Source: Streptomyces sp. NBC_01314 (lineage in GTDB: Bacteria > Actinomycetota > Actinomycetes > Streptomycetales > Streptomycetaceae). From it: a DNA stretch of 64,000 nucleotides. Below are positions 1 to 64,000 of the stretch, piece by piece. Location of the stretch: positions 5,208,001-5,272,000 of the forward strand of contig NZ_CP108394.1 in assembly GCF_041435215.1 (NCBI RefSeq), in the 5' to 3' direction. Every line of letters begins with the position of its first letter. The stretch's first letter is position 1. A program made the translations under genes and the position numbers. A model generated the notes under the pieces. It did not search any database and was not told the DNA's origin. It worked only from the letters and a program-made list of their open reading frames with translations.

Positions 1-285
1 GCTGCCCTGACCACGCCCGCGTGGTCAGGGGACTGGGACACCGTGGGGTTCCCTGACTCCCCCGGCCGCGCCTACTGGCGCGACGCGGAGTGGCGCGTGG
101 AACACCAGGACCCATACCGGCTTGCGGTGTGGTCCTTCAGTACGCCGGGAGCACCGCTGATCGTGCTCAAGGCGAACCTCGCGGCGGGGACGGCTGCAGG
201 ATGGGGCCCCGGCAGTGCGACGATCTCTCTCGCCTGCCACGGCCCGGCCGACCCAGACGATGAGGGGCCCGGCTGGTCATTGTGA
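1..285 (+). CDS. C-terminal fragment of a small conserved protein, paralogue of the next gene
   Basis: The reading frame is open at the left window edge and ends at TGA 285, so only the last 94 codons are visible. It aligns with the end of the next gene: both have W-x-G-x-W, F-P-x-x, a segment E-x-Q-x-P-x-R-L-A-x-W (here EHQDPYRLAVW) and G-A/P-L-I/V, followed by a short polar tail. The two are therefore tandem paralogues 20 bp apart on one strand. The general pattern (short, Trp-rich, Streptomyces-specific) resembles proteins labelled DUF6301, but that assignment is from memory and tentative. Function unknown. An internal ATG at 43 is not a convincing start because coding similarity continues upstream of it. 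Confidence 0.6.
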   Translation, partial: AALTTPAWSGDWDTVGFPDSPGRAYWRDAEWRVEHQDPYRLAVWSFSTPGAPLIVLKANLAAGTAAGWGPGSATISLACHGPADPDDEGPGWSL

Positions 286-305
286 CGAACGAGAGGTGCT
301 GAATC

Positions 306-932
306 ATGGGAATCACTTCGGGCCGACAGGCCCGCACTCCGCAGGAATTGGTCACCGAGCTGCGCGGCTTGGCGGACGTTGACTGGCCCACCATTTGGGA
401 CGGGCCGCCCTACCCGGGCAAGGGCCTGGACATGTGGTGCGCCCAGTTCAACTGGGTGCCAACCAGCTTCGAGCGTGTCCTCGAGGTACGCACCGACACC
501 GACGGCAGCTTCCTCCTCAACAATCTGGCCGGCAGCTGGGCTCCGGTGACCAACCTCAGCCACTGGCTCTGGGGAGCCGGCGCCGAAGCCGTCGAAGAGA
601 ACACCGCTCTCCTGACAGAAGTGGCCCGCGTCTGGCCCGTGTATCTGACGGCCGCCTGCTCGGTTCTGGACGAGCCGACCTGGGAGGGCGCCTGGGCCGC
701 CGAGGACTTTCCCGAGAATCTCGGCAATCACGACGTCGGGTCACGCGCCTACCGGCTCGAGCAGCAGAACCCGCACCGGTTGGCGTACTGGATGCCTCGT
801 GAAGCAACCGGCCCACTGGTGATCATGGAAGTCTCCCTCAAGGCCGACACCGCTGGGCCGATGCCCCGCCGGGGCGCCGCCAACCTGTCGATCAAATTCC
901 ACCCGCGACCGGTCGAGATCGGAGGACTGTGA
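306..932 (+). CDS. small conserved Trp-rich protein (possible DUF6301-type), paralogue of preceding gene
   Basis: A 208-residue soluble protein with no signal peptide or membrane segment. The N-terminal part has an LRGL-x-DVDW segment followed by an aromatic FNW motif. The C-terminal third matches the preceding gene (EQQNPHRLAYW versus EHQDPYRLAVW), so the pair arose by duplication. The ATG at 306 sits behind AGAGGTG at about -9. Its stop overlaps the GTG start of the next gene (GTGA at 929-932), so it is translationally coupled to the cyclase-like gene. An immunity or accessory role for that protein is plausible from position alone. No function can be read from the sequence. Confidence 0.75.
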   Translation: MGITSGRQARTPQELVTELRGLADVDWPTIWDGPPYPGKGLDMWCAQFNWVPTSFERVLEVRTDTDGSFLLNNLAGSWAPVTNLSHWLWGAGAEAVEENTALLTEVARVWPVYLTAACSVLDEPTWEGAWAAEDFPENLGNHDVGSRAYRLEQQNPHRLAYWMPREATGPLVIMEVSLKADTAGPMPRRGAANLSIKFHPRPVEIGGL

Positions 933-2005
933 GTCCGCAGCCAATACCCAGATATATCGAACGGCTCGCTCTAAAGTTCGCCAATGAGGAAGCCGAACGG
1001 GCACGGCAGGCGAACACGAAGGAAGGCTCCCAAGCCATAGCACGTCGTCTGGAAGCCGAATCCGACGCCGCAAACTTCACCTCCGTCAAGGAATACATCA
1101 AGAACCTGACCGAGGATGTCGAAGGCGTCGAAGCTCCGGACGGAACCACCCCGACCAGCGCCTTCTGGTCACACGGAATCCCACACCCCGACGCGCCAGT
1201 GAACTGGCGGAACGAGCATTTCCTCGACAACCGTTACATAGCGGAGGCCTGGGCCAAAACCCAGAACCAACGGAATCGCGAATCGGCCCAAACCCTCGAA
1301 ACGACAGACGGGGGTCGCAGGCTGAACGAGATGTACCTCTTCGAAGGCGCCGTCCGCGAGGCACTCGGTGGAGAGGATCAAGGCTTCACCTACGGGTGGG
1401 CCCGCGAATGCTGGGCTGGCATCTCCGAGACCTATGCCACCGCGGCCAAGGGCCCCGTCGTCGTGTTCGCCGAGACCGCCCACACCCGTTCGATCCTCTA
1501 CAACCAAGAGCTCCCCACCCTCCACACCAACGAGCACGTCGGCCTGGACAACATCAACTTCGCCTATCCCGCGCCCAAGGAATGGCCGAAGGAGACGCGC
1601 ACCGAGGTCGGCACCCATGCGGTTCGTGCCCAAGTGCAGGTCGATGACCCGTCACTCCCGCACTACATCGACCCCACGGCCTATCCGACGCAGGATCCCG
1701 CCGCCCGTGAGGCCGCCGTGGGCGCCGAATGCGCGGCCGTGACAGCCGAACGCTCGGAACGGGCTGCGGAGGCGGCCACCGCCCCCACCACCGAGACGAA
1801 GGCCCCAGAAGCCGAATCGCCCGCACGGGAAGCACCGGAGCAACCCGCAGCCAAGAACCCTGCCACCTCCATCCCCGTGTGGCAGGTCGGATTCAAGCCC
1901 ACCCCCGTCAAGCTCGAAGCCGGCGCCTCCGGCCCGACCACCCCATCGACGGCCCCGCCGACCCCCGACCTCGAAAAGCAGTCCGCAGCACCGGGGCTGG
2001 AATGA
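929..2005 (+). CDS. ADP-ribosyl cyclase/CD38-like NAD-consuming protein (putative)
   Basis: A 358-residue protein starting at GTG inside the stop of the previous gene. Residues 122-201 mimic the CD38/ADP-ribosyl cyclase core: TLE-x-T-x-x-G at 122-129 matches TLEDTLLG of CD38 (catalytic E146), CWAGISETYATAA at 161-173 matches FWKTVSRRFAEAA (W189), and NQELPTL at 192-198 falls where CD38 has E226. The spacings E124-W162-E194 (38 and 32) are close to CD38 (43 and 37). A partner for W125 could be W108 or W80. Residues ~255-358 are an Ala/Pro/Glu-rich tail ending with a P-V-W-Q-V-G-F motif shared with the 6461-9208 protein. If real, it would hydrolyse or cyclise NAD. There is no secretion signal. 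The match is by eye, not by profile search. Confidence 0.6.
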   Translation: MSPQPIPRYIERLALKFANEEAERARQANTKEGSQAIARRLEAESDAANFTSVKEYIKNLTEDVEGVEAPDGTTPTSAFWSHGIPHPDAPVNWRNEHFLDNRYIAEAWAKTQNQRNRESAQTLETTDGGRRLNEMYLFEGAVREALGGEDQGFTYGWARECWAGISETYATAAKGPVVVFAETAHTRSILYNQELPTLHTNEHVGLDNINFAYPAPKEWPKETRTEVGTHAVRAQVQVDDPSLPHYIDPTAYPTQDPAAREAAVGAECAAVTAERSERAAEAATAPTTETKAPEAESPAREAPEQPAAKNPATSIPVWQVGFKPTPVKLEAGASGPTTPSTAPPTPDLEKQSAAPGLE

Positions 2006-2625
2006 AGCCCCCCGCCGACCTCCTGCCGAGACTCCGTCGCCTCCTCCACCAGGACAAGACCGACCCCTGGGCCGTCCGCCTCCTCCCCCGCATCGTCTTC
2101 GGCCTGGCCGCCGCCTACACCCTGTTCTCGATCGCCTCGCAGAGCGGCTCATCCTTCGTGATGGTCTGCGCCATGCTGCTGCTCGGCGGAGCCGTCTGGC
2201 TCCTCCGCCGTCGCACCCAACTCCTCCTCGCCCTAGCCTCGACGATCCTCGCCGCAGCCTTCACCGGCTACTTCTCGGCGGTGGGTGAATCGGCCCGGAT
2301 GACCACGAGCGCGGCCGTCACCGGAACCGCCGCGTTCGGCTACTGGGCCCTGACCGGAATGGCCTTGCTCGGCGCCTGGATGGTGAAGGAGCACCCGGGC
2401 CGACGCGGTGTCACGGTCGTGCTCGCCGATGTGATCCTGGTCATCGGGTCCCTCGCCGGCATGTTCGTCCCGGAGGCGGGCGTGCCGATCGGATTCGTCG
2501 GGGTGCTCGCGGTGCTCGCCGTACGCGGTTCGGGCGCGAAGGCTGTGCGGGCCCGGGCCGGCAGGCTTCGCCAGGTCATCGGTCGACCACGTCGGCGCGA
2601 CGCCCGGAAAACGGCGGACAGTTGA
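2002..2625 (+). CDS. small integral membrane protein coupled to the cyclase-like gene
   Basis: A 207-residue protein whose ATG overlaps the previous stop (ATGA at 2002-2005), so it is the last gene of a coupled operon. After ~28 polar residues it has about six hydrophobic segments (for example IVFGLAAAYTLFSIA, MVCAMLLLGGAVWLL, LLLALASTILAAAF, GYWALTGMALLGAWM, VVLADVILVIGSLAG, IGFVGVLAVLAV). It ends in a strongly basic cytoplasmic tail. No known family is recognised. Coupling to a putative NAD-targeting enzyme suggests an export, membrane-anchoring or immunity role, but the sequence does not show which. Confidence 0.75.
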   Translation: MKPPADLLPRLRRLLHQDKTDPWAVRLLPRIVFGLAAAYTLFSIASQSGSSFVMVCAMLLLGGAVWLLRRRTQLLLALASTILAAAFTGYFSAVGESARMTTSAAVTGTAAFGYWALTGMALLGAWMVKEHPGRRGVTVVLADVILVIGSLAGMFVPEAGVPIGFVGVLAVLAVRGSGAKAVRARAGRLRQVIGRPRRRDARKTADS

Positions 2626-2685
2626 GGCTCTTGTGAATGGTTCGTCGCGGCACTGCTCGTTTCCGGCCAGTACTTTGCACATGCG

Positions 2686-2715
2686 TTGCACCAGTTTGAC
2701 AATTTGTTCTAGAGT
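2686..2715 (+). promoter_or_regulatory. predicted vegetative-type promoter of the Wbl-fusion gene
   Basis: A TTGCAC box at 2686-2691 and a TAGAGT box at 2710-2715 are separated by 18 bp. They lie 38 bp before the ATG at 2753, which is preceded by a GGGGG Shine-Dalgarno-like run at 2738-2742. A TTGACA at 2696 is only 8 bp from the -10 and cannot serve as the -35. Confidence 0.45.
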
Positions 2716-2752
2716 CCCCCGCGATCACGGATCACCACGGGGGATATTACTC

Positions 2753-4357
2753 ATGCGTATGGCAAGCCATACGACGCTGGCCAGGCTGCCCGCCCGACCT
2801 GCCCGCAAGGCGGTCGACCGGGAAGCCCACATACCCGACGCGGCGTTGCCGTGCCGGCGTAGGCCGGACGTCTTCCAGCACCCGCTTCTGGACAACTCGG
2901 AGCACCCGCACGGCCTTTACGCCCCGGACGGTACGCCGACAGCGGCCGCAGCCACGGGCGTCTCGCCCGACCAACGCCGGCAGCACCTCGTCCTGCTCCG
3001 CACCGCGCGCGACCTGTGCGCCTCCTGCCCCCTCTGGGCGGAATGTCTCCAGGACGCCGTCGCGTACGCGGAGCCGTACGGCTACACGGCGGCCACCACC
3101 CGGGAGGACCGGCGTTCGCTGCGCCGCACGCTCGGCATCGGCGACGAGAACGGTGACCTGCCGGCCCACGCCGAGGTCCGCTTCGACTCCGGTTCCGTAC
3201 CCCGGCGGCTGACCCGGCTCAGGTCCCGAGCCGACGGGTCGTCGGCGCCGCCCGGATCCCACCGCCCGCTCGCTCCGGACCTTCCCGAACTGGAGCGGGT
3301 CCTCGATGCGTTCGACCTGCTCCAGGGTCAACTGGCCCATGATCAACCTTTGTTGAGGGAATATCCCCAGCGCGCCGCGTTGACAACGCAGTTGCACTCG
3401 CACATCACCACACAGACAACTCACAGACAGACGCCCGGACCGGGCGCGTCGTCGCACACACCCGGACCGCCGGACGACAGGAGCGAGGAACCCATGGCAG
3501 CGGCCGAGGCCGGGCAACGGATCACCTTCTCGTACGAGGATCCCGCCCTGGCCGTACGGCAGGCCGTGCTCGGCCCGCTGGTGCGCTCCGCCCTCCCCGC
3601 GCTCACCAGCCTCGAACGGCTCGTGGCCCTGCTGACGTGCATGCCCGGCGGCACCGACACGGCCCCTGAATCCCCTCAGAACCTTCCGGCCGTACGGAAA
3701 GCCGTCGAGTCACTGCTCCCCGACGGCGCCGACGCCCCCGAGGACGCCGAGGGCGCACCCCTCCCTCCCGGGCGCCCACTCACCGGCTCCGTCTCCGTCG
3801 AACTCGCCACCACCGACCCGGTGGCCGCGCTGCGCCGCGACTTCCTGGAACCGCTGTTGCGTGAACTGGCCGCCACCCTCGCGAACATAGAGAAGGTCGC
3901 GACGATGCTGGCGGCCACCTCGGACGACGCCGACGGCGCCCATCTGGAGACCATCCGCACGGCCGTGCGCGAGATGCACGACCGCCTCCCGCGGTCGGTC
4001 GCGCTCACGCCCCACCCGGCGACCCACTCCGCACACCCCGCGCACGCCGGACACCCGGCCGCGGGGACGGGAGCCGGCGCAGGACATGGTGGCCGCCGTA
4101 CGCCTTCCGCCCCCAGCATCCGCGCCGCCGTCGAGAAGGCCGTGGCCACCTTCCCCGGCGCCTTCTCCGCCCGCGACGTGCTGCGCGCCCTGCCCTCGGG
4201 CGTCTACGGCGACCCGTCGAAGACCATCAGCAACATCCTGTCCGCGCTGGTCAAGTCGGGCCGCCTGCAACGCCTCTCGCGCGGCACGTACGCTCGCGTC
4301 CTGGACGTCGTCGACGACACGCTCCTCCCCGAGCGGGGAGAGGCGAAGAGCGCCTGA
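2753..4357 (+). CDS. large WhiB-like (Wbl) domain protein with C-terminal winged helix
   Basis: 534 residues from ATG 2753, chosen over an upstream in-frame start because promoter and ribosome site precede it. The N-terminus has a Wbl iron-sulfur pattern: C34, then C89-x2-C92-x5-C98, then a glycine turn (PYGYTA) and TTREDRR. The gap between the first and second cysteines (54 residues) is much longer than usual. A long Pro/Ala-rich central region carries two similar helical segments (each with L-GPL/EPLLR, then 'E-R/K-V-x-x-LL'). Residues ~455-520 look like a winged helix (FSARDVLRALPSG, then KTISNILSALVKSGRLQRL). Wbl proteins bind [4Fe-4S] clusters and act with sigma factors. Most are ~80-130 residues, so this is an unusual fusion, probably a redox-responsive transcription factor. 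Confidence 0.65.
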   Translation: MRMASHTTLARLPARPARKAVDREAHIPDAALPCRRRPDVFQHPLLDNSEHPHGLYAPDGTPTAAAATGVSPDQRRQHLVLLRTARDLCASCPLWAECLQDAVAYAEPYGYTAATTREDRRSLRRTLGIGDENGDLPAHAEVRFDSGSVPRRLTRLRSRADGSSAPPGSHRPLAPDLPELERVLDAFDLLQGQLAHDQPLLREYPQRAALTTQLHSHITTQTTHRQTPGPGASSHTPGPPDDRSEEPMAAAEAGQRITFSYEDPALAVRQAVLGPLVRSALPALTSLERLVALLTCMPGGTDTAPESPQNLPAVRKAVESLLPDGADAPEDAEGAPLPPGRPLTGSVSVELATTDPVAALRRDFLEPLLRELAATLANIEKVATMLAATSDDADGAHLETIRTAVREMHDRLPRSVALTPHPATHSAHPAHAGHPAAGTGAGAGHGGRRTPSAPSIRAAVEKAVATFPGAFSARDVLRALPSGVYGDPSKTISNILSALVKSGRLQRLSRGTYARVLDVVDDTLLPERGEAKSA

Positions 4358-4380
4358 GCCGGAAGGAACACCCGCCCCCG

Positions 4381-4662
4381 ATGACCGAACCGATCCCGAG
4401 TCAGGGTCCGCCCCCGCCCGCCGCGAACCCCGGCGCCTCGGACGCCCAGGTCCACGTCTTCTCCCCCAACGCGGGCCTTATCGACGGCGTCCCCGTCACC
4501 GCCCCGCCCTACGGCGACATCCAGGACGTCGTCCTGTCGATCCTCCAACAACGCGCCCAGCAGCTCGGCGCCCCCACCCCGGCCACCATCACGGACAACC
4601 GTTACGGCGGCGCCATCCGCCTGCTGATCCACCCGGACGGGACCACGGAACAGCTGGACTGA
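4381..4662 (+). CDS. small hypothetical protein downstream of the Wbl fusion
   Basis: A 93-residue protein whose ATG at 4381 follows the Wbl gene by 23 bp and is preceded by GGAAGGA at about -18, so it is probably co-transcribed. The N-terminus is Pro-rich. The remainder alternates hydrophobic and polar residues (VHVFSPNAGLIDG, then YGDIQDVVLSILQQRAQQLG, then RLLIHPDGTTEQL), suggesting a small alpha/beta domain. No signal peptide or membrane segment. Function unknown. Confidence 0.65.
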   Translation: MTEPIPSQGPPPPAANPGASDAQVHVFSPNAGLIDGVPVTAPPYGDIQDVVLSILQQRAQQLGAPTPATITDNRYGGAIRLLIHPDGTTEQLD

Positions 4663-4807
4663 GAGCTGGGAGCCGGGACCTGATGGCGGCTTCGCCCCCG
4701 CCGCGGCCGAGCCGATCACGTTCCTCACAGTGTCGGCAGCGGTGGCCAGTTCGGCGTTCCTGGCCACCGCCCGCGTCACGACCCTGCGACCGAACAGCCC
4801 TCCGCCG

Positions 4808-5065
4808 TCACTCCCTGTCCACGGTCATGATGCCGACGCACTCTTCGAGCGCGCCGTACAACGCCGGTACGAAGGCGGCGAGTTCGGCGTCCGACGCTCT
4901 CCCCGCCTCCAGTACGGCACCTACGACCGTCACCAGGACGGCGGCGGCCTTCAGCGCGTGAGTCTCGGCCAGCGCGTCGAGGAGACCGCCGGGGCGCGTG
5001 TCGGCGAAGGCCTCCCGGCCGGCCCCCGGGTCCACGCCGAGACTGCGCAGACGCGGCCCGCTCAT
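4808..5065 (-). CDS. small hypothetical protein, partner of a short GntR regulator
   Basis: 85 residues, reading leftward from ATG at 5065, which overlaps the stop of the upstream gene by 4 bp, so the two are translationally coupled. It is mostly helical and Ala-rich (ALAETHALKAAAVLVTVVGAVLEAG, quoted in part: LKAAAVLVTVVGAVLEAG) with an acidic end. In Streptomyces such pairs commonly sit divergent from a short GntR gene, as here. Function unknown. Confidence 0.6.
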   Translation of the reverse strand: MSGPRLRSLGVDPGAGREAFADTRPGGLLDALAETHALKAAAVLVTVVGAVLEAGRASDAELAAFVPALYGALEECVGIMTVDRE

Positions 5066-5370
5066 ACGGCGGCCTCCCACGCGCGGCCGTCCTGGCCCGG
5101 CGTCGCCAGGACGGCCGCCCGGCGCCGCGCCCGCTGAACGCGCCTGCGATCGAGTTCGTCCCGCTCGCGCTCCCATACGACGACGTACGGCCGGACCAGG
5201 GGCTGCCCGTCGACCCTGATGACGTCACCCAGGAACGGGCACGGGGGTGCGGACCGGTATGCGGGCACGGGCGGACGGGAGGGGGTGGAGTTCGGGGGCG
5301 GCGTAACAGCGCGGTGCGCTCCGCGGGCAGGCAGGAAAAGGCTCAGGATCGCGGCCAGTAGGCTGCGCAC
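5062..5370 (-). CDS. small hypothetical protein divergent from a short GntR regulator
   Basis: 102 residues from GTG at 5370, chosen because AAGGAG lies 7 bp upstream. The N-terminus (RSLLAAILSLFLPARG) is a hydrophobic helix that could be a signal anchor. A Pro-rich linker and a short conserved-looking segment (PFLGDVIRVDGQPLVRPYV) follow, then a basic Arg-rich helix. It overlaps the next gene (4808-5065) and is divergent from the GntR gene at 5528, with ~157 bp between them that must hold both promoters. Function unknown. Confidence 0.6.
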   Translation of the reverse strand: MRSLLAAILSLFLPARGAHRAVTPPPNSTPSRPPVPAYRSAPPCPFLGDVIRVDGQPLVRPYVVVWERERDELDRRRVQRARRRAAVLATPGQDGRAWEAAV

Positions 5371-5527
5371 AGGTCGACTCCTTTTCAGTCGGCTCAGCCC
5401 CGGCACGGAAGCTCTCACCCTTCCCGCCGGGGCGTTTCTTTGAGCCTCATGGTAGCGCCTTGTATCGATTCGTAGCGAGACGTATCCCAAAGAGCGTCTA
5501 TCAGTCCACTTGTCTAGCGTCGACTGC

Positions 5528-5809
5528 ATGAACCCTGACGCTGAGATCGACCACGGCGCGCCACTGACCCCGTACCGGCAGCTGGCCGAGATCCTCCGCG
5601 CGCAGATTCGGCGCGGTGACTGGCAGCCCGGACGGATGCTGCCGAGTGAAGCCCAGCTCGTGCAGCGCTACGGGATCGCTCGGACGACCGTGCGGAGAGG
5701 GCTTGGCCTGCTGGCCGACGAAGGATGGGTGTACGCCGTGCCCCAACGGGGGTGGTTCGTCACCGATCCCCTGCCGCTCTCCCCTGAGACGCCTGCATCC
5801 CCCGCGTAG
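5528..5809 (+). CDS. short GntR-family winged-helix regulator
   Basis: 93 residues, consisting almost entirely of a GntR DNA-binding domain: PYRQLAEILRAQIRRGDW, MLPSEAQLVQRYGIARTTVRR and a wing ending PQRGWFV. No effector-binding domain follows, so it is a stand-alone winged helix. The ATG at 5528 is preferred; a TTG at 5510 is possible. No clear ribosome site precedes it, so the message may be leaderless. It is divergent from the two small genes at 4808-5370 and probably controls them and itself, which is inferred from arrangement. Confidence 0.8.
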   Translation: MNPDAEIDHGAPLTPYRQLAEILRAQIRRGDWQPGRMLPSEAQLVQRYGIARTTVRRGLGLLADEGWVYAVPQRGWFVTDPLPLSPETPASPA

Positions 5810-5826
5810 CGAACAGTGCGGCGGGG

Positions 5827-6399
5827 TCACTCCCTGGGGTCGGTACTGCCGGGCGGGGTGTTGTGCTTGTCGATGTTGGCCAGGACCGCGCGGGCGTCTC
5901 TGACGTTCATCTCCAAGATGTCGCGGTCGAAGTTGCCGGGGTCGCGCCGGTATCGGGCCTTGCCCACCTCCGACACAAAGGCACGGGCTGGGATGGCATC
6001 CTGGCCCGGCGGAAGAAATTTGAGCATCTCCTCGTAGGCGGCGACGACGTAGGCCATCGCTCCCCGAAGCCTGTGGTGCTCGGACTCGGGGGTGTTGAGG
6101 AGCTGAATTCCAGTGGATTCGGCGAGCCGACCCGCGACCGCCTCGAACTCCCCTGGGTCGATGATCTGCGACGGCTCCGCACCACCGAACGCCGGCGGGG
6201 GCGGGGGAATCTCTTCAATCATGCGGAATTCGAAACGGCGGGTTCGTCCGCACTGCCCACAAGCACCCTCGTATACCGCGACCAGGTCGTCGCCGTGCAG
6301 TTCCAGTCGGTGTTGGCGGTCGAATTCGCCCGACCCGCACTCACAGCGATGTAGGTCCATGTACAGATGTGCTTCGGCCGATGAGCGCGCTGTCAACAT
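5827..6399 (-). CDS. zinc-ribbon protein divergent from the 915-residue protein
   Basis: 190 residues. The N-terminus holds C-x-C (HRCECGSGEF) and CGQC (residues ~20-50), a probable zinc ribbon. A Pro-rich loop and a helical C-terminal domain follow (AYVVAAYEEMLKFLPPG, then ALVANIDK-like ends). The start at 6399 is uncertain, because ATG at 6360 (MDLHRC) is equally possible and neither has a strong ribosome site. It diverges from the large gene at 6461 with ~60 bp between them, so the two likely share control. Function unknown. Confidence 0.6.
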   Translation of the reverse strand: MLTARSSAEAHLYMDLHRCECGSGEFDRQHRLELHGDDLVAVYEGACGQCGRTRRFEFRMIEEIPPPPPAFGGAEPSQIIDPGEFEAVAGRLAESTGIQLLNTPESEHHRLRGAMAYVVAAYEEMLKFLPPGQDAIPARAFVSEVGKARYRRDPGNFDRDILEMNVRDARAVLANIDKHNTPPGSTDPRE

Positions 6400-6460
6400 G
6401 GCATGATCCTAAGGGCTGTTCGGCGCATTCGTCGGCGCGGATACGGGGGAGGAACATCAC

Positions 6461-9208
6461 GTGGACACGACGGTCACCGACGCACGGTTGCGAGCCCAGC
6501 AGGCGGCGCTGATCGCGACGGTGAAACGTGAGCTGCGCACGGTGACGTCCGTCGTATTCGGGGAGCGATTCAGGTCGATCGACGAGAAAGTGGCGGAGGA
6601 CGGCAGAGAGTACTTCACCCTGGAGGACACCCAGGGCGGCTCGGCCGACCTCTGGTTGGACGCCATTCCCATGGTCTCGGGAATGGTCTCCAACACCATG
6701 ACGAACACGACGACGGATCAGTACGTCGTGCAGATTTCCGACCGTCTCCCCAGCGAATTCCTGACCCGTGTCCTCGCCCACGAGGTGGGCGAACTCATCG
6801 CCGCGCGCGACCGGTCGAGCCAAGGTCTGGCACCGGTACGCGAGAACCTCTTGCACCAAGAGGCCGACATCGGCGGTCGGCACGATTTGTCGAGCCAAGA
6901 CCACGGACGCGTCGCCGAGCTGAACTGGCTTGCCGCCCAGGCCTCTGACACGGAACTTTCCAGCCCACAACGCGCCGAGGCTCGTGCCGGTCTCTCGGCA
7001 CTGCTGGATCAGTGCGGTCTACGACCGACAGCGGCCATAGCTGAGCAGGAGGTACATGCGACTGAGCTTGAGGCAGCTGAAACACGGCGCATTCTCTCCA
7101 AGGATTTCCTCTCCTCCCGGGCCAAACGCCTGATCGCCACCCTCGCCCACCCCATAGAACACCTCGACCCCACCGACGCCACCGCCCTCCAAGCCTCCCG
7201 CGACGCCGCCCTACGAGCCGAGCGCCAGGTCGAGGCCTTCATCGGCCGGCGCGACGTCACCATGCCCATGCCGGGCTACGACCAGAACGGACTGCCGCTC
7301 CCCCGCGACCAGTTGGCGACGGCAGCCACCCAATGGGCGGAATACCGCGCCCAGGTCAGCGAGCGAACGGCGCAGGCGATCGAAGGGCAGTTGGCGCAGG
7401 GCGAGTTCCCGTCCCGCCGTGTGGTGATCGGCGGCGGGGCGAGCCTGACCGGCCGGGACACGGACGCGCTGCTGATCGACGGGGCGGGCCGGTGGCACCT
7501 GGACCCCGGCCGGGGCATCGTGCAGTCGGCGGACCAGGACCGGGACCTCGCCCAGTGGATGGGAGTCGATCCGCACTCCACGGTCGAGCGGCCCGGGGAC
7601 CGCCTGCCCATCGAGGCCGTACGGATCTGGGAGGACCAACTCGCCACCCGGGGAGACCTGGTGAACGGTCACGCCCGCCTGCGGCTCGGCCGGAACGGCG
7701 AACTCCTCGCCGAGATCCAGAGGCCGCAACGGACGACCGGGGACGGCAAGGAGGCCCCGCCCCCACTGTGGGTGGCCTGCGACGGCACCCCGAGCATCGC
7801 CACCGGTCTGACCCCCGAGGTCGTACCCGGCATGCCACGCGGCGAACACGCCGTGGAGAGCCGCAGCGAGGCCGTACGGCTGATCGGTGACCGGCTGCGG
7901 GAGTTGGCGGAGCAGGGTCTGGCCGGGGCGGGCGAGCTGCGGGCCTGGCTGACCCGGGCCGAGCCGGGCGGCACGGACGCCCGTACCGTGCTCGGCGCCC
8001 TGAAGTCCTCGCCGCTGATGGACGCCCTCACGGCCGGCCTCGGCCCCGACAAGGCCCGCATGGGCAACTGCTTCGGCGCCCTCGACTCGACCGCGAAATG
8101 GGAGTCGGCCCGCGATGAGGCTCCCGGACGGGTACTGCTCGGCGACGAGGTCGCCGAGAACCGCTTCGACGCACAACGGGCCGAACACTGGGTCGTCGCG
8201 GGCTCCGGCGGCACCGGAGTCGCCAACGCGGAGATCATCCTCACGCAGAACCCGGACGCCCACGTCACGATCATCGGCTCGGCGCCGCCGCCGGCGTTGC
8301 AACATCAGGTTCAGTTCCCGGCGATGGAGAAGGCGTACGGCTCGGAGGGTGACGGGCGCCTGACCTTCATCAGGGCGCGGGTGGGAGCCATCGAGACCTA
8401 CCAGGACGAGAAGACCGGCGAGACCCGCTTCCAGATCCCCTACGAAGAAGGAGAGGGGGAGACCAGGGAGCGGAAGGTGCTCCGGACCGACGGCTACGTC
8501 ACCAGCCTCGGCCGTACCAACCCACTCCCGCCCGCCCTCCAGGTCCTCGCGAACGAGGTCCGGGACCGAGGCGGGCAGATCTCCGGGGACCTTCAGTTCG
8601 ACAAGGACGACCAGTACATCGGCTACGGCCTTACCTTCACCGTCGACGGCAAGGAACACCGGGTCGATGTGGACGGCGCGGCCTCCTGGCAGTTGCCGCG
8701 CGAGATCTTCGCCCCGGAGACCGGCCTCCAGCAGCAGTTGAACGAGATGGGCGCCCGAGGCCTCCCCGCCGAGACCGGCAACGCCGCCCCCGGCTTCGCC
8801 CCGATCGCCCGGCAGAGCGCTCTGCGCGCCCGGGCAGTCGCGGCGGTGCAGGCGGGTGACGAGAGCGCCGTGCAACGGAGGTCGACCATCCCGGAACGCT
8901 GGCGTCGCCCGAACCTGGCCCCGGAAACCGCCCCGGAGACGGAAGCACCGGGCAAGGGCCCCGCGAACGCCGCCCCACCGCAGAAGGAGAACCAGCCGCG
9001 ACAACAGACTCCCGCGGCCGAGCGGACCCTGGGCCCGCCTTCCCCCACCGACCGGGCGCCCGACCGAGCCGCGCCCGACACGCCCCTGTGGGAGGTCGGC
9101 ATGCCCCGGCGCGGCACCCCCCGCGCGCCGCGCCCCACCACCCAGCAGCCCCAGCAGCCGCCTCCCGGCCAGGAGCGTCCTCACCCGGGGCTCGGTGTGG
9201 GCGACTGA
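6461..9208 (+). CDS. 915-residue multidomain protein with HEVGE motif and Rossmann-type nucleotide-binding fold
   Basis: The N-terminal domain has FLTRVLAHEVGELIAARDR (H107-E108...E111), reminiscent of a metal-binding helix but lacking HExxH. A middle region has RVVIGGGASLTGRDTDALLI. Residues 576-600 carry VVAGSGGTGVANAEII (G-x-G-G-x-G at 581-586), a nucleotide-binding turn, followed by strands typical of FAD/NAD oxidoreductases (HVTIIGSAPPP, then TDGYVTSLGRTNPLPP). The last ~110 residues are a low-complexity Pro-rich tail with PDTPLWEVGMPRRG, resembling the tail of the 929-2005 protein. There is no signal peptide. GTG at 6461 follows GGGGGAGGAA. I do not recognise a named family; a large effector or toxin is a possible reading. 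Confidence 0.65.
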   Translation: MDTTVTDARLRAQQAALIATVKRELRTVTSVVFGERFRSIDEKVAEDGREYFTLEDTQGGSADLWLDAIPMVSGMVSNTMTNTTTDQYVVQISDRLPSEFLTRVLAHEVGELIAARDRSSQGLAPVRENLLHQEADIGGRHDLSSQDHGRVAELNWLAAQASDTELSSPQRAEARAGLSALLDQCGLRPTAAIAEQEVHATELEAAETRRILSKDFLSSRAKRLIATLAHPIEHLDPTDATALQASRDAALRAERQVEAFIGRRDVTMPMPGYDQNGLPLPRDQLATAATQWAEYRAQVSERTAQAIEGQLAQGEFPSRRVVIGGGASLTGRDTDALLIDGAGRWHLDPGRGIVQSADQDRDLAQWMGVDPHSTVERPGDRLPIEAVRIWEDQLATRGDLVNGHARLRLGRNGELLAEIQRPQRTTGDGKEAPPPLWVACDGTPSIATGLTPEVVPGMPRGEHAVESRSEAVRLIGDRLRELAEQGLAGAGELRAWLTRAEPGGTDARTVLGALKSSPLMDALTAGLGPDKARMGNCFGALDSTAKWESARDEAPGRVLLGDEVAENRFDAQRAEHWVVAGSGGTGVANAEIILTQNPDAHVTIIGSAPPPALQHQVQFPAMEKAYGSEGDGRLTFIRARVGAIETYQDEKTGETRFQIPYEEGEGETRERKVLRTDGYVTSLGRTNPLPPALQVLANEVRDRGGQISGDLQFDKDDQYIGYGLTFTVDGKEHRVDVDGAASWQLPREIFAPETGLQQQLNEMGARGLPAETGNAAPGFAPIARQSALRARAVAAVQAGDESAVQRRSTIPERWRRPNLAPETAPETEAPGKGPANAAPPQKENQPRQQTPAAERTLGPPSPTDRAPDRAAPDTPLWEVGMPRRGTPRAPRPTTQQPQQPPPGQERPHPGLGVGD

Positions 9209-9248
9209 CCGGGCCGGCCGAGGACGTCGCCTGGGCCAGGACCGGAAA

Positions 9249-9896
9249 TCAGCCCCGCTTCGGCCCCGTGATCGCCTCGCCGATGACGAAGCCCTTCGCC
9301 GGCCCTTCGGGGATGACGACCTCCGTGCCGTAGGGAACGCGGTGGATGTCGTCCCAGTCGGCCTTATCGGGGCGAGGACCGGTAAAGAGGGTGACAGTAC
9401 CCTGGCCGTCGTAATCGTCGATGATCACGTAAGCGGGAATGCTTGCGCGGGCGTACTCGCGGCGCTTGCGGACGCGATCACGGTCCTGGTTGGTCCTGCC
9501 TGGCGAGACCACTTCGACGACCAGCGAGACAGCCTGCGCTTTGATCCCGAGACCGTCCTCGTCCTCGATCAGCTCCGCGTCCCGGGGCGCAACGAGTCCG
9601 TCCGGAATCCACGCCCTGCGTGCATGGATCACGTTCGCGTCGTTCCAGGCGCCGTAGTCGCTGTCCTTCAGATGAAGCGCCAGGGCATCCCTCAGGCGGT
9701 TGACGACCTGAGCATGCGCAAAGCGACCGGTGGGCGACACCTCGATGGCTCCCTCAATGATCTCAGCACGGTAGCCCTCAGGGAGTTCCATGGCTTTCCA
9801 TACCTGCCACAGACCCTCGTCATGGTGGGGTCCGTTCACGAATTCAGCCCCAGCCTCGGACATGATCTCGGGCCTCTCGTGTGCAAGAGCGGTCAA
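9249..9896 (-). CDS. Uma2-family (DUF820) PD-(D/E)xK nuclease-like protein
   Basis: 215 residues with the Uma2 pattern: AEIIEGAIEVSP-T, a VVNRLRDALALHL helix, IPDGLVAPRDAEL, LVVEVVSPGRTNQDRDRVRK and PAYVIID. The acidic residues in PDGLV and VVEVVSPG and the basic residues after them form the putative restriction-endonuclease-like active site. Uma2 genes are extremely common and often multicopy in Streptomyces and cyanobacteria; their biological role is unsettled. It is a single gene convergent with the 915-residue gene. Confidence 0.85.
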   Translation of the reverse strand: MTALAHERPEIMSEAGAEFVNGPHHDEGLWQVWKAMELPEGYRAEIIEGAIEVSPTGRFAHAQVVNRLRDALALHLKDSDYGAWNDANVIHARRAWIPDGLVAPRDAELIEDEDGLGIKAQAVSLVVEVVSPGRTNQDRDRVRKRREYARASIPAYVIIDDYDGQGTVTLFTGPRPDKADWDDIHRVPYGTEVVIPEGPAKGFVIGEAITGPKRG

Positions 9897-10026
9897 GGTG
9901 GCACCTCCTCCTCAAGTGTGGGCTTGGCGTGCCCGGGGCACAAGCAACGCCGTCACGCTAGGCAGCCATACGGGCTCACCTGCGGAAACGCCCTCAGTTC
10001 ACTCGAACTAGTGACGCAGAAACGAC

Positions 10027-10458
10027 TCACCCACCGAGCCCCAGCTCGAACCACACCCCCTTCGCGAACCGCCCCGCCCGCCCGTCCGCGACCCCCCACC
10101 CGTCCGCCATCTCGTCCACCAGGGCCAGCCCCCGCCCCCAGCAGGCGGCACCCCCGTTCGCCGGCCGCACCACGACCGGAGGGTCCGCACTCTCGTCGAA
10201 CACGCTCACCCGCAGCCGAGCCGGGGTGAGACAGACCCGGAGCATGGCGGTCCCCTTGGTGTGCAGGTGGACGTTGGTGACGAGCTCCGAGGTGCACAGG
10301 GCTGCGGGCATGACGAGCTGCTCCCGGTCGTGAGTGAAGAGGACGGCCCGTACGAAGTCCCGGCACAGGCGGGGCGCGGTCGCGTCGGCCTCGGCGAACA
10401 GGCTGTATTCGTGCGTGAGTTGGGCGGGGCGGTGGGCGGCACGGCGGGCTGTGTCCAT
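10027..10458 (-). CDS. RsbW-like ATP-binding protein (histidine-kinase-type ATPase), WhiJ-type module 1
   Basis: 143 residues from ATG 10458, chosen because AGGAG lies 8 bp upstream; earlier in-frame starts lack this. It has the GHKL/HATPase fold signatures: N-box SELVTNVHLHT, a degenerate G1 box (FDESADPPVVV) and G2 WGRGLALVDEMADGWG. Such stand-alone kinases resemble anti-sigma factors but usually sit next to XRE/DUF5753 and DUF397 genes, as here (10693 and 11585). It is divergent from the regulator with ~230 bp between. Confidence 0.85.
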   Translation of the reverse strand: MDTARRAAHRPAQLTHEYSLFAEADATAPRLCRDFVRAVLFTHDREQLVMPAALCTSELVTNVHLHTKGTAMLRVCLTPARLRVSVFDESADPPVVVRPANGGAACWGRGLALVDEMADGWGVADGRAGRFAKGVWFELGLGG

Positions 10459-10692
10459 GGGGAGGGCTCCTGGCGGGGGGAAGAGGGTCGGATCCCACTG
10501 CTCGGCGATGGCGTTGCCCTTGCGGGTGCTCTGTCGGCTGATGGGCAGGGGAAGTCGTGCAGTTCCGGTGCGTGACCGATTACACACTCACGGTAGAACC
10601 AAAGGGCTTTCAGTTACAACCCAATCGCCACATTCGGTGGACCATCCTCTACAGCCAGGGCAGACTTCGGGTACACCACCTAGGAGAGACCC

Positions 10693-11574
10693 GTGGGACT
10701 TCGCACCGTCATCAGCGAGCGCCAGCGACGCCTCGGCTTCGAACTCAAACACCTGCGCGAACATGCAGGGTTGACCGCTGCGGAGGCGGCCAAGCGGATC
10801 ACCATGGGCCGCGTTCAGCTGAGCCAGATCGAAACCGCGAAAACAACGATCCTCACCGCACGACTCCGCGAGCTCTGCAACCTCTATGGTTGTACAGATA
10901 AGGCCTACATCGAGTCACTGGTCGCCATGTCCGAGGCGACGGGCAAGGGCTGGTGGAGCGCACACAAGAAGCGTCGGAGTATGGACGCTCTCAACACTGC
11001 GGAGCTGGAGGCGAGTTGCGTCGCCCTTCGGATGCATCAGTCACTGCTCATCCCCGGGCTCTTTCAGACACCCGCCTATGCCGAAGCCATCTTCGCCAGT
11101 GCGGGGCTGGGGTTCGAACGGAGCGAGGGAGCCCTTGAGTTCCGTATGGAACGGCAGCGGGTGCTCACCCGCCAGAACCCGCCCTCCGTACACGCCGTGA
11201 TCCACGAGTCGGCGCTGCACATGCAGTTCGGCGGGGCCAAGGTGCTCCGCGAACAGTTGCTGCACCTTGTCGAGCTGGCGCGACTGCCCAACGTCACGAT
11301 TCAGGTCTATCCGTTCAACGCCCAGGTCTACGGAGCGGTCAGCGGCCACTTCGTTCACGTCGCACCAGCGGTCCCGACGCTGGGCACCGTACTGCTCGAA
11401 CTTCCCATCGGGCTGCAGTACTTGGGCGACAGGTCGAGCCTGGAGCAGTACGAGCGACTCTTCCAGCACCTGGCCAAAAACGCCCTCGCCCCCATCGACG
11501 TATCGTTGGCCCCTGAAACACACTCGGTGAAGGACTCGCTGGCTCTCATCCAGCATGTGCTCTACACCCTTTAG
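10693..11574 (+). CDS. XRE-family regulator with DUF5753 domain (WhiJ-type)
   Basis: 293 residues from GTG 10693. The N-terminal helix-turn-helix is LREHAGLTAAEAAKRI, then MGRVQLSQIE. It is followed by a DUF5753 ligand-like domain (LEASCVALRMHQSLLIPGLFQT, quoted in part: HQSLLIPGLFQT; then RMERQRVL and IHESALHMQFG). In S. coelicolor WhiJ-type proteins repress development and are relieved by partner DUF397 proteins. A DUF397 gene begins 10 bp after the stop, so the pair is an operon. Confidence 0.9.
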   Translation: MGLRTVISERQRRLGFELKHLREHAGLTAAEAAKRITMGRVQLSQIETAKTTILTARLRELCNLYGCTDKAYIESLVAMSEATGKGWWSAHKKRRSMDALNTAELEASCVALRMHQSLLIPGLFQTPAYAEAIFASAGLGFERSEGALEFRMERQRVLTRQNPPSVHAVIHESALHMQFGGAKVLREQLLHLVELARLPNVTIQVYPFNAQVYGAVSGHFVHVAPAVPTLGTVLLELPIGLQYLGDRSSLEQYERLFQHLAKNALAPIDVSLAPETHSVKDSLALIQHVLYTL

Positions 11575-11584
11575 GGAGACCCCC

Positions 11585-11779
11585 ATGGCTGAGCTCAACT
11601 GGCAGAAGTCGAGCTTCAGCGCCGGCCCCGAGGGCGAGTGCCTCTACGTAGCCACCGCCCCCGACGGAACTCTCCGCCTCCGCGAGAGCGACGCGCCCCA
11701 CACCATCCTGGCCACTGACCCCCTCGGCCTCGCCACCCTCCTGCACCACGTCAAGGCAGGGCACCCGCTCAAACGCTGA
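11585..11779 (+). CDS. DUF397 small protein, partner of the XRE/DUF5753 regulator
   Basis: 64 residues from ATG 11585, following the regulator by 10 bp with GGGAGA upstream. The DUF397 hallmark is present: LNWQKSSFSAGPEGECL, then LRLRESDAP and a final LATLLHHVK. These proteins act with WhiJ-type regulators, possibly as antitoxin-like partners. The stop codon region overlaps the opposite-strand remnant described next. Confidence 0.9.
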   Translation: MAELNWQKSSFSAGPEGECLYVATAPDGTLRLRESDAPHTILATDPLGLATLLHHVKAGHPLKR

Positions 11780-11890
11780 GGTCGCGCCGGGCCCGGCCGA
11801 TCACGCGCTGCGCCTCGGCGCCGAAGACCGCGCTGTCGCGGAGCGTCTCCCAGACGCGGTGGTACAAACGAATCAGGCCCGGGGAAACGA
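11769..11890 (-). pseudogene. remnant of a further gene end, possibly a DUF5753-type regulator
   Basis: Read leftward, about 35 codons look coding and end at a TGA at 11769-11771: LIRLYHRVWETLRDSAVFG, then AEAQRVIGRARRDL. The helical, Arg-rich end resembles C-termini of regulators of the DUF5753 class, but the assignment is from memory. Upstream of ~11890 the frame is no longer coherent, so it looks like a decayed copy left beside the intact module. Confidence 0.35.
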
Positions 11891-11984
11891 ACGACGCTGT
11901 CGGCGAACCCCGTCTCCGGCACTGTCAACTGGCCTGAGAGTCCCACTCAACTCTCGCTTGGCGATTCGCCAACAGCGTCGTTCG
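11888..11984. repeat. 20-bp inverted repeat with 57-bp spacer
   Basis: The arm at 11888-11907 (CGAACGACGCTGTCGGCGAA) and the arm at 11965-11984 are reverse complements with one mismatch. They flank a 57-bp spacer between the DUF397 gene and the pectinesterase gene. The rest of 11985-12195 is pyrimidine-rich and appears gene-free. The structure could be a transposon end remnant, a large hairpin or a binding site; no gene lies inside it. Confidence 0.7.
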
Positions 11985-12195
11985 AAAACGCACCGTCGGG
12001 CCCCTTGGCGGCCCTCCAACACCCTCCTGAAACTTCATCACTTATCATCCTCCCGCTACGCGACAGCTCTCTCAACAGCCCCACCTGTGCTGTCTCGCCG
12101 CACACATCTCACACATCTCATACATTTCACCTCTCCCCCCACCACCCCATGCCGACATCGTTCGTCCTGTCTCATGGGCCGAAAGGCTGCCAACG

Positions 12196-13425
12196 ATGAC
12201 CGAGGATGCTTCTCCCATAGCCATGTCGAAGCCGACGGTGCGACACCGTCGCCGGGGCGGCCGCAACCGTCTGCGCGCCACCGCCGTCGCCACCGCGATC
12301 GCCTCCGCCACCGCGATCGCCTCCGCCACCGGTGCCGCCGCCGCCCCCGGCACCGAGTCCGCCTACCTGCTCCGCGCCATCGACGAGGCAGGCAACGTCT
12401 CCGCCGACTCCGCCGCCGTCTCAACCACCCGGCCGCACGAGGTCGCCGCGGTCCCGGGCGCCGACGCGGTCGTGGACGCGGATGGCGACGGGGACCACAC
12501 GAGCGTGCAGGCCGCGCTGAACGCGCTCGGCGCGGGCACGGCCGCCGACCCGGTGGTCATCCAGGTGAACCCGGGCACGTACAGAGAACTCGTCCAGGTC
12601 AACAACAAGTACGTCCGCCTCGTCGGGGCCGGCGACCACCCGTCCCAGACCGTCATCACGTACGACAACGCCGCCGGCACCCCGACCGCCGACGGCACCG
12701 GCACGCTCGGCACGCAGAACAGCCGGACCATGTACGTCAAGGGCTCCGACTTCCTGGCCCGCAACCTCACCATCGAGAACTCGTTCGACGAGGCGGCCAG
12801 CAGCTACGCGAACAAGCAGGCTGTCGCCCTCCTCACCCAGGCCGACCGGCTGGTCTTCGACAACGTCCGCTTCCTCGGCAACCAGGACACGCTCTTCCTG
12901 AAGTCGACGACGACCACGACCCCCAACCGGGTCTACTTCACCCACTCCTACGTCGAGGGTGACGTCGACTTCGTCTGCGGTTACGCCACCGCCGTCTTCG
13001 ACAGATCCACCTTCAAGCTCCTCAGCCGGGGCTCGAAGAGCAACAACGGCTATGTGGCCGCCCCGTCGACGGACTCGTCCACCAACTACGGCTTCCTGAT
13101 CACCGGTTCGACGCTGACCAGCGATGCCCCCGACGGCACGTTCCACCTCGGCCGCCCCTGGGTGACCGCCTTCAGCGGCGCGAAGGGCAGCCTGGTGATC
13201 CGCGAGTCGTCGCTCCCGGCGGCGGTCAAGGCCGCGCCCTACCAGGACTGGAGCTCCAGCGGCACGACGTACCCCTGGAAGGACTCCTTCTTCCGCGAGT
13301 ACGCCAACACCGGTGCGGGATCGGTGAGTTCGGCCACCGAGAACCGCCCCCAGCTCACCGCCGAGGAGGCCGCCTCGTACGAGAAGGCCGACTACCTGGG
13401 CGACTGGACCCCGAACCTCGGCTGA
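12196..13425 (+). CDS. secreted pectinesterase (pectin methylesterase, CE8)
   Basis: 409 residues. A basic N-terminus and Ala-rich hydrophobic stretch (TAVATAIASATAIASAT) form a signal peptide. Next comes a short segment (YLLRAIDEAGNVSADSAAV) that looks like the end of a fibronectin-III domain, then a right-handed beta-helix. Catalytic motifs of the family are present: a GNQDTLF motif, YVEGDVDFVCG (both aspartates) and HLGRPW (arginine). It removes methyl esters from pectin outside the cell, consistent with growth on plant debris. A strong hairpin follows the stop. Confidence 0.9.
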   Translation: MTEDASPIAMSKPTVRHRRRGGRNRLRATAVATAIASATAIASATGAAAAPGTESAYLLRAIDEAGNVSADSAAVSTTRPHEVAAVPGADAVVDADGDGDHTSVQAALNALGAGTAADPVVIQVNPGTYRELVQVNNKYVRLVGAGDHPSQTVITYDNAAGTPTADGTGTLGTQNSRTMYVKGSDFLARNLTIENSFDEAASSYANKQAVALLTQADRLVFDNVRFLGNQDTLFLKSTTTTTPNRVYFTHSYVEGDVDFVCGYATAVFDRSTFKLLSRGSKSNNGYVAAPSTDSSTNYGFLITGSTLTSDAPDGTFHLGRPWVTAFSGAKGSLVIRESSLPAAVKAAPYQDWSSSGTTYPWKDSFFREYANTGAGSVSSATENRPQLTAEEAASYEKADYLGDWTPNLG

Positions 13426-13446
13426 CACACACGGACACATGACAAG

Positions 13447-13480
13447 GGGGCCCGGAGGTTCGCCTGAACCTCCGGGCCCC
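13447..13480. terminator. hairpin terminator between pectinesterase and hspR
   Basis: Perfect 15-bp stem (13447-13461 with 13466-13480) and a 4-nt loop GCCT. It lies between the convergent ends of the pectinesterase and hspR genes and can serve both directions. Confidence 0.75.
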
Positions 13481-13499
13481 TACCTGCACTTGACGGCCG

Positions 13500-13976
13500 T
13501 CAGTCCGACGCCTGCCGCCCCTTCGGCCGCCACACCACCAACGCGCTGCTCTGCTGCATCTCCTGATACGGCACCAGGTCGCGCCGGTACGAGGCGTGGA
13601 CCGCGGCTTCGCGCTGGCGCATGGTCGCGGCGGCGCCGTCGAGGGCGGCCTCCATCTCGGCGACCCTCGACTGGAGGGCGGCGACCTGGTTCTCCAGCTC
13701 GATGATGCGCTTGATGCCGGCCAGGTTGATGCCCTCGTCCTGCGACAACTGCTGGACGGTGCGCAGCAGTTCGATGTCACGGGCCGAGTAGCGACGGCCG
13801 CGCCCGGCGGTGCGGTCCGGGGAGACCAGGCCGAGACGGTCGTACTGTCGGAGGGTCTGCGGGTGCAGACCGGAGAGCTGGGCGGCCACCGAGATGACGT
13901 ACACCGGTGTCTCTTCCGTCAGCTCGTACGCCCTGCCCAACGGGTTCTGCCTACGGCGGCCGTCCATCACATTCAT
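13500..13976 (-). CDS. hspR: HspR, MerR-family repressor of the dnaK operon
   Basis: 158 residues. The MerR-type helix-turn-helix is VYVISVAAQLSGLHPQTLRQ, then YDRLGLVSPDRTAGRGRRYS, followed by a coiled-coil (ELENQVAALQSRVAEME). Its ATG overlaps the dnaJ stop (ATGA at 13973-13976), so it is the last gene of dnaK-grpE-dnaJ-hspR. HspR binds HAIR operators upstream of dnaK with DnaK as co-repressor, and two such sites are seen at 17778-17850. Confidence 0.95.
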   Translation of the reverse strand: MNVMDGRRRQNPLGRAYELTEETPVYVISVAAQLSGLHPQTLRQYDRLGLVSPDRTAGRGRRYSARDIELLRTVQQLSQDEGINLAGIKRIIELENQVAALQSRVAEMEAALDGAAATMRQREAAVHASYRRDLVPYQEMQQSSALVVWRPKGRQASD

Positions 13977-15151
13977 GCTCCCTTCGCGGCCTGGAACAGC
14001 TCCGCTCGCGGGTCCTCGCCCGCGGTCGCCTCGCGATACGCCTCCAGGGCGTCACGAGCCTTCCCCGACAGGTCCTTCGGAACACTCACCTCGACCGTGA
14101 TCAGCAGGTCCCCGCGGGTGCCGTCCTTACGGAAGGCGCCCTTGCCCCGGGCCCGCATCGTACGGCCGTTCGGGGTGCCCGGAGGCAGTTTCAGCGTGAC
14201 CGGCGGTCCGCCCAGGGTCGGGACCCGGACCTCGCCGCCGAGTGCCGCCTCGGGAAACGTCACCAGCACGGTCACCGTGAGGTTGTCCTCCTTGCGGCCG
14301 AACACCGGGTGCGCGTCGACGTGCACGACGACATACAGGTCACCGGCCGGTCCGCCCCGTTCACCGGGCGCGCCCTTGCCGCGCAGCCTGATCCGCTGGC
14401 CGTCGGAGACGCCCGCCGGGATCCTGACCTGCATGGTGCGGGACGACTTGGCGCGGCCCGAACCCTTGCATATGTCGCAGGGGTCCTCGGCGATCAGACC
14501 CCGGCCCTTGCAGTCCGGGCAGGGATCGGTCAGGGAGAAGCCGCCGCCCGAGCCCCGCGCGACCTGGCCGGTGCCGACGCATGTCGGACACACGCGGGGT
14601 GTGCCGTTGGCGTCGCCGGTTCCCGAACAGGGCTTGCAGGGCGACTGCGAGGACATCCTCAGCGGTACGGTCGCGCCCTCGATGGCCTCGGTGAAGCTCA
14701 GTGTGACCTCGGACTCGATGTCCTGGCCGCGCCGGGGCTGCACCCGTGTGGTGCCGGAGCTGCCGCGGTTGAACAGGCCCCCGAAGACATCGCCGATGCC
14801 CCCGCCGAAGCCGCCCGCCTGCCCGCCGCCCTGGGCGCCGCCTCCGAAGAGGTCGCCCAGGTCGAAGTTGAACGAGCCGCCGCCCGCGCCGGGCCCGGGG
14901 CGGAAGCCGCCGTTGCCGAAGAGCGTGCGGGCCTCGTCGTACTCCTTGCGCTTCTTGGGGTCACCGAGGATGTCGTTCGCCTCGGAGATCTCCTTGAAGC
15001 GCTCCTCGGCCTTGGTGTTCCCCTTGTTGGCGTCCGGGTGGAACTCGCGGGCGAGTTTGCGGTACGCCTTCTTGATCTCGGCCTCGGTGGCGTCCTTGGG
15101 GACGCCGAGGACCTTGTAGTAGTCCTTCTCGATGAAGTCCTTGGTACTCAT
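13973..15151 (-). CDS. dnaJ: DnaJ co-chaperone (type I Hsp40)
   Basis: 392 residues from ATG 15151 (MSTKDFIEKDYYKVLG); a slightly earlier in-frame start is not needed. The J-domain carries the HPD motif (REFHPDANKG). A Gly/Phe-rich region follows, then four CxxCxGxG zinc motifs (CKPCSGTG, CPTCVGTG, CPDCKGRG, CDICKGSG) and the substrate-binding C-terminal domain. It delivers substrates to DnaK and stimulates its ATPase. It is third in the operon; Streptomyces usually carries a second dnaJ elsewhere. Confidence 0.96.
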   Translation of the reverse strand: MSTKDFIEKDYYKVLGVPKDATEAEIKKAYRKLAREFHPDANKGNTKAEERFKEISEANDILGDPKKRKEYDEARTLFGNGGFRPGPGAGGGSFNFDLGDLFGGGAQGGGQAGGFGGGIGDVFGGLFNRGSSGTTRVQPRRGQDIESEVTLSFTEAIEGATVPLRMSSQSPCKPCSGTGDANGTPRVCPTCVGTGQVARGSGGGFSLTDPCPDCKGRGLIAEDPCDICKGSGRAKSSRTMQVRIPAGVSDGQRIRLRGKGAPGERGGPAGDLYVVVHVDAHPVFGRKEDNLTVTVLVTFPEAALGGEVRVPTLGGPPVTLKLPPGTPNGRTMRARGKGAFRKDGTRGDLLITVEVSVPKDLSGKARDALEAYREATAGEDPRAELFQAAKGA

Positions 15152-15173
15152 CCGCGACGTCCCTCCTCCCACT

Positions 15174-15206
15174 CACCGTGCACGTCACCGTGCACGTCAC
15201 CGTGTA
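15174..15206. repeat. 12-bp tandem repeat in the grpE-dnaJ spacer
   Basis: The unit CACCGTGCACGT occurs at 15174-15185 and 15186-15197 with a partial third copy to 15206, filling most of the 66-bp gap between grpE and dnaJ. Each unit contains the palindrome GTGCAC. It may form a small intra-operon hairpin; no role is known. Confidence 0.6.
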
Positions 15207-15217
15207 CGCCGTCGGCG

Positions 15218-17798
<2,581 letters not shown>

Positions 17799-17829
17799 TG
17801 TGCACGACACCCACCGATGGGTCAACAGA

Positions 17830-17850
17830 GCTGAGTCGAGGAGGCTCAAC
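17830..17850 (-). promoter_or_regulatory. imperfect HAIR operator 2
   Basis: GCTGAGT-N7-GCTCAAC keeps the exact 7-bp spacing, with 5 of 7 matches in each arm. It lies just upstream of the probable -35, so two operators flank the dnaK promoter, as is typical for Streptomyces dnaK. Confidence 0.65.
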
Positions 17851-17949
17851 TCTTATGTTTTCCTTATGCGCAACCAGGGCCTGAACTGGGGATATGTGGG
17901 CGCCGGGGTCGGCAGAAACCCCGGGCAAGGGTCACCTTCCGACCGGCTC

Positions 17950-18018
17950 GACGGCGACGGCGACGGGGACGGCGACGGAGGACGCGACGGGGACGGGGCG
18001 CGGGACGGGGACGGCGGC
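17950..18018. repeat. GACGGN low-complexity tract
   Basis: An irregular run of GACGGC/GACGGG units lies in the gap between dnaK and the WecA-like gene. It is simple-sequence DNA with no unique spacers. Apart from the HAIR sites and this tract, 17758-18120 shows no gene I can support. Confidence 0.6.
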
Positions 18019-18120
18019 AATCGCCCCCGGGCGCGACCAGCCCTCACCCGCCCACACATGCCCGGAGCCCGCGAGCCACCCCGCCCCTCCCCCCACCTAC
18101 CCCTCACCTCTCTCCCCCAC

Positions 18121-19308
18121 CTACCCCACCCACCCCCGCCGCCCCAGCCCCGCCGCCTCCTGCCGGCGGAGGCGTTGCGGCCGGGGCGACGGGCCGGGGG
18201 CGGCGCGGCCTCCCGGGATGGGGCGGGTGGCGGGGGCACGGTGGACGCCCGTGGGGGCAGGCCGGGCGGCGGTGGACTGGGGGCGGCGGGCGGCGGGCGG
18301 CATCGAGCGGGTGGCATGGGCAGAGGCCGAGGCAAGGGCGGAGCGGGGCGGGCCCACCGGCACGAAGAGCATCCCGAGTACGACCACCCCGGTCGCCCCC
18401 GCCACCCACCACGCGGAGCGCGGCTCCGTCCACAGCATGTGGACGGCGAGCCCGACCCCGGCGGAGCCCGCCGCGGCGAGCCCCAGCACGACCACCACCC
18501 CCGGTGGCGTGAGACCGATCCGCCGCAGCCGGTGCGCGAGATGGTCGGGCCCGCCCCGCCACAGTTCCCGCCCCGCGCGCTTCCGCGACACGAGTACGAG
18601 GACGACGTCGGCGGTCGCCACGGCCGTGAGGGTGAAGGGCGCCCCGACACCGGCCCCGTACCCGACGGCGTACACATGCAGCACGCCGCCCGCGAGCACG
18701 AAGCCCACGAAGAGGGCCCCGCAGGTGCCGAGCACGATCCGCGCGGGCGGCCAGTTATGCATCAGGAACCCGGTGAGCGCGGCCGCCAGCACGCTGAACA
18801 GCGTCGCCAGACCGTCCATGACCTCGGCCGCCGCACACCCGCTCAAGCCGAACGCGGTGACCGCCCCGACCACCCCGAGCGCCCCGTCGGAACGCGCCAT
18901 CCCCTTGAACCCGTGCACCACGAGCAAGATCCAGGCAACCCCCGACACCCCGCCCAGCACGCCGAGTTCGCGGTACGGCACGACCAGCGCGGCGGCGACG
19001 ACCACCCCCGCCGCCCCCATCACCGCGGGGAGCCGCCACACGTCACCGACCAGCCCGAGCAGCCCGAGCCCGGCCCCGACGACGATCAGCCACCCGGCCT
19101 CGTCCCCCAACGGAGCAACACCGCTCCACTCCCCCACCCACGCCACGGCCCCCACCCCGGCCATCACCGCGACTCCGCCGAGCAACGGCACCCGCCGCCC
19201 GCGCCGCCGCTCCACGACCCCCAGCCGCAGCGCGGGCGCGCGTACGGCCGCCGAGAGCACGGCGGTCAGCAACAGGGCGGAGGCAGCGGCAAGGATTCCG
19301 TACAGCAC
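18121..19308 (-). CDS. MraY/WecA-like polyprenyl-phosphate glycosyltransferase family protein, degenerate active site
   Basis: 395 residues with ~10 membrane helices and a basic Pro/Ala-rich tail. The topology and landmarks resemble WecA/MraY: an RRGRRVPLLGGVAVMAG region, LGLVGDVW, VHGFKGMARSDGALG where active enzymes have an Asn-x-x-Asp-Gly-x-Asp-type loop, a GFLMHNWPPARIVLGTCGA segment where they have F-x-x-x-N-x-P-A-x-I-F-M-G-D-x-G, and DHLAHRLRRIG. The MGD aspartate is replaced (LGT), so catalytic capacity is doubtful. Family members transfer sugar-1-phosphate to undecaprenyl phosphate. Confidence 0.7.
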   Translation of the reverse strand: MLYGILAAASALLLTAVLSAAVRAPALRLGVVERRRGRRVPLLGGVAVMAGVGAVAWVGEWSGVAPLGDEAGWLIVVGAGLGLLGLVGDVWRLPAVMGAAGVVVAAALVVPYRELGVLGGVSGVAWILLVVHGFKGMARSDGALGVVGAVTAFGLSGCAAAEVMDGLATLFSVLAAALTGFLMHNWPPARIVLGTCGALFVGFVLAGGVLHVYAVGYGAGVGAPFTLTAVATADVVLVLVSRKRAGRELWRGGPDHLAHRLRRIGLTPPGVVVVLGLAAAGSAGVGLAVHMLWTEPRSAWWVAGATGVVVLGMLFVPVGPPRSALASASAHATRSMPPAARRPQSTAARPAPTGVHRAPATRPIPGGRAAPGPSPRPQRLRRQEAAGLGRRGWVG

Positions 19309-19496
19309 GAGTCCAAGTTAGGCGTGAATGTCACAATTTCTTATGAATAACACGATCGTTTTGAAACAGCGCGACCGCACGACATCGACCCCGGTTCGAC
19401 AGGGCCACACTCAGGCGACCCTCAGCGACGCAGATCACCGCCCCCCTGGCTACAGTGCGGCAGGAGAACTGGGTAGTCTCAGACGGACTGCATAAG

Positions 19497-19510
19497 TTAC
19501 CGCTTAGTAA
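19497..19510. promoter_or_regulatory. candidate operator TTAC-N6-GTAA upstream of etfD-like gene
   Basis: An inverted repeat TTAC-CGCTTA-GTAA lies 63 bp before the start of the iron-sulfur oxidoreductase gene. Similar TTAC/GTAA palindromes are used by TetR-family regulators of fatty-acid oxidation in actinobacteria; the link here is inference. The remainder of 19309-19573 shows no gene. Confidence 0.35.
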
Positions 19511-19573
19511 TGATCTCCGAGGGGCCCGGGAGGCACCCCGGAGGAAAACCCTCGCAGGCCCGAGGAGCCCCCA

Positions 19574-21856
19574 ATGCAACTCGCCGCGATCATCGTGTCG
19601 CTGGTCCTGACCGTGGTCGGCGTTGCGCTCATCGCCCGAGCCGTGGCGCAGATCTACCGGTTCGTGAAGCTCGGTCAGCCCGTACCGGCGGGCAGCCGTA
19701 CGGACGACCCGAAGGCGCGCTCGATCACCCTGGCCAAGGAGTTCCTCGGCCACACCCGGATGAACCGGTGGGGGATCGTCGGCTTCGCCCACTGGTTCGT
19801 CGCGATCGGCTTCCTGACGCTGCCGCCGACCCTCGCCCAGGCGTACGGCCAGCTGTTCCAGGCGGACTGGACGCTGCCGGTGATCGGCGGCTTCCTGCCG
19901 TTCGAGATGTACATCGAGTTCATCGGTGTGATGACGATCCTCGGCATCCTCGTGCTGATCGCCATCCGGCTGCTCAACCTGCCCTCACGGGCCGGCCGCA
20001 AGTCGCGTTTCGCGGGCTCCAAGGCCTGGCAGGCGTACTTCGTCGAGTACGTCATCCTCACCATCGGCGTCGCGATCTACGTACTGCGCGGTCTTGAGGG
20101 CGCCATCCACCACGTGGACCACTACGAGGCCGGGTACTTCGCCTCGTACCCGCTGGTCCTCGCCTTCAAGGACATCGACCCGTCGACGCTCCAGAACCTG
20201 GTGTACTTCGTCGCGATGATCAAGATCGGCGTCTCGCTGATCTGGATGATCACGGTCTCGCTGAACACCAACATGGGTGTCGCCTGGCACCGCTTCCTCG
20301 GCTTCCCGAACATCTGGTTCAAGCGCAACGCCGATGGTGCGACGGCCCTCGGCGGCCTCCAGCCCATGACGTCGGGCGGCAAGCCAATTGACTTCACCGA
20401 CCCCGGTGACGACGACGTCTTCGGTGTCTCCCAGGTCGAGCAGTTCTCCTGGAAGGGCATCCTCGACTTCTCCACCTGTACCGAGTGCGGTCGCTGTCAG
20501 TCGCAGTGCCCGGCCTGGAACACCGGCAAGCCGCTGTCCCCCAAGCTGCTGATCATGTCGCTGCGGGACCACGCGCACGCCAAGGCCCCCTACCTCCTCG
20601 CCGGTGGCGGCAAGAACGCGGAGGGCGAGGAGAAGGCCTCCGCCGAGCAGCTCAAGGACGTGCCCGCCGCGGCTCTCGCCGAGGCCGAGCGGCCGCTGAT
20701 CGGGACCGTCGAGGAGAACGGCGTCATCGACCCCGACGTCCTGTGGTCCTGCACGACCTGCGGTGCCTGCGTCGAGCAGTGCCCCGTCGACATCGAGCAC
20801 GTCGACCACATCGTCGACATGCGCCGCTACCAGGTGATGATCGAGTCCGCGTTCCCGTCCGAGGCGGGCACGATGCTCAAGAACCTGGAGAAGAAGGGCA
20901 ACCCCTGGGGCCTGGCGAAGAAGCAGCGCCTGGAGTGGCTCAAGGAGGTCGAGTTCGAGGTCCCGGTCGTCGGCAAGGACATCGAGGACCTCTCCGAGGT
21001 CGAGTACCTGTACTGGGTCGGCTGCGCCGGCGCCCTGGAGGACCGCGCCAAGAAGACCACCAAGGCCTTCGCGGAACTCCTCCACATGGCCGGCGTCAAG
21101 TTCGCCATCATGGGCGGCGACGAGAAGTGCACCGGTGACTCCGCCCGCCGCCTCGGCAACGAGCCCCTGTTCCAGGAACTCGGCATGGAGAACGTCGCCG
21201 CGCTGAACATGGCCTTCGGCGAGGACGACGAGGACGAGTCGACCAGGAAGCCGAAGTCGGCCAAGAAGATCGTCGCGACCTGCCCGCACTGCCTCAACAC
21301 GATCGGCAACGAGTACCCGCAGCTCGGCGGCGACTACGAGGTCATCCACCACACCCAGCTGCTCCAGCACCTGATCGACGAGGGCAAGCTGATCCCGGTG
21401 ACCCCGGTCGAGGGCCTGATCACCTACCACGACCCCTGCTACCTGGGCCGTCACAACAAGATCTACACGCCCCCGCGCGAGATCATGTCCGCCGTCCCGG
21501 GCCTGCGTCAGCAGGAGATGCACCGCCACAAGGAGCGCGGCTTCTGCTGCGGCGCCGGTGGCGCGCGGATGTGGATGGAGGAGCGGATCGGCAAGCGCAT
21601 CAACAACGAGCGCGTCGACGAAGCCCTCTCCCTCAACCCGGACATCGTCTCCACGGCCTGCCCGTTCTGCCTCGTCATGCTGACCGACTCGGTCAACGGC
21701 AAGAAGAACGAAGGCAAGGCCAAGGAGTCCATCACGGTCGTCGACGTCGCCCAGCTGCTGCTGGAGTCCGTGAAGACGCCCGTCCCGGACGACGACGAGC
21801 CTCCGGCGGGCACGACGGAGGCAGAGACCGAGCCGGAGCCGCAGCCGGTGAAGTAG
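19574..21856 (+). CDS. etfD: EtfD-like membrane iron-sulfur oxidoreductase (heterodisulfide-reductase related)
   Basis: 760 residues. The first ~240 carry about six membrane helices of nitrate-reductase-gamma type. Then come two ferredoxin motifs, CTECGRCQSQCP and CTTCGACVEQCP, and a C-terminal pair of CCG-type domains (CPHC, HDPCYLGRHN, GFCCGAGGARM, CPFCLVML). This is the architecture of M. tuberculosis Rv0338c/EtfD, which takes electrons from electron-transfer flavoprotein during fatty-acid beta-oxidation and passes them to menaquinone. ATG at 19574 follows CGAGGAG. It stands alone, followed by a hairpin at 21925. Confidence 0.85.
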   Translation: MQLAAIIVSLVLTVVGVALIARAVAQIYRFVKLGQPVPAGSRTDDPKARSITLAKEFLGHTRMNRWGIVGFAHWFVAIGFLTLPPTLAQAYGQLFQADWTLPVIGGFLPFEMYIEFIGVMTILGILVLIAIRLLNLPSRAGRKSRFAGSKAWQAYFVEYVILTIGVAIYVLRGLEGAIHHVDHYEAGYFASYPLVLAFKDIDPSTLQNLVYFVAMIKIGVSLIWMITVSLNTNMGVAWHRFLGFPNIWFKRNADGATALGGLQPMTSGGKPIDFTDPGDDDVFGVSQVEQFSWKGILDFSTCTECGRCQSQCPAWNTGKPLSPKLLIMSLRDHAHAKAPYLLAGGGKNAEGEEKASAEQLKDVPAAALAEAERPLIGTVEENGVIDPDVLWSCTTCGACVEQCPVDIEHVDHIVDMRRYQVMIESAFPSEAGTMLKNLEKKGNPWGLAKKQRLEWLKEVEFEVPVVGKDIEDLSEVEYLYWVGCAGALEDRAKKTTKAFAELLHMAGVKFAIMGGDEKCTGDSARRLGNEPLFQELGMENVAALNMAFGEDDEDESTRKPKSAKKIVATCPHCLNTIGNEYPQLGGDYEVIHHTQLLQHLIDEGKLIPVTPVEGLITYHDPCYLGRHNKIYTPPREIMSAVPGLRQQEMHRHKERGFCCGAGGARMWMEERIGKRINNERVDEALSLNPDIVSTACPFCLVMLTDSVNGKKNEGKAKESITVVDVAQLLLESVKTPVPDDDEPPAGTTEAETEPEPQPVK

Positions 21857-21881
21857 CAGCCCTCCCGCACGGCGGTCGTAC

Positions 21882-21927
21882 GCAGTCGGTACGCCCTCGG
21901 TACGCCGTCGGTAGGCACTCGGTACGA
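21882..21927. repeat. ~11-bp tandem repeat after etfD-like gene
   Basis: Four imperfect copies of a TCGGTACGCC-like unit occur directly after the gene and run into the terminator. Function unknown. Confidence 0.5.
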
Positions 21928-21959
21928 CGCCCCCGGTTCCGCTTGGACCGGGGGCGTCG
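21925..21959. terminator. hairpin terminator of etfD-like gene
   Basis: 13-bp perfect stem (21925-21937 with 21947-21959) and a 9-nt loop, located ~70 bp after the stop and facing the convergent lipoprotein gene. Confidence 0.7.
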
Positions 21960-22044
21960 CCGTGTCACCGCGCGATCGATTCACCCAGCATCGGCTCGGC
22001 GAGCAAGCGGCTCAGCAAACAACGAGGCTCACCGTGCAATCGGT

Positions 22045-22968
22045 TCACCGCTCCTCGGCCGGGAGCAGTTCCTCGACCTCCGGCGGCAGGTCGTCGGCCA
22101 TGCGCACCATGAGGAACGGCTCCTCGTCCGCCGAGAAGCGGATCGCTATGGCGTCGGCCGGGTCCAGCCCCTTGATCGCGTACGCCTCGAACGTCGCCGG
22201 CTCGGCCGTGGTATCGACCTCGCCGGGTGTGTCGCCGCAGGGCACCGCGCGGGCCGTCCCCACCTCGGCCCCCAACTCGATCTCAGCGTCGCCACGGTTG
22301 AAGTAGCTGTCCTTTCCGTACTCCACGACGAGCACGCACTTCCCCGGACTCACCCCGCTGCCGCTGTCGCCACTGTCATCGCCGCCGGCGTCGGCACCGT
22401 CTTCGGGCTCCTCGTCAAGGGCGCCCGCGATGCCGCTCACGTCGCCGTCGCCGTCGCCGTCTCCCCCGCCGTCTCCAGGCTCATGCACCATGTCGTTGTC
22501 GTCACCCTTGCCGCTTTGGTCACCCTTGTCCTTGCCGTCGCCCCCGCCGGCCCGCTCGTCCTTCCCGAAGATCCGCTCGACCGCCACCTTCAGGCCTTCG
22601 TCCTCGATCGCGTGGATCACGACACGCACCTCGTCCCCCGGTGACTCGCGGACCGCGATCGCGTCCTTGCTGTCGATGCCCTTGATGGCGTACGCCGCGT
22701 AGACGGTCAGGTCCTCGGCCGGTACCTGGTCCTCCTCGCCACCGCCCGTGTCGTCGCAGACCGAGTCCCGTGCGGTGCCCACCTCGGCGCCGAGGGTGTG
22801 GTCGACCTTGCCCGCATCGAGGTACACCCGGTCGTCGTAGTCCACGGCGAACACGCACGAGGCCGAACTCGTACCGCCTGTCTCCAGTGCCGCGCACCCG
22901 ACGGCCAGGGGGACCATCGTCAAGGTGACCAGGGCGGCCAGGGCGATCCGTACACGGGTACCGTTCAT
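22045..22968 (-). CDS. lipoprotein with internally duplicated domain
   Basis: 307 residues. The signal peptide ends in the lipobox LAVGC (Cys25). Two copies of the same module follow: CVFAVDYDDRVYLDAG, LGAEVGTARDSVC and AYAIKGIDSKDAIAVR, then CVLVVEYGKDSYFNRG, LGAEVGTARAVPC and AYAIKGLDPADAIAIR. They are separated by a Gly/Asp-rich linker (~residues 140-205). Each module has two cysteines that could form a disulfide. The single module resembles small Streptomyces lipoproteins labelled DUF6281, but this is from memory. Anchored outside the membrane; function unknown. Divergent from the first FG-GAP gene. Confidence 0.75.
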   Translation of the reverse strand: MNGTRVRIALAALVTLTMVPLAVGCAALETGGTSSASCVFAVDYDDRVYLDAGKVDHTLGAEVGTARDSVCDDTGGGEEDQVPAEDLTVYAAYAIKGIDSKDAIAVRESPGDEVRVVIHAIEDEGLKVAVERIFGKDERAGGGDGKDKGDQSGKGDDNDMVHEPGDGGGDGDGDGDVSGIAGALDEEPEDGADAGGDDSGDSGSGVSPGKCVLVVEYGKDSYFNRGDAEIELGAEVGTARAVPCGDTPGEVDTTAEPATFEAYAIKGLDPADAIAIRFSADEEPFLMVRMADDLPPEVEELLPAEER

Positions 22969-23097
22969 CGTCGTGTCTCCTCAACCGAATGCGACGGCTT
23001 GTCCGCCGTTGCCTCGCACCGCAGACGCATCACCACCGCAGAACGTTCGGACAGCCCGGTCGGCCCGGCGCCTCGGGAACCTCTCCGGGCCCACGTA

Positions 23098-23123
23098 CAA
23101 CCCGGCCACCCTCTCAGCGGTCT
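23098..23123 (+). promoter_or_regulatory. ECF-sigma-like promoter motif upstream of FG-GAP gene 1
   Basis: CAACC (23098-23102), 17 bp, then GTCT (23120-23123), 121 bp before the start codon. The same spacing recurs upstream of four other FG-GAP genes and the subtilase. Confidence 0.5.
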
Positions 23124-23244
23124 CCCCTTCGCCGACGTCCTCCCCAACTCCTGTAGAACTCCAGGCACATGGGTGCGGAACGGGCACCCCATCGACTGTG
23201 GACGTCCGCTGCCGGGCGTCCCGCATGCCGCAGGAGATCCCCGC

Positions 23245-24729
23245 ATGCACAAGCACCCGCGACTCGCCCTCGCCACGGCCTCCGCGGCCGCGCTGACCGG
23301 CGGTCTGCTCACCTTCTCGGCCGCGACGACCGCGACGGCGGCCGACTCGGTGCACCACCCCGTGGCCGACTTCAACGACGACGGGTACGGCGATATCGCG
23401 TACTCGGCCGCCGTCGCCACGGTGGACGGCAAGACGTACGCCGGCCAGATCGTCGCCCTGTACGGCTCGGCCAGCGGCGTGACATCCACGAACCGCACCA
23501 CGATCAGCCAGAACACGCCCGGCATCCCCGACAGCGCCGAGCAGGGCGACAGCTTCGGCGGGGTCAGCGCGTACGGCGACTTCGACGGCGACGGCTTCGA
23601 CGACCTCGCCGTGTCCGCGTCCCTGGAGGACACCGGCGGCACGAGGGACACCGGCACGGTCGTGATCGTGTGGGGTTCGTCGAGCGGCCTGTCCGGCGGT
23701 ACGACGCTGGCGGACCCGGCGCCCTCCCGCCACGGCGGCTGGGGCAAGTCGCTGGCCGCGGGCGACTTCGACGGCGACGGCACGGAGGACCTGGCGGTCG
23801 GCACCGCGTCGAGCACGATCCATGTGTTCAGTGGCGGCATCGGCAGGTCAGGCAAGGCCGGCGGCGGTTACACCGTCAAGGCACCCATCAGGTCCGAGGA
23901 GTTCACGGGCGCGCTCAACCTCACCGCGGGCGACGTCGACGGCGACCGGCGGACCGACCTGATCGTCAACGGCATCGTGACCGGCGGCGAGTGGCGCTGG
24001 AACGTCAACTACTACGTGCCCGGCACGGCCTCCGGTCTGTCCGTCGCCTCCGCCCGGAAGCTGAAGCCCGGCATCGTCAGCGGCATCGGCGACATCAACG
24101 GCGACGGCTTCGGCGACATCGTGACCGGCCAGGAGTGGGACCCGACCGACGACCCCGACGTGCTGTCCGCACCCGAGTCCGTCACCGGCGGCAAGGCCAA
24201 CATCACCTACGGCTCGGCCGGCGGCCCGGTCACGGCCACGGCCACCGCGGTGACCCAGGACACCGGCAACGTACCCGGCGCCTCCGAGCCCGGCGACAGC
24301 TTCGGCTTCGAACTGTCGCTGGGCGACATCAACGGCGACGGCTTCCAGGACCTGGTGGTCGCCACGTCCGACGAGAACCTGAAGGGTGTCGTCGACGCGG
24401 GCGCGGTGACGGTCCTCTACGGCTCGGCCTCCGGCCTGGACACCGACTCCGGCTCCCAGTACTTCGCCCAGTCCACGGCCGGTGTCCCCGGCGCGAACGA
24501 GATCTACGACCACTTCGGCTCCGAGGTGAAGCTCACCGACGTCACGGGCGACGGCAAGGCGGACCTGACGGTCGGCAGGGCCGGCGAGAACGGCGGCAAC
24601 GGCTCGGTGGTCTACCTGCCCTCCAACGGCACGAAGATCACGACGACCGGCACACGTTCCATCTCCCCGTCCTCCGTGGGCGTGTCGACGCACGCCTCGC
24701 CGAACTTCGGCGGCGAGGCGGCCAACTGA
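23245..24729 (+). CDS. secreted seven-bladed FG-GAP/VCBS propeller protein 1
   Basis: 494 residues from ATG 23245, with AGGAG 8 bp upstream; the longer upstream frame has no ribosome site. The signal peptide is HKHPRLALATASAAALTGG followed by an Ala-rich stretch. The mature protein has seven Ca-binding loops (DFNDDGYGD, DFDGDGFDD, DFDGDGTED, DVDGDRRTD, DINGDGFGD, DINGDGFQD, DVTGDGKAD), each followed by LAV-type strands and YGS-x-SGL turns, as in the integrin-alpha N-terminal beta-propeller. Secreted, probably a binding protein; partner unknown. Closest relative in the window is the next gene. Confidence 0.88.
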   Translation: MHKHPRLALATASAAALTGGLLTFSAATTATAADSVHHPVADFNDDGYGDIAYSAAVATVDGKTYAGQIVALYGSASGVTSTNRTTISQNTPGIPDSAEQGDSFGGVSAYGDFDGDGFDDLAVSASLEDTGGTRDTGTVVIVWGSSSGLSGGTTLADPAPSRHGGWGKSLAAGDFDGDGTEDLAVGTASSTIHVFSGGIGRSGKAGGGYTVKAPIRSEEFTGALNLTAGDVDGDRRTDLIVNGIVTGGEWRWNVNYYVPGTASGLSVASARKLKPGIVSGIGDINGDGFGDIVTGQEWDPTDDPDVLSAPESVTGGKANITYGSAGGPVTATATAVTQDTGNVPGASEPGDSFGFELSLGDINGDGFQDLVVATSDENLKGVVDAGAVTVLYGSASGLDTDSGSQYFAQSTAGVPGANEIYDHFGSEVKLTDVTGDGKADLTVGRAGENGGNGSVVYLPSNGTKITTTGTRSISPSSVGVSTHASPNFGGEAAN

Positions 24730-24783
24730 CGGGCTAGAGGCCCAGGTGCCCCACTGGTCCCAAAAGTTTCTCGAACTCCCGTA

Positions 24784-24809
24784 CAACCCTCCCGCCACCC
24801 CACCGGTCT
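24784..24809 (+). promoter_or_regulatory. ECF-sigma-like promoter motif upstream of FG-GAP gene 2
   Basis: CAACC (24784-24788), 17 bp, GTCT (24806-24809), 119 bp before the start codon. The surrounding block (CGAACTCCCGTACAACC) resembles the one before gene 3. Confidence 0.5.
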
Positions 24810-24883
24810 CCTGTTCGCCAACTTTCCTGTGAAGCCCAGGCGAACTCCGGGCGAACACGGACAGAAGGGCACCCCATTTGACT

Positions 24884-24908
24884 GCGGGACGTCTGCCAGA
24901 CGTCCCGC
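24884..24908. promoter_or_regulatory. leader palindrome of FG-GAP gene 2
   Basis: A perfect 12-1-12 palindrome (left arm GCGGGACGTCTG) lies immediately before the ribosome site of the gene starting at 24929. A decayed version of the same palindrome (around 23198-23222) sits at the same place before gene 1. It could be an RNA hairpin or an operator. Confidence 0.5.
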
Positions 24909-24928
24909 ATGCGGCAGGAGATTCCCGC

Positions 24929-26407
24929 ATGCGCAAGCACCTGAGACTCGCCCTCGCGACGGCCTCCGCGGTCGCGCTGACCGGCGGTCTGCTCACCTTC
25001 TCGGCCGCGACGGCGACGGCGGCCGACTCGGTCCACCACCCCGTGGCCGACTTCAACGGCGACGGCTTCGGCGACGTCGCGTACTCGGCGGGCGGGGCCT
25101 CCGTCGGCGGCAAGACAGCCGCCGGGCAGGTCGTCGCCCTGTACGGCTCTGCGAACGGCGTGACCTCGACCAAGCGCACGACCATCAGCCAGAACACGAC
25201 CGGCGTGCCCGGCGACGCCGAGGCCAACGACTGGTTCGGCTGGTCCACCGCGTACGGCGACTACAACGGCGACGGTTTCGACGACCTCGCCGTGTCCGCG
25301 CCGGACGAGGACGTGTCCGGCGACACCGACGGCGGCACCGTCCTCATCGTGTGGGGCTCGGCCAAGGGCCTCTCCGGTGCCACCACCATCAAGGACCTGG
25401 CGCCCTCCTCGCACGACCAGTGGGGCAAGTCGCTCGCCTCGGGCGACTTCGACGGGGACGGCACCGAGGACCTGGCGATCGGCAACACGTCGAACCTCGT
25501 GTACATCGTCGGCGACGGCATCACCAAGTCCGGGTCGCTCGGCGACCAGTACGGCATCAAGATGGACATCCGCTCCGGCAAGGGCACGGGCGCGGTCATG
25601 CTCACCGCCGGCGACACCAACGGCGACAAGCGGACCGACCTGGTGGTCGACGGCTACGAGATCGACGGCGACTGGGGCTACAACACCAACTGGTACGTGC
25701 CGGGCGCGGCCGACGGCCTGGGTGCGGACGGCGGTGACCGGGAGCTGAGGCGCGGTGTCATCACCGGCATCGGCGACGTCAACGGCGACGGCTTCGGCGA
25801 CGTGGTCACCGGTCAGGACTGGGACCCGTCCAAGGACGGCAGTGAGCCCAGCGTGCCCGACTCGTCCACCGGCGGCAAGGTCCACATCATCTACGGCTCC
25901 GCCGACGGCCCGACCACCACGGTCGCGGTGACGCAGAACAGCGGCAACGTGCCCGGCTCGTCCGAGCGCGGCGACTTCTTCGGCAGCGAGCTGTCGCTCG
26001 GCGACATCAACGGTGACGGGATGGCCGACCTGGTCGTCGGCTCGCCCGGCGAGAACCTCGGCGGTGTCGTCAACACCGGCGCGCTGACCGTCCTGTACGG
26101 CTCGGCCTCCGGCGTGAACACCACCTCCGGCCTCCAGTACTTCGCCCAGTCCACGGCCGGCGTCCCCGGCTCGGACGAGAAGGACGACCTGCTCGGCGGC
26201 GAGGTCAAGCTCACCGACGTCACCGGTGACGGCCGGGCGGACCTGACGGCCGGCTCGTACGGCGAGAACGACTACAACGGCTCGTTGCTCTACCTGCCCT
26301 CCAACGGCACGAAGATCACCACGACGGGCGCCCGCTCCATCGCCCCGTCCGCGGTCGGCGTCTCCACCACCGGCCAGCCGGTCTTCGGCTCGAACGCGGC
26401 CAACTGA
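24929..26407 (+). CDS. secreted seven-bladed FG-GAP/VCBS propeller protein 2
   Basis: 492 residues from ATG 24929, with CAGGAG upstream. The signal peptide (RKHLRLALATASAVALTGG) is nearly identical to that of gene 1, so the pair is a recent duplication. Seven loops are present: DFNGDGFGD, DYNGDGFDD, DFDGDGTED, DTNGDKRTD, DVNGDGFGD, DINGDGMAD, DVTGDGRAD. The C-terminus (STTGQPVFGSNAAN) parallels the gene 1 ending. Presumably binds Ca2+ and a polysaccharide or protein ligand outside the cell; not shown. A hairpin follows at 26467. Confidence 0.88.
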   Translation: MRKHLRLALATASAVALTGGLLTFSAATATAADSVHHPVADFNGDGFGDVAYSAGGASVGGKTAAGQVVALYGSANGVTSTKRTTISQNTTGVPGDAEANDWFGWSTAYGDYNGDGFDDLAVSAPDEDVSGDTDGGTVLIVWGSAKGLSGATTIKDLAPSSHDQWGKSLASGDFDGDGTEDLAIGNTSNLVYIVGDGITKSGSLGDQYGIKMDIRSGKGTGAVMLTAGDTNGDKRTDLVVDGYEIDGDWGYNTNWYVPGAADGLGADGGDRELRRGVITGIGDVNGDGFGDVVTGQDWDPSKDGSEPSVPDSSTGGKVHIIYGSADGPTTTVAVTQNSGNVPGSSERGDFFGSELSLGDINGDGMADLVVGSPGENLGGVVNTGALTVLYGSASGVNTTSGLQYFAQSTAGVPGSDEKDDLLGGEVKLTDVTGDGRADLTAGSYGENDYNGSLLYLPSNGTKITTTGARSIAPSAVGVSTTGQPVFGSNAAN

Positions 26408-26459
26408 GCACCGGCTGACGTACACGGCCTGCGATGAGCACCGACTGACGTACACGGCC
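26405..26459. repeat. 25-bp tandem direct repeat after FG-GAP gene 2
   Basis: TGAGCACCGGCTGACGTACA and five further bases at 26405-26429 recur with one mismatch at 26435-26459 (30-bp period). The first copy begins at the stop codon, indicating a local duplication of the gene end. Confidence 0.65.
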
Positions 26460-26466
26460 GGTGAAG

Positions 26467-26497
26467 GGGGCCCGCATCCGACAGGGATGCGGGCCCC
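26467..26497. terminator. hairpin terminator after FG-GAP gene 2
   Basis: 13-bp perfect stem (26467-26479 with 26485-26497) and a 5-nt loop. It separates gene 2 from the promoter motif of gene 3. Confidence 0.7.
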
Positions 26498-26547
26498 TCA
26501 CACACGACGAGCGGTCCGCGACCCCGAAAGTTCACCGAACTCCCGGG

Positions 26548-26573
26548 CAACCCTCCCGCCCCTCCACCGGTCT
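26548..26573 (+). promoter_or_regulatory. ECF-sigma-like promoter motif upstream of FG-GAP gene 3
   Basis: CAACC (26548-26552), 17 bp, GTCT (26570-26573), 96 bp before the start. Confidence 0.5.
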
Positions 26574-26669
26574 CCTGCCCGCACACCCTCACGACGGCTT
26601 CGCACACCCCTACGACGGCAGTTGGGCCCGCCGCGCTCGGCGCGAGCCCTCCTCCCTCCTGGAGTCCCC

Positions 26670-28106
26670 TTGCGTACTCGCTCCTTCCTCCTGGCCGCCG
26701 GCCTCACCACCGGCCTCCTCACCGCGCTCCCGGGCACCGCCTCGGCAGCCCCAGCCCCCTCCGGCCTCTCCGGCGACTTCAACGGCGACGGCTACCGCGA
26801 CCTCGCGATCGCCGCGTCCATCGCCAAGGTCTCCGGCAAGACGGGGGCCGGTTACGTCGCGGTCGTCTACGGCACCGCGAAGGGCCTCGACACGGCCAAG
26901 CGCCAGATCATCAGCCAGGCCACGACCGGCGTGCCCGGCGCCCCGCAGTCGTCCGGCTACTTCGGCGACCGCCTGACCACGGGCGACCTCGACGACGACG
27001 GCTACACGGACCTGATCGTGGGAGCACACGGCCGGACGCTCGGCTCGTCCGGCGACTCCGGCGCCCTCACCGTCCTGTGGGGCGGCGCGAGCGGTCTCAA
27101 GACAGCGACCGACATCACCTCGCCGCTGCCCGAGAACCGCAACGAGCTGGGCTGGTCCGTGGCCACCGGTGACTTCGACGGCGACGGCGACACCGACCTG
27201 GCCGCCGCCAACCTCGCGTTCCCCGAGCTGAACGTCTTCAAGGGCCCGATCTCCCGCACCGGCAAGGCCACGGGGCTCGTCGGCATCGACACGTACGGGC
27301 AGACCGGCATCAACACCGACAAGATCGTCGCGGGAGACGTCACCGGCGACGGTACGACGGATCTCCTGGTCATGGGCCAGCAGGAGATCAAGAACGGCTA
27401 CCGCACCCGCAGCGTCCTCTACAAGGGCTCCGCCTCCGGCCTCAAGGCGGGCGGCAAGGTCGCCGGCGGCTACGACGCCGTCATCGCCGATGTGAACAAG
27501 GACGGCCGGGGCGACATCGTCACCGGCAACTTCATGGAGAAGTCGACCGACGAGCCGAACGGCGGCCTCGGCGGCGCGATCACGGTCACGTACGGCAGCG
27601 CCACGGGCCTCAGCACCCGTACCCCGGTCCGTATCAACCAGGACACCGCGGGCGTGCCCGGCACCGCGACGAGGAACGACAGGTTCGGCTGGAGCCTGTC
27701 CGCAGGCGACGTCAACCGCGACGGGTACACCGACATCGCGGTCGGCGTCCCCCAGAAGAGCGTGGGCTCGGCGAAGCACGCCGGTGCCGTCGTCGTCCTG
27801 CGGGGTTCGAAGTCCGGCCTCACCGGCAGCGGCGCCAAGTCCTTCTCCCAGAACACCTCGGGAGTCCCCGGCGCCGCGGAGTCGTACGACTACTTCGGAG
27901 CGGCGGTCCGTCTCACCGACAGCAACCTCGACGGTTTCGCGGAACTGGCCGCGGGCGCCTACGGCGAGAACTCCAGCGACGGTGCCGTCTGGCTGCTGAA
28001 GTCCGGCTCCTCCGGCATCACGGGCACCGGCGCGAAGTCCTTCAACGGCAAGACCCTGGGCGGGCCTTCGGGCGACGCGTACTTCGGGGACGTACTCGGG
28101 GGCTGA
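26670..28106 (+). CDS. secreted seven-bladed FG-GAP/VCBS propeller protein 3
   Basis: 478 residues from TTG 26670. The rare TTG is chosen because the sequence around it (CTGGAGTCCC then LRTRSFLLAAGL) is the same as around the ATG of gene 4. Signal peptide RTRSFLLAAGLTTGLLTAL. Seven loops: DFNGDGYRD, DLDDDGYTD, DFDGDGDTD, DVTGDGTTD, DVNKDGRGD, DVNRDGYTD, DSNLDGFAE. Its upstream ~130 bp is duplicated before gene 4, so the duplicated unit included promoter and leader. Confidence 0.87.
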   Translation: MRTRSFLLAAGLTTGLLTALPGTASAAPAPSGLSGDFNGDGYRDLAIAASIAKVSGKTGAGYVAVVYGTAKGLDTAKRQIISQATTGVPGAPQSSGYFGDRLTTGDLDDDGYTDLIVGAHGRTLGSSGDSGALTVLWGGASGLKTATDITSPLPENRNELGWSVATGDFDGDGDTDLAAANLAFPELNVFKGPISRTGKATGLVGIDTYGQTGINTDKIVAGDVTGDGTTDLLVMGQQEIKNGYRTRSVLYKGSASGLKAGGKVAGGYDAVIADVNKDGRGDIVTGNFMEKSTDEPNGGLGGAITVTYGSATGLSTRTPVRINQDTAGVPGTATRNDRFGWSLSAGDVNRDGYTDIAVGVPQKSVGSAKHAGAVVVLRGSKSGLTGSGAKSFSQNTSGVPGAAESYDYFGAAVRLTDSNLDGFAELAAGAYGENSSDGAVWLLKSGSSGITGTGAKSFNGKTLGGPSGDAYFGDVLGG

Positions 28107-28241
28107 CGGACACGAGGACGGGAACGGGGACGGGCAACGGCTGATGGGGGCGGGCAGAGCGGGCAGAGCGGGGTACGGCGGCGCACGCCCCACCCGCCGC
28201 GCGCCGGCCCCGCGCCCAAAAGGTTCACCGCACACCCGGGG

Positions 28242-28267
28242 CAACCCTCCGGCCCCTCCACGAGTCT
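28242..28267 (+). promoter_or_regulatory. ECF-sigma-like promoter motif upstream of FG-GAP gene 4
   Basis: CAACC (28242-28246), 17 bp, GTCT (28264-28267), 74 bp before the start. Confidence 0.5.
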
Positions 28268-28341
28268 TCTGCTCGCACGCCCTTACGACGGCAGTGGGGC
28301 CGGTCCGCTCGGCGCGCGCCCTCCTCCCTCCTGGAGTCCCT

Positions 28342-29766
28342 ATGCGCACTCGTTCCTTCCTCCTGGCCGCAGGCCTCCTCGCCTCCGGTCTGACACCGCT
28401 CGCCCTGGCCACGCCCGCCGGCGCGGCGGTCGCCAAGTACACGGACGACTACAACGGCGACGGCTACCGCGACCTCGCGGTGGGCGCGCCGGGCACCGAT
28501 GTCGGCAGCGCGTCGTCGGCCGGCGCGGTGGTCGTGCTCTACGGCTCGAAGTCGGGCGCCTCGGCCGCCAACCGGAGCGTGATCACGCAGAACACGAGCG
28601 GAGTCGCCGGTTCGGCCGAGAGACAGGACCATTTCGGCGCCAGCCTCGCCTCCGCCGACTTCAACAAGGACGGCTACGCGGACCTCGCGGTCGGTGCGAC
28701 CGGCGAGGGCGTCGGCGTCGATACGTACGTGGGCCAGGTCACCATCCTGTGGGGCGGCAAGAAGGGTCTGACCAGCGGCACCGCGCTGCCACAGCCGTCC
28801 ACGATCGCCGCTGAGCACTCGTACAGCCAGGGCCTCGCGGCGGCCGACTTCAACGGCGACGGCTCGCCCGACCTCACGGTCACCGGCGAGTGGCAGACCC
28901 GGATCTACAACGGTCCGTTCAAGAAGACCACCGGCAACGCGGCGAGCGCGAGCTACGTCGGCACCGTCGGCGCCACGCGCGACGTCGGCGCGGGCGACAT
29001 CACCGGGGACAAGGCCGCCGAGCGCCTCTACCCGTACCCGACGACCTCCCACCCCGGCGGCCAGGTCAGGTACCACACGTACAACGGCAAGAAGACCGTC
29101 GTGGTCGACATGCCGAAGGCCGAGGGCAACCGCCGCGTCACCGTCGGCGACATCAACGGCGACGGTTACGGCGACCTCGTCCTCGCCAACCCCGGGGACC
29201 CGGCGATGCAGGACGGCGCAGGCCACCTGGGCGGCCAGGTGGAGATCTGGTACGGCGGCAAGGGCGGCCCCGACCTCACCCAGACCCCGACGGTCATCAA
29301 CCAGGACACCCCCGGCGTCCCGGGCAAGGGCGAGGAGAGCGACTTCTTCGGCGGCTCGCTCTCCATCGGCGACATCAACGGCGACAAGTACGCCGACATC
29401 GCGGTCGGCGCGCAGTACGAGGGCCTGAACGGCAAGCGGTGGGTCGGCACGGTCACCGTCCTGTACGGCTCGGCCGCCGGTCTGACCACCAAACGCGCCG
29501 CGACCTACAGCCAGGACACCGCGGGCGTCCCCGGCACCGCCGAGACCCAGGACGGCTTCGGCAGCGCCGTCCGTCTGATCGACCTCGACAAGAACGGCAG
29601 GGCCGAACTGGTCGTCTCCGCCCCCGGCGAGAACGCCAGGGGCGCGCTCCTCGTCCTCAAGGGCACGGCCTCCGGCCTGACCACGAAGGGCGCGAAGAGC
29701 ATCACGGCGGCGAACGTCGGGCTCAAGGAGACCGCGAACAGCTTCGGCGTGCAGCTCGCCCAGTAG
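28342..29766 (+). CDS. secreted seven-bladed FG-GAP/VCBS propeller protein 4
   Basis: 474 residues from ATG 28342, with CTGGAG upstream. Signal peptide RTRSFLLAAGLLASGLTPL. Seven loops: DYNGDGYRD, DFNKDGYAD, DFNGDGSPD, DITGDKAAE, DINGDGYGD, DINGDKYAD, DLDKNGRAE. The fourth loop is the most degenerate, as in genes 1 and 2. Gene 5 starts 63 bp later without its own promoter motif, so the two may be one transcript. Confidence 0.87.
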   Translation: MRTRSFLLAAGLLASGLTPLALATPAGAAVAKYTDDYNGDGYRDLAVGAPGTDVGSASSAGAVVVLYGSKSGASAANRSVITQNTSGVAGSAERQDHFGASLASADFNKDGYADLAVGATGEGVGVDTYVGQVTILWGGKKGLTSGTALPQPSTIAAEHSYSQGLAAADFNGDGSPDLTVTGEWQTRIYNGPFKKTTGNAASASYVGTVGATRDVGAGDITGDKAAERLYPYPTTSHPGGQVRYHTYNGKKTVVVDMPKAEGNRRVTVGDINGDGYGDLVLANPGDPAMQDGAGHLGGQVEIWYGGKGGPDLTQTPTVINQDTPGVPGKGEESDFFGGSLSIGDINGDKYADIAVGAQYEGLNGKRWVGTVTVLYGSAAGLTTKRAATYSQDTAGVPGTAETQDGFGSAVRLIDLDKNGRAELVVSAPGENARGALLVLKGTASGLTTKGAKSITAANVGLKETANSFGVQLAQ

Positions 29767-29829
29767 CCGCGCCCACTCCCCTCCCCTCCCCTCATCTCCC
29801 CTCCTCTCCCCTCACTGCGAAGGACATGC

Positions 29830-31221
29830 ATGCGATTCCGTAGCGCCACGATGGCCGCGACGCTCGTGGCGGCGACCGTGACCCCCCTCGCCTTCTCCCT
29901 CTCCATCGGCCCGGCCGCCGCCGCGCCCGCCAAGTACGCGGACGACTTCAACGGCGACGGCTACCGCGACAACGCGGTCTTCTCGTACGGCACCGAGACC
30001 CGCTTCAGCAAGGGCGGCGGCGTCCTCGTCACGTTCGGCCACGCGAACGGCCCGGGCACGAAGACCCAGTTCATCGACCAGGCGAGCGCGGGCGTGCCCG
30101 GGGCCGACGAGACGGACGACTTCTTCGGCGAGGTCCGCACGGCGGCCGACTTCAACAAGGACGGCTACGGCGACCTCGCGGTCTCCGCCAACGGCGAGAA
30201 CGTCGGCAAGTACAAGGACAACGGCACGGTCACCATCCTCTGGGGCGGCAAGAAGGGCCTGTCCGGCGGCACGACCGTCCCGTTCAAGGGCCCGAAGGGT
30301 GTCTCCGGCGAGGCCCGCGACTTCGCCACCGGCGACTTCAACGGCGACGGCAGCCAGGACCTGGCCCTCGTCCGCGACGGCAAGACGTACGTCTACCGGG
30401 GCGCGATCGCCAAGTCGGGGGTGAAGGGCTCGGTCACGGTCCTGGACAAGGACGGTGCGGGCTTCTACTCCACCGCGCTGATCTCCGGCAAGGTCAACAA
30501 GGACGGCAGGACCGACCTCGTCATCATCGGCGACGTCGTCACCGACACCACCCTCGCCTCCGACGCCTGGTTCATCTCCGGCGGCAAGACCAAGCTCTAC
30601 CCCGGCAAGACCCTCCGCCTCGAATCCATCAAGTCCAACGGCGGCCAGGCCGAACGCGGCGGCGACGGCGTCATCGACGACTTCGACAAGGACGGCTACG
30701 GCGACATCGCCATCGGCACACCGGTCTACGACAAGACCAAGGGCCGCGTGACCGTCTGGTACGGCGCGTCCTCGGGCCCGTCGAAGTCGGCCCGCTTCAC
30801 CCAGTCCACGTCCGGCATCGCCGACACCCCGGAGTCGTACGACGCCTTCGGCGACGCGGTGACCTCCGGCGACATCAACGGAGACGGCTACCGTGACCTC
30901 GCGGTGGCCGCGCCGGGCGAGAGCCTGAGCGGCAAGGGCGAGGCGGGCGCGATCCACGTCCTCTACGGCGGCGAGTCGGGCCTGACGGCCAAGGGTTCCC
31001 AGTTCCTCACCCGCAACACCGCAGGCATGCCGGGCGACTTGGCGGCCGGCGACTACTTCGGCCACACGATCCGCCTCCGCGACACCAACCGCGACGGCAA
31101 GGCCGACCTGTACGTGCTGGGGGAGAACGGTTCGATGGTCCTGCGAGGTTCGTCGAGGGGCGTCACGACCGCCGACTCGATGGCGGTGGACGGCGACGCG
31201 GTCCGCGGGATGCTTCAGTAA
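29830..31221 (+). CDS. secreted seven-bladed FG-GAP/VCBS propeller protein 5
   Basis: 463 residues from ATG 29830, preceded by GAAGGA. Signal peptide RFRSATMAATLVAATVTPL. Seven loops: DFNGDGYRD, DFNKDGYGD, DFNGDGSQD, VNKDGRTD (degenerate), DFDKDGYGD, DINGDGYRD, DTNRDGKAD. The spacer from gene 4 is a pyrimidine tract (CCCCT repeats, 29776-29813) with no CAACC-N17-GTCT motif. Its last 7 bp overlap the end of the convergent DUF397 gene. Confidence 0.87.
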   Translation: MRFRSATMAATLVAATVTPLAFSLSIGPAAAAPAKYADDFNGDGYRDNAVFSYGTETRFSKGGGVLVTFGHANGPGTKTQFIDQASAGVPGADETDDFFGEVRTAADFNKDGYGDLAVSANGENVGKYKDNGTVTILWGGKKGLSGGTTVPFKGPKGVSGEARDFATGDFNGDGSQDLALVRDGKTYVYRGAIAKSGVKGSVTVLDKDGAGFYSTALISGKVNKDGRTDLVIIGDVVTDTTLASDAWFISGGKTKLYPGKTLRLESIKSNGGQAERGGDGVIDDFDKDGYGDIAIGTPVYDKTKGRVTVWYGASSGPSKSARFTQSTSGIADTPESYDAFGDAVTSGDINGDGYRDLAVAAPGESLSGKGEAGAIHVLYGGESGLTAKGSQFLTRNTAGMPGDLAAGDYFGHTIRLRDTNRDGKADLYVLGENGSMVLRGSSRGVTTADSMAVDGDAVRGMLQ

Positions 31222-31403
31222 CGCGGGGCGCGTAGCGCGCGTATGAGGGCGGCGAGCCCGGCGGGGGTTGTGTGGACTACCTGGCCGGGCTCTTCGCTTT
31301 CACGGAGCCGAAGAGTCTCGTGGCCGGCGGCGATCTCAAGGCAGTTGGGAGCGTCTTCGTCCTCGGAGAACGAGGACTTCTGCCATACAGGAACGGCTGC
31401 CAT
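31215..31403 (-). CDS. DUF397 small protein, WhiJ-type module 2
   Basis: 62 residues. DUF397 hallmarks: VWQKSSFSEDEDAPNCLEIA, then TLRLRESEEPG and a final AALIRALR. It lies 8 bp downstream of the XRE/DUF5753 gene on the same strand, the standard operon order. Its end overlaps the end of FG-GAP gene 5. Confidence 0.9.
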   Translation of the reverse strand: MAAVPVWQKSSFSEDEDAPNCLEIAAGHETLRLRESEEPGQVVHTTPAGLAALIRALRAPRY

Positions 31404-31411
31404 ATCGCCCT

Positions 31412-32257
31412 TCAGATCTCTTGAGCCAGTTCGCGAATGAAGTCTCTCGACTCTACGACGCCGAGCGCGGCCTTCCGTGCCACGGCGATCCTTCGCCGAT
31501 ACGTAGCCAACTGCGCCTCAGCGTCCAAGAAAGCGCCCCCGTGGGGAGCATCCCGCAAGACAGTGTCCAGCTGCGGAACCGGGCCGTCCAGCAACAGAAT
31601 CGGACTGCTGATCCTGAACCCGTCTCGGTCGAAGGGCACGACATGAACGGCGACCTGGGGCCGCTCCGACTGGCCCAGAATGTGCTCCAACTGCCGCCGT
31701 GCAAGCCCGCGATCGGCCTTCCTGATCCGCAACGCGGCTTCATGGATCACGACCTCGTAGACGAAGTCATCCCGTTCGAGGACCCTCTGCCGCCGCAATC
31801 GGAACTCCACGCGTAGGTCCTGCTGGTCCTGGCTCATCTCCTGAGGAGAGCCCTCATAGAGCACTCGAACATGCTCCTCCGACTGCAACAGCCCAGGAAT
31901 GCTCACGATCTCGAACGACCTCACGTGCCGTGTGTGGTGCTCCAGTTCCGCGAGGTCGAGAAACCCGCGCGGGAGCAATCCCCGAGAGTCCTCCCACCAA
32001 CCCCGCCCACGCTCGGTCGCCATGGCCGCCAGCGCCTCCACCAAAGCGGCGTCATTGCTGGCGTACTGACTCGCGAAGTACCGAACACGGTCCGCACTGA
32101 CCCCGACGCGTCCCACTTCCGTGGCGGAGAGCTTGCTCTCGGCGATCCCCAGCGCCCGCGCCGCCTCCCGACCACTGAGCCCGGCCCGTTCCCGAAGCTT
32201 GCGCAGCTCAGCGCCGAGCCGCTCCTGACGTGCCGTGACGATGCTCCGTGCTGGCAT
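31412..32257 (-). CDS. XRE-family regulator with DUF5753 domain, WhiJ-type module 2
   Basis: 281 residues from ATG 32257 (MPARSIV), chosen over an ATG 33 bp upstream because GGGAGGAAA precedes it. Helix-turn-helix: LRERAGLSGREAARALGIAE, then SKLSATEVG. The DUF5753 part has [41 protein letters not shown] and a final helical segment. Together with the adjacent DUF397 gene and the divergent ATPase at 32470 it repeats the module at 10.0-11.8 kb. Confidence 0.9.
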   Translation of the reverse strand: MPARSIVTARQERLGAELRKLRERAGLSGREAARALGIAESKLSATEVGRVGVSADRVRYFASQYASNDAALVEALAAMATERGRGWWEDSRGLLPRGFLDLAELEHHTRHVRSFEIVSIPGLLQSEEHVRVLYEGSPQEMSQDQQDLRVEFRLRRQRVLERDDFVYEVVIHEAALRIRKADRGLARRQLEHILGQSERPQVAVHVVPFDRDGFRISSPILLLDGPVPQLDTVLRDAPHGGAFLDAEAQLATYRRRIAVARKAALGVVESRDFIRELAQEI

Positions 32258-32288
32258 GTACTCGTTTCCTCCCGGAAGTTGACGGCCC

Positions 32289-32326
32289 ATTATCCCGGTT
32301 CGACTTGACCGGGTTCAAATGAACCC
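32289..32326 (-). promoter_or_regulatory. promoter and palindromic operator of XRE module 2
   Basis: On the minus strand TTGAAC (32313-32318) and GATAAT (32289-32294) are 18 bp apart. A perfect palindrome GGGTTCA-AA-TGAACCC (32311-32326) covers the -35, as expected for an autoregulated XRE gene and possibly for the divergent ATPase gene. Confidence 0.55.
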
Positions 32327-32469
32327 CCTACCGTCAGTGACGCGACGCACACGCTGCGGAACACCGGGACCCCGGAAGCGCACCGCCCCGCCCTGCCACG
32401 GCGGCGGCGACAAGGCCACCGCCCGACACCCAGCGCCCCCACCCCTCCGTACGCCTCACCAGGAGCCCC

Positions 32470-32868
32470 ATGCGCACCGACTGGGAGTACACCCTCTACA
32501 TCCCCCACGACCCCCGAGCCGTAGCCATCGGCCGCCGCACCCTCCGCGACATCCTGACCACCCACACCCTCCCCACCCTCATCGAACCGGCGGAGCTACT
32601 GGCCTCCGAACTCCTCACCAACTCCCTCCGCCACACCACCGGCCCGGCGGCCCTGAAACTCAGACAGTCCGGCGCCTCCTTCCGCGTCGGCGCGTGGGAC
32701 ACGGACCCGACGCCCCCGACGGTCACCCCCCACACCGACACCTCCACCTCCGGCCGAGGCCTCCACCTGCTCAACGCCTACGCGGACGACTGGGGTTGGT
32801 TCGCGGTGAACGGGACGCGGGGCAAGTACGTCTGGTGCGAACTGGACGCGAGGTCGAAGCCCGACTGA
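32470..32868 (+). CDS. RsbW-like ATP-binding protein, WhiJ-type module 2
   Basis: 132 residues from ATG 32470, with AGGAG 5 bp upstream. HATPase motifs: SELLTNSLRHT (N-box), AWDTDPTPP (G1) and SGRGLHLLNAYADDWGW (G2). It belongs to the same family as 10027-10458 and 46692-47156 and is divergent from its partner regulator. The usual role is inferred as a regulatory kinase or anti-sigma-like partner. Confidence 0.85.
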   Translation: MRTDWEYTLYIPHDPRAVAIGRRTLRDILTTHTLPTLIEPAELLASELLTNSLRHTTGPAALKLRQSGASFRVGAWDTDPTPPTVTPHTDTSTSGRGLHLLNAYADDWGWFAVNGTRGKYVWCELDARSKPD

Positions 32869-32982
32869 CGGCGAACGAGCCGGCCGGCCACGACCCACCC
32901 GGGCGCCCGGGCCGTCCCGCCCTGATGTCAGTGCTGTGGTGCATGATCGGCGCATCGGGCCTTCGAGGGGGATGGAAACGCC

Positions 32983-33324
32983 ATGGCGATCACAAACGAG
33001 CAGGTGGCAGGGCACTCGTTCCTGCGGCGGCTGTACACGGACGCGTACTACCCCGATCACGTCGTCGGCAAGGGCGGGGCGATCCTGCTGCGGCTGTGCG
33101 AACGGATCGAAGCCGAGCGGCCGTCGGACCTGACGTCGCTGTACGCGCTGACCCAGGCCGCGACGGAGGAGTTCAACCTGCTGCAGGTGGATTTCGAGGC
33201 GGCCGGGAGTGACATAGAGACGGTCGCACGGGAGGAGATCGCCGAGGACTTCTGGTTCGTCGCCTCCTCCTACGGGTTCACGGACGCGGACGTCGAGGAG
33301 CTGATCGCCACCCGGGACTGGTGA
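32983..33324 (+). CDS. DUF5713-family small protein
   Basis: 113 residues, ATG 32983, soluble and acidic. The N-terminus NEQVAGHSFLRRLYTDAYYP, the middle LYALTQAATEEFNLL and the C-terminus ADVEELIATRDW fit the small helical family labelled DUF5713. No motif reveals a reaction. It is a lone gene. Confidence 0.65.
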   Translation: MAITNEQVAGHSFLRRLYTDAYYPDHVVGKGGAILLRLCERIEAERPSDLTSLYALTQAATEEFNLLQVDFEAAGSDIETVAREEIAEDFWFVASSYGFTDADVEELIATRDW

Positions 33325-33396
33325 GCGACGGCCCGAAGGCCGACTGCTGACCGGAGCCCTTCGCCGAGGACCGCGACACGGTCGCGGAGACCCGCA

Positions 33397-33421
33397 CGTA
33401 CGGGGATAATTACCCCGTACG
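33397..33421. promoter_or_regulatory. 25-bp palindrome upstream of the SnoaL-like gene
   Basis: CGTACGGGG (33397-33405) and its exact complement CCCCGTACG (33413-33421) flank ATAATTA. It lies 40 bp before the next start codon, and the AT core could be part of a -10, so this is a likely operator for an unidentified regulator. Confidence 0.6.
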
Positions 33422-33460
33422 GCACCAAACCTCACAGACAGTGGAAGGCCGGCGATCGCC

Positions 33461-33856
33461 ATGGCCGAACACCCGAACGCAACCCTCGTCCGCAAGGGCT
33501 ACGAAGCCTTCAGCCGCGGCGACATGGACACCCTCCGCGGTCTGATGGCCTCGGACTGCACGCACCACGTCCCCGGCAGCCACCTCCTGTCGGGCGACTA
33601 CAAGGGCCAGGACTCGATCATCGGCCTGTACCAGCGGCTCTTCGAGGAGACCGCCGGAAGCTTCAGCGTCGACCTGAGCCATGTCTGCGTGGACGGCCGC
33701 GGCCACGCCGTCTCCGTGCACCGCTACACCGCCGAGCGGGGCGGCAAGCGGATCGAGCAGAACGGCTGCCTCGTCTTCCGCATCATCGGGGACAAGATGA
33801 CGGACATCGACGAGTGCCAGGAGGACCTGGACAAGGAGAACGAGTTCTGGTCGTAG
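33461..33856 (+). CDS. NTF2/SnoaL-like domain protein
   Basis: 131 residues, ATG 33461. The family pattern is clear: LVRKGYEAFSRGDMDTLRGL, then MASDCTHHVPG, YKGQDSIIGLYQRLFEETAG and a final FRIIGDKMTDIDECQ. This alpha+beta cone binds small ligands and serves as a cyclase, isomerase or carrier fold; no substrate can be inferred. The palindrome 40 bp upstream suggests ligand-responsive control. Confidence 0.85.
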   Translation: MAEHPNATLVRKGYEAFSRGDMDTLRGLMASDCTHHVPGSHLLSGDYKGQDSIIGLYQRLFEETAGSFSVDLSHVCVDGRGHAVSVHRYTAERGGKRIEQNGCLVFRIIGDKMTDIDECQEDLDKENEFWS

Positions 33857-33891
33857 CCCCGCCGAGGCGAGACTCTTCGTTCTCGCCCGCA

Positions 33892-33917
33892 CAACCCCAT
33901 ACGGCTTCCAGGTGTCA
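33892..33917 (+). promoter_or_regulatory. ECF-sigma-like promoter motif upstream of FG-GAP gene 6
   Basis: CAACC (33892-33896), 17 bp, GTCA (33914-33917), 54 bp before the start. The last base differs from the GTCT of the others. Confidence 0.4.
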
Positions 33918-33971
33918 CACAGGTGAACCAGCCACACCCCCGACATCCGGCCACCCACCTGGAGCCCTCCC

Positions 33972-35498
33972 GTGCACGGACCGACGCACAGACCGACGCA
34001 CAGACGGACGTACGCCCTGGCCGCCGCCACGGTGGCGACCGCCACCGCCACCACGGCGGCCCTCGCCCTGGCCCTCGCCCCGGCCGCGGCCGCCACCCCG
34101 CGCACCGAGCCCGCCCCGCAGCCCACCCCCGTGACCAGCGACTTCAACGGCGACGGCTACGCCGACCTCGCCGTCGGCGTCCCCGACGGGACCGTGAACG
34201 GCAAGGCGAAGGCCGGCTATGTGAACCTCGTCTGGGGCGGTGCGAAGGGCCTGGGCAGGTACGGCAGCATCCGGGTCAGCCAGGCCACCGCCGAGGTCCC
34301 GGGCGCCCCCGAGGCGGGCGACCGCTTCGGCGCGTCCGTCGTGCTGGACGACCTGAGCGGCGACGGCCACGCGGAGCTGATCATCGGCGCGCCCGGTGAG
34401 GACGTCGACGGGCGTGGCGCGGACGCGGGCTCCGTCACCGTCGTAGGCGGCGCGAAGCACGGCACGGGCCCGGGGTCCATGGCCCTCATCGGCCCGTCGG
34501 CGAAGTCGGCGTACGGCTGGTCGGTGGCCGCGGCCGACCTCACCGGTGACCACCAGAAGGACCTGGTGCTCGGCGGCCGCGACAAGGTCGTCGTCCTCGC
34601 CGTCGTCGACAACGGCGAGGACATGGTCATCACCACCGTCCTGGCCACCCCCATGGGCGGCCGCGCCCCTCTCCTCGCCACCGGCGACTTCACCGCCGAC
34701 GGCACAGCCGACCTGGCCGTCGCCTACCACACGATCAACGCCCCCTACACCCAGTCGCACGTCCGGCTGTGGTCGTGGGACGAGGCCGAGCGGCACATGG
34801 TCAACACCTGGAACTCCGACAACGGCGCCGCCTCCGCGCTCGCCGCCGGCGACTTCGACGGCGACGGCCTGGACGACCTGGCCCTCGGCGAGTGCCGCGA
34901 GATAGCCGACGAGAACATCGACGACCCGTGCGGCCCGGAGTCGTACGCCAAGGGCGGCGGCATCCACATCGAGTACGGCGACAAGAACGGCTCCTTCGGC
35001 TACCGCTCGCAGACCCTCAACCAGGACACGGTCGGTGTCTACGGCGTCGCCGAGGACGGCGACCGCTTCGGCGCCTCCCTCGCCGTACTGGACTGGAACC
35101 GCGACGGCCGCGACGACCTGATCGCGGGCGCCCCCGGCGAGGCCATCGGCACCCGCAAGGCGGCCGGCGCGGCCACCCTGCTGCTGGGCCACGCCGGCGG
35201 CATCGTCGACAAGTTCGGCGAGGCGACCTCCGTCCAGTACCACCAGGACCGACCCCGCGTCCCCGGCGTGGCGGAGACGAACGACGCCTTCGGCACGGCC
35301 GTCGCCACCGGCGACTACGACAAGGACGGCACCCCGGACACGGCCGTCGGCGCCCCGGGCGAGAACGCGAAATCCGGCGGCGTCTGGGTCTTCCCGAAGA
35401 CCTCCGTGACGAACTCGCGCGCCCTCACCCCGAAGAACCTCGGCCTCCCGTCCCCCACGTCGGCACTGTCGTACGGCAGGTACCTGAGCAGCCACTGA
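33972..35498 (+). CDS. secreted seven-bladed FG-GAP/VCBS propeller protein 6
   Basis: 508 residues from GTG 33972, with TGGAG upstream. A basic His/Arg/Thr-rich leader precedes a hydrophobic Ala-rich signal (LAAATVATATATTAALALAL). Seven loops: DFNGDGYAD, DLSGDGHAE, DLTGDHQKD, DFTADGTAD, DFDGDGLDD, DWNRDGRDD, DYDKDGTPD. It is separated from the five-gene array by ~2.7 kb (WhiJ module, DUF5713, SnoaL) and is the most diverged copy, yet keeps the promoter spacing. Confidence 0.86.
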   Translation: MHGPTHRPTHRRTYALAAATVATATATTAALALALAPAAAATPRTEPAPQPTPVTSDFNGDGYADLAVGVPDGTVNGKAKAGYVNLVWGGAKGLGRYGSIRVSQATAEVPGAPEAGDRFGASVVLDDLSGDGHAELIIGAPGEDVDGRGADAGSVTVVGGAKHGTGPGSMALIGPSAKSAYGWSVAAADLTGDHQKDLVLGGRDKVVVLAVVDNGEDMVITTVLATPMGGRAPLLATGDFTADGTADLAVAYHTINAPYTQSHVRLWSWDEAERHMVNTWNSDNGAASALAAGDFDGDGLDDLALGECREIADENIDDPCGPESYAKGGGIHIEYGDKNGSFGYRSQTLNQDTVGVYGVAEDGDRFGASLAVLDWNRDGRDDLIAGAPGEAIGTRKAAGAATLLLGHAGGIVDKFGEATSVQYHQDRPRVPGVAETNDAFGTAVATGDYDKDGTPDTAVGAPGENAKSGGVWVFPKTSVTNSRALTPKNLGLPSPTSALSYGRYLSSH

Positions 35499-35706
35499 CA
35501 CCACGGCTGACCTGCGCGTCCTGCGGGCCGGGCCTCCCTCCCGAACCCCCGCCGAACCCCCTACCGAACCCCCTGGTGAACCCCTCTGGCGAACCCCTCA
35601 CCCATCCCTGACGATCCCTTAGGGGATGTCACAGCTCGGCCGCAAAGCCGGGCCGGTTGGCCCCGGTCCGGCACGCGGTCGCCCGGGACCAGGTACGTTC
35701 GATGAC

Positions 35707-36666
35707 GTGGCTGGATTCAGGATCGGACGCGGCCGGGACAACGGCGCTCCTCAAGCGCGACCGCAAAACCCTCCGTACGGACAGCAGGCCCCGCAGGCCG
35801 GCGGCCCGTCGCACGGCTACCCCCAGACGCCCCCGGGCCCGCCGTACGGCGGCGGCCGGAGCGGCGGTCAGGGCGGCTGGCCGCAGACGCGGGGCGGCGG
35901 GCAACCCGGCAATTACGGGACCCGCGGCAACCAGGGGGGCCACGGCAACCACGGCGAGCCGGAGTATTTCGGCGACGACGGCACGCAGCCCCACCCCCAG
36001 GGTGGCGGCGCGGACCCGTACGCCGCCAACAACCCGGGTCACACGCAGATGTTCAGCGTCGGCGAGGACCCGTACCAGCAGGGCGACACCTACCGCGCGG
36101 GCAACACCCCGGCGGCCCCGCTCGGCCCGCGGCTGCCCTGGAAGGCCCTCCTCAAGGGCATCATCACCAGCCCGAACCAGACGTTCCTGGTGATGCGCGA
36201 CTACGCGGTGTGGGTCCCCGCCCTGATCGTGACGTTCCTGTACGGCCTGCTGGCCGTCTTCGGCTTCGACGGCGCCCGCGAAGACGCGATCAACGCGACG
36301 CTCTCGAACGCCGTGCCGATCGTCCTCGTCACGGCCGTGACGATGGTGTTGAGCACCTTCATCCTGGGCGTCGTCACCCACACCCTGGCGCGCCAGCTCG
36401 GCGGCGACGGCGCCTGGCAGCCCACGGTCGGCCTCTCCATGCTGATCATGTCCCTCACGGACACGCCCCGCCTGGTCGTCGCGATGTTCGCGGGCGGCGA
36501 CGCCTCCTTCGTCCAGATCCTCGGCTGGATCACCTGGGTCGCCGCCGGCGCCCTCCTGACCCTGATGGTCTCCAAGTCCCACGACCTCCCCTGGCCGAAG
36601 GCCCTGGGCGCATCAGCGATCCAACTGGTCGCGATCCTGTCGCTGATCAAGCTGGGCACGTTCTAG
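35707..36666 (+). CDS. YIP1-family integral membrane protein
   Basis: 319 residues from GTG 35707 (V/MAGFRIGRGRDNG), the usual start in this Streptomyces family. The first ~145 residues are Gly/Pro/Gln-rich and cytosolic. After PWKALLKGIITSPNQTFLVM come about five helices (ALIVTFLYGLLAVFGF, IVLVTAVTMVLSTFILGVV, LSMLIMSLTDTPRLVVAMF, ITWVAAGALLTLMV, IQLVAILSLIKL). The Yip1 domain is found in membrane-trafficking proteins of eukaryotes; its bacterial role is unknown. A strong terminator follows. Confidence 0.75.
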   Translation: MAGFRIGRGRDNGAPQARPQNPPYGQQAPQAGGPSHGYPQTPPGPPYGGGRSGGQGGWPQTRGGGQPGNYGTRGNQGGHGNHGEPEYFGDDGTQPHPQGGGADPYAANNPGHTQMFSVGEDPYQQGDTYRAGNTPAAPLGPRLPWKALLKGIITSPNQTFLVMRDYAVWVPALIVTFLYGLLAVFGFDGAREDAINATLSNAVPIVLVTAVTMVLSTFILGVVTHTLARQLGGDGAWQPTVGLSMLIMSLTDTPRLVVAMFAGGDASFVQILGWITWVAAGALLTLMVSKSHDLPWPKALGASAIQLVAILSLIKLGTF

Positions 36667-36688
36667 ACGGGACACCTCCGTACGACAG

Positions 36689-36729
36689 GACGGGGCCCCC
36701 GGCGCAGTCACTGCGCCGGGGGCCCCGTC
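36689..36729. terminator. long hairpin terminator after YIP1 gene
   Basis: A perfect 20-bp stem (36689-36708 with 36710-36729) rich in G/C, just after the YIP1 stop. Confidence 0.75.
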
Positions 36730-36902
36730 GCATGCCCTCACACGCCCCCGTACACCCCACGCACACCGACACACACCCTCACGCGCAAACGGATGAATCA
36801 CCCATACGGGTCACGGAAAATCACCAAATAGTCACATACCGTCATGGGGATGGACGCGGTGAAGGGAACGGCCACCATGGCCGCCCCTCGGACCACTGGG
36901 GC

Positions 36903-37565
36903 GTGATCACCCGCAACACCATCGGCTCCTCCGTGGCCGAACTGCGCAACGGCCCGTTCGGCTCGTACGACGCGCTGGGACCGGAGCAGCGGCCGCCGTA
37001 CGGCCGGGGCAGCCTCGGTATCGCGGTGGCGAACAACTCCACCACCCTGAATCCCCCCAGCGAGAAGGTCGACTTCGGTAACGAGGTCGACTTCTACGGC
37101 AAGCCGGTGTCAGGTCTGCGGCAGGTCGGCTTCCACGTGTTCCAGACGGGCGAGAACGTCGGCTACGGCGGCACCGCGACGAACATGCCGAACATCAGGT
37201 TCGAGATCGACCCGAACCTGACTGCGCTCCCCTCCGTCAACTACTCCACGCTGGTGTGGGTGCCGCCCGCCTCCCCGGTGACGAACAGTTGGAGCCCGTT
37301 CCTCAACGCCACCACAACCGGCTACTGGTACCTCACGGGCACCGCGGGCGGACCGACAGGGACCAACTGCGACCAGACGACTCAGTGCACCTTCAACCAG
37401 GTGAAGACCGCGCTCCAAGACGCCGATGACCCGGCCCTCATCTACACCGCCGCGGTCGGCAAGGGCCGCGACTTCATGTGGATCGGCGCCATCGACGGCT
37501 TCCGCGTCAACGAGACCATCTACGACTTCGAACGCTGGGGCGTCAGGGCCCTCCCGGCCAACTGA
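36903..37565 (+). CDS. secreted-type hypothetical protein apparently lacking its signal peptide
   Basis: The protein from GTG 36903 has 220 residues (VITRNTIGSSVAELRNGPFG and onward) and looks like a mature extracellular domain: Gly/Asn/Thr-rich with one probable disulfide (CDQTTQC) and aromatic-rich strands. The same frame stays open upstream (HGDGRGEGNGHHGRPSDHWG), but the next ATG is 36732, inside a terminator hairpin, and no hydrophobic signal is encoded in this frame. Either the 5' end is damaged by truncation or frameshift, or the start is non-obvious. Family not recognised. Confidence 0.5.
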   Translation: MITRNTIGSSVAELRNGPFGSYDALGPEQRPPYGRGSLGIAVANNSTTLNPPSEKVDFGNEVDFYGKPVSGLRQVGFHVFQTGENVGYGGTATNMPNIRFEIDPNLTALPSVNYSTLVWVPPASPVTNSWSPFLNATTTGYWYLTGTAGGPTGTNCDQTTQCTFNQVKTALQDADDPALIYTAAVGKGRDFMWIGAIDGFRVNETIYDFERWGVRALPAN

Positions 37566-37695
37566 CCACCCGCTCCTCCGCCCCATCCCTCACACCCTGG
37601 CCGTCCGGGGGACGGCAGTGCCCCCCGTCGCTGAACACAGCGGCAGGGGGCACCCTCGCGCGGCGGGACCGACCCCTACGCCGGGCGAGCGCCGA

Positions 37696-38223
37696 TCAGG
37701 CGTCGAGCACCTGGCCGGCCCGCCTGACGACGGGCTGCTGGACGCTCCACGGGAAGTTGATCCAGTCGTCCGTCCGCTTCCACACGTACTCGCACTTCAC
37801 AAGGGAATGGGACTTCTCGTAGATCACGGCGGACCGGACCTCGGCCACGGCGTCGAGGCAGAAGTCGTGGACGAGCTTGAGCGTCTTGCCCGTGTCGGCG
37901 ACGTCGTCCGTGATCAGGACCTTCTTGTCGGAGAAGTCGATCGCGTTCGGGACGGGCGCGAGCATGACCGGCATGTCGAGGGTCGTGCCCACGCCGGTGT
38001 AGAACTCGACGTTCACGAGGTGGATGTTCTTGCAGTCCAGCGCGTAGGCGAGCCCGCCGGCGACGAAGACACCGCCCCGGGCGATGGACAGCACGATGTC
38101 GGGCTCGTACCCGTCGTCGGCGATGGCCTGCGCGAGTTCGCGTACGGCCGTGCCGAACGCCTCGTAGGTGAGGTTCTCGCGGACGATCGCGTCGCCGCTG
38201 GTCCCGGCCTCCTCGGCGCTCAC
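37696..38223 (-). CDS. phosphoribosyltransferase (xanthine/guanine PRTase type)
   Basis: 175 residues from GTG 38223, overlapping the dcd stop (GTGA). The PRPP-binding motif is [14 protein letters not shown] and the flexible-loop/PPi part is [21 protein letters not shown]-terminal TDDWINFPW tail is typical of bacterial Gpt-like enzymes. It converts a purine base plus PRPP to the nucleotide. Coupling to dcd makes a small nucleotide-metabolism operon. Confidence 0.85.
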
Positions 38224-38795
38224 ACCTGGGTCCGGTGGAAGTTGAGGAAGGACCGGGAGGCCGTCGGCCCGCGCTGCCCCTGGTAGCGGGACTCGTACCG
38301 CTCGCTGCCGTACGGGAACTCCGCCGGTGAACTGAGCCGGAACAGGCACAGCTGCCCGATCTTCATGCCCGGCCAGAGCTTGATGGGAAGCGTCGCGAGA
38401 TTCGACAGTTCGAGCGTCACGTGTCCGGAGAAGCCGGGGTCGATGAACCCGGCGGTGGAGTGGGTGACGAGCCCGAGCCGCCCCAGAGAACTCTTCCCCT
38501 CCAGCCGCGAGGCGAGATCGTCGGGGAGGGAGATGACCTCGTACGTACTCGCGAGCACGAACTCGCCCGGATGCAGGATGAAGGGCTCATCCCCCTCGGG
38601 CTCGACGAGCCGCGTGAGATCGGCCTGTTCGACGGACGGGTCGATGTGTGGATAGCGGTGGTTCTCGAACACCCGGAAGAAGCGGTCGAGACGCACGTCG
38701 ACACTCGACGGTTGCACCATGGATTCGTCGTACGGATCGATCCGCACCCGACCGGCGTCGATCTCGGCCCGGATGTCCTTGTCTGAGAGAAGCAC
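38220..38795 (-). CDS. dcd: dCTP deaminase (Dcd)
   Basis: 191 residues with all family signatures: [66 protein letters not shown] and [11 protein letters not shown]. The trimeric enzyme deaminates dCTP to dUTP, or directly to dUMP in some actinobacteria. The downstream phosphoribosyltransferase is translationally coupled. Confidence 0.95.
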
Positions 38796-38963
38796 GCCCC
38801 GAGGATACGCAAGACGCGCGGACCGCCCCTAACCAGCTGGACGAACCCGCGCGCCTCGGTTGCCGCTCCTACTACCGCTACTTCCGCTTTGCTGCGACTT
38901 AGTCCACTTCTGCCGCTTGCACAGCTTCCGTCGCTTCCATCACTTCCACCGCTTCAACCGGCT

Positions 38964-39131
38964 TTACCGCTTCTCCAGCGCCACCGGTACGACACTGCGC
39001 AACCGCGCGCAGCGCGGGCAGCGCATGAGCCGGCCGGGGCCGAGTCGTTCCGCCTGCTGCATCGGGAACGTAGCGGTGCTGAACATGTGCCCATCGGCAC
39101 AGCGGACGACGGTGCGCTCCATCAAGTCCAT
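38964..39131 (-). CDS. small zinc-ribbon protein
   Basis: 55 residues from ATG 39131 (MDLMERTVVRC), with GGGAAGGG just upstream. C-A-D-G-H near the start and CPRC near the end form a probable zinc ribbon (VRCADGHMFSTATF, then LMRCPRCARL). Small conserved Streptomyces gene of unknown function next to dcd. It is too short for some gene callers but clearly structured. Confidence 0.65.
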   Translation of the reverse strand: MDLMERTVVRCADGHMFSTATFPMQQAERLGPGRLMRCPRCARLRSVVPVALEKR

Positions 39132-39415
39132 GAGTCCCTTCCCCAAGAGCCACGTCTGGCTGTCGACCTACGTCGACATGACGACGAACCGCCACATTAC
39201 GGGATGATTGGGATGGCCCTCCAGGCGGCACTCCGATCCCGTCGGAGGCCCACCCGGACCCTCTTCCACGCCTCCACCGTACGCCCCAACTCCCGCGCCC
39301 CACAGCCCCGTCCCCGCCCCGGAAACACGTCCGGGCCCCACGCCTTCAGCGTGCGGGGCCCGACATGAGGTAAAGTAACAACGCGTTCCGACACCGGCAC
39401 CGACCGGCGTCTTAC
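39132..39415. other. intergenic region before tRNA-Gly
   Basis: No coding frame here has a start, ribosome site and coherent composition. It presumably holds the tRNA promoter, but I cannot identify clear -35 and -10 boxes. Confidence 0.4.
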
Positions 39416-39489
39416 GCGGGTGTAGTTTAGTGGTAGAACATCAGCTTCCCAAGCTGAGAGTGCGAGTTCGATTCTCGTCACCCGCTCCA
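39416..39489 (+). tRNA. tRNA-Gly (anticodon CCC)
   Basis: Cloverleaf: acceptor GCGGGTG pairs with CACCCGC; D-arm TAGTTTAGTGGTAGAAC; anticodon stem TCAGC/GCTGA with loop TTCCCAA (anticodon CCC); T-arm GCGAGTTCGATTCTCGT; encoded CCA at 39487-39489. The 3' half is the attachment site of the integrative element, which regenerates a complete tRNA on integration. Confidence 0.96.
39443..39487. repeat. attL core, 45-bp direct repeat within tRNA-Gly
   Basis: From the anticodon stem to the first C of CCA, identical over 45 bp to 58500-58544. Sequence identity stops abruptly on both sides, which defines the core of the site-specific recombination site. Confidence 0.93.
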
Positions 39490-39494
39490 TGATG

Positions 39495-39524
39495 AAGGCC
39501 CAGGTCAGAGACCCGGGCCTTTTT
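39495..39524 (+). terminator. terminator after tRNA-Gly / end of int
   Basis: AAGGCCC (39495-39501) pairs with GGGCCTT (39515-39521), followed by a T-run. It is element DNA that substitutes for the native tRNA terminator, which now lies beyond attR at 58558. Confidence 0.7.
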
Positions 39525-39538
39525 GCTGTGCTCTGTGA

Positions 39539-40708
39539 TCAGTTGTCGCGTGCCAGATTCGTGCCAGAACGCCTGTCGGGCTCTTTCTCCCTGGCAGCGG
39601 CCCGCGCCTTCCGTACGGTGGCGTCCAGCCCGGCGGCGACCTCTTCTTGCCGCTCGTCGTCGGAGTGCTGATAGATCAGCGCCGCCTTCTCCGAGGACTG
39701 CCCGGCGCGGACCATGGTGTCTTTGAGCGTGGCCCCGGAGCGCGTGGACAGTGTGTGCCCCGTGTGCCGGAGATCGTAGAACCGGAAACCCTCTGACATG
39801 CCGACGGCGTCACGCGCCTTCCGCCACTTCCGCCCGAAGGTGCTGCGCCGGAAGGGAGCGCCCTTCTCCCCGACGAAGATCAGCCCGTCCGGGCCCGCCT
39901 CGGCGTAGCTCTCCAGGTGCCAGCGGAGCTCCCGGCGGAGGAACGCGGGAAGAATCACAGTCCGGGTGCCCGCCTCAGATTTGGTGTCGCCCTGCACGCG
40001 CCGCCCGTTCATCCGCTCCGGCTCGGCGAGGCGGACGCGGACGCGAAGGTTGTCGAGGTCGACGTCTCGGCGGCGGAGGCCGGCCAGTTCTTCCGGCCGC
40101 ATCGGACCGTACGCACCGAGGTAGACCATGAGCCGCCACCGCATCCCCACCGCTTCGGCGAGGGCATCGACCTGAGCGACGGTGGCGATACGCCGCTCGG
40201 CCGCCTTCTCCTTACCGGCGCCCTTGATCCGGCAGGGATTACGCGTGATCAGCTCGTCGTCCACGGCCGTTTCCATGATGGCTTTGAGGAGTCGGTACGC
40301 CTTGGCCGTCATCGTCTTGGCGTTCGTGGTCCGCAATCGACCGGCCCGCCACTCACGAACACGCGGCGCGGTGATCTCGTCCAAGTCCGACTCGGCGAAG
40401 GTGAACAAGTGCTTGTCGAGGAGGTAGCGGTACAGGTCGCGGGTGAGCGGCGCGAGTTCCCGTTCGTCGACCCACTTGTCGGCGTAGGCCCGGAAGCTCA
40501 CCGCGCCCGCCTCGGGGTCGCGCCACTCACCCCGGCGGATCTCCGTCTGACGTTCTGCAAGCCAGTCGTCGGCATCAGCGGTCGTCTCGAAGGTGACGGG
40601 AGCCGGACGCATCACGCCGTCAGGGCCCGGGTAGCGAGCCTGGTACCGCCCGGAGGGAAGCCGTCTGATCGCTCCGAAACGGCGTCGCCTGCCCCTGTTG
40701 TTGGCCAT
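39539..40708 (-). CDS. int: tyrosine-recombinase integrase
   Basis: 389 residues from ATG 40708; earlier in-frame sequence belongs to xis in another frame. N-terminal arm-binding domain, core-binding SAM-like domain (FRAYADKWVDERELAPLTRD) and catalytic domain with R204 (GPMRPEELAGL), R314 (FYDLRHTGHTL) and nucleophile Y346 (AALIYQHSDDE). It catalyses integration at tRNA-Gly. The start overlaps the xis stop. The end of the gene carries two GTGCCAG arm-type sites (39550-39567). Confidence 0.95.
   Translation of the reverse strand: MANNRGRRRRFGAIRRLPSGRYQARYPGPDGVMRPAPVTFETTADADDWLAERQTEIRRGEWRDPEAGAVSFRAYADKWVDERELAPLTRDLYRYLLDKHLFTFAESDLDEITAPRVREWRAGRLRTTNAKTMTAKAYRLLKAIMETAVDDELITRNPCRIKGAGKEKAAERRIATVAQVDALAEAVGMRWRLMVYLGAYGPMRPEELAGLRRRDVDLDNLRVRVRLAEPERMNGRRVQGDTKSEAGTRTVILPAFLRRELRWHLESYAEAGPDGLIFVGEKGAPFRRSTFGRKWRKARDAVGMSEGFRFYDLRHTGHTLSTRSGATLKDTMVRAGQSSEKAALIYQHSDDERQEEVAAGLDATVRKARAAAREKEPDRRSGTNLARDN
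39550..39567. promoter_or_regulatory. integrase arm-type site pair, left end
   Basis: Two GTGCCAG motifs with an 11-bp period (39550 and 39561) inside the int 3' end. The same pair with the same period occurs near attR (58376) and near the fossil att site (55088). Confidence 0.55.
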
Positions 40709-40923
40709 CAGGCAGCAGCCCTTCCGAAGCGGGACCGAGGCCGCCTCAGCGGCTCTACGGTGCGAGAGGCGAGGTACTCGCGGAGGGCGCTCTCCGGGAT
40801 GCGGACGTACCTGCCGACCTTCACGTACCGGATGCGCCGCTCCTCGATGAGCCGCCGGGGGAAGCGGGTGGTCGTGCCCAGCAGCTCGGCGACCTGGTCG
40901 ACGGACAGGTAGCGGTCGTTCAT
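40708..40923 (-). CDS. xis: excisionase Xis
   Basis: 71 residues, MerR-like/excisionase winged helix: YLSVDQVAELLGTTTRFPRR, then RYVKVGRYVRIPESALREYL. It directs Int to excise the element. Stop and int start overlap by one base, and its own start overlaps the repSA stop by 4 bp, so repSA-xis-int is a single coupled unit as in pSAM2. Confidence 0.92.
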   Translation of the reverse strand: MNDRYLSVDQVAELLGTTTRFPRRLIEERRIRYVKVGRYVRIPESALREYLASRTVEPLRRPRSRFGRAAA

Positions 40924-42221
40924 GTGGTCGGCTCTCCTTCCGTTCCGGGGGCGGGTTCGAGGGACGCGGCAAGCCAGGTCTCGCCCGCGCTGAGGCCCGT
41001 ACCGGCGAAGACCCAGTGGGCGAGGACGAGCGTGGTTTCGCCGTCCTGGGGTGCGGGCGGGGCCGCTTGTGCTCGGCGCCAGTCGGCGCGGGCGTCGCGG
41101 AGTGCGCCGAGGGTGGTGGAGTAGCGGCGGGATTTGGTGGAGAAGTGGCCGCGGAAGCCGAGCATGTGCGCCCAGGCGCGTAGGCGGAGGTCTGCCAGTT
41201 CGGGGCGTGCGCCGAGGGTCCAGGCGGTTCGGATCATGCGGCGGGCGTGGTCGGTGATCCGGGCCCCGGCCAGCTCGGCGAGGAAGCGGATCGGACGGTC
41301 AAGGGTGCCGGTCGTCGTCTCGGCGCCCTTGGTGGCGTACTTGGCGATGTACGCCGCTACGGCCCGCTCGGTCAGCTCTTGGCCGCCGTCGAAGTCGGCC
41401 GAGCGGATCGGACGGACGTCGAGTTGACGGCCGAAGGTGAAGGTGTGGGCCCGTCCGTCGACGGTCGGACCGCCGACGCGAGCGGCGGTGGCAGCGGCGT
41501 GGATGGCGTCGCTCAGCAGCTCGGCCGTGGCCCAGGCCGGGGGCGAGGTGTCGCCGCCCTCGGGGCCGTCGAGGCGGATGACCGCGTGGAAGTGGACGGC
41601 TCCGCGCTTCTGGTACTCGGCGACCTTGGCGAAGGAGAGGCGGGCGTGGTCGCGGAAGGCCCGTTGGGTGAGGCCGGCCAGCTTGGCGACCTCGCGGCGG
41701 AGGTAGATGGAGAACCGGCGCCACAGGGCCCCGGCGTGGGCGTTCCAGAGCACGGCCGCCTCGTAGTCGTACGTGTCCGGGTCGAGGGGCGTACCGAGGA
41801 CCGGGGCTGTGTCCTCGTGCCGGACACCGCAGCGGCAGGGCCGTCCGCTGGAGGGGCGGTTGTGGACCGGTCCGAAGCTCGGCGCGGTGAAGGTGGCGAA
41901 GACCCGCGGGTGCGTGCCGACCTGCTCGGGGGTGCCCTTGCCGCCGCGCAGTCCGGCGGTGATCAGGTGGAAGGTGTCGCGGCGGTAGACCTCCGCGCAG
42001 GCCGCGCAACGGGTGGCACGACGGTTGTTGCAGCGGACGAGGAGGTTTCCGGCGGGGAGGGCGGTGGAGTCGAGGTGGTGCAGGATGCGCCCGACCTCAC
42101 CGGTCGTCGTGTCGACGGCGTACTCGGTGCGGTGGCCGTCGAGGCGTACGGGGTGGGTGCAGCCGCCCAGGCCGGAGAGTTGACGGGCCAGTTCGGGCAG
42201 GGTGCCGAGTGAGGCGAGCAT
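40920..42221 (-). CDS. repSA: RepSA-type rolling-circle replication initiator
   Basis: 433 residues from the first available ATG (42221). It has cysteine clusters (CTHP, CNNRRATRCAACAEVY, CRCGVRH), an HUH motif (VHFHAVIRLDG) and a downstream tyrosine motif (AAYIAKYATKG). It nicks the origin and starts rolling-circle replication of the excised circle. No ribosome site precedes the ATG; a GGAAG at 42268-42272 lies 45-50 nt upstream, in frame with ATC codons at 42263 and 42260, so the true start may be upstream and unconventional. Confidence 0.9.
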   Translation of the reverse strand: MLASLGTLPELARQLSGLGGCTHPVRLDGHRTEYAVDTTTGEVGRILHHLDSTALPAGNLLVRCNNRRATRCAACAEVYRRDTFHLITAGLRGGKGTPEQVGTHPRVFATFTAPSFGPVHNRPSSGRPCRCGVRHEDTAPVLGTPLDPDTYDYEAAVLWNAHAGALWRRFSIYLRREVAKLAGLTQRAFRDHARLSFAKVAEYQKRGAVHFHAVIRLDGPEGGDTSPPAWATAELLSDAIHAAATAARVGGPTVDGRAHTFTFGRQLDVRPIRSADFDGGQELTERAVAAYIAKYATKGAETTTGTLDRPIRFLAELAGARITDHARRMIRTAWTLGARPELADLRLRAWAHMLGFRGHFSTKSRRYSTTLGALRDARADWRRAQAAPPAPQDGETTLVLAHWVFAGTGLSAGETWLAASLEPAPGTEGEPTT

Positions 42222-42353
42222 GGAGAGTTCCGCCAGCGGGGGCGGAGTCTGCCGGGTGATGATGGGTCTTCCTTTCGGCTGTTTCGGCGGTTGGGAGGGA
42301 CGGCCCCCGGGGCGGCGGGATGCTTGGCGGCTTGTTGCCGCCCCGGCGGCCGG

Positions 42354-42617
42354 TCAGTGCTTGTGCGCGTTGTTGACGAGGGAGCGCAGGACGACGGCTG
42401 CGATGGCCACGGAGATGGCCGAGACGGCGACCGCCGCCAGGAGCGCGGTGAGGACGACACCCACGACGACCACGGCGGCGACCGCGCCGACACCGACGCC
42501 CACGAACGGGGCGATCGGGCGGCCGGCGGAGTGAGCCGGAACCGGGGCGGTGTTCTGCGGGATGTGCCTGGCGATGCTCGGGACGTGCGGAGTGTCGGGC
42601 AGCTTGGGGCGGAACAC
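42354..42617 (-). CDS. small Ala/Val-rich membrane protein, spread/transfer type
   Basis: 87 residues from GTG 42617, with AAAGGAG 6 bp upstream. The N-terminus is Pro/His-rich (KLPDTPHVPSIARHIP), followed by one or two membrane helices (VGVGAVAAVVVVGVVLTALL, then AVAVSAISVAIAAVVL). Position and type match Spd proteins of Streptomyces plasmids, which help spread the element within recipient mycelium. Confidence 0.65.
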   Translation of the reverse strand: MFRPKLPDTPHVPSIARHIPQNTAPVPAHSAGRPIAPFVGVGVGAVAAVVVVGVVLTALLAAVAVSAISVAIAAVVLRSLVNNAHKH

Positions 42618-42652
42618 GGCGGTCTCCTTTGCGGTTGCTTGCGGTCGTTGGC

Positions 42653-42847
42653 TCAGTCGCGGGTGCCGTTGACGACGTCGACCCCGGAGCGGGTGCCGGA
42701 CTCGATGACCGGGGCGAGGACGGTGTGCGAGAGCCAGAAGCCGAACAGCGCGATCACGACGGCGACCCACAAGCGGACGCCGAGGAACTTGATCGCAGCC
42801 CAGGCGATGACGCCCAGGACGAAGACGAGCGGCAGCGAGACGGTCAC
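42653..42847 (-). CDS. small two-helix membrane protein, spread type
   Basis: 64 residues from GTG 42847, with GAGGAG upstream. Two hydrophobic helices: LPLVFVLGVIAWAAIKFL and LWVAVVIALFGFWLSHTVL. Located between transfer genes; probable spd gene. Confidence 0.7.
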   Translation of the reverse strand: MTVSLPLVFVLGVIAWAAIKFLGVRLWVAVVIALFGFWLSHTVLAPVIESGTRSGVDVVNGTRD

Positions 42848-42873
42848 GGGATCTCCTCGGGTGTCGTCTCGGG

Positions 42874-43065
42874 TCAGCGGACGGCGCAGCGGTGAGTGCG
42901 CGCGGCCAGCTCGGCGGCGGCCCGGCTGTCGTAGTCGGTCGAGAAGCCGCAGCGCGGAGCCGTGCAGGCGGCGGTGTGCTTCTCACGGCCACGGCCGTCG
43001 TAGTACGTGCCGACCTGGACGGGACCGATGCGGACGAGGTTGCGGAAGCGGCGGTTGGCGGGCAT
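42874..43065 (-). CDS. small mobile-element transfer protein with two cysteines
   Basis: 63 residues from ATG 43065. Basic, with CTAPRCGFSTDYDSRAAAEL and a final HRC that could bind zinc. This short type (NLVRIGPVQVGTYY) is regularly found in the spd region of pSAM2-like elements. The start overlaps the stop of the next gene. Confidence 0.7.
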   Translation of the reverse strand: MPANRRFRNLVRIGPVQVGTYYDGRGREKHTAACTAPRCGFSTDYDSRAAAELAARTHRCAVR

Positions 43066-43265
43066 CAGGGGTTCTCCTTCTGGTCGTTGGGGGTTTCGCC
43101 GGTGAAGTCGGTGACGTGGCCGGCGAGCCAGCGCAAGATCTCGTCGCCCTCGTAGCTGTCGGCGGTGAGGATCACCGGTTCGGCGATGAGCACGGCTTCG
43201 GTGAGGCGGTTCTGTCGGGTCAGCTCGGCGGCACGCTTGAGTGCGCGGAGCGTGGACGGTCGCAA
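43065..43265 (-). CDS. small hypothetical protein of the transfer region
   Basis: 66 residues: MRPSTLRALKRAAELTRQNR, then LTEAVLIAEPVILTAD and EILRWLAGHVTDF. Helical and soluble. One-base overlap with the downstream gene indicates an operon. Function unknown. Confidence 0.65.
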   Translation of the reverse strand: MRPSTLRALKRAAELTRQNRLTEAVLIAEPVILTADSYEGDEILRWLAGHVTDFTGETPNDQKENP

Positions 43266-43283
43266 GGTGGAAAGTCCTCCGGG

Positions 43284-43985
43284 TCAGGTGAGTTGAGCGG
43301 CGATGGCTTCGGCCAGCGGCATCGGGACGCCGAGCCGGGCGCGAAGGGTCGAGGTGTCGATGGGGGTGCCGGTCCGGGCGTGATGTTCGTCGGCGACCTT
43401 GCGGGCGAGGGCGACGAGGGCAGGAGGTACGGGAGCAGGCCGTACGGGGGCGGGCGATGGCGGAGCCGACCCGACTTCGGCGGATGGCAGCTCGGCCACC
43501 GTCACGGGCGGATCCACCTCTGTGGCGGGCGGTTGGGGCGCCGAGTCCGTGACCGTCGAGGGCGGTTCGGTGTCAGCCATGGCGCGGGGTGTCTTGGGTG
43601 CGCCGTGGGCGAGGAGCGTTCCGCCGAGGAACGCGACCGCGGGCCACCCGGCGACGACGATGCGCAGCCAGGCAGGCACGTTCTCCAGGTCGAGAAGCCC
43701 AGCGGTGGCGACGTTGGCACCGAGGGAGGCGACCAGCGCGACGAGGAACCAGCACCACCCGGCGGCTTTCGCCTCCCCCGAGCGGAGCCGCCGCCAGGCC
43801 GCCACCATCAACAGGTCGACGGAGACCGGGTAGGCCCACGCCTTCCAGCCGTCCTGTCCGGCGGCGGAGGCGAGGTCGTGCAGGTGGGCGAAGGACAGCG
43901 CGGCGGCGATGAGCGCCTGGACGAGTACGGCGTCCACACGGACGGGCAGGGCACGCACGGCGCGACTCCTTCCGGTTTCAGGCAT
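43284..43985 (-). CDS. spdB: SpdB-like DUF2637 membrane protein
   Basis: 233 residues. Four hydrophobic segments in the first ~130 residues (VQALIAAALSFAHLHDLA, YPVSVDLLMVAAW, CWFLVALVASLGANVATAG, VVAGWPAVAFLGGTLLAHG) match the DUF2637 pattern. A Pro/Glu linker and a C-terminal winged-helix-like segment (TSTLRARLGVPMPLAEAIAA) follow. SpdB proteins act in intramycelial spread of the transferred DNA. Confidence 0.85.
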   Translation of the reverse strand: MPETGRSRAVRALPVRVDAVLVQALIAAALSFAHLHDLASAAGQDGWKAWAYPVSVDLLMVAAWRRLRSGEAKAAGWCWFLVALVASLGANVATAGLLDLENVPAWLRIVVAGWPAVAFLGGTLLAHGAPKTPRAMADTEPPSTVTDSAPQPPATEVDPPVTVAELPSAEVGSAPPSPAPVRPAPVPPALVALARKVADEHHARTGTPIDTSTLRARLGVPMPLAEAIAAQLT

Positions 43986-44041
43986 GGGTGGGGTAGGGAC
44001 GTGGCGCGGGACGGTCGCGCCGACCGTGGTAGCGGGTGCGG

Positions 44042-45418
44042 CTACTCGGCGACGGGGCGAGGAGTGGCTACCGGCCCGGACGCCTCCACGGGCGCTGGCG
44101 GGACGTAGGGGCGGAAGGGCACGAGCGCAGGCACGTCGGGTGCGAGGTGGGCCGTCTCGCGGCAGATGGCCGCCGCTTCGGCGAGGGAGAGGTGAGGCGT
44201 GCGGATGCGGGACCAGCCGCCGGACGTGTCGCCGACGACGGCGAGGCCGGGCAGCTCGGGCGCGATGCCGCAGGCCGCGTACACCGCCTCGGGGGCGATG
44301 TCCCCGAGGGCCATCTTGGCGGAGGCTTCGTCGTTGACGCGGTGGCAGACGCGGCCGGTCAGCTGGGCCCGGAGCATGGTGGCGCCCTTGCCCAGCTCGG
44401 CGCCGAAGCGCTGTCCGCAGACCTCCAGATAGATGCCGGCCGCGCGGCCGAGCTGGGCAAGGCGGATGAGCTGGGTGACCATCTCGTCTCGCCGTTCCTC
44501 CTCCTTCCTGGTGGCGACGAGGAAGAGTTCCGCCACCTCGTCGATGAACAGCACAATGGGAGCCGGGCGTTCGTCGTCCGGCAGGCCCCAGATGTCCGAG
44601 GTGATCAGCTCATCCGGGGTCCCGGGGCCGATGCCCTGCCGGGCCTTGATCAGGTCGTAGCGGTCCTCCATCTCCTTCACCAGCACGGGCAGCAGCTCGG
44701 CCGCCTGTACCGGGTCGGTGGCCAGGGCGGAGAGCCGGGCCGCGAACGGCGCCAGCTCGACGCCGCGCTTGCAGTCGATCCCGACGAGGACGACCGGCTG
44801 AGCGGCCAGCCCGGTGAGCAGGTTGCGCAGGAACATGGACTTGCCCGACAGCGTGGCGCCGAGGACGAGTTGATGCGGAACGGCCCGGTAGTCCCGTACG
44901 AACGCCGTCGCGTCCTCGCGCAGAGCCACCGGCACCCGAAGCGGCCCGGCACCAGTCCGACGAGGCATCCGCACCTTCCGCAGGACGTCGAAGCCGACGA
45001 GCCGCAGTTCCACGACCCCGGGCTTGACGTCCCGCACGTACACGGCGTGAACACCCCAGGCGTGCCGCAGCCGTTCGGCCGAGGCCGCCACATCCCCCGG
45101 TTCCTGCCCCGGAGCCAGCCGCAGCCGGAGCCGCAGGCCGGTCGAGGTGGGCCGGATCATGCCCCGCCGAGGCGGCACCGGCCGGATCTCCCGCCGAGTG
45201 GTCGCCTTGACGGCCAGCGCCCGCCACCGGGACGGCGGGACCGTCAGGCCGCACGCGTCCATGGTCGAGGAGTACGAGGCCAGCAGCCGGGCCACCGAGA
45301 CCGGCAGCCCGACCGTGGACCAGTACGCCGCAGGGTGGGCGTGCCGGGCGTAGAGCGCGCCGCCGCCTATCGCAGCAAGCGGCGCACCCCACTCGGCCAG
45401 CGTCACCAGGTCGGTCAC
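44042..45418 (-). CDS. FtsK/SpoIIIE-like DNA translocase of the TraB/TraSA type
   Basis: 458 residues from GTG 45418. N-terminal hydrophobic segment, Walker A GATLSGKS (187-194) and Walker B IVLFIDEVAELF (D293-E294). The end (LSLAEAAAICRETAHLAP) resembles the winged helix that recognises the clt repeats. Hexameric ATPase that pumps double-stranded element DNA into the recipient. It is preceded by the 116-residue regulatory protein after 5 bp. Confidence 0.9.
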   Translation of the reverse strand: MTDLVTLAEWGAPLAAIGGGALYARHAHPAAYWSTVGLPVSVARLLASYSSTMDACGLTVPPSRWRALAVKATTRREIRPVPPRRGMIRPTSTGLRLRLRLAPGQEPGDVAASAERLRHAWGVHAVYVRDVKPGVVELRLVGFDVLRKVRMPRRTGAGPLRVPVALREDATAFVRDYRAVPHQLVLGATLSGKSMFLRNLLTGLAAQPVVLVGIDCKRGVELAPFAARLSALATDPVQAAELLPVLVKEMEDRYDLIKARQGIGPGTPDELITSDIWGLPDDERPAPIVLFIDEVAELFLVATRKEEERRDEMVTQLIRLAQLGRAAGIYLEVCGQRFGAELGKGATMLRAQLTGRVCHRVNDEASAKMALGDIAPEAVYAACGIAPELPGLAVVGDTSGGWSRIRTPHLSLAEAAAICRETAHLAPDVPALVPFRPYVPPAPVEASGPVATPRPVAE

Positions 45419-45423
45419 GGCGA

Positions 45424-45774
45424 TCAGCCCGCCTGTGCCATCGGGAAGGCACCCGGAGCCACGGCGGTGGCCCGGTAGGCGATGCCGTGCCGCTGCTGGC
45501 CGTTGAACACGCTCTCCCACGGCCGGGCGATGAGCCCCGGCAGCGAGACGGGAGCACCGACCGTCAGCCCGTCGGTCACCCCGCTCTCGGGGATGGTGAC
45601 CTGGATCAGGGACGACTCACCTTCGTCGATGAAGACGACGCCGACCGTCATCAGTGCCTCACCGCTCACGGCATCCTTGGCGATCTCACCGGTCTGCCGA
45701 TCGCGCACCTTCGGTGTCGGCGCTTCGGTGAGCAGGATCGTGGCGGTCGAGGCGTCAATGCGGATCACACGCAC
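45424..45774 (-). CDS. SCO3933-like regulatory protein of pSAM2-type elements
   Basis: 116 residues from GTG 45774, with AAGGAG 7 bp upstream; the ATG at 45816 lacks this. Beta-rich: VRVIRIDASTATILLTEAP, then GVVFIDEGESSLIQVTIPE and a final RHGIAYRATAV. First gene of the transfer operon, directly behind two TTGACTT operators, so its expression is KorSA-controlled. Confidence 0.75.
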   Translation of the reverse strand: MRVIRIDASTATILLTEAPTPKVRDRQTGEIAKDAVSGEALMTVGVVFIDEGESSLIQVTIPESGVTDGLTVGAPVSLPGLIARPWESVFNGQQRHGIAYRATAVAPGAFPMAQAG

Positions 45775-45817
45775 AGAGGTTTCTCCTTCTGAGTCGATCA
45801 ACTCGCCACCTGACAAG

Positions 45818-45864
45818 TTGACTTAGCAAGCCCGAAGTTAGAGATGACAGGTTGACTTGTCAAG
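45818..45864. promoter_or_regulatory. two TTGACTT-type operators before the transfer operon
   Basis: TTGACTTAGCAAG (45818-45830) and TTGACTTGTCAAG (45852-45864) are 34 bp apart. A related site lies before the GntR gene itself at 46652-46670. They are probable binding sites of the KorSA-like repressor. Confidence 0.65.
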
Positions 45865-45897
45865 TGGGATTGAGGGCGAACTCGCCTGGATCAGGCG

Positions 45898-46626
45898 TCA
45901 GTTCAAGCGATAGGTGTCTTCGAGTTCCTGACGATCGGCAGGAAGTAGCACGTCAGAGACTTGCAGTGCTTGCCCGGCCGCATCGCACGCAATGACCAGG
46001 ACACTGAGCACGGGCACCCCGTCCGACAAGCCCAGCAGCTCGGCTTCACCGCTCTCAGGCAGTCGAGCCGAGACCCGCTCCGTCACATGGTCGTAGCGGA
46101 CCTTCTTCCGAGCCTCCACATGCTTGCGCACACTGCCGCTCAGAGCTTCGGCACTCGCCAGCTCGGTGCCCTCGACCAGGCCGGCGGGGAAGTACGACGA
46201 GACCAACTCGACCGCTTCGCCGTCCTCGTCCACAAGGAAGCGACGCATGAGAACCTTGGCTCGCTTCGGAAGCCCGAGCGCGGAGGCGACCCGCGCCGGA
46301 ACGGGGACTTCAGCGACTTCGACCATGCGCCCCGAGGCCCGCGACTCATCGCGCTCCAGGGCTTCTCGCCCCCGCCGATCCTGCTGCTCAACAACTTCCG
46401 GACGGCCCCGAACGGTCGTGCCATACCCCTGCCGGGACTCCAGCCAGCCGTCGCGCTTCAGCAGCTCCAGCGCACGCACGACGGTCGGGCGGGACATCCC
46501 GAAGGCCTGCACCAGTTGGTTCTCACTGGGCACCCGGGTGCCGGGCGGATAGGTGCCGTCCTCGATGCGCTGCTGAATGGTCTGAGCGAGGCGGACGTAC
46601 TTCGGTGCCTCCACTTCATACGCCAT
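45898..46626 (-). CDS. KorSA-like GntR/UTRA transcriptional repressor
   Basis: 242 residues. The GntR winged helix (YVRLAQTIQQRIEDGTYPPG, then VPSENQLVQAFGMSRPTVVR) is followed by a UTRA effector domain (VLMRRFLVDEDGEAVELVSS, then RYDHVTERVSARLPE). In pSAM2 KorSA silences pra/transfer functions. The TTGACTT motifs on both sides (45818-45864 and 46652-46670) support autoregulation and repression of the transfer operon. Confidence 0.85.
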   Translation of the reverse strand: MAYEVEAPKYVRLAQTIQQRIEDGTYPPGTRVPSENQLVQAFGMSRPTVVRALELLKRDGWLESRQGYGTTVRGRPEVVEQQDRRGREALERDESRASGRMVEVAEVPVPARVASALGLPKRAKVLMRRFLVDEDGEAVELVSSYFPAGLVEGTELASAEALSGSVRKHVEARKKVRYDHVTERVSARLPESGEAELLGLSDGVPVLSVLVIACDAAGQALQVSDVLLPADRQELEDTYRLN

Positions 46627-46651
46627 GAACGCCGCCGCCTGTCGAGATTGG

Positions 46652-46670
46652 CCAAGTCAACTGGTCAACC
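46652..46670. promoter_or_regulatory. operator upstream of the KorSA-like gene
   Basis: CCAAGTCAACTGGTCAACC contains two inverted TTGAC half-sites, the same half-site as at 45818 and 45852, placed 26 bp before the start codon. Confidence 0.6.
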
Positions 46671-46691
46671 AGACTAGCGACAACTGGGCCG

Positions 46692-47156
46692 TCAGGACAG
46701 AACCGGCTCGAAGCCCTCACCGGACGGCCACGCGTCGGCAACGTCGAAGGAGACGACTGTCCCGCCGAAGCGACTTGGGCCGGAGTGCCACGACTCGGCG
46801 ATGGAGTCGACGAGGAGCAACCCGCGCCCGTGGGCATCGCTGGCCTCCGGTTGCCGCATGCGCACACTCGCCGGGAACCCGGGGTTGTGCACCTCGATCC
46901 GGAGCGACGTCTCCACGCGGTACCAAGCAACGCGCACCGTCCAGGTCTCGTCTGCCCGTCCGTAGAGAATGGCGTTGGTCACCAGCTCCGAGATCATCAA
47001 CACACAGTCGTCGATCGAGCAGGCCGGGTTGTACGGGGCGATGAACTTCCGGAACCAGCGCCGCGCCCGAGGTACGGACTCCGCGACAGGGTGCAAGGTC
47101 ATGGCACCGAGTCGAGGTGAGTCCGCAGAGGGAAAGCGGTCGATCGTGTAGGCCAT
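46692..47156 (-). CDS. RsbW-like ATP-binding protein in the element
   Basis: 154 residues from ATG 47156, with AAGGAG 9 bp upstream. HATPase motifs: MISELVTNAILYG, VHNPGFPASV and GRGLLLVDSIAESW. Third ATPase of this family in the window, but without an XRE/DUF397 partner. The previous gene stops 6 bp before the start, so both are co-transcribed. Confidence 0.85.
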   Translation of the reverse strand: MAYTIDRFPSADSPRLGAMTLHPVAESVPRARRWFRKFIAPYNPACSIDDCVLMISELVTNAILYGRADETWTVRVAWYRVETSLRIEVHNPGFPASVRMRQPEASDAHGRGLLLVDSIAESWHSGPSRFGGTVVSFDVADAWPSGEGFEPVLS

Positions 47157-47162
47157 CCGCAC

Positions 47163-47336
47163 TCACTCCTTGCCGCTGCCGTCGCAGTCGAGGCAGCGTC
47201 GTTTCGACGTGGCACTGAGGCGGTCATTGGCCGTGGAGAGCGCCAGTGCCGTGCGGGAGCCGACGCGCTTCCAGCCACGCCCTCGACATCCCCGGCAAGT
47301 TGCACGCGCGCCCTGGTCCGGCCGCTGACTCGTCAC
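47163..47336 (-). CDS. small CxxCxGxG protein (DnaJ-type zinc motif)
   Basis: 57 residues from GTG 47336, preceded by AAGGGGG. Two zinc-binding repeats, CRGCRGRGW and CLDCDGSGKE, separated by ~25 residues, like half of a DnaJ zinc finger. Small proteins of this type are common in Streptomyces elements; function unknown. It lies directly behind two AGTGGC operators at 47358-47399. Confidence 0.7.
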   Translation of the reverse strand: MTSQRPDQGARATCRGCRGRGWKRVGSRTALALSTANDRLSATSKRRCLDCDGSGKE

Positions 47337-47357
47337 TCCGTGCCCCCTTCCGAATCC

Positions 47358-47399
47358 AAGTGGCCTTAGCCACTTCCTGGATAGTGGCATTAGCCACTT
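47358..47399. promoter_or_regulatory. two palindromic operators AGTGGC-N4-GCCACT
   Basis: AAGTGGCCTTAGCCACTT (47358-47375) and TAGTGGCATTAGCCACTT (47382-47399) are centred 24 bp apart, just before the small zinc-motif gene and right after the second GntR gene. Confidence 0.75.
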
Positions 47400-47435
47400 G
47401 GACTGTGCAAGCGGTTCGACACAACTCCCAGACCA

Positions 47436-48176
47436 TCAGGTGAGCGGGTAGCCCTGCTCGAACGCCCAGCGATGCGGCGGATAGGTGGCTTCGGCGAACT
47501 CCAACGGCCGGTCCTGAAGGTCGAAGACGACGTGATGAACGATCAGGACTGATGACCCGGCCTGCAGCTGGAGGTCTGCCGCCTCCTCCTCCGTCACACT
47601 GCGAGCACACATACGGTCTTCGGCATAGCTCCCCTGACGTCCCGTCATGTTCTCGACGTACATGAGCGTCCCCTCCTGGATCCGCTCCGGCTCCAGGAGC
47701 TTCGGGGCTCGCTGGCCGACGTCCGGAGCGAACCACGAAGTGGACAGCGTGATCGGCCCGTCCTGATTGTTCGTCACCCGGCGCCGGTGCACAGCACGAA
47801 GATCCTTGACCAGGCCCAAAGCCTCAGCAACGTGATCCGGGGCTTCCATCCAACCGGCCGAGGTGATCACGGCGTACTCACCGGGCGTGTAGATCTTCCC
47901 GGTCTGCCGAGCCCGCCCGTACAGCTCACGCGCCCGCCGGTTGACCTCCAGGCTGCGCACGTACGTGCCTGACCCCTGACGCTTCTCGACGAGCCCCTGA
48001 TGGCTCAGCGCCTCCAGCGACCGCGCAGCAGTCGGGCGGGACACCTTCCAGTTCGCAGCCAACTGCCGCTCCGAGGGAACCTCGTCTCCCGGCCTCAGGT
48101 CACCCCGAAGAATCTGATCACGGATGTAGTGCGCGATCTGGAGATACTTCGGCTGAGCCTCTTCGATCTGAGGCAT
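47436..48176 (-). CDS. second GntR/UTRA transcriptional regulator
   Basis: 246 residues. Winged helix YLQIAHYIRDQILRGDLRPG, then VPSERQLAANWKVSRPTAAR and a QGSGTYV wing. The UTRA domain contains LRAVHRRRVTNNQDGPI, DRMCARSVTEEEAADL and LIVHHVVFDLQDRPLEF. The AGTGGC/GCCACT palindromes on both sides of the gene (47358-47399 and 48202-48225) are its probable operators, distinct from those of the first GntR. Confidence 0.87.
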   Translation of the reverse strand: MPQIEEAQPKYLQIAHYIRDQILRGDLRPGDEVPSERQLAANWKVSRPTAARSLEALSHQGLVEKRQGSGTYVRSLEVNRRARELYGRARQTGKIYTPGEYAVITSAGWMEAPDHVAEALGLVKDLRAVHRRRVTNNQDGPITLSTSWFAPDVGQRAPKLLEPERIQEGTLMYVENMTGRQGSYAEDRMCARSVTEEEAADLQLQAGSSVLIVHHVVFDLQDRPLEFAEATYPPHRWAFEQGYPLT

Positions 48177-48201
48177 GTCTCCTCCTCATCTTCCCAGCCC
48201 A

Positions 48202-48225
48202 AGTGGCTATGGCCAGTAGCCACTA
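48202..48225. promoter_or_regulatory. operator in the divergent GntR-DUF1152 promoter
   Basis: AGTGGC (48203-48208) and GCCACT (48220-48225) flank an inner GGCC. A TATAGA (48225-48230) overlaps the right edge and may be the -10 for the DUF1152 gene. Confidence 0.6.
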
Positions 48226-48266
48226 TAGAGTGAGTGGTCAACCCTCGACCCCGTAGGCTGAACCGC

Positions 48267-49364
48267 ATGACGCGGTTGATCGTCGCAGCAGGAGGAGGGG
48301 GCGACGCAGTCGCCGCCGCAATGCTTCACGCCGCCCTCTACGGCGACGAGGACCAGGCGGTGATCCTCACATACGCGTGGGACCGCCTCCTGATCGATCC
48401 AGTTCCGGGCCCCCGAGGACCGAACAACTTCACCGGCCTCCAACACCTCACCCCAGCAGTCTGGACAGTGCCGGCCGAGGCCCGCCCGATCACTCCAGCA
48501 GGCTCCACACTCCCCCGACTCGCAGCAGAGCTCCCGCACACCTTCGCGCTGATCGACCCACACCACGGAGTCGAGGGCATCACCCGCCAGCTCGAAGAGC
48601 TAGTGAGCCACCTGTCACCGGAGTCGATCGATCTCCTGGACGTTGGCGGAGACATCCTCGCCCGAGGCGATGAGCCGACACTGAAGAGCCCGCTCGCCGA
48701 CGCCGTCACGCTCGCCGCGTGCTGCCAGGTGAACGCACCGATCCGCCTCCTGGTGGCAGGCCCCGGCCTGGACGGCGAACTGCCTCCCGATGAACTGCGC
48801 GGCATGCTCGGCCCGCTCGTCCACACCTTCACGGCCAAGGACGTTGAGCCGGTCGGCCCGGTCCTGGAGTGGCACCCCTCCGAGGCAACCGCGATGCTCG
48901 CGGCGACAGCCCGAGGCGTACGCGGCACGTGCGAGATGCGAGACGCCGGCCTTCCCGTCCCTCTCACCGACGAAGGTCCGACCGTCTTTGAGGTCGACCT
49001 GGACGAAGCACTGAGCCGCAACCAGTTGGCCCGCGCCATCACGGCGACCGCCACCCTGGACGAGGTAGAGGCACACAGCCGCGAAATCTGCGGATACTCG
49101 GAGATCGACTACGAGCGCAACAAGGCCGCATGGCTCAAAGGCCAGCCACCGGTACCGCTCGGCTCCCAGGCCGTGCTGGCTCAACTCGACCAGTTCGAAG
49201 CCGAGGCCCGGAGCCGCGGAGTCACCCACACGACGTTCCGCCGCATCACCGAGGCCCTGAACCTCAACGGCTCCCTGCGCGAAGACCTACGCCAACTGCT
49301 GATCAGCAGCCGCCCGGAGAAGTACGACGCACCCTTGTGGCGCATCACATCCACTGCTGAGTAA
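48267..49364 (+). CDS. DUF1152-family protein
   Basis: 365 residues from ATG 48267 (MTRLIVAAGGGGDAVAAAML). The Gly-rich AAGGGGDAVAA loop, LLDVGGDILARGDEPTLKSP, VAGPGLDGELPPDEL and TARGVRGTCEMRDAG fit the DUF1152 family, which shares features with nucleotide-binding folds. It is divergent from the second GntR regulator, which probably controls it. Function unknown. The stop codon touches the dispersed repeat at 49359. Confidence 0.75.
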   Translation: MTRLIVAAGGGGDAVAAAMLHAALYGDEDQAVILTYAWDRLLIDPVPGPRGPNNFTGLQHLTPAVWTVPAEARPITPAGSTLPRLAAELPHTFALIDPHHGVEGITRQLEELVSHLSPESIDLLDVGGDILARGDEPTLKSPLADAVTLAACCQVNAPIRLLVAGPGLDGELPPDELRGMLGPLVHTFTAKDVEPVGPVLEWHPSEATAMLAATARGVRGTCEMRDAGLPVPLTDEGPTVFEVDLDEALSRNQLARAITATATLDEVEAHSREICGYSEIDYERNKAAWLKGQPPVPLGSQAVLAQLDQFEAEARSRGVTHTTFRRITEALNLNGSLREDLRQLLISSRPEKYDAPLWRITSTAE

Positions 49365-49504
49365 CAACCTTCTTCACGGGTTCAAGGCGGCTCGCTCCGC
49401 TCCCCGCGCGCGGCCCAGCCCCCGGCCGGGCCTGCGCTCCTGCCTTCGTCCCGCTCCAGCCCGGCCGGCGCCCGTGCCGCACGCCCCGCAATCAACCGCC
49501 TGAG
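49359..49504 (-). repeat. dispersed ~140-bp repeat, copy in the element
   Basis: Read on the minus strand this matches 62997-63140: GCGGCACGGGCGCCGGCCGG, then GAGCGCAGGCCCGGCCGGGG and GAGCGAGCCGC, ending TTGAACCCG. A conserved hairpin is formed by CCGGCCGGGC and GCCCGGCCGG. No convincing protein is encoded. Confidence 0.7.
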
Positions 49505-49615
49505 ACCGGAGGATCCGTCGCGACGGGTCGTCCACTGCGTGACTGTCGGAGACAAGCAGGGTGTACCTGAATATTCTTCCCACGTCGGACGGCGCAGCGT
49601 GGCAGAATCTCTCCC

Positions 49616-51379
49616 ATGGCAGAACTTGACTCGCAGTCGAAACCTATTCAGTCGATCTACGTCTGGTACAGCGAGAATAAGCTTTGGGTGAATCGCCGGT
49701 ACCAACGGAAGCTCGTCTGGACGTTGGAGGAAAAGCAAAAACTGATCGAGTCGGTACTGAAGAGGTTCCCCATTCCTGCAGTTCTACTGGCAGAGCGCGA
49801 GGGTGGCGATTATGAAGTGATTGACGGCCTTCAAAGGCTTCACACCCTTCTGTCATTCACCGAAACTGCTTTTCCGACCCTCGATAATAGATACTTTGAT
49901 GTTGAGCAATTCGTAACCGCGAAGACTCGCTCTGTGGAAGAAGGAGCGTTCTCTGTAACACAAGGGCCAACTCTGTCGGCCCGCGAGGTCGGTACGTTCC
50001 TCGACTACCCGATTGCGGTTTCCGTGATGCGGGGAGCTACCGATGAGCAGATTGATGATGTATTCGCACGGATCAATACCTATGGCCACAGGCTGAGTGA
50101 CCAGGAACGTAGACAGTCCGGCGTGCAGGACGAATTCTCCGCCTTGGTGCGGAATCTCTCCTGCGAAGTGCGGGGAGATGCATCTAGCGATGTCTTGAGC
50201 CTCGACAAGATGCCATCCATCAGTATCGACCTGCCTAAAACAAAACATGGATACGAGGTTGAAGCCGATAGCGTCTTCTGGGTGGAACAAGGCGTTCTGC
50301 GCTCAACCGATCTGCGAGACTCGATGGATGAGCAGTGCGTGGCGGACATCGCCGCCTGCATCGTGGGTGGTGCCCTTGTTGAGCGTTCGAAAGATACTCT
50401 GGATGGAATTTATCAGGTTGGATCAAGCGAAAACAGCCGAGTCATTCGGGCGCTAGATAGCTATGGACCTGAGAGGTTCTCTGCAGAGTTTAAGCTCTGC
50501 ATCGACGAGATTCGCCAGGTATGCACCGAAGGTGGTGCCCGAAAACTTCGATCTGTCATCTTTTCCAAGACCAACACCAATCCATTTCCTGCGGTCTTCG
50601 CGGTATTGTTTGTGGCTTTCCATGAGCTACTCATCGGCGAAAACAAAAAGATCGCCAACTATGGGGCTGTAAAGTCTGCGATCACGAACCTGGATAAGCG
50701 CATCCAAACAAGTCGCGCCTCTACCGCGCCTGCCGAGCGGCGGAAGAACGTGGACACCATCAAAGCCCTAATTCAGGAGCACTTCATTGATAGCGAGCCG
50801 CGTGACATCTACGGAGACCACACGGCCACTGATATAGATGTAATTATCCGCCGGTCTGAAATCGAAAGCCCTCACTATGAATTGAAGCAAGGCATGCTTC
50901 GCCTGCACGGTAACCGTGAAATCGATCAGGCGGTAATCGACCGCGTGATTCACACCATCTGCGCAATTGCCAACAACGGTAAGAATCGAGCAGGAACGAT
51001 TTTGATCGGAGTGGCAGACAAGGAGGCTGACGCTCAGAGGGTTCGGAAATTGGATTCGGTCGAAGCGCGTAAGGTTGGTAGCCGCTTTGTCGTGGGTGTG
51101 CGGCGAGAAGCTCAAGTGCTGGGTGAGACGCCGGAGCGATACTTCGCACGCTGGAAGGAAGCGATTCGCTCCTCTGATCTTTCGCGCCCTCTCAGGGATG
51201 GGGTGCTAGCGAGCCTGGCATACTCTGAGTACTTTGGATATGGAGTAATCGCAATCAGAGTCCCTAGCCAAGAGGACGTTTCTTTGGTAGGGGAAAAGTT
51301 GTTCATTCGCTCGGGGGATGACACTGTCGAGGTCACAGAACCGTCAAGGATGCTAGAAATCGGCCGAAGGTTCCGTTAG
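49616..51379 (+). CDS. DUF262 (ParB-like) nuclease fused to an AlbA-2/schlafen-type domain
   Basis: 587 residues. The DUF262 domain has NRRYQRKLVWTLEEKQKLIE and the VIDGLQRLHTLLSF motif (D70-G-x-Q-R74, normally DGQQR), followed by FARINTYGHRLSDQERR. The C-terminal ~190 residues look like AlbA_2 (ESPHYELKQGMLRL, then ICAIANNGKNRAGTILIGVA and VIAIRVPSQEDVS). DUF262 proteins occur in GmrSD-type restriction and other antiphage systems. The low GC compared with neighbours indicates recent acquisition. Its role as a defence gene is inferred. Confidence 0.75.
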   Translation: MAELDSQSKPIQSIYVWYSENKLWVNRRYQRKLVWTLEEKQKLIESVLKRFPIPAVLLAEREGGDYEVIDGLQRLHTLLSFTETAFPTLDNRYFDVEQFVTAKTRSVEEGAFSVTQGPTLSAREVGTFLDYPIAVSVMRGATDEQIDDVFARINTYGHRLSDQERRQSGVQDEFSALVRNLSCEVRGDASSDVLSLDKMPSISIDLPKTKHGYEVEADSVFWVEQGVLRSTDLRDSMDEQCVADIAACIVGGALVERSKDTLDGIYQVGSSENSRVIRALDSYGPERFSAEFKLCIDEIRQVCTEGGARKLRSVIFSKTNTNPFPAVFAVLFVAFHELLIGENKKIANYGAVKSAITNLDKRIQTSRASTAPAERRKNVDTIKALIQEHFIDSEPRDIYGDHTATDIDVIIRRSEIESPHYELKQGMLRLHGNREIDQAVIDRVIHTICAIANNGKNRAGTILIGVADKEADAQRVRKLDSVEARKVGSRFVVGVRREAQVLGETPERYFARWKEAIRSSDLSRPLRDGVLASLAYSEYFGYGVIAIRVPSQEDVSLVGEKLFIRSGDDTVEVTEPSRMLEIGRRFR

Positions 51380-51519
51380 GCGCGTACTCAGTAGCCAGCA
51401 ATCCGAACGCTGGTCCGATGGCCAATTGTGATCGCCGAAGTTTGCCAAACTGAGCGCACCCGCGCCGTCGTAACTGGCAGGCCGTCGTGGGTTGCTCTCA
51501 TCGACACCCCGAAAGCGTG

Positions 51520-51605
51520 GCTGAGGCCGGTGGGGGTGCAGCGAGGCACACGCGCGCCTGATCGGTCGGCGCACCCACCGTCGTGGCTGGCTGTCGTCGG
51601 CTGAC
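51520..51605. repeat. diverged ~85-bp direct repeat, left copy
   Basis: GCTGAGGCCGGTGGGGG...GTCGTGGCTGGCTGTCGTCGG (quoted in parts) recurs in diverged form at 55000-55083. The copies flank the DUF4265 and STAND genes. The rest of 51380-51693 shows no gene. Confidence 0.6.
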
Positions 51606-51693
51606 GCACAGACAAACCTGTGTCCAACTCTGAGTAGACGTCATCGGTCACCCACCTGCGGCAGGCGTGGCAGCACTGTGCATCCTGGGCACC

Positions 51694-52179
51694 ATGACGA
51701 ACCCCGAAGGCCCGTACGTGAAGGTGCACTTCCGGCTTGTGATCGAGGACGACTGGCCCCCGGCATCCGTGGAGAGCTTGTGGGCCGTCGACCAGGGCGA
51801 CGGCACCGCGCGGCTCGACAACATCCCGTGGTTCGTTCGAGGCATCGCGTGCGGGGACGTCGTGGCTACCGAGCCCGACGAAGAAGGCGTGCACTGGGCC
51901 GGCGAAGTGGTTCGGCGTTCGGAGAACTGCACCATCCGCCTCATCGTGTTCCGTGACAGCGGCTCGGGAGCCGCACGGCAGAGCGTGATCAACACGTTTC
52001 ACGAACTCGGAGTCTGCGGCGAGGGCATAGAGCGGTTCCGCATGGTCGCCCTGGACGTCCCGCCCACCGCCGATCTCGCCAAGGTGCAAAGGCTGCTCAA
52101 CCACGGTGTCGCCCAGGAGTGGTGGGACATGGAAGAGGGGTGCATCACCGGGCAATGGCGGGCCACATCCGCTGCCTGA
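51694..52179 (+). CDS. DUF4265-family protein
   Basis: 161 residues from ATG 51694. Family features: VKVHFRLVIEDDWPPASVES, LWAVDQGDGTARLDNIPWFV, GIACGDVVATEPDEEGVHWA and RSENCTIRLIV. It often occurs as a small cytoplasmic protein beside toxin or defence genes; its reaction is unknown. GC is host-like, unlike the flanking defence genes. Confidence 0.75.
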   Translation: MTNPEGPYVKVHFRLVIEDDWPPASVESLWAVDQGDGTARLDNIPWFVRGIACGDVVATEPDEEGVHWAGEVVRRSENCTIRLIVFRDSGSGAARQSVINTFHELGVCGEGIERFRMVALDVPPTADLAKVQRLLNHGVAQEWWDMEEGCITGQWRATSAA

Positions 52180-52368
52180 CGCCGTTCATGTGACCCATGG
52201 CTGGGCCGTCTCTGGGCTGTCCGAGGTCGCCCAACAGTGACCAAAAACAACCGCCAGGCGCGCGGCCCCACCGCCCCTGACCAGCAAAACCCAGCTCATC
52301 AAGATCCCCGACAACCCCCAAGGCAAGAAGACAGGTCTTGACTCACCCATTGACACTCCACCGACCTC

Positions 52369-54837
52369 TCATTTCCGCCCAAGGATTCTGGCCGCACTAA
52401 CAAGGTCATTAGCGCTGATACTTGCCGGGTAGATTCGGATAGGAGCCTTAGAATAGTCGCCTTGCGGCCCGCCCTCTTGGCGAAATAGATCGATGGCTTC
52501 GGATGCCCGTGATGGCCGAGCATCCTTGAGAGCCGGGTCGCGGTCATAGGTTCCCAGCTCAATCCTTCGAACGCCTGCAACCAGTTGCCTAATATCCACT
52601 CTCAGCCACTGTGCCGCCACTATCAGGCAGTCGACGTTTTCACGGAGGTCGTCTCGACTAGTCCACATTACTCCATGTTCCAGATCATCGAGAAGACTCC
52701 AGGCTATTTGCCCGAGATTAAGACGTAGGTAGGTTCTCTCGACTTGCCCTGGTTGCCGATACCGCATGGCGTAACTACGAGCCGTAGAAAAATCAGCGGG
52801 AGTGAGTACCTCATTGAAGAAGAAATCTTGCAAATACCCAATGAGCCATTCTCGAAAATTCCTCCAATGTGAAATGTCAGTCATTCCGCGCGTGAACCAA
52901 AGGTGTGACAACATCGCTTCCCTGCCTGTGATTCGCGCAGAGGGAAATACTTGAGCCAGCGATTCTGGGATCCACTCCTCTTGTTCCATTTGATGAATCC
53001 TGACGAAGTTCCAAACTACATTCATCCTGTGCTCAGCGGACAGTGCCGGCATAACTTTCCATCGCTGCAAGATCTGCCCATAGGCAGGATGGAAGTCATA
53101 AATTCCTGAAGAGAACAGTCGCAGCATGGATTCGACGAACGCCCTACGCGTCCCCTTCCCTCCCAGGCCCGAAATAGCTCCGGGGGTATCGAGCCGGTCG
53201 ATGCCGATTTGGTCAGACTGATTCACTGCCCCATCGCTCAGCCAATCCACCAATGCGCTATTCCGTGGAGTCACAAGACGGATTAGCACTTCTACTTGCG
53301 AGAACGTGACAGCACTGGCTAGGAGCCCTTCGATTGCTGCAGTGTCGGCAGACAGTCGAAAGGCCACGTAGTCACCGATAGACGCGTTGGCAAAGGCCAC
53401 CAACGGCCGGCCATGGAAGTCGCTCACTTCAATGAAATCTCCGTCTATTGCACGCATGGCCTGACGAATTTCGTTCTTAGTGGCCGGCTCGCCAATTTCC
53501 TGTGTGTACTGGACAATAATCTCTATTGCGTCATCGAAAAGCAGACCATGAAACGTGCTAAGTACCTGCAGGACACACCTCTGAAGGTGGGTCAACTGGT
53601 CTTCGAAGATTCCCTTCCACAGGTCCAACGGAGACTCGAAGGAATGAAAAAGCCCCAGCGCCAGTTCTCTACTAGTTGGCGCCGAAGCATCTTCTCTGCA
53701 TGCGACACTCGCCACGCGGTCGATATAGAAGTGTGACAACCTTGGGTTAAAATTACGATGATTCATAACTCCAACCCACTCCACCTCGGCCAGAGGTTGC
53801 TGCAACACCAGGTTGACTCCGGAAAAGAAGATCTGGCGGTATAGAATCTCCGCCCTCTCTAGTGCCGTCATGTCCGAGGAATCCATGATGATGCGCGATA
53901 GATCTAGTGTCGCATCCTGAAGCCTGTGATGGTCCATTTTCGCGCTTGCCAAGATGTACTCGCGCGTAGTCAAGATTACGCGCAGTCTATTTGAACGGCG
54001 GGCGTCCTGGAGTAGCTTAATGATGCGTGCGTCTTCATTCTTTCCATGCAGGAAGGCGGTTCGGAGTGAGGATCCCAGGAAGTCATCGTAGAAGACAACC
54101 TGCCGCCTCTCATCGTCTAGGATCTCTTCCGCCTCATCAATGCTGTTGACCGCGACGACAGGTTCCCATCCAGCCGAAATGCATTCTCCGATCAAAATCT
54201 TCGCAGCCGAAGTCTTTCCCACACCTGGCGGCCCCGACAGAATTACTGCACCCTCTGATTCGAGGATGACTCTTGCCCTGTCGACATCGCGGGTGTTGAC
54301 GAGATAGGCGCTATCTCTGGCGAGTTCCTCTATGAGATGCCTGCTTCGCCTTATTTCTTTTGCGCGAAGGACGCGCTGCAGATTCAGTGTATTACCCACC
54401 CAAAGCTTGAAGTGACGTTGCTCAACTCGGGGATGCCGGGCCAGCATGGATTCAAGGTCTTCCCGCCCTAGGATCTGGGAGGTGGGAAAGCTGTCACCAT
54501 ACAGCTTGGCAATTTCGTTCTTTCCATGGATGCTTAGAGGCGCAGTCGTGACGGCAAAGTAGCGTGCGCTGAGGATATGAACACCGCGCTTTGCTTCCTT
54601 CTGGAAGGCTACTCTTAGGCGGGCCAAAGTTGCCGTCGGATAATGTTTAACCTGCGCTACCGCGTGACTTCCCTCCGGAAGCCTCAGAGGCGGGGCGCAC
54701 GGCCCGTTGACCCTCAGATCAACGCCCCCGTCGGCCCCTGCTTGGAACCTCTCCACATGAACTTTCCACTCCGCAGACAGTAGATCGCAAACGATCTCCT
54801 CCGCGTCGCGGTCTGAAAGTTTCCCCCATTGATACAT
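52369..54837 (-). CDS. restriction-endonuclease-like plus STAND NTPase protein (Avs-like antiviral sensor)
   Basis: 822 residues from ATG 54837, with GGGGAGG 8 bp upstream. The N-terminal PD-(D/E)xK nuclease of Mrr type has DAEEIVCDLLSAEWKV, GADGGVDL (D40) and AVAQVKHY (Q62, K64). The P-loop STAND ATPase has Walker A GPPGVGKT (202-209) and Walker B VVFYDDFLG (247-255), with an arginine-sensor-like TTRE. A ~400-residue helical C-terminal sensor region has no recognised repeats. Nuclease-STAND proteins (Avs) sense phage proteins and then cut DNA. Low GC indicates foreign origin. Confidence 0.78.
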   Translation of the reverse strand: MYQWGKLSDRDAEEIVCDLLSAEWKVHVERFQAGADGGVDLRVNGPCAPPLRLPEGSHAVAQVKHYPTATLARLRVAFQKEAKRGVHILSARYFAVTTAPLSIHGKNEIAKLYGDSFPTSQILGREDLESMLARHPRVEQRHFKLWVGNTLNLQRVLRAKEIRRSRHLIEELARDSAYLVNTRDVDRARVILESEGAVILSGPPGVGKTSAAKILIGECISAGWEPVVAVNSIDEAEEILDDERRQVVFYDDFLGSSLRTAFLHGKNEDARIIKLLQDARRSNRLRVILTTREYILASAKMDHHRLQDATLDLSRIIMDSSDMTALERAEILYRQIFFSGVNLVLQQPLAEVEWVGVMNHRNFNPRLSHFYIDRVASVACREDASAPTSRELALGLFHSFESPLDLWKGIFEDQLTHLQRCVLQVLSTFHGLLFDDAIEIIVQYTQEIGEPATKNEIRQAMRAIDGDFIEVSDFHGRPLVAFANASIGDYVAFRLSADTAAIEGLLASAVTFSQVEVLIRLVTPRNSALVDWLSDGAVNQSDQIGIDRLDTPGAISGLGGKGTRRAFVESMLRLFSSGIYDFHPAYGQILQRWKVMPALSAEHRMNVVWNFVRIHQMEQEEWIPESLAQVFPSARITGREAMLSHLWFTRGMTDISHWRNFREWLIGYLQDFFFNEVLTPADFSTARSYAMRYRQPGQVERTYLRLNLGQIAWSLLDDLEHGVMWTSRDDLRENVDCLIVAAQWLRVDIRQLVAGVRRIELGTYDRDPALKDARPSRASEAIDLFRQEGGPQGDYSKAPIRIYPASISANDLVSAARILGRK

Positions 54838-54999
54838 GCTGGAACGCCTCCCCGAACGCTGATACGAAGTGTGTCCGCTAGAGATCGAAATACGCAACCA
54901 CCTTGACTACGTTTGAGAGCCCCAAAGCTGAGGGCCCAGGCACCGTCACCATGTTTCGGCCGTCACGGGGTTACTCTGACCGATGGCGCTGGCATCGTC

Positions 55000-55083
55000 G
55001 CTGAGGCCGTCGGGGGCAGCGAGGCATACGCGCGCTTGTTCCGTCGACGCACCTCTCGTCGTGGCTGACTGTCGTCGGCTGAG
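55000..55083. repeat. diverged ~85-bp direct repeat, right copy
   Basis: Matches 51520-51605 (GCTGAGGCCG, CGAGGCATACGCGCGC, TCGTCGTGGCTG, CTGTCGTCGG) with substitutions and small gaps. It lies just before the fossil integrase arm sites. Confidence 0.6.
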
Positions 55084-55087
55084 GTTC

Positions 55088-55105
55088 GTGCCATAACCGT
55101 GCCAG
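55088..55105. promoter_or_regulatory. integrase arm-type site pair of the fossil element end
   Basis: GTGCCAT and GTGCCAG with an 11-bp period, the same motif and period as near attR. The distance to the tRNA-like fragment (about 122 bp) equals that of the attR arm pair to its core (124 bp). Confidence 0.5.
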
Positions 55106-55208
55106 AAGCAGAGGTCAGCCACGGTCAACGCCGGTACCTCGCGGTCGAGCGGCCGCTCGCTTCCTAGGCCGACGAAGAGACAGCTCAGTCCGCAGATCAC
55201 CCAGCCTC

Positions 55209-55254
55209 TCTCCTAAAGCGGGTGTCGCAGGTTCGAATCCTGCCGGGGGCACCA
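55209..55254 (+). other. fossil att site: 3' part of tRNA-Arg(CCT)
   Basis: From an anticodon-loop-like CTCCTAA (anticodon CCT) onward the sequence is a tRNA 3' half: AGCGG, T-arm GCAGGTTCGAATCCTGC, acceptor end and CCA at 55252-55254. The 5' side of the anticodon stem is wrong (CCTCT), so this is not a functional tRNA. It is what a site-specific element integrating at tRNA-Arg leaves at its right end. Confidence 0.75.
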
Positions 55255-55259
55255 GCCAA

Positions 55260-55295
55260 AAGGCCCCGAACCAAGGATTCGTGGTCTGGGGCCTT
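55260..55295. terminator. hairpin after the tRNA-Arg fragment
   Basis: AAGGCCCC pairs with GGGGCCTT around a ~20-nt loop. It is probably the original terminator of the tRNA-Arg gene, moved together with the fragment. Confidence 0.6.
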
Positions 55296-55386
55296 CGGTA
55301 GTCCACACGCCGTCGGGTACACGGTCGGCCCCGACGTCGCACCGGAACGGGGCGCGCAGCCACGGAGCCATCGTGCCTGCGGGCCG

Positions 55387-56154
55387 TCAGTAGCGGTAGT
55401 TAGGCCAGTGAGGATCCGTCCAGCGGTCCTCACCGGTGAGTCCGAGCAGCCGTATCCGGTGCTGTAGATCCACCGATGCGCCCGACTCCCGGAGCCGTAT
55501 CGCCGCGTGGCCGAGGAGCCAGGCGACCAGTTCGCCACGCAGTTCCTCCTCATCGTGCTCGTACCAGCCGACGCTCCACGGCAGACCCTCTCCGAGGAGC
55601 TCGTACTCCCATTCCTCGGCCGCTTCGGCGAGACGTCGGTCGCTGAGGTATCCGGTCTGCTCTTCCCAGTCGGCAAGCCAAGGGCCGAGCGTTCCGGACG
55701 CCTCGGCACACATCACGAAGACCTGGTGCGCCGGGACGGCCGCATCCGGATCCGTGAGGCTCTGCACCCACCAGGCATGCAGGAACTCGCGTACCGGGTC
55801 GGCCTGTTCGACGGGCCATTGTTGCCAGCGTCCGCGGGCGAAGGAGTAGCCGGCCTCTTCCAGTCCGAACACGGGTTCCACACGACCGGCGGCCAGGGCC
55901 GTGGCGAACTGCGGCAGGATGCGGCGCAGCACGGCCGCGTGATCGGTCCAGTCGATGGCCTGCCAGGTCCGGCGCAGGAGGTCCGGCTCCAGTTCCACAT
56001 CCGGCGTCTTCAGAAGGGAGAGCTCTTCCGCGCTGCCCCAGTGACATTCGCAGTTGTGCTCATCCGGATGTGCGGTCATGCCGTGGAAGGTGACAGAGAG
56101 GTTCTCCAGGGCGGCGCTGAGGCGGCGACGTGCGGAACGCTCGACGAGATGCAT
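55387..56154 (-). CDS. hypothetical acidic Trp-rich protein
   Basis: 255 residues if it starts at ATG 56154 (MHLVERSARRRLSAALENLS); MTAHPDEHNCECHWGS a little later is also possible. Soluble, with CEC-H near the start and repeated acidic/Trp helices (RRTWQAIDWTDHAAVLRRIL, FLHAWWVQSLTDP, EEWEYELLGEGLPW). No known family recognised. It follows the HNH nuclease gene on the same strand after ~420 bp, so operon membership is uncertain. Confidence 0.65.
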   Translation of the reverse strand: MHLVERSARRRLSAALENLSVTFHGMTAHPDEHNCECHWGSAEELSLLKTPDVELEPDLLRRTWQAIDWTDHAAVLRRILPQFATALAAGRVEPVFGLEEAGYSFARGRWQQWPVEQADPVREFLHAWWVQSLTDPDAAVPAHQVFVMCAEASGTLGPWLADWEEQTGYLSDRRLAEAAEEWEYELLGEGLPWSVGWYEHDEEELRGELVAWLLGHAAIRLRESGASVDLQHRIRLLGLTGEDRWTDPHWPNYRY

Positions 56155-56578
56155 GATGTGCCCGGCCTTCGAGGACTCCGTACGGCTTCCGCCAGCCGAA
56201 GAGCGCCAACTTACACGGCGAGCGGGGCCATGCGCTCGCCGCTCCGGGAATGGGTCGGACCCCTGGTGAGCCGACAGCGACGGCGAAGAGCGCTGGGCCC
56301 AAACTCTGACATCGACGAGTGCATCAAAGGCACCGGACAACAGCATGCCCGGGCGGGCTGTCACGGCTGAGGTCACCACACGACTCCGTGGGGAGGGTCG
56401 AGGACTGATCCAACTTCTCAAGGCGGTGGACAAGCTCCCGTGGACTATCTGTGGACGGCTCCCGGCGAACTGAGCACCTGCAACGTCCCGACCAGCGGCG
56501 TCATCTCAATCTCAACGGGCCTCCGGAGCCGTGCGCGCCAGTTACAACCACTCAGGGTGTTACGGCCGGACTCCCTAT
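56155..56578. other. gap between HNH nuclease and hypothetical gene
   Basis: Open frames here are compositional artefacts. I see no start with ribosome site, no tRNA and no clear hairpin. Confidence 0.4.
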
Positions 56579-57592
56579 TCAAACTGCCGTCTGCACCGCT
56601 CCCAGGAACTCCGTCCATGAGGCGAGGTTCCGGCCGGGCAGGGCGCCCTTCAGGCTGAGTTGCAAGGTGCGGCGCAGGGGATGGGGAGACCGCATGATCG
56701 CCTCGTTCCGGGCTGCCAAACGGGCGAGTTCCGCCTGGGTGGGCAGCCGATCGCTCTTCGCTCCGTTGCAGGCGGCGTGCGCAGGGGCGAGGTTCCAGAG
56801 GGCGTCCAGATCTGGGCCGTGCCAAGAGCCGACGCTGCCGAAGCGGCGCATGAGGGAGAACGGGAAGACGTGGTCGACTGCTATGGCGTCTTTTCGGGTC
56901 AGGACGTCATCGCAGATCAAACAGCGGCCGTGTTGGAAACCGACCGTGGCCTCGACGATGCCGGTCACCGAGCGGCGGCGACGTTTGTCGGTGATCGTGA
57001 GCGTGTCCCAGTCGACCGCGACGCCCTCCTCGACCAGGCTGCGACCGACACCGGCAGCGAAGCTGCTCTCCACGATGCTCCAGCGCGCGCCCAACTCGGC
57101 AGCCAGGCTTTCTGCCTGGTCCGACTGTGCCAGTCGAAGCAAGTGGGGGGTCAGACGCACGACGCGCTGCCGCCCTGTTCCAGTCAGCTCATAGAAGGTG
57201 TGGGGCACCGCAGTGTCGCCACGCAGGTTGTGGAACTTTTGCATCACCATCATCGGCATTGAGCGCACCGCGGCCGCCAACAGGCGCTCGGTGGGGCGGC
57301 CGGCGTCCAGCGTCGCGGCACTCTCCTGGTCGGCCACGGTCAGGAAATCTTTCTCGCCCAGCTCCACGGTGTGCGGTGCCTGTGGGTCCTGGGCCAAGTG
57401 GCGGACCATGGCGAGGCTGTAGGCGGCGGCGAACTCGGCGAAGCGGACCTCCTCTTGTCCGGTCCGTCCGAACTCCAGCAAAGCCTGGCCAAGGGCGAAC
57501 TTGTAGGTGCGCGAGTTGGCCCCCATCAACACTGCCAAGCGCCACGACGCGCGCGCTGAAGCATCCTGGGCGTAGAACTGCCGCCCGCTCAC
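56579..57592 (-). CDS. HNH endonuclease
   Basis: 337 residues from GTG 57592, overlapping the methyltransferase stop (GTGA). The N-terminal ~200 residues are helical (YKFALGQALLEFGRTGQEEV). The C-terminal HNH module has CLICDDVLTRKDAIAVDHVF (H of DHVFPFS), NLAPAHAACN and KSDRLPT. This DNA-cutting fold occurs in restriction and homing nucleases. Tight coupling to a methyltransferase suggests a paired system, although the methyltransferase is not of DNA type. Confidence 0.82.
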   Translation of the reverse strand: MSGRQFYAQDASARASWRLAVLMGANSRTYKFALGQALLEFGRTGQEEVRFAEFAAAYSLAMVRHLAQDPQAPHTVELGEKDFLTVADQESAATLDAGRPTERLLAAAVRSMPMMVMQKFHNLRGDTAVPHTFYELTGTGRQRVVRLTPHLLRLAQSDQAESLAAELGARWSIVESSFAAGVGRSLVEEGVAVDWDTLTITDKRRRRSVTGIVEATVGFQHGRCLICDDVLTRKDAIAVDHVFPFSLMRRFGSVGSWHGPDLDALWNLAPAHAACNGAKSDRLPTQAELARLAARNEAIMRSPHPLRRTLQLSLKGALPGRNLASWTEFLGAVQTAV

Positions 57593-58245
57593 TCTGCCCC
57601 CTTGTGCAGGGCGACCGTCTGCCACCACACCTCGGGACGGCCGAGCCGGTCCGCGCCCTCCTCTACGAGTCGCACCAACCGCAGCCCCGCTCGCTTCCCG
57701 TCGCGCACCACCTCCTCGGCGGGAACGTCGAACATCACGCGGTCCGTCGGAGGTACTCCCCGTCGTAGCGAGATAACCAGCAGTCCCGACGGAGCCAGCA
57801 GCGCGGCCAGGCGCTCCATCGCCTGTCCACGTGCCGCCGGCGGCAGGTGCATCCACACCGCCGACAGCAGCGCCAGCTCAAAGGACCCTTCCAGCCGGGA
57901 CAGCTCAGGCAGCGAATCCTCTGCCCAACGGATGTTTTCGCTCGGGTGCAGGCTCTTTGCGACCGCCCGTAGCTCGCGCACCGGCTCCGCCGCAACCACC
58001 TGGTAGCCGCGCAGCGCCAGTGCCGCGGCGTCCCGCCCAGTGCCGGCCCCGACGTCCAGCACCCTCGCAGGGGCTGGCGGCAGCAAATCCAGCACCCCGC
58101 CATGTACTTCGTCGAAGGTGACGCTTCCGTACCGCCGCCCGAGGGATCCGGCGTTTTGAGCGTAGTAGGGCTGGACGCCAGCAGTGGGTTGTCCCATCGC
58201 CGACAACTCGCCGGGTTGAGTGAAGTTCTCGCCTGTACCGACCAT
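57589..58245 (-). CDS. class I SAM-dependent methyltransferase
   Basis: 218 residues. Motif I is VLDVGAGTGRDAAALALRG, motif II acid VVAAEPV, then LALLSAVWMHLPPAARGQAM and GLLVISLRRG. There is no DPPY/NPPY or PC motif, so it is not an obvious DNA methyltransferase; it may act on a small molecule, protein or RNA. Start at ATG 58245, or 58197 (MGQPTAGVQPYYAQ). First gene of the pair with the HNH nuclease. Confidence 0.82.
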   Translation of the reverse strand: MVGTGENFTQPGELSAMGQPTAGVQPYYAQNAGSLGRRYGSVTFDEVHGGVLDLLPPAPARVLDVGAGTGRDAAALALRGYQVVAAEPVRELRAVAKSLHPSENIRWAEDSLPELSRLEGSFELALLSAVWMHLPPAARGQAMERLAALLAPSGLLVISLRRGVPPTDRVMFDVPAEEVVRDGKRAGLRLVRLVEEGADRLGRPEVWWQTVALHKGAE

Positions 58246-58375
58246 GGCCTCAAGCTACGGGAGCGCTCTGACAACGTCCGACTCGCGAGAAGCTCACCTC
58301 CACCTGGAGGAGAACAACGGACTCGAAGCAGGCTCCGTAGGACTGAAGTTGGAGAAATGCGACGACGAATGACTC

Positions 58376-58393
58376 GTGCCAGACGCGTGCCAG
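58376..58393. promoter_or_regulatory. integrase arm-type site pair, right end
   Basis: Two GTGCCAG motifs (58376 and 58387, 11-bp period), 107 bp from the attR core. They mirror the pair in the int 3' end. The rest of 58246-58499 shows no gene. Confidence 0.55.
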
Positions 58394-58499
58394 ATCCTGC
58401 GGGGAACCACGGGGAACAGCGGGGAGCCAGGCGACCGTCCACCAAGCATCTGCGCTCCTCCGCCGCAGGTCAGGCCGGGAACAAGCCGTAGATGCCCTT

Positions 58500-58544
58500 A
58501 GCTTCCCAAGCTGAGAGTGCGAGTTCGATTCTCGTCACCCGCTC
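58500..58544. repeat. attR core, 45-bp direct repeat
   Basis: Identical to 39443-39487 over 45 bp. It lacks the 5' half of the tRNA, so it is only a tRNA remnant at the right end of the element. Confidence 0.93.
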
Positions 58545-58557
58545 TTTAAATTTAAAG

Positions 58558-58589
58558 CCCCAGGTCAGCGGCCTGGGGTTTGTTTTTTT
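58558..58589 (+). terminator. native tRNA-Gly terminator displaced by the element
   Basis: CCCCAGG (58558-58564) pairs with CCTGGGG (58572-58578), followed by a T-rich run (TTTGTTTTTTT). It lies 14 bp after attR, where a tRNA terminator would be before integration. Confidence 0.75.
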
Positions 58590-58639
58590 GTCCAAACCGA
58601 TTTCACGGCGTCGCGTGGCACACGCGATCAGGGTCAGAC

Positions 58640-59048
58640 GGAAGACTCCTGACCGCCGCCGAGCTGCTGAATCGCGGACAGAATCCCCTCCACAGCGGTG
58701 GGCTCGGAGTGAGAGCGGCCAGGGAGACGGACGGCCGGCCGTTGAAGCCCTTCGCCGGCAGAGCCTCCAGCTTCTCCGCCAGGCCGGGGAGGGTCGGCAG
58801 AGACGCCGCGAACGCCGCCGCCCTCTCGTGGCCGAGGTGAAGACAGAGCCCTGCCGGGAGCGTACGGCGAGATCCCCGGCGGCCAGCGAGCCCAGGAAGA
58901 CACCGACTTCGGCCAGCACTGCCGCGTCCGACTCACTCACCCGCAGCCGGTCCCGGATCGCCACCCCGGCCGGACCGGGCACCACGAACGAAGCCGCCAA
59001 CTCCCGCAGCCCACCCACCCGTCCACCCCCGCCCGTCCCGAAGACCAC
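58640..59048 (-). pseudogene. decayed transposase-like (TnpB-related) gene fragment
   Basis: Read leftward, AIRDRLRVSESDAAVLAEVG and VFLGSLAAGDLAVRS (59048 to ~58827) look like the N-terminus of Streptomyces TnpB-related transposases. After a frame change a second coherent piece follows (RERAAAFAASLPTLPGLAEK, then LEALPAKGFNGRPSVSLAAL). No continuous frame, start or catalytic motif remains. The family call is from memory. 59049-59321 shows nothing else. Confidence 0.4.
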
Positions 59049-59321
59049 CGTCACCGCAGTCAACGACCACCACACGACAAGGTCACCCGTTCGCCCCACA
59101 AACTCCCGTTCCCCACGGAACATTCGACCAGAACACCCCCCTGGCCCAAGAACATCCCTGGCGCACCGCGAACGACCCGACCCCCACCACCGGCCCCAGC
59201 ACTCACTCACACTCGGCCAAAGACACTCCCGCTCACTACATCGGCAGCAGTTCCGAACCCCTCGGGCGCGCAACCCCAGCGACCTCCTGACGCCTCGCCA
59301 GAAAGAAATCGGATGTCTTGA

Positions 59322-59347
59322 CAACCTGGCGACAACCCGCCCCGTCT
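59322..59347 (+). promoter_or_regulatory. ECF-sigma-like promoter motif upstream of the subtilase
   Basis: CAACC (59322-59326), 17 bp, GTCT (59344-59347), 93 bp before the chosen start. Same pattern as before the FG-GAP genes. Confidence 0.5.
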
Positions 59348-59440
59348 CTATGGCGAGTCGTTGGGCGTACGGGTGAGGCGCCGGGGTTTCCGGTGTCGCG
59401 GGACGACTCCTGTCCGATGGTCCAAGTGTCTGGAGTTCAG

Positions 59441-62400
59441 GTGGAGTTACGTGCGAGACCCCTACGTTCCGTCATGGCGGCAGGGGCGGTTTCAACGGCC
59501 CTGCTGCTCGCCGGTGTCCCGGTCGGGGCGGCCCAGGCCGCGCCCGCCGGTGACCCGGCCGACGGGCGTCCCGGGACGGTGGCCGAGGGCGCGAGCGGCC
59601 TCGGCAAGTCCCAGAAGGTGAGAACGGTGACGCTCGTCACCGGCGACCGGGTCCGGGTGGACGGTGCCGGAAAGGTCATCGGCGTGGAGCGGGCGAAGGG
59701 CCGGGAGCGGGTTCCCTTCTCGGTCCGGGTGGTCGACGGGCACACCCGAGTGGTGCCGGGCGACGCCCAGTTGCTGCTCGCGCAGGGCAAGCTGGACACC
59801 CGGCTGTTCGACGTGACCCAGTTGCTGTTGGACGGCTACGACGACGACGGCCGGTCCGACCTGCCGCTGATCGTCACGTTCCGGGGCAAGAAGGCGCCCT
59901 CGATGAGCCCGTTCACCGGGGCCGGGGCGAAGGTCGGCCGGGCGTTGCCGGTGGTCAACGGCAAGGCGATGCGCCCCGTGAAGAAGCGCGGCGCCGACTT
60001 CTGGAACACCGTCACCGGTAGTGGTGGAAAGGCCGACGAGGCAGCGGAGTTCACCGCCTCGACGGCCGTCGAGAAGGTGTGGCTGGACGGCAAGCGCAAG
60101 GCGAGCCTCGACAAGAGCGTGTCGCAGATCGGCGCGCCGACCGCCTGGGCAGCCGGTTACGACGGCACGGGCGTCAAGGTCGCCGTCCTCGACACCGGGA
60201 TCGACACCACGCACGCGGACCTCGCAGGCCAGGTGACCGCCGAGCAGGACTTCACCGGATCGTCGGGCACCGGCGACAAGGTCGGCCACGGCACGCACGT
60301 GGCGTCCACCGTGGCCGGTACCGGCGCCAAAGCCGGGGGCAAGTACAAGGGTGTCGCCCCCGGCGCGAAGATTCTGAACGGCAAGGTTCTCAACGACAGC
60401 GGTTTCGGCATGGACTCCGAGATCATCGCGGGCATGGAGTGGGCGGTGGCCCAGGGGGCCGCGGTCGTCAACCTCAGCCTCGGCGGCGACGACATGCCCG
60501 GTGTCGACCCGGTGGAGGAGACGGTCAACCGGCTCTCCGCCGAGTCGGACGCCCTGTTCGTCATCTCGGCCGGAAACTCGGGCAGGGCTGGTGAGAGCAC
60601 GGTCGGCTCGCCCGGCAGCGCGGACGCCGCGCTGACCGTCGGCGCGGTCGACAAGTCCGACGCTCTCGCCGACTTCTCCAGCCGGGGCCCGCGTGTCGGG
60701 GACGGCGGGGTCAAGCCCGACCTGACCGCGCCCGGTGTCGACATCACGGCCGCCTCGGCCGTCGGCAGCGCCCTGGAGGAGGAGTACCCCTCCGACATAC
60801 CCGGCTACCTCACCATCGGCGGCACCTCCATGGCGGCCCCGCATGTCGCGGGCGCCGCCGCCATGCTCGCCCAGCAGCATCCCGACTGGACCGGTGAGCG
60901 CCTCAAGGCGGTCCTGACGGGCTCGGCCAAGCCGGGCGCGTACAGCTCCTTCCAGCAGGGCACCGGCCGCACCGACCTGGTCCGGGCGATCGGCCAGAGC
61001 GTCATCACCGAGCAGCAGCCGCTCGACTTCGGTCTCCAGCAGTGGCCGCACGGCGACGACACCCCGACGACCAAGCAGGTGACGTACCGCAACCTCGGTA
61101 CGGAGCCGGTCACCCTCGACCTGTCCGTCGACGCACTCTCGGTGGACGGCAAGCCCGCCGACCAGGGCATGTTCGCCGTGTCGCCGCAGCAGGTCACCGT
61201 CCCGGCGGGTGGTACGGCGACCGCCGACGTCACCGCCGACACCCGCGCCGGCAGCGCCGACGGCTCCTTCGGCGGCTCGGTGCAGGCCACTTCCGCCGAC
61301 GGCAAGGTCCAGGTGCGCACCGCCGTCGGCGTGGAGCGCGAGGTCGAGTCGTACAGCCTGACGCTGAAGCACCTCGACGAGAACGGCGCGCCGACCGGCG
61401 ACGCCGCCACCTCCGTCTCCAACCTCAACAGTGAGTTCTACGCCGACTACGCCGACGAGCAGGACGGTGAGCTCACGGTGCGGCTGCCGAAGGGCGACTA
61501 CTCCCTCAGCGGGGTGATCCACCCGTCCTACGAATCCGCCACCCACGCCATCCTGGTGCAGCCAAAGCTGACCCTGGACCGGGACAGCACCTTCACGGTC
61601 GACGCCCGGCAGACGCGGCCGGTGGACATCACCGTGCCCGACCCGGCGGCCGAGAACACCGAAGCCATGGCCTACTTCAGCTACGCCAGGGGCGAGGGCC
61701 TGCGCCCGGGCACCATGGAGTTCATCCTGCCCACGTTCAAGGGCACGACCTTCGGACAGCTCGGGCCCGAGGTGTCCGCCGACCAGGCGTCCGCCGTGTT
61801 CGCCGGCGACTGGACCCGCAAGGACGCCGAGGGCCGGCCGGTCACCTACCACCTGGGCTGGAACCGCTCCGATGGCCTGGACGGCTTCGCCGCCGAGGTG
61901 CGGCAGAACCAGCTCGCCAAGGTCGATCTCCAGGTCGGCGTGCCCGTCGCGGGGAGGCGTGTCCAGGCCGAGGTGTCTCCGCACACCGCCGACGGGGACC
62001 TGATCATCGGCGACCACGACCTGCGGGGCGACCTGCCGCTGCGTACCACGGACTACGTCCTCGACAACGACGTCAAGTGGTCCTTCCGCGCCTGGCAGAT
62101 GTTCGGCGAGGACCGCGAGACGCGCTCCGAGAACTTCCTGATGCGGATGCCGAGGACCTGGCAGGCCGGTCGCAGCTACACCGAGCGGTTCAACGTCGGG
62201 GTCTTCGGCCCGACCCTGCCCGCCGCCGGTGACCTCGGACCGGAGCGGGGAAACCCCGGCATCATGCGGTACGGAAACGTCATCAGGGCCTTCCTCCCGC
62301 AGTTCGGCGACGGCGCCGGACACTGGGGCCTCAGCGACTACACCTCGGTGACCAGCTCGCTCCAGGCGGACGGCAAGGAGATCCCCGACGGCTACGGCCC

Positions 62401-62869
62401 GCCGATCGACCTCACCGAGTACACCGTCCCCGCCCAGGACAGCGCGTACAAACTGACCGTGGACGCGTCCCGTGATCCCGCGGTGTACCCGGTCAGCACG
62501 CGCGTGCGTACCGAGTGGACCTTCCGCTCCGCCACCACCCCCGAGAACGGGAACACCGCCCTCCCGCTGTCGGTGATCCGCTTCTCGCCCGACCTCAGCC
62601 TGTCCAGCACAGCGAAGGCGGGCAAGCGGTTCTCGGTGCCCTTCACCGTCCAGGGCGCGGCGGCCGGCCAGCGGCCCGCCAAGCTCGCCTTCGAGGTCTC
62701 GTACGACGAAGGCACCACCTGGCAGCCCACCAAGGCCGTCGGCGGTACGCACCTGTCACTGAAGCACCCGGCGAAGGCGGGCTCCGTCTCCCTGCGCGCC
62801 AAGCTGACCGACCGCGCCGGAAACACCCTGGCCCAGACGATCGAGCGCGCCTACAACACGACCCTGTAA
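59441..62869 (+). CDS. large secreted S8 subtilisin-like serine protease
   Basis: 1142 residues from GTG 59441 (GGAG 5 bp upstream, after the predicted promoter); ATG 59417 is an alternative. Signal peptide RPLRSVMAAGAVSTALLLAG, then a propeptide (~40-215). The S8 domain has D251 (VAVLDTGIDTTHADL), H283 (VGHGTHVASTVAG), oxyanion Asn in VISAGNSGRAG and S463 (GGTSMAAPHVAGAAAML). About 600 residues of C-terminal beta-domains follow. It degrades extracellular protein and probably matures by autoproteolysis. It is a single gene with its own terminator. Confidence 0.92.
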   Translation: MELRARPLRSVMAAGAVSTALLLAGVPVGAAQAAPAGDPADGRPGTVAEGASGLGKSQKVRTVTLVTGDRVRVDGAGKVIGVERAKGRERVPFSVRVVDGHTRVVPGDAQLLLAQGKLDTRLFDVTQLLLDGYDDDGRSDLPLIVTFRGKKAPSMSPFTGAGAKVGRALPVVNGKAMRPVKKRGADFWNTVTGSGGKADEAAEFTASTAVEKVWLDGKRKASLDKSVSQIGAPTAWAAGYDGTGVKVAVLDTGIDTTHADLAGQVTAEQDFTGSSGTGDKVGHGTHVASTVAGTGAKAGGKYKGVAPGAKILNGKVLNDSGFGMDSEIIAGMEWAVAQGAAVVNLSLGGDDMPGVDPVEETVNRLSAESDALFVISAGNSGRAGESTVGSPGSADAALTVGAVDKSDALADFSSRGPRVGDGGVKPDLTAPGVDITAASAVGSALEEEYPSDIPGYLTIGGTSMAAPHVAGAAAMLAQQHPDWTGERLKAVLTGSAKPGAYSSFQQGTGRTDLVRAIGQSVITEQQPLDFGLQQWPHGDDTPTTKQVTYRNLGTEPVTLDLSVDALSVDGKPADQGMFAVSPQQVTVPAGGTATADVTADTRAGSADGSFGGSVQATSADGKVQVRTAVGVEREVESYSLTLKHLDENGAPTGDAATSVSNLNSEFYADYADEQDGELTVRLPKGDYSLSGVIHPSYESATHAILVQPKLTLDRDSTFTVDARQTRPVDITVPDPAAENTEAMAYFSYARGEGLRPGTMEFILPTFKGTTFGQLGPEVSADQASAVFAGDWTRKDAEGRPVTYHLGWNRSDGLDGFAAEVRQNQLAKVDLQVGVPVAGRRVQAEVSPHTADGDLIIGDHDLRGDLPLRTTDYVLDNDVKWSFRAWQMFGEDRETRSENFLMRMPRTWQAGRSYTERFNVGVFGPTLPAAGDLGPERGNPGIMRYGNVIRAFLPQFGDGAGHWGLSDYTSVTSSLQADGKEIPDGYGPPIDLTEYTVPAQDSAYKLTVDASRDPAVYPVSTRVRTEWTFRSATTPENGNTALPLSVIRFSPDLSLSSTAKAGKRFSVPFTVQGAAAGQRPAKLAFEVSYDEGTTWQPTKAVGGTHLSLKHPAKAGSVSLRAKLTDRAGNTLAQTIERAYNTTL

Positions 62870-62892
62870 CCCGCTGGTTCTTGCACTCGGCC

Positions 62893-62923
62893 TCGCCCGG
62901 GGTGGTGACACCACTCCGGGCGA
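62893..62923. terminator. hairpin terminator of the subtilase gene
   Basis: 15-bp stem with one mismatch (62893-62907 with 62909-62923), 24 bp after the stop codon. Confidence 0.65.
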
Positions 62924-62996
62924 AGCTGTGTGTGAGACGTACGGCGACTGGCGTACCCCTATTCCGTCGCCTCAGGCCCCAGTGAGACCAACCAAC

Positions 62997-63140
62997 ATCA
63001 GGTGGCTGATGGCTGGCTACGCGGCACGGGCGCCGGCCGGGCTGGAGCGGGGCGGAGACAGGAGCGCAGGCCCGGCCGGGGTCGGGCCGAGCGCGGGGTG
63101 CGGAGCGAGCCGCTTTGAACCCGTAGAGAAGTTGTAACTC
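62997..63140 (+). repeat. dispersed ~140-bp repeat, chromosomal copy
   Basis: Matches the reverse complement of 49359-49504 throughout, including the CCGGCCGGGC hairpin arms, GAGCGAGCCGC and TTGAACCCG. Between the subtilase terminator and 63480 there is no convincing gene. Confidence 0.7.
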
Positions 63141-63171
63141 AACGACTGGTGGCGTTTTTGTCTTGTCTCGG

Positions 63172-63208
63172 TTGATGCTTGACGCAGTGGCCTCACTTGA
63201 TGCTTGAC
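63172..63208. repeat. 12-bp direct repeat pair
   Basis: TTGATGCTTGAC occurs at 63172-63183 and 63197-63208 in the gene-free stretch before the permease end. Role unknown. Confidence 0.5.
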
Positions 63209-63480
63209 ACCGCTTGCCCCGACATAGCTGCGCGCGTCTGATCGGTGTGAGGAAGACGCGCCACCTCCGGCACGTGTGCGGGGCGACTGCCGACCGGCCC
63301 CGGACCGCACAGCAGAAACCCCTGGGTGCCCGGAGGCGGAGAAGTTGTACCGGACCTGGTGGGGCCTCTGGAGCGAGGTGGGCCGCAGGCTGGGCCAGGC
63401 TTCCGGCGGCCTCACGCGTCGCGACCCCAGCCTCAACGGGCCGTGAAGCCGCCTCCACTGTGACTTCGGCCGGTGCGGGG

Positions 63481-64000
63481 CTACGACGGTGCGCGGAGGG
63501 CGTCCGCCGGTTCCATGCGGGCGGCGCGGAGGGACGGGTAGAGGCCGGCGAGCAGGCCGACGAGGGCTCCGGCGAGCGGGGCGCCGAGGGCGAGCCGCAG
63601 GTCGAGGACCGGGGTCCAGTCCTTGACTACGGCGACGCACACCACGACGGCGATGCCCAGGGACGCTCCGATGACGCCGCCCAGCAGGCCGATGGTCGTC
63701 GACTCCAGGAGGAACTGGCCCGCGACCTGCCGTCGTGACGCGCCCAGCGCCCGCCGCAGCCCGATCTCCCCGACCCGTTCCATCACCGTCACCAGGGTCA
63801 CGTTGGCGATGCCGATCGCGCCCACCACGAGCGAGACCAGGCCGAGGACGAGGAAGAGACCGTTGACGTCGTTCTGGACGCCGTCGCGGGACTTGGACAG
63901 ATCGGGCGGCGCCACGACGGTGAGCGCGTCCTCGTGCCCGGGCGCCAGGGCGATCGGCGCCTGGCGCGCCACCTGCCGGGCGGCACCGAGCGAGGTGTTG
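63481..64000 (-). CDS. C-terminal part of a MacB/FtsX-type ABC transporter permease
   Basis: The frame is open at the right window edge, so about the last 172 codons are visible. It has a soluble periplasmic segment, then the FtsX core: LFLVLGLVSLVVGAIGIANV, the signature RVGEIGLRRALGASRRQVAG, and two more helices (LLGGVIGASLGIAVVVCVAV, LAGALVGLLAGLYPSLRAAR) ending in EPADALR. MacB-type permeases work with an ATPase in lipoprotein, peptide or drug export. The ATPase gene should lie beyond the edge. Confidence 0.9.
   Translation of the reverse strand, partial: NTSLGAARQVARQAPIALAPGHEDALTVVAPPDLSKSRDGVQNDVNGLFLVLGLVSLVVGAIGIANVTLVTVMERVGEIGLRRALGASRRQVAGQFLLESTTIGLLGGVIGASLGIAVVVCVAVVKDWTPVLDLRLALGAPLAGALVGLLAGLYPSLRAARMEPADALRAPS

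What the first reader, a model, noticed from the sequence alone, without database searches (positions are those of the whole stretch)
929..2005. Putative bacterial ADP-ribosyl cyclase (CD38-like) hidden in an anonymous operon
Motifs TLE-x-T-x-x-G, CWAGISETYA and QELPTL reproduce the order and spacing of CD38 catalytic residues E146, W189 and E226 (38 and 32 residues here, 43 and 37 in CD38). NAD-consuming cyclases are rare in bacteria and mostly known as toxin domains. Seen: motifs and spacing. Known: CD38 catalytic residues. Inferred: NAD hydrolysis or cyclisation.
Basis: partly seen in the sequence, partly recalled or inferred. Interest (0 to 1): 0.72.

Follow-up and report, generated by a model that had tools for sequence, protein, structure and literature searches.

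The report
CD38-like NADase beside type IV machine
A soil bacterium carries a gene for an enzyme built like human CD38 that probably breaks down the cell's NAD, next to genes for a machine that injects DNA or proteins; if the enzyme is a cargo of that machine, it would be a rare case of such machines delivering enzymes in Gram-positive bacteria.

Summary

The operon is not anonymous: the gene follows a chromosomal type IV secretion locus in 5 of 5 loci where upstream sequence is held. Two paralogous ~208-aa proteins precede it. Its disordered C-tail carries PxWQxGF (45 of 47 homologs); a similar tail occurs in a 915-aa protein 4 kb downstream and its family. No PF03432 or PF08751 relaxase was found in the genome.

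Best reading: an NAD(P)+-hydrolysing enzyme (likely) exported as protein cargo by this machine (inferred, about even odds). New variant of a known kind; interest 0.7.

The parts
1..285 (+). DUF-A: C-terminal part of a 209-aa paralog of DUF-B (gene starts left of the window, about G000:C1:5207656)
   Evidence: 40% identical to DUF-B over 193 aa; present in 5 of 5 related loci L003-L007; length
306..932 (+). DUF-B: 208-aa protein, candidate immunity protein or chaperone of the cyclase
   Evidence: 63 homologs; confident model pLDDT 90.3 with only weak fold matches; stop overlaps the start of the cyclase gene
929..2005 (+). ADP-ribosyl-cyclase-fold protein (ARC), 358 aa
1166..1168 (+). W80 codon, in SAFWS; matched to W273 of 9ro8 (CD38 W125 recalled)
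   Evidence: invariant in 32 of 32; pairing only in a sub-threshold stretch
1298..1300 (+). E124 codon, in TLETT; counterpart of CD38 E146 / 9ro8 E299 by motif
   Evidence: invariant in 32 of 32
1412..1414 (+). W162 codon; counterpart of 9ro8 W323 (CD38 W189 recalled)
1508..1510 (+). E194 codon; counterpart of the essential Glu, 9ro8 E356 / CD38 E226
1874..1894 (+). C-tail motif PVWQVGF (residues 316-322) in a disordered tail; candidate recognition signal
   Evidence: P316, W318, Q319, G321, F322 invariant in 32 of 32 while the tail around varies; PxWQxGF in 45 of 47 homologs; pattern hit
2002..2625 (+). membrane-type protein overlapping the cyclase stop; part of the conserved block
   Evidence: 56-82% identical in 5 of 5 related loci; Pfam EccD transmembrane domain only at E 0.02, below cut-off
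2753..4357 (+). WhiB-like / AbiEi-like regulator of the block
   Evidence: WhiB E 4.8e-7; AbiEi_4 E 2.4e-4, below cut-off; in 5 of 5 related loci
4381..4662 (+). 93-aa protein of the block
   Evidence: 62-99% identical in 5 of 5 related loci
5827..6399 (-). 190-aa partner gene of the 915-aa protein, candidate immunity gene
   Evidence: 36-53% identical gene beside the 915-type gene on 4 of 5 plasmid loci read, two of them near-identical
6461..9208 (+). 915-aa protein with a similar C-tail; candidate second cargo
   Evidence: 84 homologs; tails; no significant match to ARC, best E 0.15, one of those in the tail
9083..9103 (+). C-tail motif PLWEVGM of the 915-aa protein

Best explanation
The gene encodes a CD38-fold NAD(P)+ glycohydrolase/cyclase. 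W80, E124, W162 and E194 line the active site; E194 is the essential glutamate, and the kept E124 predicts that cyclic ADP-ribose is hydrolysed on to ADP-ribose, so that the net effect is NAD(P)+ depletion (inferred from Tac1 and CD38). The enzyme is made in the cytosol without an apparent signal peptide, is held harmless or escorted by the co-translated pair DUF-A/DUF-B, and is recruited through its C-terminal tail (PxWQxGF plus a glycine-rich end) by the VirD4-type coupling protein of the adjacent chromosomal type IV machine, which passes it into neighbouring cells. Shown here: fold by prediction, catalytic residues by conservation, linkage to the machine, conserved tail. Inferred: activity, role of the pair, recognition of the tail, transfer, harm to a recipient.
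For: Fold and residues. Machine next door: VirB4 AAA_10 E 8.8e-30, TcpC/VirB8 E 6.4e-32, TrbC/VirB2 E 1.8e-7, M23+NlpC/P60 VirB1-type; VirB6-type CD3337/EF1877 E 1.4e-11 and TcpF E 6.8e-22, both below their cut-offs; VirD4: TraG-D_C E 5.8e-32 and T4SS-DNA_transf E 6.1e-19. Same order VirB8-B2-TcpE-B4-lipoprotein-B6-DUF-A-DUF-B-ARC-TM-WhiB-p93 in 3 of 3 other loci with upstream sequence back to VirB8 (L005-L007); L003 keeps it from VirB4 on, with an extra cassette; L004's contig begins at DUF-A. Tail: WQxG[FVMI] in the last 80 residues of 45 of 47 ARC homologs (misses P0047, named partial, and P0048, aberrant by eye); in the 915 family 75 of 84 have [LVIQ]WxxG or [FWY]LPGVxV; 0 of 63 DUF-B have WQxG[FVMI] or LPGVxV; in 312 called genes the 7 rows found were all ARC-type. 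L003 holds a second, 30% identical ARC-type gene with the four residues, its own DUF pair in front (53% and 44% identical) and the LPGVxV tail. No PF03432 and no PF08751 relaxase at E 0.01 in the whole own genome.
Against: No activity, toxicity, immunity, VirD4 binding or transfer was tested. Foldseek E-values are 0.015 or worse, and the CD38 rows lie in the range that the tool calls possibly common arrangement; only 9ro8 and 9ouf stand above it. Active-site geometry was not measured. Relaxase search covered two Pfam families; MOBC, MOBT, MOBV, MOBH (recalled) were not searched, and 3 of 4 other carriers do have a PF03432 match elsewhere in the genome. The tail pattern in the own genome gave 2 hits, but its reversed control also gave 2; only their closeness (7.2 kb) and place in both tails speak for meaning. 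Both tails are Pro-rich, and the motif of the 915 family is looser (WQxG[FVMI] in 46 of 84). Plasmid relatives of the 915 protein beside other T4SS types lack the tail, 5 of 5 read. Conservation does not cleanly separate machine from cargo: VirB4 84-98%, TcpE 74-81%, but VirB6 52-57% and VirB8 48-56% against ARC 42-67%. VirD4 and VirB1 were seen beside the cyclase only in the own genome (searches did not reach the others). The DUF pair matches no known immunity family.
Confidence: 0.55

Rival explanations
1. Resident defence or exclusion enzyme: the NADase stays in the cell, held in check by DUF-A/DUF-B, and kills or arrests the cell when foreign DNA or a rival conjugative element arrives; the type IV locus is a linked conjugation remnant.
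For: No apparent signal peptide (by eye) and only 2 Cys; overlap of the reading frames with a small protein gene; WhiB/AbiEi-type regulator in the block; NADases are common in phage defence (recalled).
Against: PADLOC gives no match for the enzyme, DUF-B or the 915-aa protein, and only a mad8 match (E 5.4e-10) to VirB4; a C-tail motif kept in 45 of 47 has no obvious use for a resident enzyme, and a similar tail on another protein suggests a common handler.
Confidence: 0.2
2. Signalling cyclase: the enzyme makes cyclic ADP-ribose as an own signal (Nac-like), for example in hyphal development.
For: Nac1 of the actinomycete Actinophytocola oryzae makes cADPr and is not encoded beside known polymorphic-toxin parts (PMC12356396, section read).
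Against: Nac1 has Ala where the hydrolase Glu stands; here E124 is invariant in 32 of 32. Nac1 has a predicted signal peptide; none is apparent here. Patchy distribution: the own genome only among 61 searched.
Confidence: 0.1
3. Protein that travels with conjugating DNA: the locus still transfers DNA (with an unfound relaxase) and ARC and the 915-aa protein are co-injected helpers acting in the recipient, for example against its defences, rather than weapons.
For: 915-type genes lie within about 20 kb of T4SS genes on 4 of 5 plasmid loci read, of 7 found, two of the four being near-identical; VirB4 is related to that of Rhodococcus plasmids (35%) and an S. anulatus plasmid (56% over 57% of the query).
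Against: No PF03432 or PF08751 relaxase in the genome; ARC not found in the plasmid, phage and viral-contig collections; the block sits between genes that I read as clpB and the dnaK operon, and L004 has dnaJ on the same side.
Confidence: 0.15

Closest known systems
Tac1, T7SS-linked ADP-ribosyl cyclase toxin of Streptococcus parasanguinis (PDB 9ouf as I take it; PMC12356396: abstract, sections 7-9 and a term search seen)
   Different: Tac1 belongs to the LXG/T7SSb type with Imm74-family immunity; here the catalytic part is N-terminal, a possible signal is at the C-terminus, the neighbour is a T4SS, and no Imm74 match is seen
ARCtox of Pantoea ananatis, T6SS PAAR toxin (PDB 9ro8; PMC12605009: abstract, section 8 and passages seen)
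   Different: Fused to PAAR, T6SS delivery; section 8 names T6SS, T7SS, two-partner T5SS and surface domains, not T4SS. One protein in its Fig. 5 is from Streptomyces mirabilis; I could not tell whether it belongs to the present family
Human CD38 / Aplysia cyclase
   Different: 14-20% identity in those rows, 2 Cys only, no apparent secretion signal, bacterial
Antibacterial T4SS effectors of Stenotrophomonas/Xanthomonas type (start of the abstract of PMC8262851 seen in a search listing)
   Same: Found there by a C-terminal consensus and a neighbouring immunity gene
   Different: C-terminal sequences not compared here; those hosts are Gram-negative
S. suis 89K T4SS with protease SspA-1 (as told in PMC12857230, section 22 read)
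   Same: Gram-positive T4SS with VirB1, B3, B4, B6, B8, D4 proposed to export a protein
   Different: 89K is also transferred horizontally by its T4SS (title in listing); the cargo is a protease

Membership tests
ADP-ribosyl cyclase (CD38/Tac1) fold family | CD38-type fold | tested here: met
ADP-ribosyl cyclase (CD38/Tac1) fold family | Essential Glu (CD38 E226, Tac1 E573, ARCtox E356) | tested here: met
   E194, invariant in 32 of 32, aligned with the Glu of 9ro8
ADP-ribosyl cyclase (CD38/Tac1) fold family | Two active-site Trp and second Glu (E146 type) in one pocket | tested here: inconclusive
   W80, W162, E124 invariant; W162 pairing printed, W80 only in a sub-threshold stretch, E124 by motif; pocket not measured
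ADP-ribosyl cyclase (CD38/Tac1) fold family | NAD(P)+ hydrolysis or cyclisation | not testable with these tools
   needs an assay
Classical polymorphic toxin | N-terminal trafficking domain plus C-terminal toxin domain | tested here: not met
   Cyclase-like part spans about residues 26-276 and the extra part is a C-terminal tail; no Pfam trafficking domain
Classical polymorphic toxin | Imm74-type immunity gene beside it | tested here: not met
   0 of 37 DUF-B members match Imm74 at E 0.1; nor do the held part of DUF-A and the protein 2002-2625 at E 1
T4SS protein effector | Encoded with a T4SS | tested here: met
   5 of 5 loci with upstream sequence: window, L003, L005-L007
T4SS protein effector | C-terminal signal read by VirD4 | tested here: inconclusive
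   Conserved tail motif in ARC, related tail in the 915 family; binding untested
T4SS protein effector | Transfer into or release from cells | not testable with these tools
   needs an experiment
Conjugative element (ICE/plasmid) | Relaxase | tested here: inconclusive
   No PF03432 or PF08751 match in the genome; other relaxase families not searched
cmdABCDEF (SCO4126-4131) | Orthologous CmdB (VirB4-like), kept across Streptomyces | tested here: inconclusive
   489-aa VirB4 piece: match at E 1e-20 in 1 of 41 genomes, the own one, so this locus is not genus-wide; SCO4127 itself was not compared
DUF6301 (for DUF-B) | Pfam PF19818 above cut-off | tested here: not met
   1 of 37 members at E 0.036 only

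The most novel reading that the evidence does not exclude
A chromosomal type IV machine of Streptomyces without a recognisable relaxase is a dedicated protein injector, and PxWQxGF...G-rich-end tails (with looser WxxG and LPGVxV variants) are its cargo tags, shared by a CD38-type NADase and by an otherwise unlike 915-aa protein, each with its own small partner proteins: a new effector class for Gram-positive type IV systems.
Probability: 0.4. Interest if true: 0.88.

Novelty: new variant of a known kind. Interest (0 to 1): 0.7.

Why it matters
A 2025 review (PMC12857230, section 22 read) calls it a long-standing question whether type IV systems of Gram-positive bacteria have become dedicated effector translocators, and gives one case, from S. 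suis, as apparently the first. This locus gives a compact test: one machine, one enzyme with an easily measured reaction, one short tail to delete. It would also add type IV systems to the delivery routes of CD38-type toxins (T5SS, T6SS, T7SS in passages of PMC3482391); [quoted passage not shown]

Tried and rejected
Single-sequence searches of PDB, Pfam, NCBIfam, PHROGs and PADLOC gave nothing for the cyclase. First idea that the locus is the cmd cluster (SCO4126-4131, sporulation; PMC2782261: abstract and section 5 read): dropped because the VirB4 piece was found only in the own genome among 41. The likeness of gene order was recall, and no SCO sequence was compared. Other VirB4 types do occur: the TcpF family matched in 5 of 41 genomes, own included; in the four others (L024-L027) a LExTx2[GA] scan of the called genes gave one hit, which I took as stray and did not follow. 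Plasmids, phages and viral contigs gave no cyclase relative.

Literature: the listings of searches (of which 47, 96, 111 and 112 showed 10 of 12,130, 12 of 41, 8 of 11 and 12 of 123) showed no title or abstract start on a T4SS-linked ADP-ribosyl cyclase; only open-licence PMC was searched.

Full report
What is there. ORF 929-2005 (+) of a Streptomyces-type chromosome (window = G000:C1:5208001-5272000) encodes 358 aa. A protein search found 47 relatives (scored candidates capped at 7999); those with an organism name are all Streptomyces, a few have no name. In an alignment of 32 sequences, the window's and 31 of the 47, W80, T122-L123-E124-T125, G129, W162, S166, Y169 and E194 never vary. Pairwise dN/dS is 0.26-0.37 in 4 of 4 comparisons.

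Chemistry. In Tac1 and CD38 a second glutamate drives hydrolysis of cADPr, and its replacement releases cADPr; the Nac1 enzyme, which lacks it, makes cADPr and ADP-ribose in about equal amounts (PMC12356396, sections 7-9 read). Since E124 is invariant here, NAD(P)+ hydrolysis rather than cADPr release is the prediction.

Neighbourhood. Left of the window lie, in order: a VirD4/TraG-type coupling protein on the minus strand, a VirB1-type M23+NlpC/P60 hydrolase (minus), TcpC/VirB8, a TrbC/VirB2-type pilin, a TcpE-like protein (my label; 37-41% identical to genes of plasmid T4SS loci), VirB4, lipoprotein genes, a VirB6-type protein, then DUF-A, DUF-B, the cyclase, a membrane protein, a WhiB-like regulator and a 93-aa protein. 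The reading frames DUF-B/cyclase and cyclase/membrane protein overlap by a few bases. The block lies between genes that I read by eye as clpB and hspR-dnaJ-grpE-dnaK; a dnaJ match supports the right flank in L004. In five other Streptomyces loci the order is kept as far as sequence is held: L005-L007 carry VirB8 to p93; L003 has it from VirB4 on with an extra cassette between VirB6 and DUF-A; L004's contig begins at DUF-A. VirB4 is 84-98%, VirB6 52-57%, VirB8 48-56%, the cyclase 42-67% identical to the window's. Among 61 genomes, own included, only the own one had the cyclase, and among 41 only the own one had this VirB4 at E 1e-20. DUF-B was in 2 of 41; the second match is half of a longer gene in G013 whose other half looks DUF-like by eye, with no T4SS gene recognised around it.

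A shared tail. The last 90 residues of the cyclase family are disordered and variable except P316, W318, Q319, G321, F322 (32 of 32), P346 (28 of 32) and G356 (31 of 32). PxWQxGF lies in the last 80 residues of 45 of 47 homologs. The 915-aa protein encoded at 6461-9208 ends in a similar way (PLWEVGM, 34 residues before its end) and has no significant match to the cyclase elsewhere. Of its 84 homologs 46 carry WQxG[FVMI], 72 [LVIQ]WxxG and 5 LPGVxV (2 of these 5 are also among the 72), 75 at least one of the last two forms; of the 9 without, P0126 and P0183 are named partial, while P0127, P0189, P0192 and P0193 are near full length with other tails. Endings with G[LMVI][GDEA] in the last 8 residues occur in 41 of 47 cyclases and 72 of 84 of the 915 family, 0 of 63 DUF-B, and 21 of 437 called genes, of which 8 are cyclase or 915 genes. 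In the whole genome the DNA pattern for the tail motif hits twice, in these two genes 7.2 kb apart; the reversed control pattern also hits twice, so the number is not remarkable, only the place. L003 carries a second, 30% identical cyclase-type protein with W, E, W, E kept, its own DUF pair in front, and the LPGVxV tail.

The 915 family on plasmids. Seven plasmids hold relatives; I read five. In four, of which NBC_01186 and NBC_01187 are near-identical here, T4SS genes with a VirD4-type gene lie within about 20 kb, and a homolog of the window's 190-aa gene stands beside it, divergent in three and on the other side in one; the fifth is crowded with transposases. None of the five has the tail. 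So the 915/190 pair looks like a toxin-immunity-type pair that keeps company with T4SS, and the tail goes with the chromosomal form.

Interpretation. The simplest account that uses all of this is an NAD(P)+-depleting enzyme carried as cargo by a type IV machine, with tail recognition by VirD4 and a co-translated pair as immunity proteins or chaperones. Each step after the fold is inference. Rivals are a resident defence enzyme, a signalling cyclase, and a helper protein that accompanies DNA. The lack of PF03432 and PF08751 relaxases in the genome favours protein over DNA transfer, but two families are not all. Three of four other carriers have a PF03432 match, on contigs of other length than the one with the cyclase (this assumes that the same assemblies are held).

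Known and new. Bacterial cyclase domains were predicted in 2012 with T5SS, T6SS and T7SS (PMC3482391 passages) and tested in two 2025 papers. By term search PMC12356396 has no mention of type IV systems or Streptomyces; in the passages seen PMC12605009 names type IV systems only in a general list (4 occurrences of 'type IV', not all shown) and one S. mirabilis protein in a figure. So the enzyme is a new member of a known fold family, and its linkage to a Gram-positive type IV machine with a conserved C-tail is the new part.

Noticed in passing
window 5827-9208: 915-aa gene and divergent 190-aa gene form a conserved pair (84 homologs of the large one); no 915 match in L003, where the 93-aa gene is followed directly by the Uma2-like gene, so the module looks inserted.
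   Followed up: partly
L003:7450-8667: Second, divergent cyclase-type gene (30% identical) with its own DUF pair in front and an LPGVxV tail: tandem cassettes behind one type IV locus.
   Followed up: partly
window 6617-6640: The 915-aa protein itself has TLEDTQGG at about residues 53-60, like the TLExTxxG of cyclases; blastp E 6.8, probably chance.
   Followed up: no
L012:7655-9094 (G013): Gene with one DUF-A/B-like half matched and a second by eye, no type IV gene recognised around it; could be an orphan immunity gene.
   Followed up: no
L002:8973-11969: VirB4 also matches PADLOC mad8 (E 5.4e-10), probably as a related VirB4/HerA-type ATPase.
   Followed up: no
L039, L042, L043 (Streptomyces plasmids), L041 (Micromonospora plasmid): Relatives of the 915-aa gene sit within about 20 kb of SCO6880-type conjugation genes.
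   Followed up: partly
L013/L014 (S. anulatus plasmid NZ_CP109401.1): Best plasmid match by identity to this VirB4 (56% over 57% of the query), with TcpE-, VirB2-, VirB6- and VirB8-like genes; the cluster runs across the record start and gave no cyclase or DUF match.
   Followed up: partly
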